Origin: a gamma proteobacterium symbiont of Ctena orbiculata
GTDB lineage: Bacteria > Pseudomonadota > Gammaproteobacteria > Chromatiales > Chromatiaceae
Assembly (NCBI GenBank): GCA_003094555.1
Contig: NATW01000127.1
Coordinates: 1-47,363 of the forward strand
DNA length: 47,363 nucleotides
Direction: 5' to 3'
Notes under the pieces: model-generated
What the model saw: the letters and a program-made list of their open reading frames with translations, nothing else
The model's database searches: none
Told to the model about the DNA's origin: nothing
Shown: positions 1 through 47,363 of the stretch, in pieces
Position numbering within the stretch: the first letter of the stretch is position 1
Layout: each line of letters begins with the position of its first letter
Position numbers and translations under genes: made by a program

Positions 1-426
1 CACCCGCAGTCCAAGCGAGGCGACCTTGCTGTCAGCGATATAGACACCGGGGGCATCCCGGCGTGCAGTTGCCCCTATGCCGTACTCCCTCAACAGTGCT
101 ATCACCGACTGTTCCAAATGAGTGACCAGAGTGCGAATGCCAATCCGGGCCCGGCGCAGATCGAGTAGAAGATAGGCGATGAGTTGTCCGGGACCGTGAT
201 AGGTTACCTGTCCACCCCGGTCGGAATTGATCACAGGGATGTCACCCGGATCCAGGATATGTTCGGTCTTTCCCGCCTGTCCCAGGGTGAACAGCGCCGG
301 ATGTTCGAGTAACCAGAGCTGATCGGGACTCGATGCATCCCGCCCATTGGTGTAGTCCTGCATGGCCTGCCAGGTGGCTTGGTAGGGCTGCATGCCAAGT
401 TGTCGGATCAGGAGGTTGGAAGGCAC
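1..426 (-). CDS. lipB: Octanoyltransferase LipB (3' part cut by window edge)
   Basis: LipB transfers the octanoyl group from octanoyl-ACP to lipoyl domains of 2-oxoacid dehydrogenases and GcvH, the first step of cytosolic lipoate synthesis. The visible 142 codons read through the family landmarks: a [16 protein letters not shown] segment, the [13 protein letters not shown] substrate-pocket block, and the [15 protein letters not shown] stretch that contains the catalytic lysine. The partner cysteine lies beyond base 1. The start chosen is GTG at 426, because the next in-frame ATG would lie within the conserved N-terminal region. It is the last gene of the run that begins with mreB, and follows the YbeD gene after 50 bases, the same neighbour it has in enterobacteria. 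Identity is certain; the start codon is less so. Confidence 0.93.
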
Positions 427-476
427 GTAAAGCCTTTCCCCGGGTGTCGCAGGATCTGTCGTTGGCAGGGTGTACA

Positions 477-746
477 CTAGAGGGCCATGACCACTTTTTC
501 ATGGGCGCTGAGATCGAGATAGATGGCATCCAGCTGAGCCTTGCTCTGGGCACGCAGCGTGATGGTGACAGATACCCATTTTCCCCCTTTGCTGAGCCGG
601 CTGTTGACTGCGGTTTCAAGCAGCTCTTCGGTATGTTGGCTCACCAGTTCCACCACCATTGCCTCAAAACCCGGTTCCGCCTTGCCCATCACCTTGATAG
701 GAAAGTCGCAGGGAAATTTCAGCAGTGTCTCTTCATCCTGGCTCAT
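477..746 (-). CDS. ybeD: YbeD / DUF493 family protein
   Basis: An 89-residue protein of the YbeD (DUF493) family, small cytosolic proteins with an ACT-like alpha/beta fold whose gene usually sits between dacA and lipB. The [11 protein letters not shown] segment near residues 11-21 and the [13 protein letters not shown] segment near residues 52-64 are the recognisable family blocks. A regulatory link to lipoate metabolism is often suggested from this location but is not proven. Length is typical for the family. It lies between the carboxypeptidase gene (14 bases away) and lipB, so it is almost surely co-transcribed with both. Confidence 0.88.
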
Positions 747-759
747 GATGGATCGGCCT

Positions 760-1938
760 TCACTCCAGCCACAACAGGGCGCTGTCCTTGATCTGCTGCC
801 AGATGTTACCGTCAGCGATGCTCTTCAGCGCCACAAGCTGTGCCTCGGTTACGGGATCTCCATTCAGGGTGATGCTGACGTGACCGAGGACATCACCCTG
901 TTTGATCGGGGCCATGATCTTCGGTTCGATCTCCATACGGGCATCGAGATTTTGATACTGATGACGAGGAATGGTTACGTTCAGGTCCCGGTTCAGGCCC
1001 AGGGGCAGTTTCTCTTTTTCCCCCTTCCAGATGCGGGCCCGATTGAGTACCTCCCCCGCCGCGTAGAGCTGGTGGGTTTCAAAAAAGCGAAAACCATAAT
1101 TGAGCAGGCTTTGGCTAGCCTTGGCCCTTGCCTCCTCACCCTTGGTGCCCATCACCACTGAGATGAGACGCATGTTTTCCCGTTGAGCTGATGCCACCAG
1201 GCAGTAACCCGCCGCCTCGGTGTGGCCGGTCTTGATGCCGTCCACACTGTCGTCCCGCCACAGGAGCTTGTTCCGGTTGTGCTGAGTTATATCGTTGAAT
1301 ATATAAGACTTATCGCTATACCAGGGGTAGTATTCAGGAAAATCCCGGATTGTGGCTGCCGCCACCTTGGCGATGTCCGCAGGCGTCGTATAGTGGTCAT
1401 CGTGGGGAAGCCCGGTACTGTTGACGAAATGGGTGTCGGTCATTCCCAGTTCACTGGCATGGTTGTTCATCAATTCAGCGAAGGTGGCCTCACTCCCGGC
1501 GATATGCTCGGCGAGGGCAACGCAGGCATCGTTGCCGGATTGAATGATCATTCCCTTGACCAGATCGAGCACTTTGACCTTTTTTCCCACCTCGATGAAC
1601 ATGCGTGATCCCGGAGTGCGCCAGGCCTTCTCACTGATGAGTACCCTATCCTCCAGGTTGATATTGCCCTGCTTCAACTCACGGAATACCGCATAGGCGG
1701 TCATGATTTTGGTCAGGCTGGCAGGCTCAAGACGATTACTGGCTCCCTTTTCGGCGAGTACCTTGCCGCTGTGAAAATCCACCAGAAGATAGCCTGAGGC
1801 TGAGACCTCCGGCGGGGCCGGGGTGGGGGTGACGGCATGGGTTGAAAGTGCAACTAGGCTGAACAGCCATAACAAAGTGACTTTCACAAATCTGGTCGGT
1901 GATAGATGGTGCATGGGTAAGGATAATCTGCTTGGCAT
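760..1938 (-). CDS. dacA: D-alanyl-D-alanine carboxypeptidase (PBP5/6 family, DacA/DacC-like)
   Basis: A penicillin-binding DD-carboxypeptidase that trims the terminal D-Ala from peptidoglycan stem pentapeptides in the periplasm. The 392-residue product starts with a signal peptide (VTLLWLFSLVALSTHA) and then shows the three penicillin-binding motifs in order: SLTK (nucleophile serine and lysine), SGN (in IIQSGNDACVAL) and KTG (in GIKTGHTEAAG). The C-terminal region matches the PBP5_C beta domain, and the tail LWLE is short and amphipathic like the membrane-anchoring helix of PBP5. A second start, MHHLSPTRF, at about 1914 is also plausible. The gene stands between rlpA and ybeD in the elongasome run. 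Confidence 0.93.
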   Translation of the reverse strand: MPSRLSLPMHHLSPTRFVKVTLLWLFSLVALSTHAVTPTPAPPEVSASGYLLVDFHSGKVLAEKGASNRLEPASLTKIMTAYAVFRELKQGNINLEDRVLISEKAWRTPGSRMFIEVGKKVKVLDLVKGMIIQSGNDACVALAEHIAGSEATFAELMNNHASELGMTDTHFVNSTGLPHDDHYTTPADIAKVAAATIRDFPEYYPWYSDKSYIFNDITQHNRNKLLWRDDSVDGIKTGHTEAAGYCLVASAQRENMRLISVVMGTKGEEARAKASQSLLNYGFRFFETHQLYAAGEVLNRARIWKGEKEKLPLGLNRDLNVTIPRHQYQNLDARMEIEPKIMAPIKQGDVLGHVSITLNGDPVTEAQLVALKSIADGNIWQQIKDSALLWLE

Positions 1939-1963
1939 AGTGGTGGGTTATTCTATTATTCCG

Positions 1964-2824
1964 CTAGCGAATGACAACATGTGGGTCGGCAATGCCGAGC
2001 TTGGCCAATTGTTGGCTGAGATGGTCAGCAAGCTCCACACTGGCAATCGGGCCCACCTGTACCCGATAGACCGGGCGCTCCGGGTGTTCGTTGTCTTCTA
2101 TGAGTACGCCGGTCTTTAAATGTTCCTCGAGCCTTTTTTTCAGACGCTGGGCATTCTCGGAACTGCCGAAAGCGCCAACCTGGAGAAACAGTTCAGGCAG
2201 CATGTTGCCTTTTCTCAGCTTTACCGGTTTTGTCTTCAGCGGCTGTAGCGGACTCTTCGGATCGAGACTCACCACCTCCACCAGCCCCGTTCCCTCGCCG
2301 GTGATGCCCAGCTTCCAGGCTGCCGTATAGGAGAGGTCGATCAGGCGATTGTCATGAAATGGGCCGCGATCATTGACCTTGACCACCACGCTGCGGTTAT
2401 TTTTCAGATTCGTGACCCGGACATAGCTTGGCAGGGGCAAGGTCTTGTGCGCCGCAGTCATGGCGTACATGTCGTAGCTTTCACCGCTGCTGGTGCGTTG
2501 GCCATGAAACTTACTCCCATACCAGGATGCAATGCCGCGGGCGTTGTATCCCCGACCGCTGCGCAGGGTGTAGTAACGCTTGCCGAACACCTCATAGCTT
2601 TCAGGATTGCCATAGCGGCTTTTGGGGTCGTCCTTGGGTACTGCATCGGGGATGGAGGCCATATTCGCAGGCGGGGGATGGCGGTGGCTGATGCCATCCT
2701 GCTTGGGACCGGGTCCTATCTTGCTGGTGCTACAGGCAGTGATCAATAGCATGCCGATCAGCGCGGTGAAACCGGCCTTGATTGAAATCCTGTCTGGCAA
2801 ATATATGCTGTTGCGCTTCTTCAT
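1964..2824 (-). CDS. rlpA: Septal-ring lytic transglycosylase RlpA (lipoprotein with SPOR domain)
   Basis: RlpA is an outer-membrane lipoprotein that cleaves glycan strands lacking stem peptides. The 286-residue product has a lipoprotein signal with the modified cysteine at residue 31 (LLITAC). A double-psi beta-barrel domain follows, with the family blocks GIASWYGSKFHG, RTSSGE and VKVNDRGPF (the last carries the catalytic aspartate). A C-terminal SPOR domain (LFLQVGAFGSSENAQRL to the end) binds denuded glycans at the division septum. The start codon abuts the stop codon of mltB, which indicates tight co-transcription. The order rodA-mltB-rlpA-dacA is that seen in many gammaproteobacteria. 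Confidence 0.94.
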   Translation of the reverse strand: MKKRNSIYLPDRISIKAGFTALIGMLLITACSTSKIGPGPKQDGISHRHPPPANMASIPDAVPKDDPKSRYGNPESYEVFGKRYYTLRSGRGYNARGIASWYGSKFHGQRTSSGESYDMYAMTAAHKTLPLPSYVRVTNLKNNRSVVVKVNDRGPFHDNRLIDLSYTAAWKLGITGEGTGLVEVVSLDPKSPLQPLKTKPVKLRKGNMLPELFLQVGAFGSSENAQRLKKRLEEHLKTGVLIEDNEHPERPVYRVQVGPIASVELADHLSQQLAKLGIADPHVVIR

Positions 2825-3823
2825 CTACCTGGCTGCATCAGCCGCCCGTTTGGCGGTATGGATCTCCCGGCTCAGTTGATAGACGGCCATGGCGTAGAGG
2901 TTGCTGTGATTGTAGCGTGTTATGACATAGAAATTGTGCAGTCCCAGCCAATATTCATGATTTTCACCCGCATCCAGCTTAATCAGACTGGTGAGTGTTT
3001 CGGGCGCAGGCGGCGCACCGTTTACTGGGCGTACCCCCTTGGCCAGCAGTCTGCCTAACTGGATGCTGGGCTTCATACCGGCGTCGACAAAGGGCTGTAG
3101 ACCCTCTCCTCCTTGAGTAAGCAGGGTGATGGGCTGGTTGGTTCTCCAACCATGGGTTTTGAAATAGCTGGCGACGCTGGCGATGATATCGGGATTGCTG
3201 TTCCAGAGATCGCGCCGGCCGTCAGCATCATGGTCCACGGCATATTGGCGGTAGCTGCTGGAGATGAATTGGGGCTTACCCATGGCGCCGGCATAGGAAC
3301 CCATGGCACTCTCCTGGTCCACACCCTCCTCTCTTGTCAGTAACAGGAACTCTTCCAGCTCGCGGCGAAAGAAATCCGCCCGTTTTGGATAGCCGAAGGC
3401 GAGTGTGGTCAGGGCGTCGATGACCCGGTAGCGGCCAGTATGTTTACCGTAACGGGTCTCCACGCCGATGATGGCGACGATAATTTCAGCCGGTACCCCA
3501 TACTCCTGACTGACGGAGGCCAGCAGGTCCTCATTCTCCTGCCAGAACCTGACCCCCCCGGCGATCCGGTCCGGCTTGAGAAAAATCGGACGGTATTCAT
3601 GCCAGGCCTTGGATTCTGCGGGCCGTGTTATGGCAGCGATGATGTCATCCCTGAAGGTTGTGCTGGTCAACAGGCGTTCTACCTGGAGGGCATTGAAATT
3701 GTGCTTTTTGGCCATCTCCAGGGCGAATTTTTTGTACTCGGTGGTCTGCTTTTGGGTATGGGCACACGCCACCGTGGTCAAGGTGAGGGTGAAAAAGAGC
3801 AGCAGTCGGATTATGGTTCGCAT
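2825..3823 (-). CDS. mltB: Lytic murein transglycosylase B (MltB/SLT_2 family)
   Basis: A 332-residue periplasmic lytic transglycosylase that cleaves the MurNAc-GlcNAc bond of peptidoglycan to form 1,6-anhydro ends. The N-terminus has a signal peptide ending in TTVAC, a probable but non-ideal lipobox. The SLT_2 catalytic core shows IIGVETRYGKHTGRYRV, where the glutamate of VETRYG is the catalytic acid/base. It is followed by YAGAMGKPQFISSSYRQYAVD and DADGRRDLW, the EF-hand-like loop typical of MltB. Length fits the family. It lies directly between rodA (6 bases) and rlpA (0 bases). Confidence 0.94.
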   Translation of the reverse strand: MRTIIRLLLFFTLTLTTVACAHTQKQTTEYKKFALEMAKKHNFNALQVERLLTSTTFRDDIIAAITRPAESKAWHEYRPIFLKPDRIAGGVRFWQENEDLLASVSQEYGVPAEIIVAIIGVETRYGKHTGRYRVIDALTTLAFGYPKRADFFRRELEEFLLLTREEGVDQESAMGSYAGAMGKPQFISSSYRQYAVDHDADGRRDLWNSNPDIIASVASYFKTHGWRTNQPITLLTQGGEGLQPFVDAGMKPSIQLGRLLAKGVRPVNGAPPAPETLTSLIKLDAGENHEYWLGLHNFYVITRYNHSNLYAMAVYQLSREIHTAKRAADAAR

Positions 3824-3829
3824 GATCGT

Positions 3830-4966
3830 TTATGTTGGCAGTAGTTTTTTGTGGGTATGGATGGACATCAGCATACCGAAGCTGGCAAGAATGGTCACCA
3901 GGGATGTCCCTCCATAACTGATTAGCGGTAAGGGTACACCCACTACCGGTAGCAATCCTGTGACCATACCTGCATTGACGAAAAGATAGACGAAAAAAAC
4001 CAGTGACAGTGAACCGGCCAGGATCCTGCCAAAGGTGTCCTGGGCCTGGGTGGCGATATAGAGTCCGCGCATGATGATAAAGAGATAGAGTGTGAGGAGC
4101 GCCAGCACCCCAACCAGGCCAAACTCTTCGGAGATGACGGCAAAGATAAAATCGGTGTGTCGTTCAGGGAGAAACTCCAGATGAGACTGGGTGCCGTTGA
4201 GCCAGCCCTTGCCACTGATGCCTCCTGAGCCGATGGCGATTTTTGACTGGATGATATGATAGCCGGTACCCAATGGGTCGCTCTCCGGATTCAGGAAGGT
4301 CAACACGCGCTGGCGTTGATAATCGTGCATGAAGTACCAGGCTACCGGGCCGAGGGCGGCCATTGACAGACCGATAGCGCTTATCACCCGCCAGCTGATG
4401 CCGGCTAGAAACAGGGCGAATGTCCCCGCGGTGGCCACCAGCAGGGCGGTGCCCAGATCCGGCTGTTTTGCGATCAGTAAGACCGGCAGCAGGGTGAACA
4501 GGCCCGCGATTATCAAACGGGAGGGATTGGGTGGCAGGCGATATTCAGCCAGATACCAGGCGATCAGCATCGGCAGGGTGAGTTTGAACATTTCCGAGGG
4601 TTGAAAGCGAATAAAACCCAGATCCAGCCATCGTTGGGCACCTTTTCCCTGCTCGCCGAAGAGAATCACCGAGATCAACATGAGAATCCCGATAGCGTAC
4701 AGAAAGGGGGCCCAACGGCGTATATTGGCCGGGTGGATCTGGGCCAGGGCAAACATCGCAACAAAGCCGAACCCCAGGCGTATCAACTGCTTTTGCAGGA
4801 GTACCATCTCCTGGTCGCCGGCGCTGTAGAGGATGGTCAAACCAAAACCTGACAGCAGCAGCAGACCAGTCAACAGGGGGATATCGAGGTGCAACCACGC
4901 CAGTAAGCCACTCGCCTGTGCCGGCTGTGATTCATAGAAGGTGGTGTAACTCCTACCCCTCATCAA
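3830..4966 (-). CDS. rodA: Rod-shape determining protein RodA (SEDS glycosyltransferase)
   Basis: RodA is the SEDS-family peptidoglycan polymerase that works with PBP2 in lateral-wall synthesis. The 378-residue product is an integral membrane protein with about ten hydrophobic segments. The signature blocks are WLDLGFIRFQPSEMFKL, IAKQPDLGTALLV (with the catalytically important aspartate), QSKIAIGSGG, LPERHTDFIFAVISEEFG and PVVGVPLPLISYGGTS. Two adjacent methionines (4966 and 4963) can both serve as start. The first codons overlap the end of mrdA by 14 bases, consistent with translational coupling of the enzyme pair. Confidence 0.96.
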   Translation of the reverse strand: MMRGRSYTTFYESQPAQASGLLAWLHLDIPLLTGLLLLSGFGLTILYSAGDQEMVLLQKQLIRLGFGFVAMFALAQIHPANIRRWAPFLYAIGILMLISVILFGEQGKGAQRWLDLGFIRFQPSEMFKLTLPMLIAWYLAEYRLPPNPSRLIIAGLFTLLPVLLIAKQPDLGTALLVATAGTFALFLAGISWRVISAIGLSMAALGPVAWYFMHDYQRQRVLTFLNPESDPLGTGYHIIQSKIAIGSGGISGKGWLNGTQSHLEFLPERHTDFIFAVISEEFGLVGVLALLTLYLFIIMRGLYIATQAQDTFGRILAGSLSLVFFVYLFVNAGMVTGLLPVVGVPLPLISYGGTSLVTILASFGMLMSIHTHKKLLPT

Positions 4967-6800
4967 CGGCTCCGACGAGATAGCGATCCATGACCTTGCG
5001 GGCTATGGGTGCGGCCACGGAACCGCCATGGCCGCCATTCTCCACCACCACGGCGATGGCGATTCGCGGATCTTCAACGGGGGCGAAGGCGATGAAGAGC
5101 GCATGATCACGTTTGCGTTTTGCGATCGTCTCTTCATCATACTCCTCATCCTGTTTTACGCTGAATACCTGAGCCGTGCCGGTTTTGCCGGCAATACGAT
5201 AATGATCAGTGTGGATTGAACGGGCAGTGCCACGGATACCTTCCACAACCTCAGTCATGGCATGGATGACCTGGTCCCAATGCATAGGGTCGAGCTGATG
5301 AAGGTCGTCCACGATCTTAGGGCTCTCCACCAGTGTGCCATCGGACTTTTCAATGCTATCGACCACCCTGGGACGGATACGGTGGCCGCGATTCGCCAGG
5401 GTTGCCGTGGCGGATGCGAGCTGCAACGGGGTGGCGAGAAAATAGCCCTGTCCAATGCCCACGATCAGGGTCTCACCCGGATACCAGGGCTCCCGTTGCC
5501 TCTTCTGTTTCCATTCACGGCTCGGCATCAAGCCAGACAATTCCCCATCCAGGTCGACTTTGGTGGGGTGTCCGAAGCCGAAACCGGAAAGGAACTCATA
5601 GAGTCTGTCGATGCCCAGTGTCCGCGCCAGTTCGTAATAGTAGACATCACAGGATTCCACGATCGCCCGTTGCATATTGACCTTGCCATGCCCCCATTTT
5701 TTCCAGTCGCGATACTTGTGGTCTTTCCCTGGGAGCTGGTAGTAACCTGGACAGTAGTTCTCCTGATGATAACCAACCACATCATACTCCAGTCCGGCGA
5801 GGCCTATGAAGGGTTTGACGGTGGAGCCTGGCGGGTATTGACCGCGGATAGCACGGTTGAAGAGGGGGTTATCGAGGGATTCTTCCAAGGCCTGGTAGGC
5901 CTTGGCGCTGATCCCCTCCACGAACAGATTGGGATCGAATCCCGGTTTACTCACCAGGGTCAGCACCCCCCCGGTCTGGATATCGATGGCGGCGACTGCA
6001 CCGCTGTACTCCCCCAGTGCCTCGAGGGCGGTAGCCTGCAGATCCATATCCAGAAACAGCCGCAGATTGTCCCCGGGTTGCGGTGGCCGATTTTCCAATA
6101 CCCGCAGCACCCGGCCCTTGGCGTTGACCTCCACCTGTTGCAGACCGACGCTACCATGCAGCAGGCCTTCGTAACTCTTTTCAACACCGTTCTTGCCGAT
6201 GAAATTGGTACCCCTGTAGTTGGAAGTATCGATGATCTGCAGTTCCTGGGCATTGATGCGGCTGACATACCCCAGCAGATGGGCGGTCTTCATGCCCTGC
6301 GGGTAGTCGCGTAGCAGGCTCGCTTTTACCTCAACACCGGGAAATCGGTGGCGATTGACTGCGATACGGGCAACCTCTTCATCTTTCAGGCGCACCCGGA
6401 TCGGTATGCTGTCGAATCGTCTACGCTGCCTGCGCAACTGGTGGAACCTGTTGATGTCATCTTCATTTATATCGATGATTTCACTCAATTTTTGGATGGT
6501 GAAATCAAGGTTTTCAGTCCTTTCCGGGGTGATCTCCAGACTGTATGCGGGTAGATTTTGCGCCAATATGGCGCCGTTTCGGTCAAAGATCAGGCCCCGT
6601 GTCGGTGGCAGTGGCTCAAGCTTTACCCGATTATCCTGGGACAGGGTTTTGTAGTGATCGTGATTCTCCACCTGCAGGTAGAACAGGCGCCCAATCAGGA
6701 TGAACAGAACCACAAGCACAAGTGTACCTGAGGCAATTGCGCGTCCCAGGAACAACTGACTCTCATACAGATAGTCCTTGATCGAGGATTGAGGCACCAA
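4953..6800 (-). CDS. mrdA: Penicillin-binding protein 2 (elongation transpeptidase)
   Basis: PBP2 is the class B transpeptidase of the elongasome, cross-linking strands made by RodA. The 615-residue product has one N-terminal membrane anchor (LVLVVLFILIGRLFYLQV), the pedestal/dimerisation domain beginning at PPTRGLIFDRNG, and a transpeptidase domain. That domain carries STVK (in YPPGSTVKPF), SCD in the SxN/SxD position (VESCDVYYYE), and KTG (in IAGKTGTAQVF). It is six bases downstream of mreD and overlaps rodA. A 350-codon open frame on the opposite strand inside this gene is regarded as a codon-usage shadow. Confidence 0.96.
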   Translation of the reverse strand: MVPQSSIKDYLYESQLFLGRAIASGTLVLVVLFILIGRLFYLQVENHDHYKTLSQDNRVKLEPLPPTRGLIFDRNGAILAQNLPAYSLEITPERTENLDFTIQKLSEIIDINEDDINRFHQLRRQRRRFDSIPIRVRLKDEEVARIAVNRHRFPGVEVKASLLRDYPQGMKTAHLLGYVSRINAQELQIIDTSNYRGTNFIGKNGVEKSYEGLLHGSVGLQQVEVNAKGRVLRVLENRPPQPGDNLRLFLDMDLQATALEALGEYSGAVAAIDIQTGGVLTLVSKPGFDPNLFVEGISAKAYQALEESLDNPLFNRAIRGQYPPGSTVKPFIGLAGLEYDVVGYHQENYCPGYYQLPGKDHKYRDWKKWGHGKVNMQRAIVESCDVYYYELARTLGIDRLYEFLSGFGFGHPTKVDLDGELSGLMPSREWKQKRQREPWYPGETLIVGIGQGYFLATPLQLASATATLANRGHRIRPRVVDSIEKSDGTLVESPKIVDDLHQLDPMHWDQVIHAMTEVVEGIRGTARSIHTDHYRIAGKTGTAQVFSVKQDEEYDEETIAKRKRDHALFIAFAPVEDPRIAIAVVVENGGHGGSVAAPIARKVMDRYLVGAVDEG

Positions 6801-6806
6801 TATCTC

Positions 6807-7295
6807 CTAGCTGAGGTGAAAACGGCGTCGAACATCCCGAAGAATAATAAAAACCCAAGGCCAGAGCAGGGTGCTTACCAGCGGAGTTATCCAATACAGG
6901 AGCGATGGTGTTGGATAGCCTGCTGCTCCAGTTGACCACAAAGCCAACAGACGTTCGAGCAGCAGTAGTACAAAAATCGTGAAAACCTGCTGTCGCAATG
7001 GCATGACGCGGACCCGAAGATGCAGCTTCAACATAATATAGGTGATTACCGAGAATCCCAGGGCATGTTGGCCAAGCAGGGTGCCGGTGAGTACATCCAG
7101 TAACAGGCCCGTAGTCCAGCTGATACCCACACCGATGCGTTCAGGCATGGCCATACACCAGTAGATCAGGATCAGAGCGACCCACTGTGGCCGATAGGTG
7201 GAGGCCCACTCAGGCAGTGGCATGATGGTAAGGATGAAACCGACCAGCAGGGTTGAAGTGATGACATAGCGACGGGATTGGGTTTGACTGATCAC
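6807..7295 (-). CDS. mreD: Rod-shape determining protein MreD
   Basis: MreD is the small polytopic inner-membrane member of the MreBCD complex. The 162-residue product is almost wholly hydrophobic with five or six membrane segments. It includes the family block WTTGLLLDVLTGTLLGQHALGFSVITYIM, cited here only as its landmarks GLLLDVLTG and LGQHALGFS. The first codon overlaps the end of mreC by four bases (ATGA-type overlap), so the two are translationally coupled. The length is standard. Confidence 0.94.
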   Translation of the reverse strand: MISQTQSRRYVITSTLLVGFILTIMPLPEWASTYRPQWVALILIYWCMAMPERIGVGISWTTGLLLDVLTGTLLGQHALGFSVITYIMLKLHLRVRVMPLRQQVFTIFVLLLLERLLALWSTGAAGYPTPSLLYWITPLVSTLLWPWVFIILRDVRRRFHLS

Positions 7296-8206
7296 TCGGT
7301 TCCCTCCCCGGTCGGTTCAGATGTCTCAGATGTCTCTTCGGTCTCCCCGGTCTCCTCGGTGTGATCGGCCAGAGTACCCATGCCGGGGTCCAGGGTCCAT
7401 ACCAGCAGGACCTCACGAATGCGGTCCAGATGGGCTGTGGTTTGAGCGATAACGGAGGCAAAGGGCTGCCCGGGCTCCCGTTTCACATCAATAACCTCGG
7501 CCACAGGATAGCCGGGAGGAAAGCTGCCCCCCATGCCCGAGGTGGTTAACAGATCGCCAACCTTGATATCGGCATTATTCGGCAGATGAGGCAGTTCCAG
7601 GCGGTTGATCAGACCGGTGCCCAGGGCGATGGTACGAAGACCGTTGCGATTGACCTGCACCGGCAGTGCATGGGCGGCATCGGTAATCAGCAGGACGCTG
7701 GCATTGAAGGGGCTGATATGGGTGACCTGGCCGACCACGGCACTCGCATCGACCACGGGTTGGCCGACGAAAAGCCCTGAAGTAGTGCCTTTGTTGATTA
7801 GGACCTGTTGCCTAAAAGGGTCCTGTTCCACGGATATCAGTTCCGCGATCAAGACCCGGTCACCGACCTTGAATGAAGAGTCTAAAAGACCTCTAAGGCG
7901 CATGTTTTCCGCTTCCAGCGCTTCGAATTTCTGCTGCCTTGCACGCAGCAGAAGATTCTCTGCATGCAATTTGTTCCGTTCCGACTCCAATTTGTTGCGA
8001 TTGGTGATGGCATCGCTGGCTGACTCACTCAGGAGCAGGGGCAGCGAGGCGAGATATTGTACCGGGAAGAGCAGCACCGAGAGCCCGGAACGCAGTGATT
8101 CCAGATGGTTGTAACGATGGTCCAGGACCATGATTGAGATGGACAGCAGTACTGCCACCACCAGTCTGGTGGTGATCGATGGACCCTGTGTAAAAATGAG
8201 TTTAAT
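7292..8206 (-). CDS. mreC: Rod-shape determining protein MreC, apparent ATT start
   Basis: MreC is a single-pass inner-membrane protein whose periplasmic beta-barrels scaffold PBP2. Visible are the N-terminal membrane helix (VVAVLLSISIMVLDH), a coiled coil rich in Glu/Asn/Leu (about residues 70-105), and the beta-barrel blocks FRQQVLINKGT, VVGQVTHISP and LLITDAAHALPVQV. An acidic low-complexity tail (ETEETSETSE) closes the protein. A GTG at 8161 would give 289 residues but cuts the conserved N-terminus. Fifteen codons upstream the frame reads IKLIFTQGPSITTRL, which aligns with the MKPIFSRGPS start of E. coli MreC. The first of these codons is ATT at 8206. No ATG, GTG or TTG lies between it and the upstream in-frame stop at 8225-8227, and GGAG sits ten bases before it. 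I therefore place the start at ATT. Confidence 0.85.
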   Translation of the reverse strand: MKLIFTQGPSITTRLVVAVLLSISIMVLDHRYNHLESLRSGLSVLLFPVQYLASLPLLLSESASDAITNRNKLESERNKLHAENLLLRARQQKFEALEAENMRLRGLLDSSFKVGDRVLIAELISVEQDPFRQQVLINKGTTSGLFVGQPVVDASAVVGQVTHISPFNASVLLITDAAHALPVQVNRNGLRTIALGTGLINRLELPHLPNNADIKVGDLLTTSGMGGSFPPGYPVAEVIDVKREPGQPFASVIAQTTAHLDRIREVLLVWTLDPGMGTLADHTEETGETEETSETSEPTGEGTE

Positions 8207-8282
8207 GGCTGAATGACTCCACTTTCATTTCGCTGGCTCCCTGCGTTGATCCCTCCCCATCCGGTCGCAGGAGGCTCAGACA

Positions 8283-9338
<1,056 letters not shown>

Positions 9339-9409
9339 CTAGTCTTTTTCTCTGTTGGTAAAGGCTGGGCCGAGACTAAATCCATCTCAGGCCAAACCGA
9401 AAGTGGATT

Positions 9410-9438
9410 AATCTATCAATGGTACAGGAGTTGGGCAA
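9410..9438 (-). promoter_or_regulatory. Candidate sigma-70 promoter of the mreB run
   Basis: Reading the minus strand, TTGCCC (9438-9433) and TAGATT (9415-9410) are separated by 17 bases. Each matches four of six consensus positions, and the -10 lies about 78 bases before the mreB start codon. This is a weak consensus match only. No other well-spaced pair was found closer to the gene. Confidence 0.33.
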
Positions 9439-9498
9439 GGATGGGGATGGGGAATTGAGCACATTAGGCAGAATTTACTGCCTCGACGCAAACACCTA

Positions 9499-9548
9499 CA
9501 GGCATCAGGGGCAGCGCATCGTTATCGCGATAGCCCCATTGATGCCTG
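9499..9548 (-). terminator. Hairpin just downstream of the DUF5666 gene
   Basis: An inverted repeat with arms CAGGCATCA (9499-9507) and TGATGCCTG (9540-9548) continues inward with GGGGC (9508-9512) and GCCCC (9533-9537), after a two-base bulge. It starts nine bases after the stop codon of the minus-strand DUF5666 gene. There is no run of T after the stem on the minus strand. It could end transcription with Rho help or protect the 3' end of the message, rather than act as a classic intrinsic terminator. Confidence 0.5.
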
Positions 9549-9556
9549 CTGATCAG

Positions 9557-10948
9557 TCAGTCATCCTCTTTGATGCTGTCGGCAATCAGGACCCCATTAA
9601 CGAAGTCTCCCTTCACCTCGATAATCTGGTTGCTGAAGCTGTAGTCGTCCACACCGGAGGTGTCGATGGTGATACCGAATATCTCGATTGTGGATGAATC
9701 CACTAGATTTGCTATACCTTCCACCTCGGCGTTGTGGTTGGACGGGATCTGTTCCAACTCCAGTTTACTCGCCACAAGGGTGTTGTCGTCGGTGTAGATC
9801 TTGGCCTCCAGATAGTCGCTAGAGGTCAGCTGATCCAAGGTGAAGGAGGCGCTTTCGTCCTCCTCATCGTTCTCCATGATGGTCGAGTTGTCTACCCTGA
9901 TGGTGCGTCCTAAAAGCGTCACTGTGCCTGCGCTGACGTCCACATTGTCAATCCCGAGGATAGCGCTGATCTCACCTCTATCAGCGGCTGCGGCCTTCAG
10001 CTCAATCTCTTCGGCGAGCAGGATATTCCCATTCATGACCCCCTCAACTTCTGCCACACGCCCTATGGTGAGTTGGCTGGTGGCGTCGCTCAGGGTGGTT
10101 CCAGAAGCATCTACAAGCTGACTGTTGAGGGTGAAAAGGTTATTGGCGTCAAGGGCCTGGGTGATCTGACCCTCGATCTCAACCTCTTCACCATCCTCAG
10201 CTACCGCGCTATCACTTTCGGATTCGATATCGATGGATTCCGCTATGAAGAGACCCCCGGAAAAACGATTTCCCTCGACCTCGACAAATGTCCCTTCCGG
10301 TGGGATGGACGGTATGCCTGAGCCATCGATCACGAGACTGCCGATCCGGAAGGTGTCCCCTGAAATGGCACTGACCACACCAGAGACTTCCAGCTCATCA
10401 CCAGCCCATGCGAGGGATATGACTTCGATACGGGTAGCCAATATGGTGCCGTTGCCATTGGTGAAGCCGCTCACTTCCACCTCGCTGTTGGGCGGCAGGT
10501 CTTCAAGCAGTGTGGCATCGATGGGATTGTCATACACCGTATCCCCATCCACGATTATTGTTTGCTGCATCACCGTAAGGGTGTTGTTCAGGGTGAGGTC
10601 ATTACTGTTGATCACACCTTCAATCAGGCTGTCATAGGTTATCGAGTCTGCAGTCCCGGTTGCGTTTGTGGTATCGCTGCTGCCACTGATGCGAACCACC
10701 ATACCGATAGCCAGATCATCCTGGCTCCCAGTGAGATCATTGACAGTGAAACTGGCACTGTCGGTATTGAATTCAATGCCGTTGACGAAGACCGAGCCGA
10801 AACTGGTGACCCTGCCCTGAGTAATGCCTGTTCCACCGATACCGCCATCGGCGACTTGTGTGCCACCCGCGCCACCGCAACTGTAGAGTGTGACAAGGGA
10901 TGCCCCCAGTGCCAACGAAATCAGGATCTTAAGAATAGGTCTATTCAT
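9557..10948 (-). CDS. DUF5666-domain lipoprotein
   Basis: A 463-residue exported protein built from repeated DUF5666 domains, small beta-barrel units found in surface or periplasmic proteins of unknown function. The N-terminus is a lipoprotein signal (LALGASLVTLYSC, cysteine about residue 24) followed by a glycine-rich linker (GGAGGTQVADGGIGGTGI). The repeated units are recognisable by recurring phrases of the form GRVTSFGSVFVNGIEF, EVEVSGFTNGNGTI, EVEGVMNGNILLAEEIEL and EVKGDFVNGVLIADSIK, about six in all. The chain is strongly acidic, with few lysines and one cysteine. It overlaps the end of the DUF6502 gene by eight bases, so the two are co-translated. Confidence 0.85.
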   Translation of the reverse strand: MNRPILKILISLALGASLVTLYSCGGAGGTQVADGGIGGTGITQGRVTSFGSVFVNGIEFNTDSASFTVNDLTGSQDDLAIGMVVRISGSSDTTNATGTADSITYDSLIEGVINSNDLTLNNTLTVMQQTIIVDGDTVYDNPIDATLLEDLPPNSEVEVSGFTNGNGTILATRIEVISLAWAGDELEVSGVVSAISGDTFRIGSLVIDGSGIPSIPPEGTFVEVEGNRFSGGLFIAESIDIESESDSAVAEDGEEVEIEGQITQALDANNLFTLNSQLVDASGTTLSDATSQLTIGRVAEVEGVMNGNILLAEEIELKAAAADRGEISAILGIDNVDVSAGTVTLLGRTIRVDNSTIMENDEEDESASFTLDQLTSSDYLEAKIYTDDNTLVASKLELEQIPSNHNAEVEGIANLVDSSTIEIFGITIDTSGVDDYSFSNQIIEVKGDFVNGVLIADSIKEDD

Positions 10949-11762
10949 CCTTTATTACATCCTGTTCGAAATAGTAGATACCGATACCTGCCTGTTTTCG
11001 GCCTGTGCCGTTGCTATCCTGGTTGAGGTCTCGATCGTGCTGCGACAGATATTTGTCGCACTCCACCAACAGGGCCTGGGACTTTTCAGCACTCATATTG
11101 CGAAATTCCAGCAGTGCCTCCATGGGAAGGTTGTCGTAGGCGACCTTACGTTGAAAATAGGGTGTTAGGGAGCCCTGTTGAAGATTATGATCGATGGTAT
11201 CGAGCAAAAGTTGCACATCAGTGCCGAGAATATGTAGTTTACCCGTCTCCCCGGTACGTGGAACATAGCCATCACTGAGGAGGGTAATCTTGCCGCTCTC
11301 ATCCTTGGCTATGGTGCCGACCCTGACAAGCTCATCATAGATTGCGCGTGGTGGTACATCGCCACTGTGTTCCTTGACCAATTCACTGAAGCTTGCTTTT
11401 CCCTTGTCGAAATAGAGTGGCGCCGGCGCGCCCTTTTTGGTCTGGAACCTGGGGTCTCGCAGCCAACCGGAGATGACCCTGGCGGCACGGTTGTATTGAT
11501 GAGCGATGGCGCTGTCATCGGGGGTGTCGATTTTTTGCAGTCGGCTGACCTCTTTGCGGGTCAGGCCGGTGATGACGGAAACCCTTGAAACCGTCTGTTT
11601 TCGACCGGGAATACCAAACTCCTTGGATGCCACATCCATAAAGGTCCATTTACTCAGATCGGCAAAATCACCATAGGTAAAGCCATTACGTAACATCAGC
11701 CTGACCAGGGGTCTGAGCAATTTGAGGATGGATGCAGTGAGTGTCTTTCGGATCTCGTCCAT
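10941..11762 (-). CDS. DUF6502 family protein
   Basis: A 273-residue soluble protein with the layout of the DUF6502 family. The N-terminal part has helix-turn-helix character (LRNGFTYGDFADLSKWTF followed by VSVITGLTRKEVSRLQ), which looks like a MarR/winged-helix-type segment that could read as 'growth of helix, turn, recognition helix'. The remainder is mixed alpha/beta with no catalytic motif I recognise. Function is unknown; DNA or RNA binding is inferred from the HTH-like segment alone. The gene overlaps the downstream DUF5666 lipoprotein gene, a pairing that recurs in proteobacteria and implies a shared job, perhaps regulator and target. Confidence 0.8.
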   Translation of the reverse strand: MDEIRKTLTASILKLLRPLVRLMLRNGFTYGDFADLSKWTFMDVASKEFGIPGRKQTVSRVSVITGLTRKEVSRLQKIDTPDDSAIAHQYNRAARVISGWLRDPRFQTKKGAPAPLYFDKGKASFSELVKEHSGDVPPRAIYDELVRVGTIAKDESGKITLLSDGYVPRTGETGKLHILGTDVQLLLDTIDHNLQQGSLTPYFQRKVAYDNLPMEALLEFRNMSAEKSQALLVECDKYLSQHDRDLNQDSNGTGRKQAGIGIYYFEQDVIKDE

Positions 11763-12271
11763 GGGCGTTGTTTAACCGGGTTATTCTGATTTCGGATTGA
11801 TCTGTCTACTCTATATCCCAGCTATGTCTGGTTGTCTTTGATATTTATCGCCTGTCAGGGCTGTATTTAATTTTATGCAGTTTCCTATCAGAGCGGTTCT
11901 GCTGTGTAACAAACTGCATTTCACAGACAGATCCATCTGCGCTCTATGTTGGGAATTATATCCCAATGCAGTCATTAATTATATTGTAGCCTAATTGTTA
12001 CTTTTCAGAAGTGGAATTTGGATCACACTTTAATATCTAGCGTCCAATTAATTTTTCTTTTGTGTATCAGTTATTTATAACTGCTTATGTGGTGTTATAA
12101 GGGTGTGGATTGCAGCCGATGGCCTTGGGCTCTAGTCTCGATGCTCAGTGCATACCGGCCTGATCCGGGTATCAGCTTATATCTATATAGGACCGCTGAC
12201 TGTTCAAGTATCATGTATCGGTGCAGAGAATATGGTAGATTTGCCCATTTTTCAGAGTAGGTAGCAAGCGG
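11763..12271. other. AT-rich intergenic region between divergent DUF6502 and gatC
   Basis: About 510 bases without a credible gene, clearly more AT-rich than the flanking coding DNA. It must hold the promoters for the minus-strand DUF6502/DUF5666 pair and for gatCAB. I see a CRP-like half-perfect site (TGGAA-N6-TCACA at 12012-12027) but no persuasive -35/-10 pair. No RNA gene or repeat was recognised. Confidence 0.5.
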
Positions 12272-12559
12272 ATGTCACTGGATAAGTCCGATGTTGAAAA
12301 AATAGCTCATCTGGCGCGAATGGCCTTGGATGAGTCCCATATCGATGCCTACGTCGAGGATCTCAGCAATATCCTCGATCTGGTGGAACAGCTGGAAGCG
12401 GCTGATACCGAGGCCATCGAACCCATGTCGCATCCCCTGCACATGGCCCAGCGCATGCGCGTGGACGAGGTGACCGAAGGTGATTGCCGCGAGGCCAACC
12501 AGGTTGTGGCGCCCAAGGTGGAAAACGGCCTCTATCTGGTACCCAAGGTCATCGAGTGA
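12272..12559 (+). CDS. gatC: Asp-tRNA(Asn)/Glu-tRNA(Gln) amidotransferase subunit C
   Basis: GatC is the 95-residue structural subunit that wraps around GatA and stabilises the GatA-GatB interface. The family pattern is evident: VEKIAHLARMALDE near the start, YVEDLSNILDLVEQL in the middle, and the MSHPLHMAQRMRVDEV segment. Start is ATG at 12272 after a purine-rich AGCAAGCGG stretch. It is first in a gatC-gatA-gatB series on the plus strand. Confidence 0.95.
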   Translation: MSLDKSDVEKIAHLARMALDESHIDAYVEDLSNILDLVEQLEAADTEAIEPMSHPLHMAQRMRVDEVTEGDCREANQVVAPKVENGLYLVPKVIE

Positions 12560-12631
12560 TGGGCCGATCCATCAGCGACTGGGCTGAACAGAAAGTAATC
12601 TCACAGATACCCACTGGACACAAATTACACC

Positions 12632-14086
12632 ATGCAGAGTAAATCCATTGCTGAACTGGGCGCCGCTATGCAAGCTGGAGAGTTCTCCAGTGTTGAACTG
12701 ACCCGCCATTTTATCGATCGCGTCGAACGATTGAACGGAGATCTCAATGCCCTGATCACATCCACCCCTGATCAGGCTCTGGCAGAGGCCGAAGCCGCCG
12801 ATAGGGCGATCAGGTCGGGACAGGCAGGTCCCTTGACCGGGATTCCTCTGGTGCAGAAGGATATCTTTTGCACCCAGGGGGTGAAGACCAGTTGCGGCTC
12901 CAAAATGCTGGACAATTTCATCTCTCCCTACGATGCAACGGTGGTTGAGAGATTCAAGCAGGCAGGTGTGGTCTCCCTGGGCAAGGCGAATATGGATGAG
13001 TTCGCCATGGGCTCTTCCAATGAGACCAGTTACTACGGGCCGGTGCGTAATCCCTGGGACAGGGACAGGGTGCCCGGCGGATCTTCAGGGGGGTCGGCCG
13101 CGGCAGTCGCTGCGAGACTGGCTGTGGCCGCTACCGGCACGGATACTGGCGGATCGATTCGCCAACCGGCGGCGCTGTGTGGCATTACCGGCCTCAAGCC
13201 CACCTATGGACGAGTCTCCCGCTTTGGTATGATCGCCTTCGCCTCCAGTCTCGATCAGGCCGGTCCGATGACGCGCAGTGCCGAGGATGCCGCCCTGATG
13301 CTGCAGGTGATGGCGGGATTCGATAGCAAGGATTCGACCTGTGCGGACCATCCCGTGCCCGACTATTCGGCAACTCTGAACGACTCCTTGCAGGGGCTGA
13401 AGATAGGGCTGCCCAGGGAGTATTTCGGCGACGGACTGGACAGCGCTGTTGCGGCATCCATCGAGGGGGCGATAGATCTCTACAAAGGGATGGGTGCTGA
13501 GGTGATCGATATCAGCCTGCCAAATACGGGTCTGGCGGTGCCGACCTATTACGTGGTTGCACCGGCAGAGTGCTCATCCAATCTGTCCCGCTTCGATGGG
13601 GTGCGTTTCGGTTACCGCTGCGAAGATCCCAAGGACCTGGAAGACCTCTACAAACGCTCCCGGGGCGAGGGTTTCGGTGCCGAGGTCAAGCGTCGTATCC
13701 TGATCGGCACCTACGCCTTGTCCGCCGGTTACTACGATGCCTACTATCTGAAGGCGCAGAAGACCCGGCACCTCATCTCCGACGATTTCGAACGGGCCTT
13801 TGAAACGGTAGACGTGATCATGGGGCCGACCGCGCCCACCACAGCCTTTGCCCTGGGCGAAAAGATGAATGACCCGGTGACCATGTACCTGAACGATATC
13901 TATACCATCGCCACCAATCTGGCCGGGTTGCCAGGCATCTCCATTCCGGTACAGCCGATAGCGGGATTGCCTGTTGGATTGCAGATAATCGGCAACTATT
14001 TCAATGAAGGAAAATTACTGAATCTGGCCCATCGGCTTCAGCAAGAGACGGATTGGCATCAACAGATGCCTGAGGGTTTTGCATAA
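12632..14086 (+). CDS. gatA: Asp-tRNA(Asn)/Glu-tRNA(Gln) amidotransferase subunit A (amidase)
   Basis: GatA hydrolyses glutamine and channels ammonia to GatB. The 484-residue product belongs to the amidase-signature family. The catalytic triad is visible: the lysine in [13 protein letters not shown], the cis-serine in [15 protein letters not shown], and the nucleophile serine in [12 protein letters not shown]. The C-terminal [12 protein letters not shown] block is also typical. Length and order fit the family. Its presence suggests the organism makes Gln-tRNA and/or Asn-tRNA by the indirect route. Confidence 0.97.
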
Positions 14087-14157
14087 ACAATGTTGTGCGC
14101 GAAGTGCGCGCCTCGATTCATAATTCAAACTTCATAACGCAAAATTAGAGAACAGAC

Positions 14158-15591
14158 ATGCAGTGGGAAACCGTTATCGGGCTTGAGATTCATACTCAAT
14201 TGGCGACCAGGTCGAAGATCTTCTCCGGCGCCTCGACCGCCTATGGTGCGGATCCGAACACCCAGGCGTGTATCATCGACCTGGGATTTCCCGGTGTACT
14301 GCCGGTGCTGAATGAGACAGCAGTCGACATGGCGCTCAAGTTCGGTGTTGCGGTGAATGCCGAGATTGCCCCCCGCTCCATATTTGCCCGCAAGAACTAC
14401 TTCTACCCCGACCTTCCCAAAGGCTATCAGATCAGCCAGTTCGAACTGCCGATCGTGGGCAAGGGCTCGATCGGCATAGATCTGGAGGATGGCGCGCATA
14501 AGGTGATCGGTATCACCCGTGCCCATCTTGAGGAGGATGCGGGAAAGTCGCTGCATGAAGATTTTCACGGTATGAGTGGCATCGACCTCAATCGTACCGG
14601 GACCCCGCTGTTGGAGATCGTTTCCGAACCGGATATGCGCTCCATCAAGGAGGCCGTGGCCTACGCCCGTAAGATCCATCAGCTGGTAGTCTATCTGGGT
14701 ATCTGCGACGGCAATATGCAGGAGGGATCATTCCGGGTCGATGCCAATCTCTCCATCCGTCCCTTCGGTCAGGAGGAATTCGGGACGCGAACCGAGTTGA
14801 AGAACATCAACTCGTTTCGCTTCATGGAGCGTGCCTTGAATTTTGAATTGGAGCGTCAGATCGATCTGGTCGAGGGGGGAGGCGAGGTTGTCCAGGAGAC
14901 GCGGCTCTACGATGCCGACCGGGATGAGACCCGCTCCATGCGCAGCAAGGAGGAGGCCAACGACTATCGCTACTTCCCCGATCCAGATCTGCTGCCGGTC
15001 GAGATCAGCGAGCAGCGATTACAGCGTGCCAGGGAGGATATGCCTGAACTGCCAGATCAGAAACGGCAGCGCCTTGAAGCCGAATACGAACTGAATGCAG
15101 CGGATGCGCAGAGCTTGACCCTAAGCCGAGAAATAGCAGACTACTTTGAACAGGTGGTCGCCAGCGGCGCTGAAGCCAAGATGGCCGCCAACTGGGTCAC
15201 GGTTGAATTGGCAGGGGCGCTGAACAAGGCGGGTTTGGGTCTGACCCAATCCCCGGTCAACCCGAAGCAGCTTGGCGGCTTGCTGCAACGCATTGGGGAT
15301 AACACTATTTCCGGGAAGATTGCGAAACAGGTATTCGAGGCCATCTGGAATGGTGAGGGTGATGCAGATGCGGTAATCGAGGCAAAGGGGTTGAAGCAGA
15401 TAACCGATAGCGGTCAGATTGAGCAGATTATCGATGAAGTGATTGCCGCCAATCCGAAACAGGTTGAACAGTTCCGGGCCGGCAAGGATAAACTGCTCGG
15501 TTTTTTCGTCGGGCAGGTAATGAAGCAGACCCAGGGTAAGGCCAACCCGGGTCAGGTCAACCAGATATTGCTGGCCAAGTTAAAGGGTTAA
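14158..15591 (+). CDS. gatB: Asp-tRNA(Asn)/Glu-tRNA(Gln) amidotransferase subunit B
   Basis: GatB activates the mischarged Glu-tRNA(Gln) or Asp-tRNA(Asn) with ATP and transfers ammonia from GatA. The 477-residue product begins [13 protein letters not shown], and has the GatB cradle blocks [31 protein letters not shown] and [12 protein letters not shown]. The C-terminal YqeY-like helical tail begins about residue 330 and ends [13 protein letters not shown]. The gap of 71 bases from gatA contains no terminator, so the three genes are likely one operon. No terminator is seen after the stop either. Confidence 0.97.
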
Positions 15592-15656
15592 TCGCCGATA
15601 GGTTCGGTTGTTATCGATGCCGTGCAACAATTGTCAAAAGTGAATAGGGATCAGTG

Positions 15657-17882
15657 ATGCGGGAATCTATAGTGAAGGTTATAAGATGGATTCTGACAAC
15701 ACTGGTACTGTTTCTTCCCACTATCACATCAGCTGCAATCTGGCAGGATACCGACATCCCTGAGCTGGCGGCAAAGGGCGTCGATCTGTCATCCGTCTAC
15801 TATCGTAAACTTCAAGCGGACAGCTCCGCCTTGAGGCAACGGCTACTGCAGGCGCCTCTGCAGGAGAGCAGCTCATCGGCTGTGCAGCTCGAGCTGCCTC
15901 TGCCCTATGGTTCGATGCAGCGTTTCATGGTGGAAGAGTCGCCTGTGATGGCCGAATCATTGGCCCGGCGTTATCCCGAGATCCGCACCTACAGGGTCAG
16001 GGGGGTGGATAATCCCGCCAGCAGTGGACGTTTGGATCTGACGCCGGCCGGGTTTCATGCCATGCTGACCACACCGGCGGGTAGCGTGTTCATCGATCCG
16101 GATGGTGATGGCGGTTATCGGAGTTATTATAAGCGGGATTACGCAGCTGTTAAGGCCGGTCAAGCCTCACCCTTGGTCTGCATGCATAGAGATGGACAAG
16201 CACACAGCAAACAACTGTCCGCATTCGTTTCACAAATCCGTACAAGCGGAACTGTGAGTGGCGCCCATCGACGGATCTATCGCCTGGCCGTGGCGGCAAC
16301 CGGTGAATATAGCGCCTATTTTGGCGGTTCTGTCAGCGCTGCACTGGCGCAAATCGTTACCACCATCAATCGAGTGAATCAGGTCTACGGTCGCGATCTG
16401 GCTGTACAGTTTCAATTGGTGGGGAATAACGATCGCATCATCTTTACCGATTCTGATACAGATCCCTACACCCAGACTGCGGCCGGTATCAGTCTGATGC
16501 TGATCGAGAATCAAGAGCAACTCGATTTTATTTTAGGTGCTGACAACTATGATATCGGCATCCTGTTCGGGACGGTCGGTGGTGGTTTGGCCAGCGTGGG
16601 TTCGTTGTGTACCGTCTACAAAGCACAGGCCTATACCGGGACGCCGACGCCTGATAACGATGGTTTCTACATCGATTTTGTAGCTCATGAACTGGGTCAT
16701 CAACTGAATGCATCGCACTCGTTCAATGGAACGACGGCAAGTTGCGGTGGAGTGAACAGGGTTGCAAGTGCCGCCATGGAGCCAGGTAGCGGATCAACCA
16801 TCATGAGCTATGCGGGGATTTGCGCCGAGGAGGACCTGCAAGCCAATTCTGATGCAACCTTTCATGCCATCAGTATTCAGCAGATGAACGAGTTTATCAC
16901 TCAGGGTGAAGGTAATCAGTGCGGTCAGCTGACAATCACGGGAAACAACGCCCCAAGTGCGGATGCCGGCCAGGAGGGTGAGGATGAAGTCAGAATCATA
17001 CCTGCAGCCACCCCGTTCAGGTTGAGCGGTACGGCTGCCGATGTGGATGGGGATGCTCTCTCCTATCAATGGGATGAGATGGATGCGGGGGGGGTTAGTG
17101 GAGCCACAGACGCATCGACCATCGGTACTGACCTGCCCGATGCAAGCAATCCGTTGTTCAGGTCATTTCTTCCAAAACGAACGCCTGTGCGATATTTTCC
17201 GAGGTTGAGTCAATTGTTGACGCAGCAGGATGAGATCGGTGAGACCCTGCCTCAATCCAGCCGAACCCTCAACTTCAGACTTACTGTAAGGGATGGTGCG
17301 AGTGGTGTCGCTAACGATGACATCGCCATTCAGGTGGATGATAATCAGGGACCGTTCCGGATCACTGGCGGAGGTTTGAATCGTTCATCGACCTTTATGG
17401 GGGGTACTTCGCACACCCTGGAGTGGGCAACCGCAGGTACTGAAACGAGTTGTTCAAGCGTACAAGTTTCACTGCTTAGCCTGAGTCCCGGGAGTTCCCC
17501 TGAAACGTTTTGTGATATGCATGATAGCGGATACGAACAGTTATTCCTGGGTGAGTTTCCCAACGATGGCTTCGCAACTATTGAATTGCCAAATGTTTCT
17601 ATAGGGTATGCCAGGGTCATGCTCAGTTGTTCAGACAATCTCTTCTTTGCAGTCTCCGATGACACCCTGAGTATTGCAGGTTCGGAGGCTACCCTTGGCA
17701 ACGATTGCCAGCCACTGGACGGGGAGGACCTTGAGCACGGTGTGGTTTTCAGCGACGCTGGCGGTGCGGATAAGTTTGATAGTCCCGGTGGTGGTGGTCA
17801 ACTGGATTGGTTTCTATTCGCTATATTGTTGGTCGTTATCTTGCGGCCCCCGCTTTATATACCTGGGCAGCAACAAAGTTGA
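15657..17882 (+). CDS. Secreted reprolysin-like metzincin protease with C-terminal anchor
   Basis: A 741-residue zinc endopeptidase. An N-terminal signal peptide (WILTTLVLFLPTITSA) is followed by a propeptide-like region of about 180 residues. The metzincin catalytic domain has zinc histidines H344, H348 and H354 (HELGHQLNASH; asparagine replaces the usual glycine) and the Met-turn IMSYAG at M383. After it come a PKD-like segment (NNAPSADAGQEG, AADVDGDALSYQW), a beta-rich module, and a C-terminal tail of the form glycine-rich stretch (PGGGGQLDW) plus one hydrophobic helix (FLFAILLVVIL) plus Arg. That tail resembles a GlyGly-CTERM sorting signal, although the usual terminal arginine cluster is weak. 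ATG 15657 is preferred over the adjoining GTG 15654 because AGGGA lies at a proper distance. It follows gatB by 65 bases without obvious coupling. Confidence 0.82.
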   Translation: MRESIVKVIRWILTTLVLFLPTITSAAIWQDTDIPELAAKGVDLSSVYYRKLQADSSALRQRLLQAPLQESSSSAVQLELPLPYGSMQRFMVEESPVMAESLARRYPEIRTYRVRGVDNPASSGRLDLTPAGFHAMLTTPAGSVFIDPDGDGGYRSYYKRDYAAVKAGQASPLVCMHRDGQAHSKQLSAFVSQIRTSGTVSGAHRRIYRLAVAATGEYSAYFGGSVSAALAQIVTTINRVNQVYGRDLAVQFQLVGNNDRIIFTDSDTDPYTQTAAGISLMLIENQEQLDFILGADNYDIGILFGTVGGGLASVGSLCTVYKAQAYTGTPTPDNDGFYIDFVAHELGHQLNASHSFNGTTASCGGVNRVASAAMEPGSGSTIMSYAGICAEEDLQANSDATFHAISIQQMNEFITQGEGNQCGQLTITGNNAPSADAGQEGEDEVRIIPAATPFRLSGTAADVDGDALSYQWDEMDAGGVSGATDASTIGTDLPDASNPLFRSFLPKRTPVRYFPRLSQLLTQQDEIGETLPQSSRTLNFRLTVRDGASGVANDDIAIQVDDNQGPFRITGGGLNRSSTFMGGTSHTLEWATAGTETSCSSVQVSLLSLSPGSSPETFCDMHDSGYEQLFLGEFPNDGFATIELPNVSIGYARVMLSCSDNLFFAVSDDTLSIAGSEATLGNDCQPLDGEDLEHGVVFSDAGGADKFDSPGGGGQLDWFLFAILLVVILRPPLYIPGQQQS

Positions 17883-18230
17883 TACATGCTATTGGTGTTT
17901 TAGTCTGTATTCTTTTTTCTCATAACTATTTGCTATAGATCCAGTTCAAGTCTCACGAGCAATATCCCTTTCTTCTTTTATTTGTAATCTCAACCTCTTA
18001 CGGTTATTTAGGCTGATAGTTCAGTTGCTATAGACATCCCCTATAGAGTTGATCAGGTTTAGGTCTTGGACAAATAGTGGTGCCTGGTAAATAGTTTAAT
18101 CTAATGGTAGCTATCTCGAGGTTTGTGCGAGACGGCGTCAGTATTTCATTGCAAGCATGTCGCAACAGGCTGGAGGTTGCTAATTATCGTTTCAACAGTT
18201 GATCCACAAGTATGAGGAGAGGGGGTACAG
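17883..18230 (+). promoter_or_regulatory. Leader/promoter region of the cobalt permease gene
   Basis: A 348-base non-coding stretch that is AT-rich. Its central part (18030-18104) is the shared promoter block described separately. The 126 bases between that block and the start codon hold no recognised riboswitch, in particular nothing I can match to a cobalamin element. A GGAGGTT sequence at 18171-18177 is too far from the start to be its ribosome site. GAGGAGAGGGGG at 18214-18225 serves that role. Confidence 0.6.
18030..18104 (+). promoter_or_regulatory. Copy 1 of the duplicated promoter block with ATAG-N7-CTAT dyad
   Basis: The dyad ATAG-N7-CTAT (18030-18044) heads a 75-base block that recurs without gaps at 22382-22456; by eye 63 of 75 bases are identical. 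Within it TTGGAC (18066-18071) and TAAATA (18088-18093), 16 bases apart, are candidate -35 and -10 elements. The dyad is centred roughly 30 bases upstream of the -35. This position, together with the weak -10, fits a LysR-activated promoter. Target gene is the CbiM-like permease. The CynR-like LysR protein encoded at 21231-22214 is the natural candidate binder (inference). Confidence 0.72.
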
Positions 18231-18911
18231 ATGCATATTGAACCAGGCATTGTTGAGGGCGCAAAAATGGCACTTGGCGTTGTGACGGCTGCAGGCGCAA
18301 TTGGATATGCGGCCAAACTCACGTTGAGTACAATTAAACAAAACAGTGTCACTATACTGGCGATACGCAGCGCAATCACGACACTACTTGTGTTCTGCTT
18401 TTTTCAAGTATTACCGCACTATCCGGTAGGCGTATCCGAGGTACACTTTATTCTTGGTGCTACGCTGTTTCTAATCTTTGGTGCAGGTCCAGCAGCAATT
18501 GGCCTGGCAATGGGATTGCTTGCTCAAGGGTTACTATTTGCACCTGCGGACCTACCGCAATATGGTATGAATGTAACCTCTCTGTTAGTGCCGCTGCTGC
18601 TTGTTGATGTGTTGGCGCGCCGCCTGATCCCAGCGAAGACTGCGTATAAAGATGTTAAATATGCGCAGGCACTCGCGCTCTCCACAGCCTATCAGGGTGG
18701 GGTTGTCGCGTGGGTGGCATTCTGGGCATTCTATGGGAATGGATTCGGTGCGGAGAATCTTATTCAAGTAGGTACATTCAGTGTTGCTTATATGGCGGTT
18801 ATTGTAATAGAGCCACTGCTGGATCTTGCTATTCTTGCGACAGCAAAAAACCTGCACCAACTCAAGGACAACAGACTTTTTCATTCTCGTCTCTATCGAG
18901 CGGCTGCCTAA
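18231..18911 (+). CDS. CbiM-like cobalt permease component, stand-alone
   Basis: A 226-residue polytopic membrane protein of the CbiM/NikM (energy-coupling-factor cobalt/nickel permease) family. The protein opens MHIEPG, matching the family's MHI-x-x-G start in which the N-terminal methionine and His2 bind the metal. VSEVHFILGATLF (His72) and a LLAQGLLFAPADLPQYGMN segment follow, equivalent to the second metal-binding region and the LLLQALLFGHGG-type block of CbiM. About six membrane helices are visible. The usual partners CbiN, CbiQ and CbiO are absent nearby, so it either works alone or shares energising subunits encoded elsewhere. Because it has the same promoter block as the cobalt-dependent thiocyanate hydrolase genes, cobalt supply for that enzyme is the likely role. 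A strong terminator follows directly. Confidence 0.8.
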   Translation: MHIEPGIVEGAKMALGVVTAAGAIGYAAKLTLSTIKQNSVTILAIRSAITTLLVFCFFQVLPHYPVGVSEVHFILGATLFLIFGAGPAAIGLAMGLLAQGLLFAPADLPQYGMNVTSLLVPLLLVDVLARRLIPAKTAYKDVKYAQALALSTAYQGGVVAWVAFWAFYGNGFGAENLIQVGTFSVAYMAVIVIEPLLDLAILATAKNLHQLKDNRLFHSRLYRAAA

Positions 18912-18919
18912 ATGGTGAA

Positions 18920-18955
18920 CTGAGACCTCTACCAGGAAGAGGTCTCAGGTTTTTT
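18920..18955 (+). terminator. Intrinsic terminator after the CbiM-like gene
   Basis: A perfect 11-base stem, CTGAGACCTCT (18920-18930) with AGAGGTCTCAG (18938-18948), encloses a seven-base loop and is followed by six T (18950-18955). It lies eight bases after the stop codon, so the cobalt permease gene forms its own transcription unit. Confidence 0.93.
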
Positions 18956-19014
18956 GCCTGGTAGCTGGTTTGGAATGTTTTTTGGTGTAAGTGAGATTGT
19001 AGGTAGTCTGTGAA

Positions 19015-19836
19015 ATGGCTGCACGAGACCCACACAGATTCGTCAATGATCTCGATGATGAGGCAATCGATCGCCTCATAACCCGTCTGGAAAGCCGTGC
19101 AAAGGACGGTGTATTTACAAATCTCATCGAGAAATATTCATCCCAGTTGTTGCGTGCCAATCCCGCTCAGGTACTGGAGGTGGGTTGTGGTACTGGTGCG
19201 ATGATTCGCTCCTTCGTGCGCCGGGAAGAGTTTACAGGCAGAGCGGTTGGGGTTGATCAAAGTATTCCGTTCATCAAGGCGGCCAAAGCATTGGCTCAAC
19301 AAGAGCTTATCGATGAAAGGTTGGAATTTCGAACCGGTGATGCACATCATCTTGAATTCCCATCTGCAGGTTTTGATACCGTTATAGCAAATACCCTGAT
19401 AAGCCATGTTACCGACCCGGTGCGTGTGCTCGAAGAGATGGCAAGAGTGGTTAAGTCTGGTGGAACTGTGGTCATCTTCGACGGTGACTATTCATCCTTG
19501 ACCTATGCTTTTCCGGATTACGATTTCGGCTGTCAAATGGATAGCGCTCTTGCCAATGCATCTTTCTGTAATCCCAGGATTATGCGTGATTTGCCAGGGA
19601 TGTTGGCTGATATCGGTCTGCAACTCAAAACCGCCTGGGGGGATGCTGTGGTGGAGATCGGGAAGGCAAGCTATTTCAAGTCGTTTGCGGAAACCTATGC
19701 CCCCTATGTCTCGAGCTCCGGCCTGATGACAGCTGGTGAAGTTGAGGGTTGGTTGTCTGTGCAGCAACAGGCAATGGAGACTGAAACCTTCTTTGCAGCA
19801 TGCAACTACTACACATATCTCCTGGGTCACGCATGA
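19015..19836 (+). CDS. SAM-dependent methyltransferase (Methyltransf_11 type), substrate unknown
   Basis: A 273-residue class I methyltransferase. The SAM-binding motif I is VLEVGCGTGAMIRSF (about residues 58-72). The acidic ribose-binding residue follows in AVGVDQSIPFI, motif II is FDTVIANTLISHV, and motif III is LEEMARVVKSGGTVVIFDGDY. The fold resembles UbiE-like enzymes, but ubiquinone partners are not nearby. Placement between a cobalt permease and the thiocyanate hydrolase genes makes a role in handling thiol or thiocyanate methylation imaginable, but the sequence gives no direct evidence. The next gene begins about 35 bases downstream, so these two are probably co-transcribed. Confidence 0.83.
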   Translation: MAARDPHRFVNDLDDEAIDRLITRLESRAKDGVFTNLIEKYSSQLLRANPAQVLEVGCGTGAMIRSFVRREEFTGRAVGVDQSIPFIKAAKALAQQELIDERLEFRTGDAHHLEFPSAGFDTVIANTLISHVTDPVRVLEEMARVVKSGGTVVIFDGDYSSLTYAFPDYDFGCQMDSALANASFCNPRIMRDLPGMLADIGLQLKTAWGDAVVEIGKASYFKSFAETYAPYVSSSGLMTAGEVEGWLSVQQQAMETETFFAACNYYTYLLGHA

Positions 19837-19870
19837 GTGAATTGACAGTACTTCCTTGAGCGGAGGGCCT

Positions 19871-21172
19871 ATGCAAACCAATTTTAACCAACAGCAGCTG
19901 ACACTACCTGCCATCGCAAGTTCAGAAGTGGAGTTGCGCGCGTGCCTGCAATGCGACTATTGCACGCCTAACTGTCCCACTTATAAGTTATTGGGTGATG
20001 AGTATGACAGTTCCCGTGGACGCGTCTATTTGATCAAGGAACTACTTGAAAGCGAGGGCAAACCGCTGCAGAAGACGGTGGATTACATCGATCGATGTCT
20101 CTCCTGCCTTGCCTGCATGTCCACCTGTCCATCCAGTGTGCACTATCAGCACCTGCTGGATCATGCCCGGGAGAGTATTGAACTGAGGCACCAGCGAAAA
20201 CCGCTGGATCGGTTGTCACGCTGGTTATTGGCAAAGCTGCTGCCGTATCCGAATCGCTTTCGCCTGGCGATGCAGACGGCAAAAATCCTAAAGCCGGCAG
20301 CATCGATGCTGCCAAATCCGATTCGTGGCATGGTGGAGTACACACCAGATAGGTTGCCACCACCCAGCCCCAACGATGAACCTCAAGTATTTCCCGCAAA
20401 CGGCGAACGTAAGCGTCGCGTGGCATTGTTGACAGGATGTGCGCAACGAGCATTGAACACAGATATCAACGACGCAACGATTCGGATTCTCTGTCGGCAT
20501 GGCTGTGAGGTTGTTGTCGCGCAAGGCGCCGGGTGTTGTGGCGCCGTTACCCATCATATGGGTAAGTCAAAAGAGAGTCTGATGGCGGCGGCGAAGAACA
20601 TACGCGCCTGGACGAGCGAGATCGAGGGTGATGGTCTGGATGCGATTGTGATCAATACTAGCGGTTGTGGCACGGTCATTAAGGACTATGGATATATGTT
20701 CCGTAATCACTCACTGGCATCACAGGCAGAGACAATCGCAGGACTGGCCAAGGATGTTACCGAACTGCTTTCAGAGATGGAGTTGGATTACAGGGTCAAG
20801 CCGGGATTACGAATTTCCTACCATGCAACCTGCTCATTGCAATTTGGACAACGAGTGAGATTTACACCCAGGCGGTTACTGAAAACGGCGGGCTTCACGG
20901 TGCTTGAACCACGGGACTCGCATACCTGTTGTGGTGCTGCCGGGACCTACAATCTTTTACAGCCAGAGATCTCCACACGCCTGAAGGAGAATAAATTAAT
21001 GGCGCTTGAAGCGGGATCGCCCTCGGCTGTTGCTGCAGGCAATATTGGCTGCATGATGCACCTGATGTCGAGCTCCAGGATTCCAGTAGTACATACAGTG
21101 GAATTGCTGGACTGGGTGACAGGAGGGCCGATACCGTCATCTTTGAATGATATTCAAAGTGAAGCCGGATAG
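19871..21172 (+). CDS. GlcF-like (Fe-S)-binding protein with two CCG domains
   Basis: A 433-residue protein with the architecture of GlcF, the iron-sulfur subunit of glycolate oxidase, also shared by HdrD- and LutA-type proteins. Two 4Fe-4S motifs lie near the N-terminus (cysteines 25, 28, 31, 35 and 76, 79, 82, 86). Two cysteine-rich CCG domains follow, with GAGCCGAVTHH and DSHTCCGAAGTYN. An upstream TTG would add five residues, but GGAGGGCCT directly precedes the ATG at 19871, so I use that. The FAD partner subunits GlcD and GlcE are absent from the window. It may therefore form a complex with a distant partner or serve another electron-transfer step linked to the thiocyanate genes around it. 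It converges with the LysR gene. Confidence 0.82.
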   Translation: MQTNFNQQQLTLPAIASSEVELRACLQCDYCTPNCPTYKLLGDEYDSSRGRVYLIKELLESEGKPLQKTVDYIDRCLSCLACMSTCPSSVHYQHLLDHARESIELRHQRKPLDRLSRWLLAKLLPYPNRFRLAMQTAKILKPAASMLPNPIRGMVEYTPDRLPPPSPNDEPQVFPANGERKRRVALLTGCAQRALNTDINDATIRILCRHGCEVVVAQGAGCCGAVTHHMGKSKESLMAAAKNIRAWTSEIEGDGLDAIVINTSGCGTVIKDYGYMFRNHSLASQAETIAGLAKDVTELLSEMELDYRVKPGLRISYHATCSLQFGQRVRFTPRRLLKTAGFTVLEPRDSHTCCGAAGTYNLLQPEISTRLKENKLMALEAGSPSAVAAGNIGCMMHLMSSSRIPVVHTVELLDWVTGGPIPSSLNDIQSEAG

Positions 21173-21230
21173 TAGACGCAGCTAATGTTGTAGGCCTGTT
21201 TCAGGTCACTGGTTAGGTTTGTGTCAATAA

Positions 21231-22214
21231 TCAGTTGTGTGCGTTAGGTACACAGACTTCTGACATGGGACAGGGGCCAGTGCGCTTAACGGGTGTATCG
21301 TGACAACCGTCTGTGCCCCATTCAGCTGCCAGTTCCTTGAATGCAAGTGATGCAGGGCTCTTATATGAGTCCTGTCTGCTGATGAGTGTGATTGTATGGT
21401 GAGGTAGCTCTGGAATCAGCATAACTGGAAATATCTCGGTTTGCTGACAGGCGATTGTGTTGGGAAGAATGGTGGCAAGCCGTCCTAGCCGAAGAACCTC
21501 TATTATTGTGCTCAGGGAGTTTGTTTCGATTGCGATCTGCGGCTTAATGTCGTGTTCCAGACAATAGAGATCGATGTGTCTGCGTAATGCGAAGTCGCTA
21601 TTCAGGAGTGCCAGCGGCTCCTGTTCGAAAGAGTGCTGTCCCAAAGGAGTCTCCATGCCGGCATATTGGTGAGTTGACCCTACTGCCATATTGAGTGGTT
21701 CCATGAACAGGTGTTGTGTCTCTATGTATTCATAGTTAGCTGCAACGGTAAGGGTATTGGTAAACGCTATACCAATATCTATGTTCCCAGACAAGATGCC
21801 GCTTTCAATATCATCCTGTGGCATTTCGTAGGTGCCTACGGATATGCCGGGAAAGCGTTTATTGAATTTATCTATTAAAGGGGCGGCAAGATAGTCAGTG
21901 ATGGGAGTCATGCCCAGGCTGAGTGAGCCTCGGCTCAGGTCCTGAAGTTCCTGTATGGCCCGCTTCCCGGCGTCCAGTTCACCAAGGGCTCGGCGGGCAT
22001 AACTGATATAAACCTCCCCCGCGTCAGTAAGGTGCACACTACGGCCTGAACGATCCAACAACTGGGTCTCAAGAGACTCTTCCAACTGCTTGATTTGCTG
22101 GGAGAGAGTGGGCTGTGAGACAAATAGTGTTTCGGCCGCTCGGGTAAAGCTGTGATGTTCAGCAACAGCTAAAAGATAGCGTAGTGAACGAGGACACATG
22201 ATATTTCTATCCAT
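21231..22214 (-). CDS. LysR-family transcriptional regulator, CynR-like
   Basis: A 327-residue LysR-type regulator. The N-terminal winged HTH reads LRYLLAVAEHHSFTRAAETLFVSQPTLSQQIKQLEE in short phrases such as FTRAAETLFVSQP and LSQQIKQLEESL. This is the form typical of CynR and its relatives, which control cyanate metabolism. The ligand-binding domain begins about residue 92 (GSLSLGMTPITDYL). It is divergent from scnB and convergent with the GlcF-like gene. The start codon ATG at 22214 is preceded by AGGGG and is itself part of an ATAG-N7-CTAT dyad, which suggests autorepression. A second start at 22199 (MCPRSLRY) is possible. Its effector may be thiocyanate or cyanate (inference from neighbours). 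Confidence 0.9.
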   Translation of the reverse strand: MDRNIMCPRSLRYLLAVAEHHSFTRAAETLFVSQPTLSQQIKQLEESLETQLLDRSGRSVHLTDAGEVYISYARRALGELDAGKRAIQELQDLSRGSLSLGMTPITDYLAAPLIDKFNKRFPGISVGTYEMPQDDIESGILSGNIDIGIAFTNTLTVAANYEYIETQHLFMEPLNMAVGSTHQYAGMETPLGQHSFEQEPLALLNSDFALRRHIDLYCLEHDIKPQIAIETNSLSTIIEVLRLGRLATILPNTIACQQTEIFPVMLIPELPHHTITLISRQDSYKSPASLAFKELAAEWGTDGCHDTPVKRTGPCPMSEVCVPNAHN

Positions 22215-22227
22215 AGCTAACCCCTAT
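22213..22227. promoter_or_regulatory. ATAG-N7-CTAT dyad overlapping the CynR-like start codon
   Basis: ATAG (22213-22216), CTAACCC and CTAT (22224-22227) give the same interrupted dyad as in the two promoter blocks upstream of the cobalt permease and scnB. The first bases of the site are part of the regulator's start codon. A bound protein would therefore cover the translation start and downstream of the promoter, in line with negative autoregulation. Confidence 0.6.
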
Positions 22228-22631
22228 GGAAGTTATAAAAAAAGCGGATATCCCTTATTCCACCATGGTGAGACTTAGTGTAGACCAATAACTGAATTTG
22301 GAAGTGTATTTCGTAAAAAAATATTTCTTAGACTTTAAATTGGCAATTGTATGTAAAACCGTTAGTCAAGTATCTCACTTCATAGTCATCGCCTATAGAG
22401 CTAATCAGAATTAGGTCTTGGACAAATATTGTGACCTGGTAAATAGTTTGATTTAACACGATAGATAGGCGAGTGCTTGGTAATTTAAGCATTACTTAAG
22501 AAACCATTTTGCATGTGGTAAAGCCACGCATCATTGATTACTGAAAGACCAAATATTTATATGAGAAAAAAAGACATTAGGTAGATAAAGGTATGCTTAT
22601 TTAAAAACCTAATAGAGGAGTTTACGCAACT
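22215..22631 (+). promoter_or_regulatory. Divergent control region between the CynR-like gene and scnB
   Basis: A 417-base AT-rich intergenic region. It contains, from left to right, the autoregulatory dyad, a perfect ten-base palindrome CACCATGGTG (22262-22271), the second copy of the shared promoter block (22382-22456), and a leader of about 175 bases before scnB. The leader carries a small hairpin (GTGG/CCAC around 22515-22528) and ends with a strong GAGGAG ribosome site at about 22615-22620. Confidence 0.6.
22382..22456 (+). promoter_or_regulatory. Copy 2 of the duplicated promoter block, driving scnB
   Basis: The dyad ATAG-N7-CTAT (22382-22396) is followed by the same block as at 18030-18104. 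The candidate elements are TTGGAC (22418-22423) and TAAATA (22440-22445), separated by 16 bases. Conservation is highest across the segment from TTAGGTCTTGGACAAATA through CCTGGTAAATAGTTT, that is, dyad, -35 and -10, which argues for function rather than chance. Transcripts would have a leader of about 180 bases before scnB. Confidence 0.72.
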
Positions 22632-23063
22632 ATGTCATCAACCATCAGACGAAAAGTGATGAAACACCTGGAGATCGTTAAACAACTCCAGCCGTCTCTG
22701 CATCAGGAAACCCACGCACCATCTCCAGATCAGGTGGATAACGAACACTATAGGGCCTATACACGTATGGCGCATGATGTCGGCGGTGAACCTGATGTTC
22801 CGATTACATGGGAAGAGAAAGAAGAAGAGGTGTGGGAGCACAATACCTTCGTCACTTGCGAGGTGCTGGCATGGCGCGGTGTCTGGAACGCCGAGGAGCG
22901 GCGACGCAGACAGAACGTGGATGTAGGACAGACAGCTTATTTGGGACTGCCCTATTACGGTCGTTGGCTACTGACCGCTGCAAGAATTCTGGTTGACAAG
23001 CAATACATCACAGTCACCGAGTTATCCGACAAGATAGACGAGGTCAGAAAACGCTATGAGTAA
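22632..23063 (+). CDS. scnB: Thiocyanate hydrolase beta subunit ScnB
   Basis: Thiocyanate hydrolase converts thiocyanate and water to carbonyl sulfide and ammonia. ScnB corresponds to the N-terminal half of the nitrile hydratase beta subunit. The 143-residue product shows the acidic PITWEEKEEEVWEHNTF stretch, the WRGVWNAEERRRRQN segment with arginines at 90-93 (arginines in this area contact the metal centre in the family), and the YLGLPYYGRWLLTAARIL helix. It is a little shorter than the 157 residues I recall for Thiobacillus thioparus. Start ATG 22632 follows a GAGGAG ribosome site by eleven bases. The last codons overlap scnA by eight bases, so the subunits are coupled in translation. Confidence 0.88.
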   Translation: MSSTIRRKVMKHLEIVKQLQPSLHQETHAPSPDQVDNEHYRAYTRMAHDVGGEPDVPITWEEKEEEVWEHNTFVTCEVLAWRGVWNAEERRRRQNVDVGQTAYLGLPYYGRWLLTAARILVDKQYITVTELSDKIDEVRKRYE

Positions 23064-23424
23064 ACCACATTATGATCGAGAGCATCACGTAAAGAAGGCG
23101 ACAGGCGTCGGTGATCCACAATGTTTTAAGAGCGAAGCGGGTAAACCCAAGTTCAAGGTGGGTGACAAGGTGCGGGTCAGGGATCTACCGGATATTTTTT
23201 ATACCCGCACGCAAGTCTATACACGTGGCGCGCCTGCAACTGTTGCCGAACTGGTCTATGAAAGCCCTGCGCCGGAAGACGAGGCGTGGGACAACACGGA
23301 TAAAGTCGTCTGGTTTTACAGCCTTGTTTTCAAGCAAACGGATCTCTGGCCGGACTATCCCGATGCATTCTCAAGCGACACGGTTGAGACCGAACTGCCT
23401 GAGCGTTGGCTTGAGCCACTGTAG
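23056..23424 (+). CDS. scnA: Thiocyanate hydrolase alpha subunit ScnA
   Basis: A 122-residue protein equivalent to the C-terminal, SH3-barrel-like half of the nitrile hydratase beta subunit. The family phrases are FKVGDKVRVRDLPD, FYTRTQVYTRGAPATV and VVWFYSLVFKQTDLWPDYP, ending in the LPERWLEPL strand. In nitrile hydratases these two halves are one chain. Their separation into two genes in the order scnB-scnA is characteristic of thiocyanate hydrolase. The start codon lies inside the end of scnB. A gap of 59 bases with a GAGGA ribosome site leads to scnC. Confidence 0.9.
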   Translation: MSKPHYDREHHVKKATGVGDPQCFKSEAGKPKFKVGDKVRVRDLPDIFYTRTQVYTRGAPATVAELVYESPAPEDEAWDNTDKVVWFYSLVFKQTDLWPDYPDAFSSDTVETELPERWLEPL

Positions 23425-23483
23425 GTGTGCATGCGACATACAGCACGAAGACGTTAGGGTAAAGAATTAAAGAGGATAAGCTA

Positions 23484-24179
23484 ATGGCGGAGAAACACAA
23501 ACCTGCACCAATGGTCGATGAGGTCAGCGAGTTCGAGGTGCTCGAAATCGCCGTTCGTGAACTGGCGATCGAGAAAGGCCTGTTCAGCGCTGAAGACCAC
23601 CAAAGTTGGACCGAGTATATGCATACCCTTGGTCCTCTTCCCGCGGCACGTATGGTGGCAAAGGCTTGGTTGGACCCGGAATACAAGAAGCTTTGTATAG
23701 AGGATGGTGTCAAGGCCAGCCTCGATGTGGGGATTGATTGGGTCAACAGTATGCCATCTCACTTCGGCACCCCCAGTGACTACTGCAATCTACGTGTGCT
23801 CGAGGATACGCCAACCTTAAAACACGTGGTCGTATGCACACTCTGTTCATGTTACCCGCGTCCCATTCTCGGGCAGTCGCCTGAATGGTATCGGACACCC
23901 AACTATCGACGTCGCCTGGTGCGTTGGCCACGTCAGGTACTTGCGGAATTTGGCTTGCAACTGCCCGATGAAGTAGAAGTCAGGGTGGAGGACTCGAATC
24001 AGAAATCACGTTTCATTGTTCTACCGGTTCGCCCCGAAGGGACCGAGGGATGGAGCGAAGATCAGTTGGCCGAGATCGTAACCCGGGACTGTTTGATCGG
24101 TGTAGCCCTGCCAAAACCCGGTAAGACTGCCAATGACCCGCGTCCAATACGTCCCGCAGTCAATCCATATGGTCATTAG
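23484..24179 (+). CDS. scnC: Thiocyanate hydrolase gamma (catalytic, cobalt-binding) subunit ScnC
   Basis: The catalytic subunit, equivalent to the nitrile hydratase alpha subunit. The 231-residue product contains VCTLCSC (Cys118, Cys121, Cys123), the claw that binds the metal through three cysteines and two backbone amides. Two of these cysteines are oxidised to sulfinate and sulfenate in the mature enzyme. Threonine in CTLCSC, instead of serine, is the signature of the cobalt rather than iron form. The blocks preceding and following (NLRVLEDTP, YPRPILGQSPEWYR, RRLVRWPRQVLAEFG) match the family. It is the third of three subunit genes, followed nine bases later by the maturation factor. Confidence 0.92.
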   Translation: MAEKHKPAPMVDEVSEFEVLEIAVRELAIEKGLFSAEDHQSWTEYMHTLGPLPAARMVAKAWLDPEYKKLCIEDGVKASLDVGIDWVNSMPSHFGTPSDYCNLRVLEDTPTLKHVVVCTLCSCYPRPILGQSPEWYRTPNYRRRLVRWPRQVLAEFGLQLPDEVEVRVEDSNQKSRFIVLPVRPEGTEGWSEDQLAEIVTRDCLIGVALPKPGKTANDPRPIRPAVNPYGH

Positions 24180-24187
24180 GAAATCCC

Positions 24188-24643
24188 ATGACTGAGATAA
24201 ATCCTAAATATTTCGAACTCGATAAAGAGATGCGCGATCGCCAACTCGATGGCTCATCACCTGTTTCACTTTTGGAAGAGGTTAAAAGAAAAGGAAGAGT
24301 CTGGGATGACCTGTGTGAACAGTATGGCGTGGACAACCCGGACCCTCCCTGGCGGATCACCCTGGAAGCGACCTGCGATATGCTCTCCGGCGGTTATTGG
24401 GAGACCTTCAACGTCTGTAAACCCAAGCATGATCGTAATCCGCAAGAGGAGCAGAAAAAACTCGATGCTGTGGAGCGCCGTTGGGAAGAGGATCAACTGG
24501 TCAATGAGCACTATACCGAAGTGCCGTTCCCGGAAAGTCAGTTATTGGCACTGGCCCATACCTTGATCCGGCGTGGGTTATTTGATGAGGATGAATTGGA
24601 GCACCGTATGGAAGAGGTTGAGCGACGTCTGAACAGCGCCTGA
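24188..24643 (+). CDS. P15K-like cobalt-insertion factor for thiocyanate hydrolase
   Basis: A 151-residue acidic, helical protein that begins eight bases after the scnC stop. A protein of about 15 kDa (P15K) encoded at exactly this place in Thiobacillus thioparus is needed to load cobalt into thiocyanate hydrolase, and the length and position agree. The WRITLEATCDMLSGGYWE and VPFPESQLLALAHTLIRRGLFDEDEL segments resemble the short activator and N-terminal helical parts of nitrile hydratase subunits. It is probably a maturation chaperone that hands the metal to ScnC. The assignment leans partly on synteny, so the specific name is moderately sure. Confidence 0.82.
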   Translation: MTEINPKYFELDKEMRDRQLDGSSPVSLLEEVKRKGRVWDDLCEQYGVDNPDPPWRITLEATCDMLSGGYWETFNVCKPKHDRNPQEEQKKLDAVERRWEEDQLVNEHYTEVPFPESQLLALAHTLIRRGLFDEDELEHRMEEVERRLNSA

Positions 24644-24728
24644 TCATGAAGCTGTCTTACTGCTATCGAATGGATGTGTGTGGTTCGATCGAGAGCAGTC
24701 CATCCGTTTGATACAGAGGATAGATTGA

Positions 24729-25556
24729 ATGTCTATACGCGGAGTCCGCATCAAGATAGAAGAGCTTAGCCATCGCTATACCTCGAAAAGCCCTATCACT
24801 TTTGACAAGGTTAATCTGGAAGCGAGGCAGGGCGAGATACTCGCTATTATCGGGCGCTCCGGTTGTGGCAAATCAACCCTGTTGCATATTCTGGCAGGCC
24901 TGTTGAAACCGACGGATGGTTCCGTTCGTCTTGATGATACCCTGGTGACAGCGCCTTCGCCGCAATGGGTCATGATGTTTCAGGCGCCCCATCTTTTTCC
25001 CTGGATGAAGGTTTCGCAAAATGTCGGTATCGGCCTCCATTTTGCTGGCTGGGATGATATGCGAATGCGTGAGCGTGTCGATGAATCACTTAGTTTGGTC
25101 GATCTTCAGGATTACGCCGACAACAACGTCCAGGATCTGTCGGGCGGTCAGCAACAACGGGTTGCACTCGCACGCTCGCTGGTGATGGAGCCTGAATTAT
25201 TGTTGCTGGACGAACCCTTCTCCGCGCTCGATGCCTTCACCCGTTCATCCTTACAAAAGGATGTTCGATCCATCGCCAAACGCCTCGGTTTCAACGTTGT
25301 GATTGTCACCCACGATATCGATGAAGCGGTATTGATGGCTGATCGGGCGCTGATCATGGCAGGTTCTCCCGGCAAGATCTACGACGAGCTAGAAGTCAAT
25401 CTCCCCGACCCGCGAGAAAGACAGGATCCGGCTGTACAGGCGATGCGCGCACGCCTGATGGAAGCCTTTAAAAGTGCCGCCAACGAACACCCGAGTTCCT
25501 CCAGCAAGGATGCTGGCGATGATTCCAGTCCACATAGCGTCACGCAGCACGCCTGA
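24729..25556 (+). CDS. ABC importer ATP-binding protein (nitrate/sulfonate/taurine type)
   Basis: The 275-residue ATPase of a TauB/SsuB/NrtD-type importer. Walker A is GRSGCGKST (residues 42-50), the Q-loop is in MFQAPHLFPW, the signature is LSGGQQQRVALARSL, Walker B is LLLLDEPFSALD, and the switch histidine is in IVTHDIDEA. A serine-rich tail after about residue 245 is not part of the catalytic core. It opens a series with a substrate-binding protein and two permease genes. Directly after the thiocyanate hydrolase genes, thiocyanate or cyanate uptake is the most economical guess. No terminator was seen in the 85-base gap from P15K. Confidence 0.93.
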   Translation: MSIRGVRIKIEELSHRYTSKSPITFDKVNLEARQGEILAIIGRSGCGKSTLLHILAGLLKPTDGSVRLDDTLVTAPSPQWVMMFQAPHLFPWMKVSQNVGIGLHFAGWDDMRMRERVDESLSLVDLQDYADNNVQDLSGGQQQRVALARSLVMEPELLLLDEPFSALDAFTRSSLQKDVRSIAKRLGFNVVIVTHDIDEAVLMADRALIMAGSPGKIYDELEVNLPDPRERQDPAVQAMRARLMEAFKSAANEHPSSSSKDAGDDSSPHSVTQHA

Positions 25557-25603
25557 CCCTACATAAGTCGGAATATCCGATTACCTAACGGAGGATACCG
25601 AAG

Positions 25604-26896
25604 ATGAATAAGTCTAAGCAGATAGTCGATAAGTATGGAGATGGTATTGACGATCCAGAACTTGTCTTGGATTATGATCCGCTTTTCAAGAATGTCTTGG
25701 GTAGTGGCGTCGACAGGCGCGATTTTCTGAAGATGGGTAGTCTTGCGGCGATGAGCAGCCTGATACCCTCTGCGGCAACGTTCGCCCAGGAGAAGAAGTG
25801 GGATCCGGTGGTGCGTATCGGATATATACCGATCACCGATGCTGCGGCTCTGCTGGTCGCCCATGAGTTGGGCTTTTTCAAAAAAGAGGGGATCGATTCG
25901 GTTCGCCCAACCCTGATCCGTGGTTGGTCACCCCTGGTGGAGGCCTTTGCCTCACATCGATTCAACCTGACCCACATGCTTATCCCGATACCGATCTGGA
26001 TGCGTTACAACAATAAATATCCGTTGAAGATAACTGCCTGGGATCACACCAATGGTTCCGCGATCATCGTTCACAAGGACAGTGGAATCAACTCGCCCAA
26101 GGATTTTGGAGGTAAGCAGTTTGCCGTACCTTACTGGTATTCGATTCATAATATCGTTTCCCAGAAGATCATGAAGGAGGCGGGTATAACCCCAGTGATA
26201 CGGCCGCAAACCGCCAAGCTGGGTCCCAATGAATGTAACTTCCTGGTTTTGAATCCACCCGATATGCCACCCGCGCTTGCAGCCAAGTCGATTGACGGTT
26301 ACTGCGTGGCCGAGCCGTTCAATGCCCTTGGCGAGATCAAGGCAGGTGGCAAGGTGCTGCGATTCACCGGTGATGTCTGGAAGGGCCATCCCTGCTGTGT
26401 GGTGGTTATGCATGAGGCGGACGCGATGGATCCGGATCGGGCGGCATGGGCACAGGGTGTTCACAATGCAATCATCGCCGCACAGATTCATCTCGGAGAG
26501 AACAGAGAGGAGATGGCTCAGCTGCTCTCTCGCGATGGAAAGAAATATCTGCCGTTCCCGAAGAAGATCATCGAGCGGGCAATGCTGTTCTACGATCCCG
26601 CCTACTACAACAATCCGGTAGCTATCAAACATCCGGAATGGGGTATGGATAGAATTAACTTCCAAAGCTGGCCCTATCGTTCGGCCACTGAACTGGTCGT
26701 CTCCGATCTGAAAGAGACCGTGCTAACGGGAGATGCCGGGTTCCTCGATAATCTCACACCGCAGCATGTGGCTGACGACCTGGTTAACTACACCTTTGTC
26801 AAGAATGCCTTGGAAGCGAATCCAAAGTGGAAAAACGATCCCAGCGTGCCCAAGTCCGGCGACCCCTACTCCAGAGTCGAGGTGGTTGAACTGTGA
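25604..26896 (+). CDS. ABC importer substrate-binding protein with Tat signal
   Basis: A 430-residue NMT1/NrtA-SsuA-like solute-binding protein. A 37-residue leader precedes a twin-arginine signal (RRDFLKMG at residues 38-45, hydrophobic core AAMSSLIPSAATFA). The mature start EKKWDPVVRIGYIPITDAAALLVAHELG is the typical first lobe, given here only as landmarks RIGYIPITDAAA and AHELGFFKKEGI. A long N-terminal leader before the Tat motif is also seen in nitrate and thiocyanate-associated relatives. The last codon overlaps the first permease by four bases. The ligand cannot be read from sequence; an inorganic anion such as thiocyanate, cyanate or nitrate is expected for the family. Confidence 0.9.
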   Translation: MNKSKQIVDKYGDGIDDPELVLDYDPLFKNVLGSGVDRRDFLKMGSLAAMSSLIPSAATFAQEKKWDPVVRIGYIPITDAAALLVAHELGFFKKEGIDSVRPTLIRGWSPLVEAFASHRFNLTHMLIPIPIWMRYNNKYPLKITAWDHTNGSAIIVHKDSGINSPKDFGGKQFAVPYWYSIHNIVSQKIMKEAGITPVIRPQTAKLGPNECNFLVLNPPDMPPALAAKSIDGYCVAEPFNALGEIKAGGKVLRFTGDVWKGHPCCVVVMHEADAMDPDRAAWAQGVHNAIIAAQIHLGENREEMAQLLSRDGKKYLPFPKKIIERAMLFYDPAYYNNPVAIKHPEWGMDRINFQSWPYRSATELVVSDLKETVLTGDAGFLDNLTPQHVADDLVNYTFVKNALEANPKWKNDPSVPKSGDPYSRVEVVEL

Positions 26897-27720
26897 GTGG
26901 AGATGCCGCATCTTTCAAGGTCGGCGAATCCAGGTCCTACCGCGCCCTGAAATCATCAGGGCGTGGTTTGACAAATTTCTTCGGTGGGTTGGCGGTTCTA
27001 TTTACCTTGTGGTGGATTGGCGGCTACTTCATTGCCACCAATCCATCCACGCAACACTTCGCCGCCTTTGGACCAATCCCCACCTTCAAGGCATTCCCAG
27101 AGTTATGGTCCGCGGGGACGATTCAGAATGCGATGGCCGCCAGTGGCTATCGTTTGGGTATTGGACTGCTCATTGCGATCTGTATCGGAGTACCGGTTGG
27201 TATCCTCATGGGGCGCAGTAAACGCTTCCGTGAGATCAGCAATTCACCGTTTCAACTGTTACGTATGATCAGTCCTTTAGCGTGGATGCCACTCGCAGTG
27301 GTGGTATTCGCCACCTGGAACCAATCGATCATCTTCCTTATTGCGATCGCATCCCTCTGGCCGGTGGCCTTTGCAACCGCAGCTGGTTTGGCGAAAGTGG
27401 ATCCGGCCTGGTTCAAGGTGGCCCGCAACCTGGGTGCCAAACCCATACATCTACTGACCAAGATTATTCTGCCGGCGATCAGCTTTGATGTCTTTACGGG
27501 TATCCGGCTGGCATTGGGGGTAGCCTGGATAGTACTTGTGCCGGCGGAGTATTTAGGCGTGACCTCAGGTCTTGGTTACTCCATAGAGGATGCCAGAGAA
27601 ACCCTCTCTTATCACCACCTCACCGCAATCGTATTGGTTATCGGGGCTATTGGGTACTTGCTTGACAGTGCCTGCGTACTGCTGATCAATCGATTCAGCT
27701 GGCACAGAGGTGAGTCGTGA
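26893..27720 (+). CDS. ABC importer permease 1 (NrtB/SsuC-like)
   Basis: A 275-residue membrane permease with six hydrophobic segments, the BPD_transp_1 family, and the EAA-like loop VARNLGAKPIHLLTKIILPA. Start is GTG at 26893, inside the stop of the binding-protein gene. The product is closely similar over nearly its whole length to the permease encoded just downstream: both contain GYRLGxGLLIAICIGVPxGILMGRS and SNSPFQLLRMISPL. One difference sits in the first of the two conserved loops, WMPLAVVV here and WEPIAVIV in copy 2. Confidence 0.93.
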   Translation: MSGDAASFKVGESRSYRALKSSGRGLTNFFGGLAVLFTLWWIGGYFIATNPSTQHFAAFGPIPTFKAFPELWSAGTIQNAMAASGYRLGIGLLIAICIGVPVGILMGRSKRFREISNSPFQLLRMISPLAWMPLAVVVFATWNQSIIFLIAIASLWPVAFATAAGLAKVDPAWFKVARNLGAKPIHLLTKIILPAISFDVFTGIRLALGVAWIVLVPAEYLGVTSGLGYSIEDARETLSYHHLTAIVLVIGAIGYLLDSACVLLINRFSWHRGES

Positions 27721-27790
27721 TTGATGGAATAAGAAAATTGCATGTGCGGCTGTCCTCCATGATCGTCCCTGATCGAGAGGTTGCAAGACA

Positions 27791-28639
27791 ATGAGCAATG
27801 ACACTGCGCCGATCGGGGTGAATGTGCTGAACGCCGGGACTGGTGAATCCATGTCAACGCGTGTTTTGAAGTCTTCATGGCGGGGGCTGTCGAATTTTTT
27901 TATCGGTATCGCGATACTGTTTGTTATCTGGTGGTTTGGTATCTTTCTTATCTCCTCCAATCCCTCCACCGAACACTTTGCCGATTTCGGACCGATACCG
28001 GCGTTAAAGGCGATGCCGGTATTGTGGGAGGAGGGAACCATTCAGAGCGCGATACTCTCCAGTGGCTACCGTCTGGGTAGCGGTTTGCTGATCGCCATTT
28101 GCATCGGTGTGCCTATCGGTATATTAATGGGGCGCAGTAGAAGATTCCGCGAGTTGAGTAATTCGCCATTTCAGTTGCTGCGCATGATCAGTCCGCTGTC
28201 ATGGGAGCCGATCGCGGTTATCGTATTCGCCACCTGGAATCAGGCGATAATCTTTCTTATAGCGATCGCATCGGTGTGGCCGGTGGCATTCGCGACTGCG
28301 GCAGGCCTGGCCAAGGTGGACCCTGCGTGGTTCAAGGTAGCGCGAAATCTAGGCGCCAAACCCTGGCATATCGTAACCCGGATTATCGTACCGGCGATCA
28401 CGTTCGATGTGCTCACCGGAATACGTCTTGCGCTTGGTGTGGCATGGATCGTAATTGTCCCTGCGGAATTTCTCGGCGTGACTTCAGGTCTAGGCTACTC
28501 GATTCAGGACGCCCGTGAGGGTCTCTCATATGACCATCTCATGGCTTGGGTTCTCATCATAGGCGTTATTGGCTACGTCCTCGATAGCTCCTGTGTTTTG
28601 TTAATCAAACGTTTCAGTTGGCATCGTGGAGATGAATGA
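27791..28639 (+). CDS. ABC importer permease 2, tandem paralogue of permease 1
   Basis: A 282-residue permease of the same family and topology as its upstream neighbour, 70 bases away. The middle part from GYRLGSGLLIAIC to WFKVARNLGAKPWH is nearly identical to copy 1, while the N-termini differ. The ISPLSWEPIAVIV segment carries a glutamate where copy 1 has methionine. With one ATPase and one binding protein, the pair most simply forms a heterodimeric pore. Alternatively the copies could serve two importers that share an ATPase. The tandem similarity indicates an old duplication with divergence. Confidence 0.92.
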   Translation: MSNDTAPIGVNVLNAGTGESMSTRVLKSSWRGLSNFFIGIAILFVIWWFGIFLISSNPSTEHFADFGPIPALKAMPVLWEEGTIQSAILSSGYRLGSGLLIAICIGVPIGILMGRSRRFRELSNSPFQLLRMISPLSWEPIAVIVFATWNQAIIFLIAIASVWPVAFATAAGLAKVDPAWFKVARNLGAKPWHIVTRIIVPAITFDVLTGIRLALGVAWIVIVPAEFLGVTSGLGYSIQDAREGLSYDHLMAWVLIIGVIGYVLDSSCVLLIKRFSWHRGDE

Positions 28640-28728
28640 TATCTAGTGGCTTTTACTGCGTTGATTCAACCTGAAACGCTTGATGATTAGTATGTGTCGT
28701 GTGCTGGTATGGACGCGAGGTAAAAGTG

Positions 28729-28998
28729 ATGAGCAGATTACGTTTCACCGAAGAGCAGATCATGGCGGTTTTGAAGGAGGCCGAGGAGTCAGGTGAGAAG
28801 ATAACTGCAATATGTAGCAGGCATGGTATCTCTGATGCAACATTTTATAAATGGCGGACGAAATATGCAGATCAATCAGCCAATGATTCGAAACGATTGA
28901 AGCAGCTCGAGGAGGAGAATCAGCGTCTGCGCTCCCTTGTTGCCGATCTCACATTACGTAATCAAGCGTTAAAGAGAGTGGTCTCGAAGAAGTGGTGA
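28729..28998 (+). mobile_element. Orphan IS3-family OrfA (transposase N-terminal HTH protein)
   Basis: An 89-residue protein with the IS3-family OrfA pattern: FTEEQIMAVLKEAEE, the HTH phrase ICSRHGISDATFYKWRTKY, and a leucine-zipper-like tail (LKQLEEENQRLRSLVADL) ending LKRVVSKKW, where OrfB would normally follow by frameshift. No OrfB, DDE domain or terminal inverted repeats were recognised, so the element is a remnant or the HTH protein has been retained alone. The reading frame is intact, with GAGG seven bases ahead of the ATG at 28729. It sits inside the thiocyanate/sulfur island between the importer and the DsrE-like gene. Confidence 0.8.
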
Positions 28999-29021
28999 GT
29001 GGAATTGATGAGGTACAGATT

Positions 29022-29414
29022 ATGCCCGAAAGTTACCATATCGTTTGCTTGAGCGGAACCCGCGAGAAGTTGCAGATGGCCGCGATGTTCGCTTCGGTGG
29101 CGGCTGCCACAGGTGACCAGGTTACGGTGTTCTTTTCAATGAATGCCCTACCCTTTTTCATCAAGGATTCGACACACAAGGTTCCGGTAGAGGGTCGGTT
29201 TGGCGAACTGATGGAAAACGAGGCGGGAGTACCGCCGTTTAAGCAGCTGTTTCAAAGTGCGGCGGAATTGGGCGATGCAAAACTATTACCCTGTTCGATG
29301 GCGCTTGATTTATTGAAGGTCTCTGAAGAGGCGCTCGATCCGGTGCTTGGGCCGGCGACCGGACTGACCCGTTTCCTGAGCGATGCAGAAGGTGGACAGC
29401 TGCTCACATTTTAA
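29022..29414 (+). CDS. DsrE-like sulfur-transfer protein
   Basis: A 130-residue cytoplasmic protein of the DsrE/DsrF-like (DsrE2/peroxiredoxin-family) group. The first strand is YHIVCLSGTREKLQMAAMF and the conserved sulfur-carrying cysteine is Cys91 in LLPCSMALDLL. DsrE proteins pass persulfide sulfur to TusA in sulfur oxidisers. ATG 29022 follows GAGG by eight bases and is preferred to the upstream GTG 28992, which would run into the OrfA end. The TusA-like gene follows after 41 bases. Confidence 0.87.
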   Translation: MPESYHIVCLSGTREKLQMAAMFASVAAATGDQVTVFFSMNALPFFIKDSTHKVPVEGRFGELMENEAGVPPFKQLFQSAAELGDAKLLPCSMALDLLKVSEEALDPVLGPATGLTRFLSDAEGGQLLTF

Positions 29415-29455
29415 ATCATTGGCGGCTAATGCAATGTCAGTATGAGGATTGTTGA

Positions 29456-29686
29456 ATGAGTGAATTTAAAACCATCGATGCACGCGATACGTTTTGCCCT
29501 GGGCCACTTATGGAACTCATCACCTATATGAAGCAGGCCGATGTGGGGGATATGCTGGAACTGTTGTCGACAGACAATGGAACGGCAGCCGATGTTCCGG
29601 AGTGGATCAAAAAGGTCGGTCACGAAATGGTCAGCAGCGAAAAGGTCGGAGAGGTTTGGCACTTGAAGGTGCGAAAGCTCAAGTAG
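29456..29686 (+). CDS. tusA: TusA-family sulfurtransferase
   Basis: A 76-residue protein with the CPGP motif (Cys14, in TFCPGPLMEL), where the cysteine carries persulfide sulfur. The compact beta-alpha-beta fold is shown by IDARDTFCPGP and DNGTAADVPEWIKKVGHE. TusA acts as a sulfane-sulfur hub, between rhodanese or DsrE proteins and the sHdr or Dsr oxidation systems. GAGG lies ahead of the ATG. Together with the DsrE-like gene and the following flavoprotein it forms a sulfur-relay unit. Confidence 0.92.
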   Translation: MSEFKTIDARDTFCPGPLMELITYMKQADVGDMLELLSTDNGTAADVPEWIKKVGHEMVSSEKVGEVWHLKVRKLK

Positions 29687-29807
29687 TCAATAGGCGGCGG
29701 TTGAGTGATTGGTTGCAGAGCGATCAATGGTTTGGCCGGATAAATCACTGGGATTTGTCTGACCCGCAGTCAGAACTATCCTGGGAATAGCGGATTAGGA
29801 GAATAGA

Positions 29808-30941
29808 ATGAGAATCTTAGTCGTCGGTGGTGGCTGTGGCGGTACCATACTGGCCAATAACCTTGCGCGGCGGCTGGCCGTCGAGATTCGAAATCGTAAG
29901 GTCAGAATCACCATGCTGTCAGCCTCCGATAAGCATATGTACCAACCGGGCTTGCTGTATGTCGCGTTCGGACAGATGATGCCTGATGAGCTGTATCGCG
30001 ATCAGTTGAGTCTGCTAGAGCCATCCATCGAGTTTCATGTGGATCCGGTGGAAGAGTTTCATCTGGATAAGAACAAGGTTAAAACCAAGAGCGGGCGGAC
30101 CCATGAGTATGATGTGATGGTGATTGCAACCGGCTCACGTATCGTTCCCGAAGAGGTGCCTGGTCTGGCGGAAGGTTCCGAGACCTTCTATTCCGAGACG
30201 GCAGCGGTGAAGATGTTCAAGCGTCTAAGAGAATTTGAAGGTGGCAAGGTTGCGATTGTCGTAGGCGTTCCGCACAAGTGCCCTATCGCACCGGTCGAAG
30301 TGACATTCTCCCTGCACGACTATTTCAAGACACGCGGTATCCGTGACAAGGTGCATATCAAGTATCACTACCCGATCGGGCGCATCCATACGATTGAGAA
30401 TGTGGCCAAATGGGCGAAACCGGAATTTGATCGTATCGGTATCGAATACGAAACCCTGTTCAACGTCAAGGAGGTGGATGTGGAGAACCAGGTGGTAAAG
30501 AGCGAGGAGGGTACCGAGACAGAGTACGATCTGCTTATCTCCATTCCGCCACACCGGGGTATGGAGGTGATTGAACGGGACCATATGGGTGACGGAGGCT
30601 GGATACCCACCGATCGCTACAAACTCACCATGGAAGGCTATGATAATGTCTACGTACTGGGTGATACCACCAATCTTCCCGTCAGTAAGACCGGTTCCGC
30701 GGCACACTTCGAGGCGGAAGTGGTGGCCGAGAATATCTCTTCGATCATCAAGATCGGTACGCCGGTACGTGACTATGATGGAAAGGTCTACTGTTTCATC
30801 GAGGCCGGTCATGATCGAGCGACCTACGCGATGTTCAACTATGAAAATCCACCCGACCTGAAGACGCCCAACAAATCAATGCATTGGTTCAAGATGAGCT
30901 ATAACAAGATGTATTGGACAAGCGTCCGCGGTCTACTTTGA
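29808..30941 (+). CDS. sqr: Sulfide:quinone oxidoreductase-type FAD protein
   Basis: A 377-residue membrane-associated flavoprotein with FAD-binding GGGCGG at the N-terminus (residues 7-12) and IATGSR near residue 106. The C-terminal FAD contact VLGDTTNLPVSKTG is followed by FEAEVVAENI. The redox cysteines match the SQR family: Cys158 in VPHKCPIAPVE and Cys329 in KVYCFIEAG. The first redox cysteine of type I enzymes is not seen, so the subclass is uncertain. SQR oxidises sulfide to a polysulfide or acceptor-bound sulfane sulfur, with electrons going to quinone. AGGAGA precedes the start. It is followed by a DUF1641 gene, a common partner. Confidence 0.87.
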   Translation: MRILVVGGGCGGTILANNLARRLAVEIRNRKVRITMLSASDKHMYQPGLLYVAFGQMMPDELYRDQLSLLEPSIEFHVDPVEEFHLDKNKVKTKSGRTHEYDVMVIATGSRIVPEEVPGLAEGSETFYSETAAVKMFKRLREFEGGKVAIVVGVPHKCPIAPVEVTFSLHDYFKTRGIRDKVHIKYHYPIGRIHTIENVAKWAKPEFDRIGIEYETLFNVKEVDVENQVVKSEEGTETEYDLLISIPPHRGMEVIERDHMGDGGWIPTDRYKLTMEGYDNVYVLGDTTNLPVSKTGSAAHFEAEVVAENISSIIKIGTPVRDYDGKVYCFIEAGHDRATYAMFNYENPPDLKTPNKSMHWFKMSYNKMYWTSVRGLL

Positions 30942-30953
30942 GGAGGCGTGGTT

Positions 30954-31397
30954 ATGACTGCACAGACTGAATCACCTCAAACCGCAACACCTGTGGATCG
31001 CGATGAGCTCGCCCATGAGCTGGAGCAGCTTTCCGAGCTTGCAACCCTGGTATTATCGGCGCGGGATGCCCTATCGGATGACATTGTCTCCCGTGTCGCT
31101 TCCGCATTGAGTGAAGGCATCACCCTGCTCGACAGGCTTACTCGCAATGAGGGGCTGATGCGTTTACTGCAGGTGCTGGACACACCTGAGAGCCAGCATC
31201 TGCTGCATGGTCTGTCCACGGCCCTGAGTAAAATGAGTCGTGATATAGCCACCTCTCCCCCGGCCAAGGGTGGTGTGGTGGATCTTGTGAAACTGGCCAT
31301 GGAACCTGGCACCCAGGAAGGGCTTAGATCCCTGTCCCTATTGGGTAAGTATTGGAGTGACAGTATGCGCGATCTTCACCGGACCGGTGGAAACTGA
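30954..31397 (+). CDS. DUF1641 family protein
   Basis: A 147-residue protein of the DUF1641 family, a short helical protein often encoded beside sulfide:quinone oxidoreductase-like flavoproteins and formate dehydrogenase genes. The family block is LMRLLQVLDTPESQHLLHGL, followed by GGVVDLVKLAMEPGTQEGLRSLSLLGKYW. AGGAGG overlaps the sqr stop, and the ATG at 30954 stands seven bases after it, so I take this rather than the GTG at 30948. Function unknown; association with the SQR at the membrane is inferred. Its last 22 bases overlap the convergent hypothetical gene. Confidence 0.83.
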   Translation: MTAQTESPQTATPVDRDELAHELEQLSELATLVLSARDALSDDIVSRVASALSEGITLLDRLTRNEGLMRLLQVLDTPESQHLLHGLSTALSKMSRDIATSPPAKGGVVDLVKLAMEPGTQEGLRSLSLLGKYWSDSMRDLHRTGGN

Positions 31398-31903
31398 TCA
31401 ATAATCAAATTCAATGGCTGCATCTCTTTATACATGATGTTCAGAGGCTTCTTGGTGGCAAAGGTGAGAATGCGTGTGCGGGAGGGATAGACCAGGTGGC
31501 TGCATAGAAACATATGCATCTCCTCTCCCTGCATTAGAAACTCCTTAAATCGAAAGATATTTTTTTTGTCTACATCATCCTTGAGTGAATGTTCATATTG
31601 GTTCAGCACCACGCTGTGGTCAGTCAGCTTCAGTTGTGGAATCTCATCGTGATGTCCCAGCAACTCATGCTGTGCCTGTTTGCGCAGGCTCGGGGAGAGT
31701 ATCAAACCGATCCGGCCTTCTCCGAAAAGCCAACTGATATCCCGCTCTTCATCATAGTCAGCACTGTGTTCACCAAAGGCAAGGCACCAGCCCCTATAGT
31801 AGGCGTTGTAACGTTTGACGATCCGTGAATCATTCATGATTTGATCAGAGCTATAATCATGCTGTGCATTGCCAACTGGCTGTGATGCAAAAAAGATAAT
31901 CAA
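31376..31903 (-). CDS. Hypothetical protein, start uncertain
   Basis: A 175-codon reading frame that I do not recognise. The N-terminal piece LLIIFFASQPVGNAQHD looks like a short signal peptide, but the only upstream start is TTG at 31903, and no good ribosome site stands in front of it. An internal ATG (31837, MNDSRIVKRYN) would leave a cytosolic protein. The body is rich in charged and aromatic residues with no catalytic motif. Its 3' end overlaps the DUF1641 gene by 22 bases. It could be a decaying gene; composition resembles a real protein rather than an antisense shadow. Confidence 0.5.
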   Translation of the reverse strand: MIIFFASQPVGNAQHDYSSDQIMNDSRIVKRYNAYYRGWCLAFGEHSADYDEERDISWLFGEGRIGLILSPSLRKQAQHELLGHHDEIPQLKLTDHSVVLNQYEHSLKDDVDKKNIFRFKEFLMQGEEMHMFLCSHLVYPSRTRILTFATKKPLNIMYKEMQPLNLIIDQFPPVR

Positions 31904-32042
31904 TAACAGTGCGTTATCAATAGCTGGCCTTTGTTGTTGGTGTGATATGGCCAGCCCTGTTTAGGGTATTGGGTTGATCTTCATACTACTTAAAACAGAC
32001 ATTGCACACAAATCCCTGTAATGGAATTGGGTTCGTTACAGC

Positions 32043-34028
32043 TTAAAACACCAGGTTCATCACCAGCATCATCACACACAGAAATAGCAGTGTCATGATG
32101 CCGCCTGCGCGCATGAAGTCAGACACACGATATCCGGCCGGTCCCATGATCAGTGCATTCACCTGGTGGGTGGGAATGAGAAAGGAGTTGGAAGTGGCGA
32201 TGGCCACCGTGAGCGCGAACACGGCAGGATTGGCATTCGCGCCGATGGCGATATTCACTGCCAAGGGCACCAACAGCACCGTTGCGCCCACATTGGACAT
32301 GACCAGGGTGAAGAATGTGGCGAGCACCGCGACCGATAACTGTATGACCCAGATCGGCATGTCTCCCACCACCCAGAGTACCTGCTCTGCGATCCATTTT
32401 GCGGTACCGGTAGTCTCCACGGCGAGACCGAGGGGTATCAGGGAGGCGAGCAGAAATACTGTCTTCCAACTGACCGCCTCATACGCCTCTTCAATATTCA
32501 GAACCCCGGATAGCACCATTCCCATGGCGCCGGTGAGGAGAGCGACCGACAGGCGGATGTCGGTAAACAGCACCATGGAAAGTGCAATGGCAAAAAACAG
32601 CATGGCCCAACCCACTTTGTGTGGTCGCAGCTCCTCATGGGGATATTCAGTGGTGACGACCACAAAATTTTTGTCTTTTTCAATCCTCGGGAGAACGTCC
32701 CAGGGGGTATGCACCACCAGCGTGTCACCGGCCATGAAGGGGATGTTGCGGATATCCTCACCCTCGCGCATGGTCTCACCATTGCGGTGCAGACCGATCA
32801 TGGCAAGGCCATAGGTTTTTCGCATCCAGACGTCGCGTGCGCTCTTACCGATGAGTGAGGAACCCGGCGGAATCACCACCTCGGCAATACCGGCCTTGTT
32901 GGCGGAGAGGTCATTGGAGAAGGTACGCAGCATCGGGCGCTTTTTCAGCTTGAAGACATCGATGAAATCGGTCAGGGAGTCGGGGTCGGCGACTATGCCC
33001 AACACCATGCCCGCCTCCAGGTCCACATCCCGGGCCAGGGCGCCCGGACCGATCCGGTTAGCCTCGCCGGAGAGCTTGGATGCAATGACCCGCACCCGGT
33101 AGGCGGTTTCGATATCATCCAGCTGCTTGCCGATCAGGCCGCTGTTATCGGTGACGATCACCTCTGACAGGCTATAGCGCAGACCGTACACATCCTGGAA
33201 ATACTGCATGGGATCGGTACCGCTGGTGTTGCTTTCACTCTTGGTTTTCGGCAGCACGAAGCGTCCGGCAAGTACGAAGTAGATGATCCCGCAGGCAATC
33301 AGGGCGATGCCGATGGGAGTCACCGAGAAGAGCCCCCAGGTCTCCATCTGCTGATCGGCGGGCAGTGCCTTGTTGGAGGTGAGAATCAGGTCATTGAGCA
33401 GGATCAGCGGGCTGGAGCCAACCATGGTCATGGTGCCGCCTAGTATCGCGGTAAAGCCCATGGGCATCAGCAGGCGTGACATGGGCAGTCCTGAGCGGGC
33501 GGAGATACGCGATACCACAGGTAGGAATAGCGCGGCTGCTCCCACATTCTGCATGAACGAAGAGATGAAACCCACGCTGGCGGAGATGATGGGAATGATT
33601 CTGTTCTCCGTGGTCCCTCCGATCTTGAGGATAAATGAGGCCACGCTGTTCATGATGCCGGTCCTGTCGAGACCGGCACCGATGATCATCACCGCAATGA
33701 TGGAGATGACGGCATTGGATGAGAAGCCGTCGAACAGATGTCTGTTATCCACCAGGCCCTGATTGAGGCCCATCACTGGAGCCAGCAGGGATGAGAGACC
33801 GAGCAGCACCATGATGCTGGCAGCCGCAACATCCACCCCGACCACCTCGAAGGCAAACAGGTAGATGGTGAGCATCAGGATGGCCCCAACCCAGGCGATC
33901 TCGATAGTGGGAGAGATAAACGCCAGCAGCAGGGCGCCGATGAGGAAAACGATGCTTGCGATGAGTTGTTTGCGTGACTGGGGCTGGTCTTGGTCGGGTG
34001 TCGATTGCTGATCGTTCAGTGGGGTCAT
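32043..34028 (-). CDS. SLC13-family anion transporter with TrkA_C domains
   Basis: A 661-residue polytopic protein of the DASS/SLC13 family (sodium:sulfate or dicarboxylate symporters). Two halves of membrane helices, with the family phrases SSFMQNVGAAALFLPV and SNVGATVLLVPLAVNI, flank a soluble central part. That part has two TrkA_C (RCK_C) domains, ENDSGLIGKQLDDI-type near residue 270 and VVIPPGSSLIGKSARDV near residue 360. Such transporters in sulfur bacteria often carry sulfate, thiosulfate or similar anions; the substrate is not readable. ATG 34028 is preferred over an upstream start at 34085 that would add a poorly matching leader. The gene is divergent from a LysR regulator. Confidence 0.88.
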   Translation of the reverse strand: MTPLNDQQSTPDQDQPQSRKQLIASIVFLIGALLLAFISPTIEIAWVGAILMLTIYLFAFEVVGVDVAAASIMVLLGLSSLLAPVMGLNQGLVDNRHLFDGFSSNAVISIIAVMIIGAGLDRTGIMNSVASFILKIGGTTENRIIPIISASVGFISSFMQNVGAAALFLPVVSRISARSGLPMSRLLMPMGFTAILGGTMTMVGSSPLILLNDLILTSNKALPADQQMETWGLFSVTPIGIALIACGIIYFVLAGRFVLPKTKSESNTSGTDPMQYFQDVYGLRYSLSEVIVTDNSGLIGKQLDDIETAYRVRVIASKLSGEANRIGPGALARDVDLEAGMVLGIVADPDSLTDFIDVFKLKKRPMLRTFSNDLSANKAGIAEVVIPPGSSLIGKSARDVWMRKTYGLAMIGLHRNGETMREGEDIRNIPFMAGDTLVVHTPWDVLPRIEKDKNFVVVTTEYPHEELRPHKVGWAMLFFAIALSMVLFTDIRLSVALLTGAMGMVLSGVLNIEEAYEAVSWKTVFLLASLIPLGLAVETTGTAKWIAEQVLWVVGDMPIWVIQLSVAVLATFFTLVMSNVGATVLLVPLAVNIAIGANANPAVFALTVAIATSNSFLIPTHQVNALIMGPAGYRVSDFMRAGGIMTLLFLCVMMLVMNLVF

Positions 34029-34121
34029 TATGTTACTGCTTTTATCTGTTAATGGTTGCTGCGGTGCTGCACAAACAGCAGCCACCGGAGCTGGATCCGG
34101 ACCAAAAGTGCACTAATGCAC

Positions 34122-34136
34122 ATTCCGATATGGAAT
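34122..34136. promoter_or_regulatory. ATTCC-N5-GGAAT dyad in the SLC13/LysR intergenic region
   Basis: ATTCC (34122-34126) and GGAAT (34132-34136) around GATAT fit the T-N11-A form favoured by LysR proteins. A second copy stands 130 bases downstream over the LysR start codon. It is 86 bases upstream of the SLC13 start, so the same regulator could control both genes. Confidence 0.55.
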
Positions 34137-34248
34137 TACATTCGGGCTAAAATGGAGCGGTATCTTGCGATAGTGGCCGATAGATAGCCGGGAAAGTCAT
34201 GTATCCTGCCGGACCTCTTGGGTGTTTTCAAATAAATAATAATGTCTT

Positions 34249-34269
34249 AATATTCCTTTATGGAATATT
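34249..34269. promoter_or_regulatory. Palindrome overlapping the LysR start codon
   Basis: A perfect inverted repeat with eight-base arms, AATATTCC (34249-34256) and GGAATATT (34262-34269), around TTTAT. It contains the same ATTCC-N5-GGAAT core as the upstream site and includes the ATG (34260-34262) of the regulator. The start has no clear Shine-Dalgarno sequence, which the palindrome may replace or block. Autoregulation is the likely use. Confidence 0.6.
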
Positions 34270-35159
34270 CTAGTCTACCTGACCTAAAACATCTGGCGAC
34301 CCTGAGGGCGGTTGTCGAACAGGGTGGTGTGTCTGAGGCCGCGCGCCTGCTGCATATTGGCCAGCCGGCGGTGACCAAACGGTTGCGCGCCCTGGATAGT
34401 TGTTATGCGGTAAGTTTGATGCAGCGACAGGGACGCAGTCTCGAACTGACGCCTGCGGGGCAGAGGGTGTATGCCTATGCGCGCCTGGTGCTCGATCATC
34501 AGGCCTCACTGTTGGATGACCTGGAGAATCTGCGCTCGGGGCGTAACAAGCTGCGTCTCGAAGTGACATTTGTTATCGGTGAGCGTCTGTTGCCGAGCCT
34601 GTTGCTGCGCTTCTCGGAAAATTATCCTGAGTATGAGATCGAGAGTCGCATGGGTTACAGCCGGCATATTCAGCGTCGTCTGGCGACGGGGCTTTCCGAT
34701 CTGGCGTTGCTGGAGCAAGCACCGGATCACCCGGAAATACTGGTGCAGAAATGGCTCGACGATGAGTTGGTACTGGTATGTGGCAAAGGGCATCCACTCT
34801 GGGCCAGTGGATTGTTGCCAGTGACCAAGTTGGGACGTCTGCGTTATGTACTGCGCGAGCCCCAGTCCTCGATGCGAATCACTCTGGACAAGGCGCTTAA
34901 GGACATCGGCATCGAACGGCTGCCCGTTACCATGGAGGTGGGATCGACGGATACCATCGTGGAGATGCTGCAACATGGCGGTCATGTCAGCTTCCTGCCG
35001 CGTTTTGCCGTAGACGACGCCCTGCAGGCCGGCAGTCTGTATCACATAAAGATTCAGGGTCTACGAATCAATCGTACCCTGTGGATTGCACGAACCCGCT
35101 CCAATCTGAAGAGCGCCGCCGCTGAGGCGTTTATCCAACTGTTGCGTGATGGTTTGTGA
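34260..35159 (+). CDS. LysR-family transcriptional regulator
   Basis: A 299-residue LysR regulator. The winged HTH is in LATLRAVVEQGGVSEAARLLHIGQPAVTKRLRALD, quoted in parts as GGVSEAARLLHIG and PAVTKRLRALD. The effector domain starts about residue 94 (LRLEVTFVIGERLLPSL). It is transcribed away from the SLC13 transporter gene, an arrangement usual for a regulator of its neighbour. The start is ATG at 34260 inside a palindrome. Which anion it senses is unknown; the relatives I can think of respond to sulfur or aromatic compounds. Confidence 0.9.
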   Translation: MEYSSLPDLKHLATLRAVVEQGGVSEAARLLHIGQPAVTKRLRALDSCYAVSLMQRQGRSLELTPAGQRVYAYARLVLDHQASLLDDLENLRSGRNKLRLEVTFVIGERLLPSLLLRFSENYPEYEIESRMGYSRHIQRRLATGLSDLALLEQAPDHPEILVQKWLDDELVLVCGKGHPLWASGLLPVTKLGRLRYVLREPQSSMRITLDKALKDIGIERLPVTMEVGSTDTIVEMLQHGGHVSFLPRFAVDDALQAGSLYHIKIQGLRINRTLWIARTRSNLKSAAAEAFIQLLRDGL

Positions 35160-35259
35160 AATCGGTACCACTGGGTGTTTTATGCAGAGTTCGATAAGGT
35201 ATCAGTCAAATCTTGGTTTGCTTTATTAGAATGTTGTAAATATCAGAACTATCGCGTAG

Positions 35260-35293
35260 TGACATTTTGTCATTTAAGTATGACCATTTGTCA
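35260..35293. promoter_or_regulatory. Tandem TGACA-N3-TGTCA dyads upstream of the AOR operon
   Basis: TGACA-TTT-TGTCA (35260-35272) is a perfect dyad, and TGACC-ATT-TGTCA (35281-35293) repeats it with one change. Their centres are 21 bases apart, two helical turns, so a dimeric activator would bind twice on the same face. A partial third copy (TTTGTCC) lies at 35297-35303. The sites are about 130-150 bases upstream of the predicted transcription start. Confidence 0.6.
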
Positions 35294-35407
35294 TTATTTG
35301 TCCCTATTTTCCCGCAATTATCAGCTGCCGATTTTTTTCACTGAAATATTTGATCTCTAAAAATTTCCCAACTAACCTTCAACTGTGCACTCACCAGATT
35401 CCGGCTG

Positions 35408-35530
35408 TATAACGGAGATACTTGTGAGTGATCAAACATCTTCTACGCCAATTCGACTCGCCCATAAGCCTTGGTAGCTGCTTTTTACTGAGGAGGTGAT
35501 CACTCGTACAGACAATAATTAAAACGTCTG
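35408..35530 (+). ncRNA. Candidate structured leader RNA (riboswitch-like) of the AOR operon
   Basis: TATAAC (35408-35413) would start transcription near 35420. Directly after it, 35423-35434 pairs with 35497-35508 to give a 12-pair stem; the core GAGTGATCA/TGATCACTC is perfect and the ends use G-U pairs. Beyond a four-base bulge, TCTTCT (35439-35444) pairs with AGGAGG (35491-35496), and GCCAA (35447-35451) pairs with TTGGT (35471-35475). CAGAC/GTCTG (35509-35513 and 35526-35530) then forms a small hairpin ahead of T-rich sequence. The layout is that of an aptamer followed by an expression platform. Because the operon encodes a tungsten/molybdopterin enzyme, a Moco/Tuco riboswitch is the first hypothesis. 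I could not match its consensus from memory. Confidence 0.5.
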
Positions 35531-35614
35531 TGTTTTGCCGGGTTAGAAGTCAGACCAAGTTAATCAATAAAATTACTATGCCTTAATTTTTTTAAAGTTG
35601 GGAAGGAGAACAAT

Positions 35615-36094
35615 ATGCTCAGGTCCCTTTTGATCGATGCGGAAAAATGTACCGGATGCGTACAATGCGAATTGGCGTGTTCCTATGAAAATGAGGGGGT
35701 ATTCAACCCCGCTAAATCGCGAATCAGGGTTTTTACATTTCACCATGAAGGGCGTTTTGTTCCCTATACATGTACCCAATGTGCAGAAGCCTGGTGTATG
35801 CAGGCCTGTCCTGTCGATGCCATCACACTGGATGCCGACTCAGGTGCAAAGGTAATCAATGACTCGGTGTGCGTTGGTTGCAAGGTGTGCACCATTGCCT
35901 GTCCCTTTGGCACGGTCAACTACAGCAGTGATAACGGAAAGGTTATCAAATGTGATCTCTGTGGCGGAGATCCGGCCTGTGCCAAGGCCTGTCCGACGGC
36001 TGCGATCACCTATGTGGACGCGGATCAGACGGGATTTGAAAAGATGCGTGCCTGGGCGGGTAAAACCGACGCCGGCAGCGCTGCAAGCGCATAA
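35615..36094 (+). CDS. aorA: AOR-associated 4Fe-4S electron-transfer subunit (AorA-like)
   Basis: A 159-residue ferredoxin-type protein of the DMSO-reductase/HybA-like group with four cysteine clusters: CTGCVQCELAC near residue 12, CTQCAEAWCMQACP near residue 53, CVGCKVCTIACP near residue 88, and CDLCGGDPACAKACP near residue 111. Four 4Fe-4S centres are expected. It carries electrons between the catalytic subunit and the FAD subunit in the AorABC type of aldehyde oxidoreductase. GGAGAA precedes the start. The stop lies 17 bases before the catalytic gene. Confidence 0.87.
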   Translation: MLRSLLIDAEKCTGCVQCELACSYENEGVFNPAKSRIRVFTFHHEGRFVPYTCTQCAEAWCMQACPVDAITLDADSGAKVINDSVCVGCKVCTIACPFGTVNYSSDNGKVIKCDLCGGDPACAKACPTAAITYVDADQTGFEKMRAWAGKTDAGSAASA

Positions 36095-36111
36095 TCTGGA
36101 GGTAAATAGCT

Positions 36112-37965
36112 ATGTCATGGGCTGGAAAAATTCTTCGCGTCAACCTGACTCAAGGTACCTGCACCACCGAGGCACTCAATCGACAATGGGCACAGGAGTA
36201 TCTTGGGCAACGGGGTTTGGCAAGTAAATATCTGGTCGAGGAGATCGATCCGCAAGTCGATCCACTGAGTCCCGAAAACAAGATGATAATGACCACTGGA
36301 CCCTTGACCGGGACCATGGCTGCAACCAGCGGCCGCTACTCGGTGGTTACCAAGGGGCCACTCACCAATTGTATAGCCTGTTCCAATTCCGGCGGGTTCA
36401 TCGGTGCCGAAATGCGCTTCGCCGGATGGGATATGATCATATTTGAAGGTAAATCCCCAAAGCCGGTCTATCTCTATATCGTCAACGACAAGGTGGAGCT
36501 GCTCTCCGCCGAAGAGATCTGGGGCACCAGTGTCTGGCACACTGATGAGTGGCTGCATGCCAAGCACCAGGACCCGATGCTGCGTATTGCCGCTGTTGGG
36601 CGTTCAGCGGAAGCGGGCTGTCTCTATGCGGCTATAGTGAATGATCTACACCGGGCGGCGGGCAGGTCCGGTGTCGGTACCGTCATGGCTTCCAAGAATC
36701 TCAAGGCAGTGGCGATCCGCGGCACCAATGGGGTCGGCAATGTCAAGGATTTTGGAAGATTCATGCAGGCGGTCAATGATGGCAAAAAGGTGCTTGCCGA
36801 TAACGCGGTCACCGGACAGGGACTGCCTACCTATGGTACCCAGGTGTTGATGAACGTGATCAATGAGATGGGCGCCTTACCGACCCGTAACATGAAGGAA
36901 GTACAGTTCGAAGGGGCGGACAAGGTCTCAGGTGAGGCGATGCATGAGAATAGAGCCTCCGATGGCAAACCCAACCTGACCACCAATGCCGGCTGCTTCG
37001 GTTGCACCATCGCCTGTGGCAGGATCTCCACCATCGACAGGGGGCATTTCTCCATTGAGAACAAGCCCGAGTACTGGGGCAATTCCGGTGGCCTGGAATA
37101 TGAAGCGGCCTGGGCCATGGGACCGGATACCGGTGTCGATGATCTGGATGCATTGACCTATGTTAACTTCCTCTGCAACGAGGACGGTTTTGATCCGATC
37201 TCCTTCGGTGCCACCCTCGCTGCCGCCATCGAACTCTACAAGATCGGTGCCATTACCACCGAACAAACCGGTGGCAAGGAGCTGGACTTCGGTTCCGCGG
37301 AGGCACTGGTCTGGGGTGCCGAGACGCTGGTCTCAGGCGAGGGCTTCGGCAAGGACCTTGGGCTGGGGTCGAAACGTCTGTGTGAAAAGTACGGACACCC
37401 GGAACTCTCCATGACGGTCAAGGGACAGGAGTTCCCCGCCTATGATCCACGGGGCATACAGGGGATGGGGCTTGCCTATGCCACCTCGAATCGTGGCGCC
37501 TGCCATTTGCGGGGTTATACCGTGGCTTCTGAAGTCCTCGGCATTCCGGAGAAGACCGATCCACTGGAGACCGAGGGTAAGGCCGGACTGGTAAAGGCAT
37601 TTCAGGATGCCACCGCCGCGGTGGATTCCAGTGGTCTGTGTCTGTTCACCACCTTTGCCTGGTCGTTGGAGGATATCGCACCCCAGGTGGATGCAGCCTG
37701 TGAAGGCGACTGGAGTGCGGAGCGCCTGGCGGAACTGGGTGAACGGGTATGGAACATGGAACGGGACTTCAATCTGCGTGCCGGTCTGACCGCTGCGGAT
37801 GACACCCTGCCGCAACGTTTACTCAAAGAGGCGGCGAAAACCGGACCTGCTGAGGGGCGTGTCAATGACCTGGACAAGATGCTGCCCGAGTATTATGAAC
37901 TGCGCGGCTGGTCCACGGACGGTACACTCACCGATGAAACCCGCCAACGGCTCGGCCTGACCTGA
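36112..37965 (+). CDS. aorB: Tungsten-type aldehyde:ferredoxin oxidoreductase, catalytic subunit (AorB-like)
   Basis: A 617-residue enzyme of the AOR family, which oxidises aldehydes to acids, or reduces acids in reverse, at a tungsten bis-pterin centre. The N-terminal domain begins AGKILRVNLTQGT, with TGPLTGTMAATSGRYSVVTKGPLT as the AOR_N block. The 4Fe-4S ligands are Cys295, Cys298 and Cys302 (CFGCTIACG) and Cys510 in the DxxGLC motif (DSSGLC). The cofactor-contacting phrases PEYWGNSGGLEYEA and YDPRGIQGMGLAYATSNRGACH are intact. Length fits benzoyl- or aromatic-aldehyde AORs. The genes on either side encode its electron-transfer partners. Confidence 0.94.
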   Translation: MSWAGKILRVNLTQGTCTTEALNRQWAQEYLGQRGLASKYLVEEIDPQVDPLSPENKMIMTTGPLTGTMAATSGRYSVVTKGPLTNCIACSNSGGFIGAEMRFAGWDMIIFEGKSPKPVYLYIVNDKVELLSAEEIWGTSVWHTDEWLHAKHQDPMLRIAAVGRSAEAGCLYAAIVNDLHRAAGRSGVGTVMASKNLKAVAIRGTNGVGNVKDFGRFMQAVNDGKKVLADNAVTGQGLPTYGTQVLMNVINEMGALPTRNMKEVQFEGADKVSGEAMHENRASDGKPNLTTNAGCFGCTIACGRISTIDRGHFSIENKPEYWGNSGGLEYEAAWAMGPDTGVDDLDALTYVNFLCNEDGFDPISFGATLAAAIELYKIGAITTEQTGGKELDFGSAEALVWGAETLVSGEGFGKDLGLGSKRLCEKYGHPELSMTVKGQEFPAYDPRGIQGMGLAYATSNRGACHLRGYTVASEVLGIPEKTDPLETEGKAGLVKAFQDATAAVDSSGLCLFTTFAWSLEDIAPQVDAACEGDWSAERLAELGERVWNMERDFNLRAGLTAADDTLPQRLLKEAAKTGPAEGRVNDLDKMLPEYYELRGWSTDGTLTDETRQRLGLT

Positions 37966-37983
37966 TACAGGGAGAGATGTCAG

Positions 37984-39231
37984 ATGCACTATATCGTAAT
38001 CGGTGCCGGGCCAGCAGGCGTTACCGCCTGTGAAACCCTACGCAGTAAGGATCCCACCGGTCAGATTACTCTGATCGGTGAGGAGCCTGAGCCACCCTAT
38101 TCCCGGATGGCCATCCCCTACCTGTTGGTAGAACAGATAGATGAATCGGGTACCTATCTGCGCAAGACCGAGGGTCACTACCAGCAGAACCGCATCGAGC
38201 ATATCAGGATGCCTGTGACCGAGGTGAATCCGCAACAGCATCGGGTCACCCTGTCCGATGGAAGCAGCCTGGAATATGATCGTCTGTTGATCGCTACCGG
38301 CGCGACGCCGTTGAAGCCGCCAATCCCAGGCATAGAGTTGGACGGAATCCACAACTGTTGGACCCTGGAGGATGCCCGGGCCATTGTCGCCCGTGCCAAA
38401 CCGGGATCGCCGGTGGTACTGATCGGGGCCGGATTCATCGGTTGCATCATCCTCGAATCCCTGGTGGAGCGGGACGTGAAACTCAGCGTCGTGGAGAAGG
38501 GTGACCGGATGGTTCCGCGCATGATGGATAACGTTGCCGGCAATCTGTTGAAGAGCTGGTGTGAAAACAGGGGTGTAAGAATCCTCACCAGCAGCGGCGT
38601 AGTGGGCTTTACCAGGATGGGCAATGGTGTGAGCGTCAACCTGGATAGTGGTGAAAGCCTCTCAGCAGAGCTGGTGATCACCGCCATGGGTGTGCGCGCG
38701 AATATCGACTTCCTGGCCGGTTCAGGGATTGAGACCGATCAGGGTATCCTGGTGAACGAACATCTGCAGTCCAACTGGAAAGATGTCTTTGCTGCCGGGG
38801 ATGTGGCCCAGGGGCGGGATTTCTCCACCGGTGCCGATACGGTACAGGCGATTCAACCCACCTCGGTGGAACATGGTCGCATTGCCGCAATCAACATGGT
38901 CAAGTCGGATTCGATAACCCATCACGGCAGCCTCAATATGAATGTCCTGGATACCCTGGGCCTGATTTCGAGCTCATTCGGTCAGTGGATGGGGATTGAG
39001 GGTGGTGAGCAGGCAACCCTTTTGGATGAGAGTGAGTTTCGTTATATGCAGCTGCAATTCAACGGAGACTATCTGATCGGTGCCAGTACCCTCGGGCATA
39101 CCCAGCATATCGGTGTGCTCAGGGGGTTGATACGCAGTCGCGTCCCCCTGGGTGAGTGGAAGGATCGGTTGATGAAGGATCCAACCCGGTTGATGGAGGC
39201 TTATCTGGGATCCGTGCAGGGTGTAAGTTGA
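37984..39231 (+). CDS. aorC: FAD-dependent NAD(P)H-oxidising subunit of the AOR complex (AorC-like)
   Basis: A 415-residue flavoprotein of the pyridine-nucleotide-disulfide oxidoreductase group (nitrite reductase large-subunit/NorW-like). FAD binding is in IVIGAGPAGVTACE, with IATGATPLKPPIPG. NAD binding is in VVLIGAGFIGCIILESL, and the FAD C-terminal contact in VFAAGDVAQGRDF. It gives the AOR complex an NAD(P)-linked or quinone-linked entry of electrons. It begins 19 bases after the catalytic gene and ends a few bases before the MoaD-like gene. Confidence 0.87.
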   Translation: MHYIVIGAGPAGVTACETLRSKDPTGQITLIGEEPEPPYSRMAIPYLLVEQIDESGTYLRKTEGHYQQNRIEHIRMPVTEVNPQQHRVTLSDGSSLEYDRLLIATGATPLKPPIPGIELDGIHNCWTLEDARAIVARAKPGSPVVLIGAGFIGCIILESLVERDVKLSVVEKGDRMVPRMMDNVAGNLLKSWCENRGVRILTSSGVVGFTRMGNGVSVNLDSGESLSAELVITAMGVRANIDFLAGSGIETDQGILVNEHLQSNWKDVFAAGDVAQGRDFSTGADTVQAIQPTSVEHGRIAAINMVKSDSITHHGSLNMNVLDTLGLISSSFGQWMGIEGGEQATLLDESEFRYMQLQFNGDYLIGASTLGHTQHIGVLRGLIRSRVPLGEWKDRLMKDPTRLMEAYLGSVQGVS

Positions 39232-39235
39232 GTCG

Positions 39236-39496
39236 ATGTCCGAAGTAACAGTCGAGTTCAAACTCTATGCTTCATTAATGGACTATCTACCAGCGGGTGC
39301 ACACAATCATGCCATCAAGGTGAAGCTGTCTGAAGGTGCAACCGTGTTTGATGTAATGGATCGCTACCAGGTCCCTCGCGAACAGGCCCACCTGGTTGTG
39401 TGCAACGGCGTGTTCATGCCTCCCTCTCAGCGCCAGGCCTATCAGTTGCAGGATGGGGATGTAATCGCTCTCTGGCCGCCGGTTGCCGGCGGCTAG
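39236..39496 (+). CDS. MoaD/ThiS-family sulfur carrier in the AOR operon
   Basis: An 86-residue ubiquitin-like sulfur carrier. VTVEFKLYASLMDYLP starts the fold, DVMDRYQVPREQAHLVVCNG is the middle, and IALWPPVAGG ends in the di-glycine that is adenylated and thiocarboxylated. A MoaD-like protein beside AOR genes is common and probably serves pterin-dithiolene assembly for the tungsten cofactor. The start is five bases after the stop of the FAD subunit. Confidence 0.88.
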   Translation: MSEVTVEFKLYASLMDYLPAGAHNHAIKVKLSEGATVFDVMDRYQVPREQAHLVVCNGVFMPPSQRQAYQLQDGDVIALWPPVAGG

Positions 39497-39557
39497 ATGG
39501 CACGCCACCCGTTATGTGGCATGCTAGAGTCGCCTCGCCGCACACAGGGTTTAAAGA

Positions 39558-39851
39558 ATGCAGTCTAGCGCCAGCCGGACGATGACAATTTCCCAGGCCG
39601 AGTTTTTACGCAGCCTGTTGCCGCTCACCCGCTACTACCAGATAGAGATTGATGAAACCGCAGGGGAGGTGGCTATCTTCCATCGGACATTCAGAGCCGG
39701 TTTGCAATTGCATATGAACAATCCACTGAAGATTGGTTCGCTCAGCATGCCATCCTTACAGGTGGATTTTCATTTTAAAGATTCTGATACAGATGAAGTC
39801 GCAAGGTTTTGGTCGAGATTTGATCTTTGCTTCAGACGTGGAGGAGGGTGA
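39558..39851 (+). CDS. Small unknown protein ending in Gly-Gly-Gly
   Basis: A 97-residue reading frame without a family I recognise. It has one aromatic-rich C-terminal region (VARFWSRFDLCFRRGGG) and a QVDFHFKDSDTDE stretch, and no signal peptide or membrane helix. The glycine end recalls ubiquitin-like carriers, but the rest does not look like a MoaD fold to my eye. A second start at 39582 (MTISQAEF) is equally likely. It sits between the MoaD-like gene and the cofactor-carrier gene on the same strand. Confidence 0.6.
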   Translation: MQSSASRTMTISQAEFLRSLLPLTRYYQIEIDETAGEVAIFHRTFRAGLQLHMNNPLKIGSLSMPSLQVDFHFKDSDTDEVARFWSRFDLCFRRGGG

Positions 39852-39976
39852 ATTAGCCAATAAATTACTGATCATATGAAAAGTGAGCCCTATAAATCAG
39901 TGCAGCAAGGTATGGTGCACAGTTATACATGCATCGATTCGCTGCTCATGACCTATAACTACATTAGGTTTGTATT

Positions 39977-40429
39977 GTGTTGAAAATCGTATCAGGCGCG
40001 CAGACGGGTGTGGACAGGGCCGCATTGGATGCGGCAATGGCATGTGGCCTCGAGGTGGGTGGATGGTGCCCTCAAGGCCGCCTGGCTGAAGATGGTGTCA
40101 TTCCCGATCGCTATCCGGTAACCGAGTTGGCCGATGCAGGATACAGTGAACGAACCCTGCAAAATGTCATCGATAGTGACGCTACACTGATCATCTATTT
40201 TGGTTATATCTCAGGCGGTACGGAGCAGACCCTCAGCTACTGTATTGCAGAAGAGAGACCCTACCTATTGATCGATGCCGAGGAGCTGAGTAGGCAGCGA
40301 GCAGGGGAAAGAGTCAGGAGATTCATCACTGACAAAGGGGTAAACGTATTGAATGTTGCGGGACCGCGGGCGAGTGGGGAGACTCGGGCATATGACTATA
40401 CAAGAGCGGTTATCGCATCGCTGTCGTAG
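39977..40429 (+). CDS. Putative molybdenum(-cofactor) carrier, cpYpsA family
   Basis: A 150-residue protein of the putative molybdenum carrier family (a circularly permuted YpsA-like Rossmann protein). The family phrases are VSGAQTGVDRAALDAAM, GGWCPQGRLAEDGVIPDRYPV, SDATLIIYFGYISGGTEQT and LNVAGPRASGE. Related carriers are thought to bind molybdopterin or related nucleotide. GTG at 39977 starts the frame with TTG AAA next. Proximity to a tungsten enzyme operon fits a role in cofactor storage or delivery. Confidence 0.83.
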   Translation: MLKIVSGAQTGVDRAALDAAMACGLEVGGWCPQGRLAEDGVIPDRYPVTELADAGYSERTLQNVIDSDATLIIYFGYISGGTEQTLSYCIAEERPYLLIDAEELSRQRAGERVRRFITDKGVNVLNVAGPRASGETRAYDYTRAVIASLS

Positions 40430-40482
40430 CATGCCCCTGGCTGTAATTGCTCCAAGGATGAAGTGATCAACATGGATTAGAT

Positions 40483-41238
40483 ATGGACAAGAAAAACGCA
40501 TTGATTACCGGCAACAGCAGTGGCCTCGGCCTGGGACTCAGCGAAGTCTTGCTGGCCCATGGCTACAAGGTATTCGGCTGTAGCCGGCGGGGCTGTGACC
40601 TGGCGGGTGATGTGGTGGATATACGCTGTGATCTTAGCCGATTTGACACCATTGGGGAGAAGCTGGAGCAACTGCTGCAAGGGGTTGGGGCGTTGCAACT
40701 GGTGGTGCTCAATGCCGGTATCCTGGGTGAGATCAAACATATCAGCGAGACCTCATTGGATGAGCTGCAACAGATCATGGATATCAATCTCTGGTCGAAC
40801 AAGATCATCCTGGATTGGTTGCTCCAGTCGGGTATCAGAATCGATCAGATCCTGCTGCTCTCATCGGGTGCTGCCGTGTTGGGCAACAAGGGGTGGGGTG
40901 GTTATGCCCTGTCGAAGTGTGCCCTGAACATGCTCGGACGTCTCTATGCCCACGAATTTCAGGCTACCCACATCGCTTCCATCGCCCCCGGCCTGATCGA
41001 ATCGAGCATGATGGACTATTTGTGTACCCAAGCGGACAGCACCGAGTTTCCCGCATTGCAACGGCTGCAGCAGGCAAGAAAGGATGGTCTCGTTCTCTCG
41101 CCGGTTGAGGGGGCTGAACGGATCCTGGAAACCTTGCCGCGCCTGAAAGAGTTTGAAAGCGGCAGCTATATCGATCTCAGGCAGATTCTGGCCCCGGATG
41201 AGTATCAGGCACTGATCGAGGCGAGAAACAGGCCATGA
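40483..41238 (+). CDS. Short-chain dehydrogenase/reductase
   Basis: A 251-residue SDR. The NAD(P)-binding glycine motif is TGNSSGLGLGL (residues 9-19), the NAG block is VLNAGILG, the catalytic serine is in LLLSSGAAV, and YALSK carries the tyrosine and lysine. IASIAPGLIESSMM follows. The phrase FGCSRRGCDL suggests NADPH preference through the arginine pair. The substrate is unknown. Its stop codon overlaps the start of the next gene (ATGA). Confidence 0.9.
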   Translation: MDKKNALITGNSSGLGLGLSEVLLAHGYKVFGCSRRGCDLAGDVVDIRCDLSRFDTIGEKLEQLLQGVGALQLVVLNAGILGEIKHISETSLDELQQIMDINLWSNKIILDWLLQSGIRIDQILLLSSGAAVLGNKGWGGYALSKCALNMLGRLYAHEFQATHIASIAPGLIESSMMDYLCTQADSTEFPALQRLQQARKDGLVLSPVEGAERILETLPRLKEFESGSYIDLRQILAPDEYQALIEARNRP

Positions 41239-42086
41239 CACTGCCGCCGGTATTGCGCGAGATGTTGCTCCTGCTATCGCTGATCCTGCTTTTGTTTCTG
41301 GCAGTCACCCTATACCTCTATCTTAACCAGACTAATCTGATTCATCTGCCAGATCTACCATCCAGGCGTGTGGCTGCTACGCCGCACCAGGTAGGATTGG
41401 CTTTTGAGTCGGTTTACCTGATGACTGAGGATAATGTGAAACTGCACGGCTGGTTCCTGCCCCATGAACAGCCACGGGGGACCTTGCTCTTCTTTCACGG
41501 CAATGCCGGCAATATATCCCATCGCTTGGAGTCACTGGCCCTTTTCAGTGAATTAGGCCTGGCTGTATTTATTTTTGATTACCGCGGTTATGGCAAGAGT
41601 GAAGGAAGACCGTCCGAGAAGGGGATTTACCGGGATGCAGAGGCGGCATGGCGCTACCTGACAGAGACAAGGGGAGTGCAGGAGGGAGAGATCCTGCTAT
41701 TCGGTCGCTCGTTCGGTGGAGCGGTTGCTGCTTATATGGCTGAGAAAAAATCGCCCATGGGCCTGGTGTTGGAATCCACTTTCACCTCCGTGCCCGACAT
41801 GGCGGCCGAGCTCTATCCATGGCTGCCCGTGCGTTGGTTGGCGAAATACCAGTACAATACAATGCAGCGTATAGTGACCATCAACAGTCCGGTAATGGTC
41901 ATTCATAGTCGTAATGATGAGATTATTCCTTTCCACCATGGTCGACTCCTTTTTGAGGGAGCCAATGACCCGAGACGTTTTGTTGAGCTGAGCGGGGACC
42001 ATAACAATGGTTTCATGCAGGAGCTTGATCGATACAGGGATCACTGGGATGATTTTATTCGCTTTGCCAACAAAGAGCAGATCTGA
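41235..42086 (+). CDS. Membrane-anchored alpha/beta hydrolase
   Basis: A 283-residue hydrolase of the ABHD13/YfhR-like group. One N-terminal membrane helix (LLLLSLILLLFLAVTLYLYL) anchors the protein. The HGNAG oxyanion segment, nucleophile GRSFGG (serine in the elbow), acid region IHSRNDEIIPF and histidine in SGDHNNGF complete the catalytic set. The periplasmic or cytoplasmic face of the domain is not certain. It overlaps the SDR gene by four bases and pyruvate kinase by one base, so all three are coupled. Confidence 0.88.
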   Translation: MTLPPVLREMLLLLSLILLLFLAVTLYLYLNQTNLIHLPDLPSRRVAATPHQVGLAFESVYLMTEDNVKLHGWFLPHEQPRGTLLFFHGNAGNISHRLESLALFSELGLAVFIFDYRGYGKSEGRPSEKGIYRDAEAAWRYLTETRGVQEGEILLFGRSFGGAVAAYMAEKKSPMGLVLESTFTSVPDMAAELYPWLPVRWLAKYQYNTMQRIVTINSPVMVIHSRNDEIIPFHHGRLLFEGANDPRRFVELSGDHNNGFMQELDRYRDHWDDFIRFANKEQI

Positions 42087-43525
42087 TGACAGCACTTCCA
42101 ATACGCAAGACCAAGATAGTGGCCACCATCGGTCCCGCTTCCGATTCGGTCGATACCCTAGAAGAGATGATCGTGGCGGGAATGAGTGTTGCCCGGCTGA
42201 ATCTCTCCCACGGGAGTTATGCAGAGCACAGTCAGCGTATCCAACGTATCCGTCAGGCGTCTGAAAATCTGCACATACCGGTTGCGATCATGATCGACAC
42301 CCGGGGTGTGGAGATCCGCACCGGTAAGATACCCCAGGGGAGTCTTGAACTGACCTCGGGTGATAGCTTTTCCATCTTCACCGATGGTCGTAGCGGTGAC
42401 CAGCAAGGGGTTTCAGTGACCTACCAGCGCCTGCACCAGGAGGTGAATCCCGGGGATGTGATCCTGCTCGATGATGGGGCACTGGAGCTGACGGTGCAAT
42501 CGATCCTTGACCGGGAGGTTCGTTGCAAGGTCGTCTTGGGTGGCATGTTGAAGGAAAACAAGGGAGTCAATCTGCCGAATACCCAACTCTCCATGACGGT
42601 GGTGGAGCCGGAACATCGCGACGACATACTGCAGGAACTCTCGTTTGCGGCGGAAAACGATGTGGACTATATCGCGGCGTCATTTATTCAGGATGCCGAT
42701 GAGGTGAACCGGATGCGGGAAATCCTCATCGGGAAAGAGGTCGATATCCCGATTATCGCCAAGATCGAAAATCGTGCGGGTATCAATAATCTCGAATCCA
42801 TCGTTGCGGCGGCGGATGGGATTATGGTGGCGCGGGGCGATATGGGGGTGGAACTGCCTATGGCGGATGTGCCGAGCATGCAGAAAAAGATCATCCGCAT
42901 TACGGTAAGCAATGGCAAACCCGTGATCACCGCGACCCAGATGCTGGCCTCCATGGAACACAATCCAAAACCGACACGCGCCGAGGCGAGTGATGTGGCG
43001 AATGCCATTCTGGATGGCTCCTCTGCGGTTATGCTGTCGGGTGAGTCGGCCATGGGCGACTACCCGGTGGAAGCGGTCAAAACCATGGACATGTTGGCGA
43101 TCCGTACCGAGGCTTCGCTACGGGAATACGGTTATCTGCAGCATATCATTCCTCACCCCTCCAACGTGGTCACCGAGGCGGTCAGCCATTCAACGGTCGA
43201 CATGGCCGGCCAGCTGAAGGCGGCTGCGATTATCAGCCTCACCGAATCGGGCTTCACCTCCAGGCTGATCTCCAAGCATCGGCCGGAGTGTCCCATTCTC
43301 GCCATTACACAATCCCCCAGGGTGACCAGGCGATTGTGTATGAACTGGGGAGTGATACCCGTTCGCTACGACGAGGAGAGTACGGATGAGGCTAAGATCG
43401 CTTATGGAATAGCGCAGGCACGAAAACGCGGATTACTGGATAGCGGCGATATCGCCATTGCCACCAGCGGGCATAGTCAGATGACCGGGGGTACCGACCT
43501 GATTCGGGTGATGACCGTGGAGTGA
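42086..43525 (+). CDS. pyk: Pyruvate kinase
   Basis: A 479-residue pyruvate kinase, converting phosphoenolpyruvate and ADP to pyruvate and ATP. The family blocks are KTKIVATIGPAS, ARLNLSHGSY, the barrel signature IPIIAKIENRAG (catalytic lysine and glutamate), VARGDMGVEL and VITATQMLASM. The C-terminal allosteric domain runs from about residue 345. It lies in an unusual context, after an SDR and a hydrolase rather than with glycolytic genes. Confidence 0.96.
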   Translation: MTALPIRKTKIVATIGPASDSVDTLEEMIVAGMSVARLNLSHGSYAEHSQRIQRIRQASENLHIPVAIMIDTRGVEIRTGKIPQGSLELTSGDSFSIFTDGRSGDQQGVSVTYQRLHQEVNPGDVILLDDGALELTVQSILDREVRCKVVLGGMLKENKGVNLPNTQLSMTVVEPEHRDDILQELSFAAENDVDYIAASFIQDADEVNRMREILIGKEVDIPIIAKIENRAGINNLESIVAAADGIMVARGDMGVELPMADVPSMQKKIIRITVSNGKPVITATQMLASMEHNPKPTRAEASDVANAILDGSSAVMLSGESAMGDYPVEAVKTMDMLAIRTEASLREYGYLQHIIPHPSNVVTEAVSHSTVDMAGQLKAAAIISLTESGFTSRLISKHRPECPILAITQSPRVTRRLCMNWGVIPVRYDEESTDEAKIAYGIAQARKRGLLDSGDIAIATSGHSQMTGGTDLIRVMTVE

Positions 43526-43527
43526 CC

Positions 43528-44118
43528 TCAAAAGATTCTATATTTTGGCTGGACTTGATCATCCTGCCAGATATCGTCCGGACTGACATATTCATCCCGT
43601 AGACTGAAAGGTACACCAACGCTGTTGAAACAGTCGTAGACTAATTCAGAGCAGATATATTTCCGATCCCGGGTGCGGCGGCTGATCTTGAACAGAATAC
43701 GCACCCCTATCCGCAGAATCTCAAAATTGTCATAGGGTTTGGTGAGTTCGTCCATGCCGTAGCTGATAGCCTGGTTGAGCCTCTCTTCATCCACTGGCGG
43801 ATTCACGTTTGCAATCACGATATGGCCTTTATAGGGACGGTTCTTGCCATGGTAGTCGCGAAGATACTTGGATAGCGGGGCCAATCGTACCCCGATCATG
43901 GTCTCACTCTCGAGTACAAAGATCCGCTGTAGCGTCGGATCCCTGTAGATCATGCCCACATGGCTCCATACTGAATGGGTGAAGCTTTGCACGGCTTGCG
44001 AAAAGAAATAGGAACCGGAACAGAACACCAGGTCGCCAGTCTGTAAATCCTGTCGCATGTCATCATATGGCTGCACCGGCAGTTGCTCGATCTCTTTCTT
44101 TGTAAGTGGGATTGCCAT
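43528..44118 (-). CDS. YiiX/YebB-like NlpC/P60-type amidase
   Basis: A 196-residue protein of the YiiX-like permuted papain fold (peptidase C92 group). TGDLVFCSGSYFFSQAVQSF is the first block, HVGMIYRD holds the family histidine, and YICSELVYDCF holds the conserved cysteine. The relative positions, histidine before cysteine, are those of permuted members. Substrates are thought to be lipids or lipoprotein/peptide amides; none can be read here. No signal peptide is visible. ATG 44118 follows AGGTG. The gene ends two bases from the pyruvate kinase stop, in convergent orientation. Confidence 0.82.
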   Translation of the reverse strand: MAIPLTKKEIEQLPVQPYDDMRQDLQTGDLVFCSGSYFFSQAVQSFTHSVWSHVGMIYRDPTLQRIFVLESETMIGVRLAPLSKYLRDYHGKNRPYKGHIVIANVNPPVDEERLNQAISYGMDELTKPYDNFEILRIGVRILFKISRRTRDRKYICSELVYDCFNSVGVPFSLRDEYVSPDDIWQDDQVQPKYRIF

Positions 44119-44446
44119 AGCGCTCACCTGATAACCTAGGGTAAGAATCCTACAGATCTTACTATCGCATTAAAAACTATGCATCAACACAGCCGCTATG
44201 CCGGTTGCTGCAACTGTCAGCCATATGCTTCAGAAGCGGAATACTAGTAAATCCAGAGAGCCAACATAGACGGGCTTGGTTGCGTGACTATGCTTTTTTA
44301 CTGTCGTTTTTAAGAAGATTCAGGATGGGAGCCTTGACCCAATTCCGGTCAGGATTGACGCATCAGTGACTGGCCTGAGAAGAGAGGATACATACAGGGG
44401 CAAAAACCCGCCAGCACGGAGGCATGCTGACGGGCGTAGAGAGGGG
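44119..44446. other. Intergenic region between the YiiX-like gene and sodB
   Basis: About 330 bases without a gene. The right end holds the sodB terminator. The rest presumably holds the promoter of the YiiX-like gene, but no strong -35/-10 pair was found. Confidence 0.45.
44402..44434 (-). terminator. Intrinsic terminator of sodB
   Basis: On the minus strand a ten-base stem formed by CCCGTCAGCA and TGCTGGCGGG (44434-44425 and 44416-44407, with one G-U pair) is followed by five T (44406-44402). It stands 12 bases past the sodB stop codon. Confidence 0.88.
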
Positions 44447-45028
44447 TTAACTCATATTGCTCGCGACAAAGTCCCAGTTCACCACCTTCCAGAAGGCCTC
44501 CAGATAGGCGGGTCGCGCATTGCGATAGTCGATATAGTAGGCATGCTCCCACACGTCGGCGGTGAGCAGGGCCTTTTTACCCGAGGTCATCGGCGAGCCC
44601 GCATTCGAGGTGTTGAAGATCTCCAGACTGCCGTCATCATTCTGTACCAGCCAGGTCCAACCGGAACCGAAGTTGGTTGCGCCGGCGGTGGCGAACTGCT
44701 TTTTGAACTCATCAAAGGAGCCGAAGGTGGCGTTGATGGCATCCGCCAGTGCGCCGCTGGGGGCGTTGGCATCGTTGGGACTGCGCAGACAGTTCCAGTA
44801 GAAGGTGTGATTCCAGATCTGGGCGGCGTTGTTGAATACACCGCCTGATGATTTCATGATGATCTCTTCCAGGGAGGCGTTCTCGAACTCTGTACCGGGG
44901 ATCAGGTTGTTGAGATTGGTCACATAGGTGTTGTGGTGCTTTCCGTGATGAAACTCCAATGTCTCTTTCGATATAACAGGTTCCAGTGCGTCGATTGCAT
45001 AGGGCAGTGCGGGTAGTTCATGGGCCAT
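44447..45028 (-). CDS. sodB: Superoxide dismutase, Fe (SodB)
   Basis: A 193-residue iron superoxide dismutase that turns superoxide into oxygen and hydrogen peroxide. The metal ligands are in [13 protein letters not shown] (His27 type), NHTFYWNC (His74 type), and [10 protein letters not shown] (aspartate and histidine). The [13 protein letters not shown] and GSGWTWLV phrases suit the iron rather than manganese form. The true start is ATG 45028 with AAGGAG ahead of it; the longer frame to 45175 lacks support. A matched terminator closes the unit. Confidence 0.96.
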
Positions 45029-45116
45029 GGAATGGTACTCCTTCGTTTGATATGAATTCTTGTTGTGATCCTCGTGATAGAGAGATCCGATCAATAACCT
45101 AGTAGAATGGTCAGCT

Positions 45117-45145
45117 ATTCTAGCGGTGCAATAGCCGGGATGCAA
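45117..45145 (-). promoter_or_regulatory. Candidate sigma-70 promoter of sodB
   Basis: On the minus strand, TTGCAT (45145-45140) and TAGAAT (45122-45117) lie 17 bases apart. The -10 matches five of six consensus positions and the -35 matches three. It is about 90 bases upstream of the sodB start codon. Confidence 0.42.
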
Positions 45146-45292
45146 CAGGGGGTGTTGTGGGGGAAATAGTACCACTCTTGTTGGGATTTTGTAGTTGGGA
45201 TTGGGTTGGTGCTTGGCTTTATTCTATTGCCCTAAATTGGCTGAAATAATATGCGGTTCAGTAATCTGATTTCTAGAGGGGTGCCACAACCC

Positions 45293-45398
45293 GGTGCCTG
45301 ACAGTTGTCTTTCTCCGACGCCCCGACAGCACATCCCTGTGCTGACGAGGCTTGCACGGCATCCCTGCCGTTTCTGCGAAAGACAACCGTCAGGCGCC
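45293..45398. repeat. Compound palindromic extragenic repeat
   Basis: The outer arms, 45293-45313 and 45378-45398, are complementary at 19 of 21 positions. Between them lie two smaller hairpins built on an ATCCCTG centre: AGCACATCCCTGTGCT (stem AGCACA/TGTGCT type) and ACGGCATCCCTGCCGT. The whole would fold into a cruciform-like four-way structure. It looks like a REP/MITE-type intergenic element; the ATCCCTG-centred hairpins are of a sort often seen in gammaproteobacterial genomes. No transposase is encoded. Confidence 0.7.
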
Positions 45399-45528
45399 TA
45401 CCTTTCGCTGTACGTCTAGAGTTGGATAAGGTTTCGACTTCACCCTCATAGTATGGGAGATTTGTGATACTGAATACTATTAAATCTGGTAATTGATCCA
45501 GAATTAAACAGAGATAAGTTGAGGGCTA

Positions 45529-47070
45529 ATGAACGCGATTGAGCTTAGTATCTTTGCCTCGCGCCTGGAAGCGGTCTGTGAAGAGATGGGGGCGGTGTTA
45601 CGCAATGCCGCCTTCTCACCCAATATTCGCGATCGGCTCGATTTTTCCTGTGCGGTGTTTGATGACCAGGGCGAGCTATGCGCCCAGGCCGCACATATCC
45701 CGGTTCACCTCGGCAGCATGGCCTATGCCATGGCGGACATCGTCGCCAAGGTGGAGTGGCGCGAGGGGGACATGGTGGTATTGAACGATCCCTTTCTGGG
45801 GGGGACTCACCTGCCAGATGTCACGCTTATCGCTCCGCTCTTTTGGGAGGGCCGGCTGACGGCCTTTCTGGTCAACCGGGCGCATCATGCCGATATCGGT
45901 GCAAGTTCGCCGGGTTCTATGCCGGTATCACACTCCCTTGATCAGGAGGGGCGTGTGATACCGCCGGGCAGATTGGTCAGGGGTGGGGCTATGGATAGGG
46001 ATTTTCTCACCTCGATCACCCGGGATAATCGCAATCCAGGAGAATCAGAAGGTGATTTTGCAGCCCAGGTCAGTGCCAATAGAAACGGTCTGAAGCGACT
46101 CGCCCAGTTGATTGATGAATGGGGCAGGGATGCCTTTCTGTCCGGCCTGGGTGAGCTGAATGCCTATGCAGAGCGTCTGGCGCGGGGGGCGTTGCAACAG
46201 ATACCTCCCGGAGAGTATCGCTTCAAGGATTTCATGGATGACGATGGTCAGGGTAATCGTGATATCCCGATTCAGGTCAGATTGGTTGTGAAACCGGAAA
46301 CCATCCTGGTCGATTTCAGTGGCACCGCCGATCAGGTTGGGGGGAATATCAATGCCCCCTTATCGGTGGCCGCCGCTGCTGTCTACTATGTGTTTCGCTG
46401 TTTGATGCCACCCCAGACACCGGCCTGCGCAGGCAGCTTCCGGGCCATTCGGTTACGGGTTCCCGCGGGTTGTCTGCTGAATGCCAAACGCCCGGCCGCC
46501 GTCGCGGCGGGCAATGTGGAGACCAGCACCCGGGTGGTGGATGTGGTGCTCGGGGCCCTGGCCCAGGTGTTGCCGGATGAGATTCCTGCGGCAAGTCACG
46601 GCAGTATGAATAATCTGGCCATGGGTAGTGTCAGTGGCGATCTTCCCTGGGACTATTACGAAACCATCGGCGGCGGCATGGGGGCGGGCAAGAAGGGGGG
46701 TGGGCTAGATGGCGTACAGACCCATATGACCAATACCCTGAACACCCCGATCGAGGTGATTGAGGCGCGTTTCCCGGTGCGGGTGCTCAGTTACGGCATA
46801 CGTCGGGGTTCCGGGGGGGCGGGTGCCAGGCAGGGGGGCGATGGCCTGGTACGATGTTTCAGTTTCCTGGCGCCGACCCAGGTCACCCTGTTGACCGAGA
46901 GGCGGATTCATCCCCCCTGGGGATCTGCCGGTGGTCAGCCCGGACGGGCAGGGATCAACCGGCATAATGAAAAACTCCTCCCGGCCAAGGTCGCTGTGAT
47001 GGTCGAGGCGGGGGACACTATCACCATTGAGACCCCCGGTGGGGGTGGCTGGGGTGCCACCGGGAAGTGA
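45529..47070 (+). CDS. Hydantoinase B/oxoprolinase family protein, orphan
   Basis: A 513-residue protein of the HyuB/N-methylhydantoinase-B family, which with HyuA subunits opens hydantoin or 5-oxoproline rings using ATP. The family blocks are [13 protein letters not shown]-like [65 protein letters not shown] and the glycine-rich TPGGGGWG end. HyuA is absent both before and after it. It could act with a HyuA encoded elsewhere or on its own. A long AT-rich leader precedes it. Confidence 0.88.
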
Positions 47071-47166
47071 CTGTCTCACTTAAAACCCATGTGAGAGTGA
47101 GGAGAATGCACCACCCCTGCTGGGCTAGTATCTGGATGGGGATAAAGATTTTATCGAGGTTTGGCT

Positions 47167-47363
47167 ATGGCGGGTTGCGATTGCGGCAATGACATAAAGT
47201 TTGATGGGGTTTCGCAAAGCTACAAGCGGATCCTCTGGTTGGTTATCGCCATCAATGCCACCATGTTCATTGTCGAGATAGGTGCCAGCCTGGTGTCGAA
47301 TTCCATGGCCCTGCGTGCCGATGCACTCGATTTTCTCGGCGATTCCCTGACCTATGCAATCAC
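47167..47363 (+). CDS. Cation diffusion facilitator transporter (5' part, cut by window edge)
   Basis: The first 65 codons read MAGCDCGNDIKF, then YKRILWLVIAINATMFIVEIGA with a first membrane helix, then SNSMALRADALDFLGDSLTYAI. The ALRADALDFLGDSLT segment is the CDF signature with the metal-binding aspartates of the second helix. Such transporters export Zn, Co, Cd or Fe. The cysteine-rich start (CDC) may bind metal. The end of the gene lies outside the window. Confidence 0.87.
   Translation, partial: MAGCDCGNDIKFDGVSQSYKRILWLVIAINATMFIVEIGASLVSNSMALRADALDFLGDSLTYAI

Follow-up and report, generated by a model that had tools for sequence, protein, structure and literature searches.

Genes and control elements of the scn region

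The window (the whole stretch of 47,363 bases that was analysed) carries a gene region (Table 1) in which a thiocyanate hydrolase operon, scnBAC, is followed by transporter genes and preceded, on the opposite strand, by a gene for a CynR-like regulator of the LysR type. The operon is recognized by a TIGR03887 match above its cut-off in scnC, along with adjoining split NHase beta genes (PF21006, PF02211), and the nearest named genomes are those of Ca. Thiodiazotropha (the genus, below). Beyond the regulator lie genes for an iron-sulfur oxidoreductase, a methyltransferase and the S component of a cobalt importer, the last of these being solitary, as no CbiQ was found in the genome searched. In all nine genus loci spanning the interval from cbiM to the regulator, the window included, the methyltransferase gene lies between the two. 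The GlcF-like gene, which has a block copy of its own in some relatives, has none in the window.

Table 1. Features of the scn region, in window coordinates
Feature	Position	Strand	Details
cbiM control block	18030..18104	+	dyad 18030-18044; AT...AA...GTCTTGGA register; likely promoter TGGACA 18067-18072, N17, AATAGT 18090-18095; from repeat alignment, conservation and matrix score (44.7 bits)
cbiM-type cobalt importer S component	18231..18911	+	solitary
Hairpin plus T run behind cbiM, resembling a terminator	18920..18948	+	1 found, 4.3 expected in regional shuffles
SAM methyltransferase gene	19015..19836	+	
GlcF-like iron-sulfur oxidoreductase	19856..21172	+	
CynR-like LysR regulator, 327 aa	21231..22214	-	NF008416, 367.6 bits, cut-off 277
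Third dyad, across the Shine-Dalgarno region and the start codon (bases 1 and 2) of the LysR gene	22213..22227	.	presumed autoregulatory operator
scn operon control block	22382..22456	+	dyad 22382-22396; likely promoter TGGACA 22419-22424, N17, AATAGT 22442-22447; from repeat alignment, conservation and matrix score (54.4 bits)
scnB, thiocyanate hydrolase subunit	22632..23063	+	NHase beta N-terminal
scnA, thiocyanate hydrolase subunit	23056..23424	+	NHase beta C-terminal
scnC, thiocyanate hydrolase gamma	23484..24179	+	TIGR03887, 389.1 bits, cut-off 291.45
151-aa protein	24188..24643	+	no family match; its position is presumably that of the P15K accessory protein
NitT/TauT-like ABC transporter genes (ATPase, binding protein, two permeases), downstream of scn	24729..28639	+	

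The two control blocks, 4.35 kb apart, align without gaps at 63 of 75 positions (84%), just as the preliminary description of this DNA had reported, and they make up the longest direct repeat within 17000-23500. Its three ATAG-N7-CTAT dyads likewise stand: exactly three exact copies are present in the window, at 18030, 22213 and 22382, the second overlapping the start of the CynR-like gene where it had been placed. The dyad count alone is weak, because 19 copies with at most one mismatch are found in the window versus 11.3 expected by chance. With a matrix derived from loci outside the genus (L033 was excluded, as the dyad picked there looked like chance), the site at 22382 scores 54.4 bits, the one at 18030 scores 44.7 and the one at 22213, which retains the dyad and has lost most of the remaining block, scores 8.4, the next best position in the window being at -8.2 bits. 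The top score at 20 million random positions is 12.2 bits, and thus the two blocks are far beyond chance. The genome-wide motif search that had been suggested as a check finds the block only at 18030 and 22382 in the assembly of 4.07 Mb. A looser pattern has 178 matches in the whole genome versus 362 for the reversed control, these being mostly chance matches, and 19 versus 14 when the AT-AA spacing is made one base longer than in the block, a form that says nothing about the block itself.

Within both blocks, TGGACA-N17-AATAGT (18067-18095 and 22419-22447) is likely the promoter. This call leans on conservation, because a regional scan yields fewer promoter-like sites than do shuffled sequences (5 versus 7.7 expected). 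The hexamers of the preliminary description, TTGGAC and TAAATA, are off by one base. The transcription start is placed from TGGACA-N17-AATAGT alone, at about 18102 and 22454. T-N11-A, the sequence of the recognition box known from LysR-type regulators at about -65 of the transcription start, is contained in the dyad. LysR proteins can act as repressors, and the conserved GTCTTGGA part and the -35 box overlap, so that the regulator might repress scn and cbiM until relieved by an inducer, with the block serving as an operator that has no part in activation. However, the -35 box (TGGACA or TGGAAA) matches the consensus only partially, and a dyad centred at about -65, with a conserved part beside the -35 box, is the layout of activated LysR promoters, as presented in the available portion of PMC5002191; we thus consider pure repression improbable.

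Conservation across loci and genomes

The loci sampled were the best 80 of 375 relatives, a set biased toward near ones. Of 68 non-genus loci, 46 have an exact dyad in the stretch 50-400 nt before scnB (4 of the 80 loci were dropped, having no ScnB hit or less than 400 nt upstream), while the maximum for 56 control patterns in the same test is 5 of 68; the background for the exact dyad is 53 in 3257 windows. The dyad upstream of scnB is embedded in a conserved register of 45 bases, pairwise identity being 66% over block positions 1-45 versus 25-32% in the flanks (31 loci thinned from 45 non-genus loci). Among the 22 loci without an exact dyad before scnB, 11 possess a site of at least 20 bits, 5 a site of 9-19 bits, and 6 none. 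The block is also carried by Thiobacillus thioparus and Thiohalophilus, both of which can be cultured. Genus loci L003-L010 were omitted from the scan for sites in relatives, which the same stretches enter as L119-L129.

These data also bear on the notion that the two blocks represent a recent duplication of promoter DNA, as part of a mobile or repeated element, with no regulator in common. Two copies so similar and so close together would fit such an origin, but the genome holds only these two, the 45-base pattern is kept across other genera and classes between flanks that are near random, and it precedes different genes in different lineages. Duplication without a common regulator thus appears extremely unlikely, and a mobile repeat was discarded on the grounds of the confinement of the block to two places in the assembly.

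Within the genus, the dyads before scnB and at the LysR start are intact in 10 of 10 loci, and the cbiM block in all 9 loci that extend that far. In each of the 21 genus genomes in which all three were looked for, block, CynR-like regulator gene and scnC are jointly present or jointly absent, although this joint presence is not independent evidence, because the three share one island. In one genome (G012) the regulator is found in two contig pieces, one with two stop codons. The regulon of the preliminary description would have been contradicted by close relatives that keep the regulator and have no block before scnB; the block is present in all 10 regulator-bearing genus genomes searched for it. 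At E<=1e-60, the regulator is encoded by 10 of 369 genomes of the class, and scnC is present in all 8 of these that fall outside the genus and also in the remaining two (G000 and G010).

The regulator and its relation to CynR and OxyR

The regulator possesses an N-terminal HTH_1 domain (PF00126) and a C-terminal substrate-binding domain (PF03466), and its match to the NCBIfam CynR model exceeds the curated cut-off (Table 1), while the OxyR subfamily model reaches 120 bits, below its cut-off of 329. The dyad at its start codon (positions -13 to +2 of the ATG) is exact in 44 of 68 loci and has one mismatch in 19 more (63 of 68 together), and it is missing in 5; by their record titles, the loci that carry it come from alpha-, beta- and gammaproteobacteria; 12 of the 80 loci were dropped, with regulators that were below 45% identity, truncated or near a contig end. 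The start codon was taken as the in-frame ATG within 8 codons giving the best dyad, which introduces a slight bias towards the dyad, and the unshifted start codon carries it in 58 of the 63 loci. Since a GGGG or GGA stretch stands just before the ATG within the dyad, and a short hairpin could possibly form, the site at 22213 might owe its form only to translation initiation (Shine-Dalgarno plus ATG) or to an RNA hairpin, without being an operator. Against this, the identical 15 bases are found at the scnB and cbiM promoters, clear of any regulator start codon, and loci in which the neighbouring block is gone, L014, L040 and L041 among them, still keep an exact dyad at the regulator start. We hold such a non-operator role to be unlikely.

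Two further proposals on the dyads found little support. One is that the two dyads in the stretch from regulator to scnB keep a constant helical phase: strict phasing is unsupported, because their distance varies from 169 to 175 in genus loci. Another is that the half-site goes with a recognition-helix residue (SQPT, SQPS or SQPA), a link that looks weak. The SQPA loci L060, L061, L067 and L076 lack an exact dyad before scnB, but in L067 and L076 one lies 67 and 71 bases ahead of the regulator start, and ATAA half-sites are also seen alongside SQPT regulators (L038).

The preliminary description had suggested that the dyad may be a motif of the LysR class and not specific to CynR. Sites of the form ATAG-n7-CTAT are described for OxyR at -66, -44 and -35, while ATAA is reported for CynR, in the available portion of PMC5002191. 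All three window sites and 46 of the 68 non-genus stretches upstream of scnB possess ATAG-N7-CTAT and not ATAA-N7-TTAT, and mixed forms such as ATAA-N7-CTAT are found in some other loci. Over the 45-base register, the scnB matrix scores 14.6 bits in the E. coli cynR-cynT control region (L151:1201), a value that none of 20 million random positions reaches, and at best -10.7 bits at the oxyR-oxyS locus, which makes the layout one of the CynR type. The cynR-cynT region, which is reported to be controlled by CynR and for which sites are predicted at -66, -44 and -34 (PMC5002191, in the portion available), aligns to the scn block without gaps, including over positions 16-45, where its score is equalled by 391 of 20 million random positions, and the two have in common a 15-bp dyad near -65 with a conserved downstream part. 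In both systems the regulator gene is divergent from its target and the first site is near the regulator start. The systems differ in that here the operator overlaps the start codon, that several separate blocks are present per genome, and that scn and cobalt importers are targeted, cyanase being among the targets in some loci only.

It could still be argued that these dyads are sites of a different LysR-type protein that recognizes ATAG half-sites, OxyR in the first place, and that the genes belong to an oxidative-stress response, as the regulator shares the recognition helix VSQPTLS with E. coli OxyR, in addition to the half-site. However, the regulator shares about 43% identity with CynR against 29% with OxyR and belongs to another subfamily, the dyad keeps its place at the start of a CynR-like gene, the register beyond the dyad is not shared with oxyR-oxyS, and OxyR has no link to scn. 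Control by OxyR is therefore very unlikely, and the register scores at the two E. coli loci led us to abandon it.

A proposed regulon for thiocyanate hydrolase and cobalt import

Overall, the blocks are very probably operator-promoters of one regulon under the neighbouring CynR-like protein, with scn and cbiM activated and the regulator limiting itself. The single regulon of scn, cobalt permease and regulator put forward in the preliminary description thus gains support from comparison, and co-occurrence, the conserved dyads and register, the cynR-cynT match and the importers behind the block (below) suggest a CynR-type regulon in which thiocyanate hydrolase and cobalt supply are tied together. 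From the sequence data, together with conservation and genomic context, we infer the following mechanism, which is of a known kind. The regulator would bind the dyad centred at about -65 from the predicted transcription start and, with an inducer present, probably thiocyanate or cyanate, would also contact the conserved half beside the -35 box, activating the promoters of the scn operon and of cbiM. Through the third dyad, on its own start codon, it would limit its own synthesis. As one regulator would activate both promoters, cobalt import would climb along with the cobalt enzyme.

No description of a CynR-type regulon joining thiocyanate hydrolase to cobalt supply was found in the literature searched, mostly papers outside subscription. 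In Thiobacillus thioparus and Thioalkalivibrio thiocyanodenitrificans, as presented in the available portion of PMC5328954, the scn genes are likewise clustered with an ABC transporter, a DsrE-like protein, SQR and genes for cobalt uptake, the last of which differ between the two species, as had been noted there from gene neighbourhood. That portion mentions no scn regulator, operator or co-regulation, both mentions of a regulator in it referring to thiocyanate dehydrogenase clusters.

For thiocyanate hydrolase, a cobalt enzyme that thiocyanate-degrading bacteria possess and that clam symbionts have too, the analysis yields a candidate regulator, an exact putative operator and a list of candidate co-regulated genes, some of obscure role here (the GlcF-like protein, the methyltransferase and outer-membrane porins). 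The 487-aa porin of relatives has no match in the symbiont's own genome, in a search with little power to show absence.

Sites of at least 20 bits precede cobalt/nickel importer genes in 28 of 72 non-genus loci, and in other lineages five mutually unrelated importer families are found behind the block: CbiM, HupE, NicO, CbtA and DUF4198. Families were assigned by Pfam run on examples, and the target was whichever matched open frame came first among those starting 60-650 nt downstream; single assignments may therefore err. These importer families also transport nickel. We give an even chance to the broader proposal that, across alpha-, beta- and gammaproteobacteria, a regulator sensing thiocyanate or cyanate, and no metal sensor, turns on cobalt import, and that lineages changing their importer (CbiM, HupE/UreJ, NicO, CbtA, DUF4198) have each put the new one under the same operator, the regulator's copy staying fused to its start codon. 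This would suggest that metal import can be matched to an enzyme via the substrate of that enzyme, and the loci would present a natural series of unrelated importers brought under one switch.

The block and neighboring genes in the window

The first reading of this region, as a single putative CynR-type regulon, is supported by comparison across genomes. The mechanism is of an already known kind, and, as far as the literature searched shows, this regulon appears not to have been described before; its point of interest is a putative coupling of cobalt import to the substrate of the enzyme. The two 75-base blocks on which that reading was founded are indeed alike at 63 of 75 positions in a gapless alignment, and the window holds the three exact ATAG-N7-CTAT dyads that had been described (table below). 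With the first block as query, two copies were detected in the 4.07 Mb assembly, both of them in the window. The near-match count of the bare dyad is weak support, so that the weight of the argument falls on genomic context and on conservation.

Features of the window
Feature	Position	Remarks
Reprolysin-like metallopeptidase gene	15654-17882	adjoins the island
First block	18030-18104	dyad at 18030; TGGACA-N17-AATAGT (promoter scan)
CbiM-type cobalt importer gene (cbiM)	18231-18911	behind first block; PF01891
Hairpin with T run, terminator-like	18920-18948	between cbiM and methyltransferase gene
GlcF-like iron-sulfur oxidoreductase gene	19856-21172	
LysR gene (regulator)	21231-22214 (-)	CynR model 367.6 bits, cut-off 277
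Third dyad	22213-22227	at start of LysR gene
Second block	22382-22456	dyad at 22382; TGGACA-N17-AATAGT (promoter scan)
scnB, scnA, scnC (thiocyanate hydrolase)		behind second block
IS3-type transposase OrfA-like gene, lone	28699-28998	downstream of ABC genes

The solved structures related to the regulator at E<=1e-20 are the effector domains of Escherichia coli CynR only (2hxr, 3hfu). Four CbiM-like genes are found in the genome, three of them on other contigs, and a Pfam search of the genome found no CbiQ, so the CbiM of the window is solitary. Given the terminator-like hairpin after cbiM, the methyltransferase and GlcF-like genes of the window may escape transcription that starts at the block before cbiM. 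Genes of the GlcF-like type recur behind the block in other loci; we know of no role for these oxidoreductases in thiocyanate use. Cobalt is present in thiocyanate hydrolase, according to passages of two papers (PMC6504805, PMC5744179).

The block in distant relatives and in E. coli

Among 80 scn loci (the best 80 of 375 relatives in GTDB species genomes), 76 contain ScnB together with an upstream stretch of 400 nt or more. In this best-80 sample the exact dyad lies 50-400 nt upstream of scnB in 54 of the 76, including 46 of the 68 from outside the genus to which the window belongs. Of 56 control patterns with a different spacer or different tetramers, none is seen in more than 5 of the 68 non-genus loci, and elsewhere in the loci the exact dyad occurs in 53 of 3257 windows of 350 nt. 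A fixed register follows the dyad (AT at 23-24, AA at 28-29, AGTCTTGGA at 33-41), with pairwise identity across 31 thinned loci of 66% over positions 1-45 and 25-32% in the flanks. Past the block, the fit to TATAAT is best on average at position 61 (3.29 of 6), followed by position 46 (3.03), giving TGGACA/TGGAAA, 17 bases and AATAGT/CATAGT as the commonest promoter; the dyad center would thus lie at about -65 from the inferred transcription start. The exact dyad was not found upstream of scnB in 22 of the 68 non-genus loci; on a 45-column matrix built from 45 non-genus scnB blocks, 11 of these have a site of at least 20 bits before scnB, 5 have one of 9-19 bits, and 6 have none (L024, L059, L061, L063, L067, L072).

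Three predicted CynR sites, ATAA-n7-TTAT, at -66, -44, and -34, cyanate-dependent activation and cyanate-independent autorepression, and the form ATAG-n7-CTAT for the OxyR site are described in a portion of one paper (PMC5002191). The E. coli cynR-cynT region scores 14.6 bits at the position of the reported first CynR site, a score reached by 0 of 20 million random positions (best 12.2); with columns 16-45 alone, its score is reached by 391 of 20 million. The oxyR-oxyS locus, in contrast, is unlike the block register (best score -10.7 bits). Of 67 locus regulators, 56 carry SQPT in the recognition helix, 7 carry SQPS, and 4 carry SQPA; E. coli CynR has SQPA and OxyR has SQPT. Loci L060, L061, L067, and L076 have Ala in the helix and no exact dyad before scnB, and L060 and L076 carry a degenerate site (9-11 bits) before scnB and a DsrE-like gene. 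A tie between helix residue and half-site is attractive but weak, as two SQPA loci keep an exact dyad about 70 bases before the regulator start (67 in L067, 71 in L076).

The regulator start and the candidate regulon

The regulator gene is usable in 68 loci. Of these, 44 have the exact dyad and 19 the dyad with one mismatch at precisely -13 to +2 relative to the regulator ATG, and 5 lack it; 58 of the 63 lie at the unshifted start codon. Where scnB is divergent and close, the start dyad is part of a full scnB-directed block in 20 of 24 non-genus loci. Of the remaining 36 non-genus loci, 26 carry the complete block at this start, 21 directed at a cobalt/nickel importer gene (15 CbiM, 5 HupE/UreJ, 1 NicO) and 5 at other genes. 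Genus loci keep only a degraded start copy (8-29 bits) and have a full scn copy 169-175 bases off, suggesting that a once shared control region may have been duplicated. Some loci (L014, L040, L041, and others) keep the exact dyad at the start with the remaining block lost, which argues for a putative autoregulatory role. Scores at the regulator start are 17-60 bits in eight regulator loci from other families of the class, a set that may partly overlap the genomes of the 80-locus sample.

In total, 130 sites of at least 20 bits are found in 72 non-genus loci. The genes behind them are scnB (55), CbiM (18), GlcF-like (18, 17 of them with identities as low as 32-37%), porins of a 487-aa type (6), cyanase (5), HupE/UreJ (5), ScnB paralogues of 50-56% identity (4; L040 816, L043 7151, L046 4700, L053 7272), CbtA (3), formate/nitrite-type transporters (3), and single cases (8) of NicO, DUF4198, which we take to be an importer part, methyltransferase, ScnA, P15K-like, DsrE-like, cysteine-dioxygenase-like, and hydrolase-like genes, with the target unassigned for 5. 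A cobalt/nickel importer gene, of families Pfam-confirmed for eight examples, stands behind a site in 28 of the 72 loci, and such unrelated importers behind the same block are the strongest hint of a possible function. Cobalt uptake genes neighbor scn genes in two species in the available part of PMC5328954, which makes no mention there of an scn regulator or operator.

Conservation within the genus

Among the eight nearest named records, five carry the title Ca. Thiodiazotropha and the other three are titled as symbionts of Ctena clams. The block, proposed as the site of the regulator, is present in all 10 regulator-bearing genus genomes searched, of 21 in total (own included), and absent from the other 11; scnC and the regulator are both found in the same 10 and neither in the same 11. 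Genome G056, which carries scnC and the regulator, was left out of this count, and the regulator of genome G012 is split between two contig pieces, of which one contains two stop codons. As the parts share one island, finding them together does not count as independent evidence. Alignments of the 10 regulator-scnB intergenic regions show the block nearly invariant amid diverged DNA, with pairwise identity across eight genus loci of 96% over positions 1-45 and 40-56% in the flanks.

An extra copy away from cbiM and scn occurs in 7 of the 10 genomes. In six of these loci (L121, L122, L123, L124, L127, L129) it precedes a gene for an outer-membrane protein of 364-502 aa; the contig of the seventh, L120, stops short of any target gene. 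The 487-aa version of this protein matches Alginate_exp slightly below the cut-off. Weaker sites, of 27-32 bits, are found before an OprD-type porin gene in four genus loci (assigned by Pfam for the L121 copy) and before a GlcF-like gene in three. In two genus genomes, cbiM and the methyltransferase gene are separated by a cyanase-like gene (L119 11807-12271, identified by Pfam; L124 8621-9064), which is absent from the window. The metallopeptidase gene adjoining the island is found in 8 of 9 other fetched genus genomes (68-82% identity), and the OrfA-like gene holds the same position in the G001 and G012 loci (70-73% identity), which is odd for a mobile gene.
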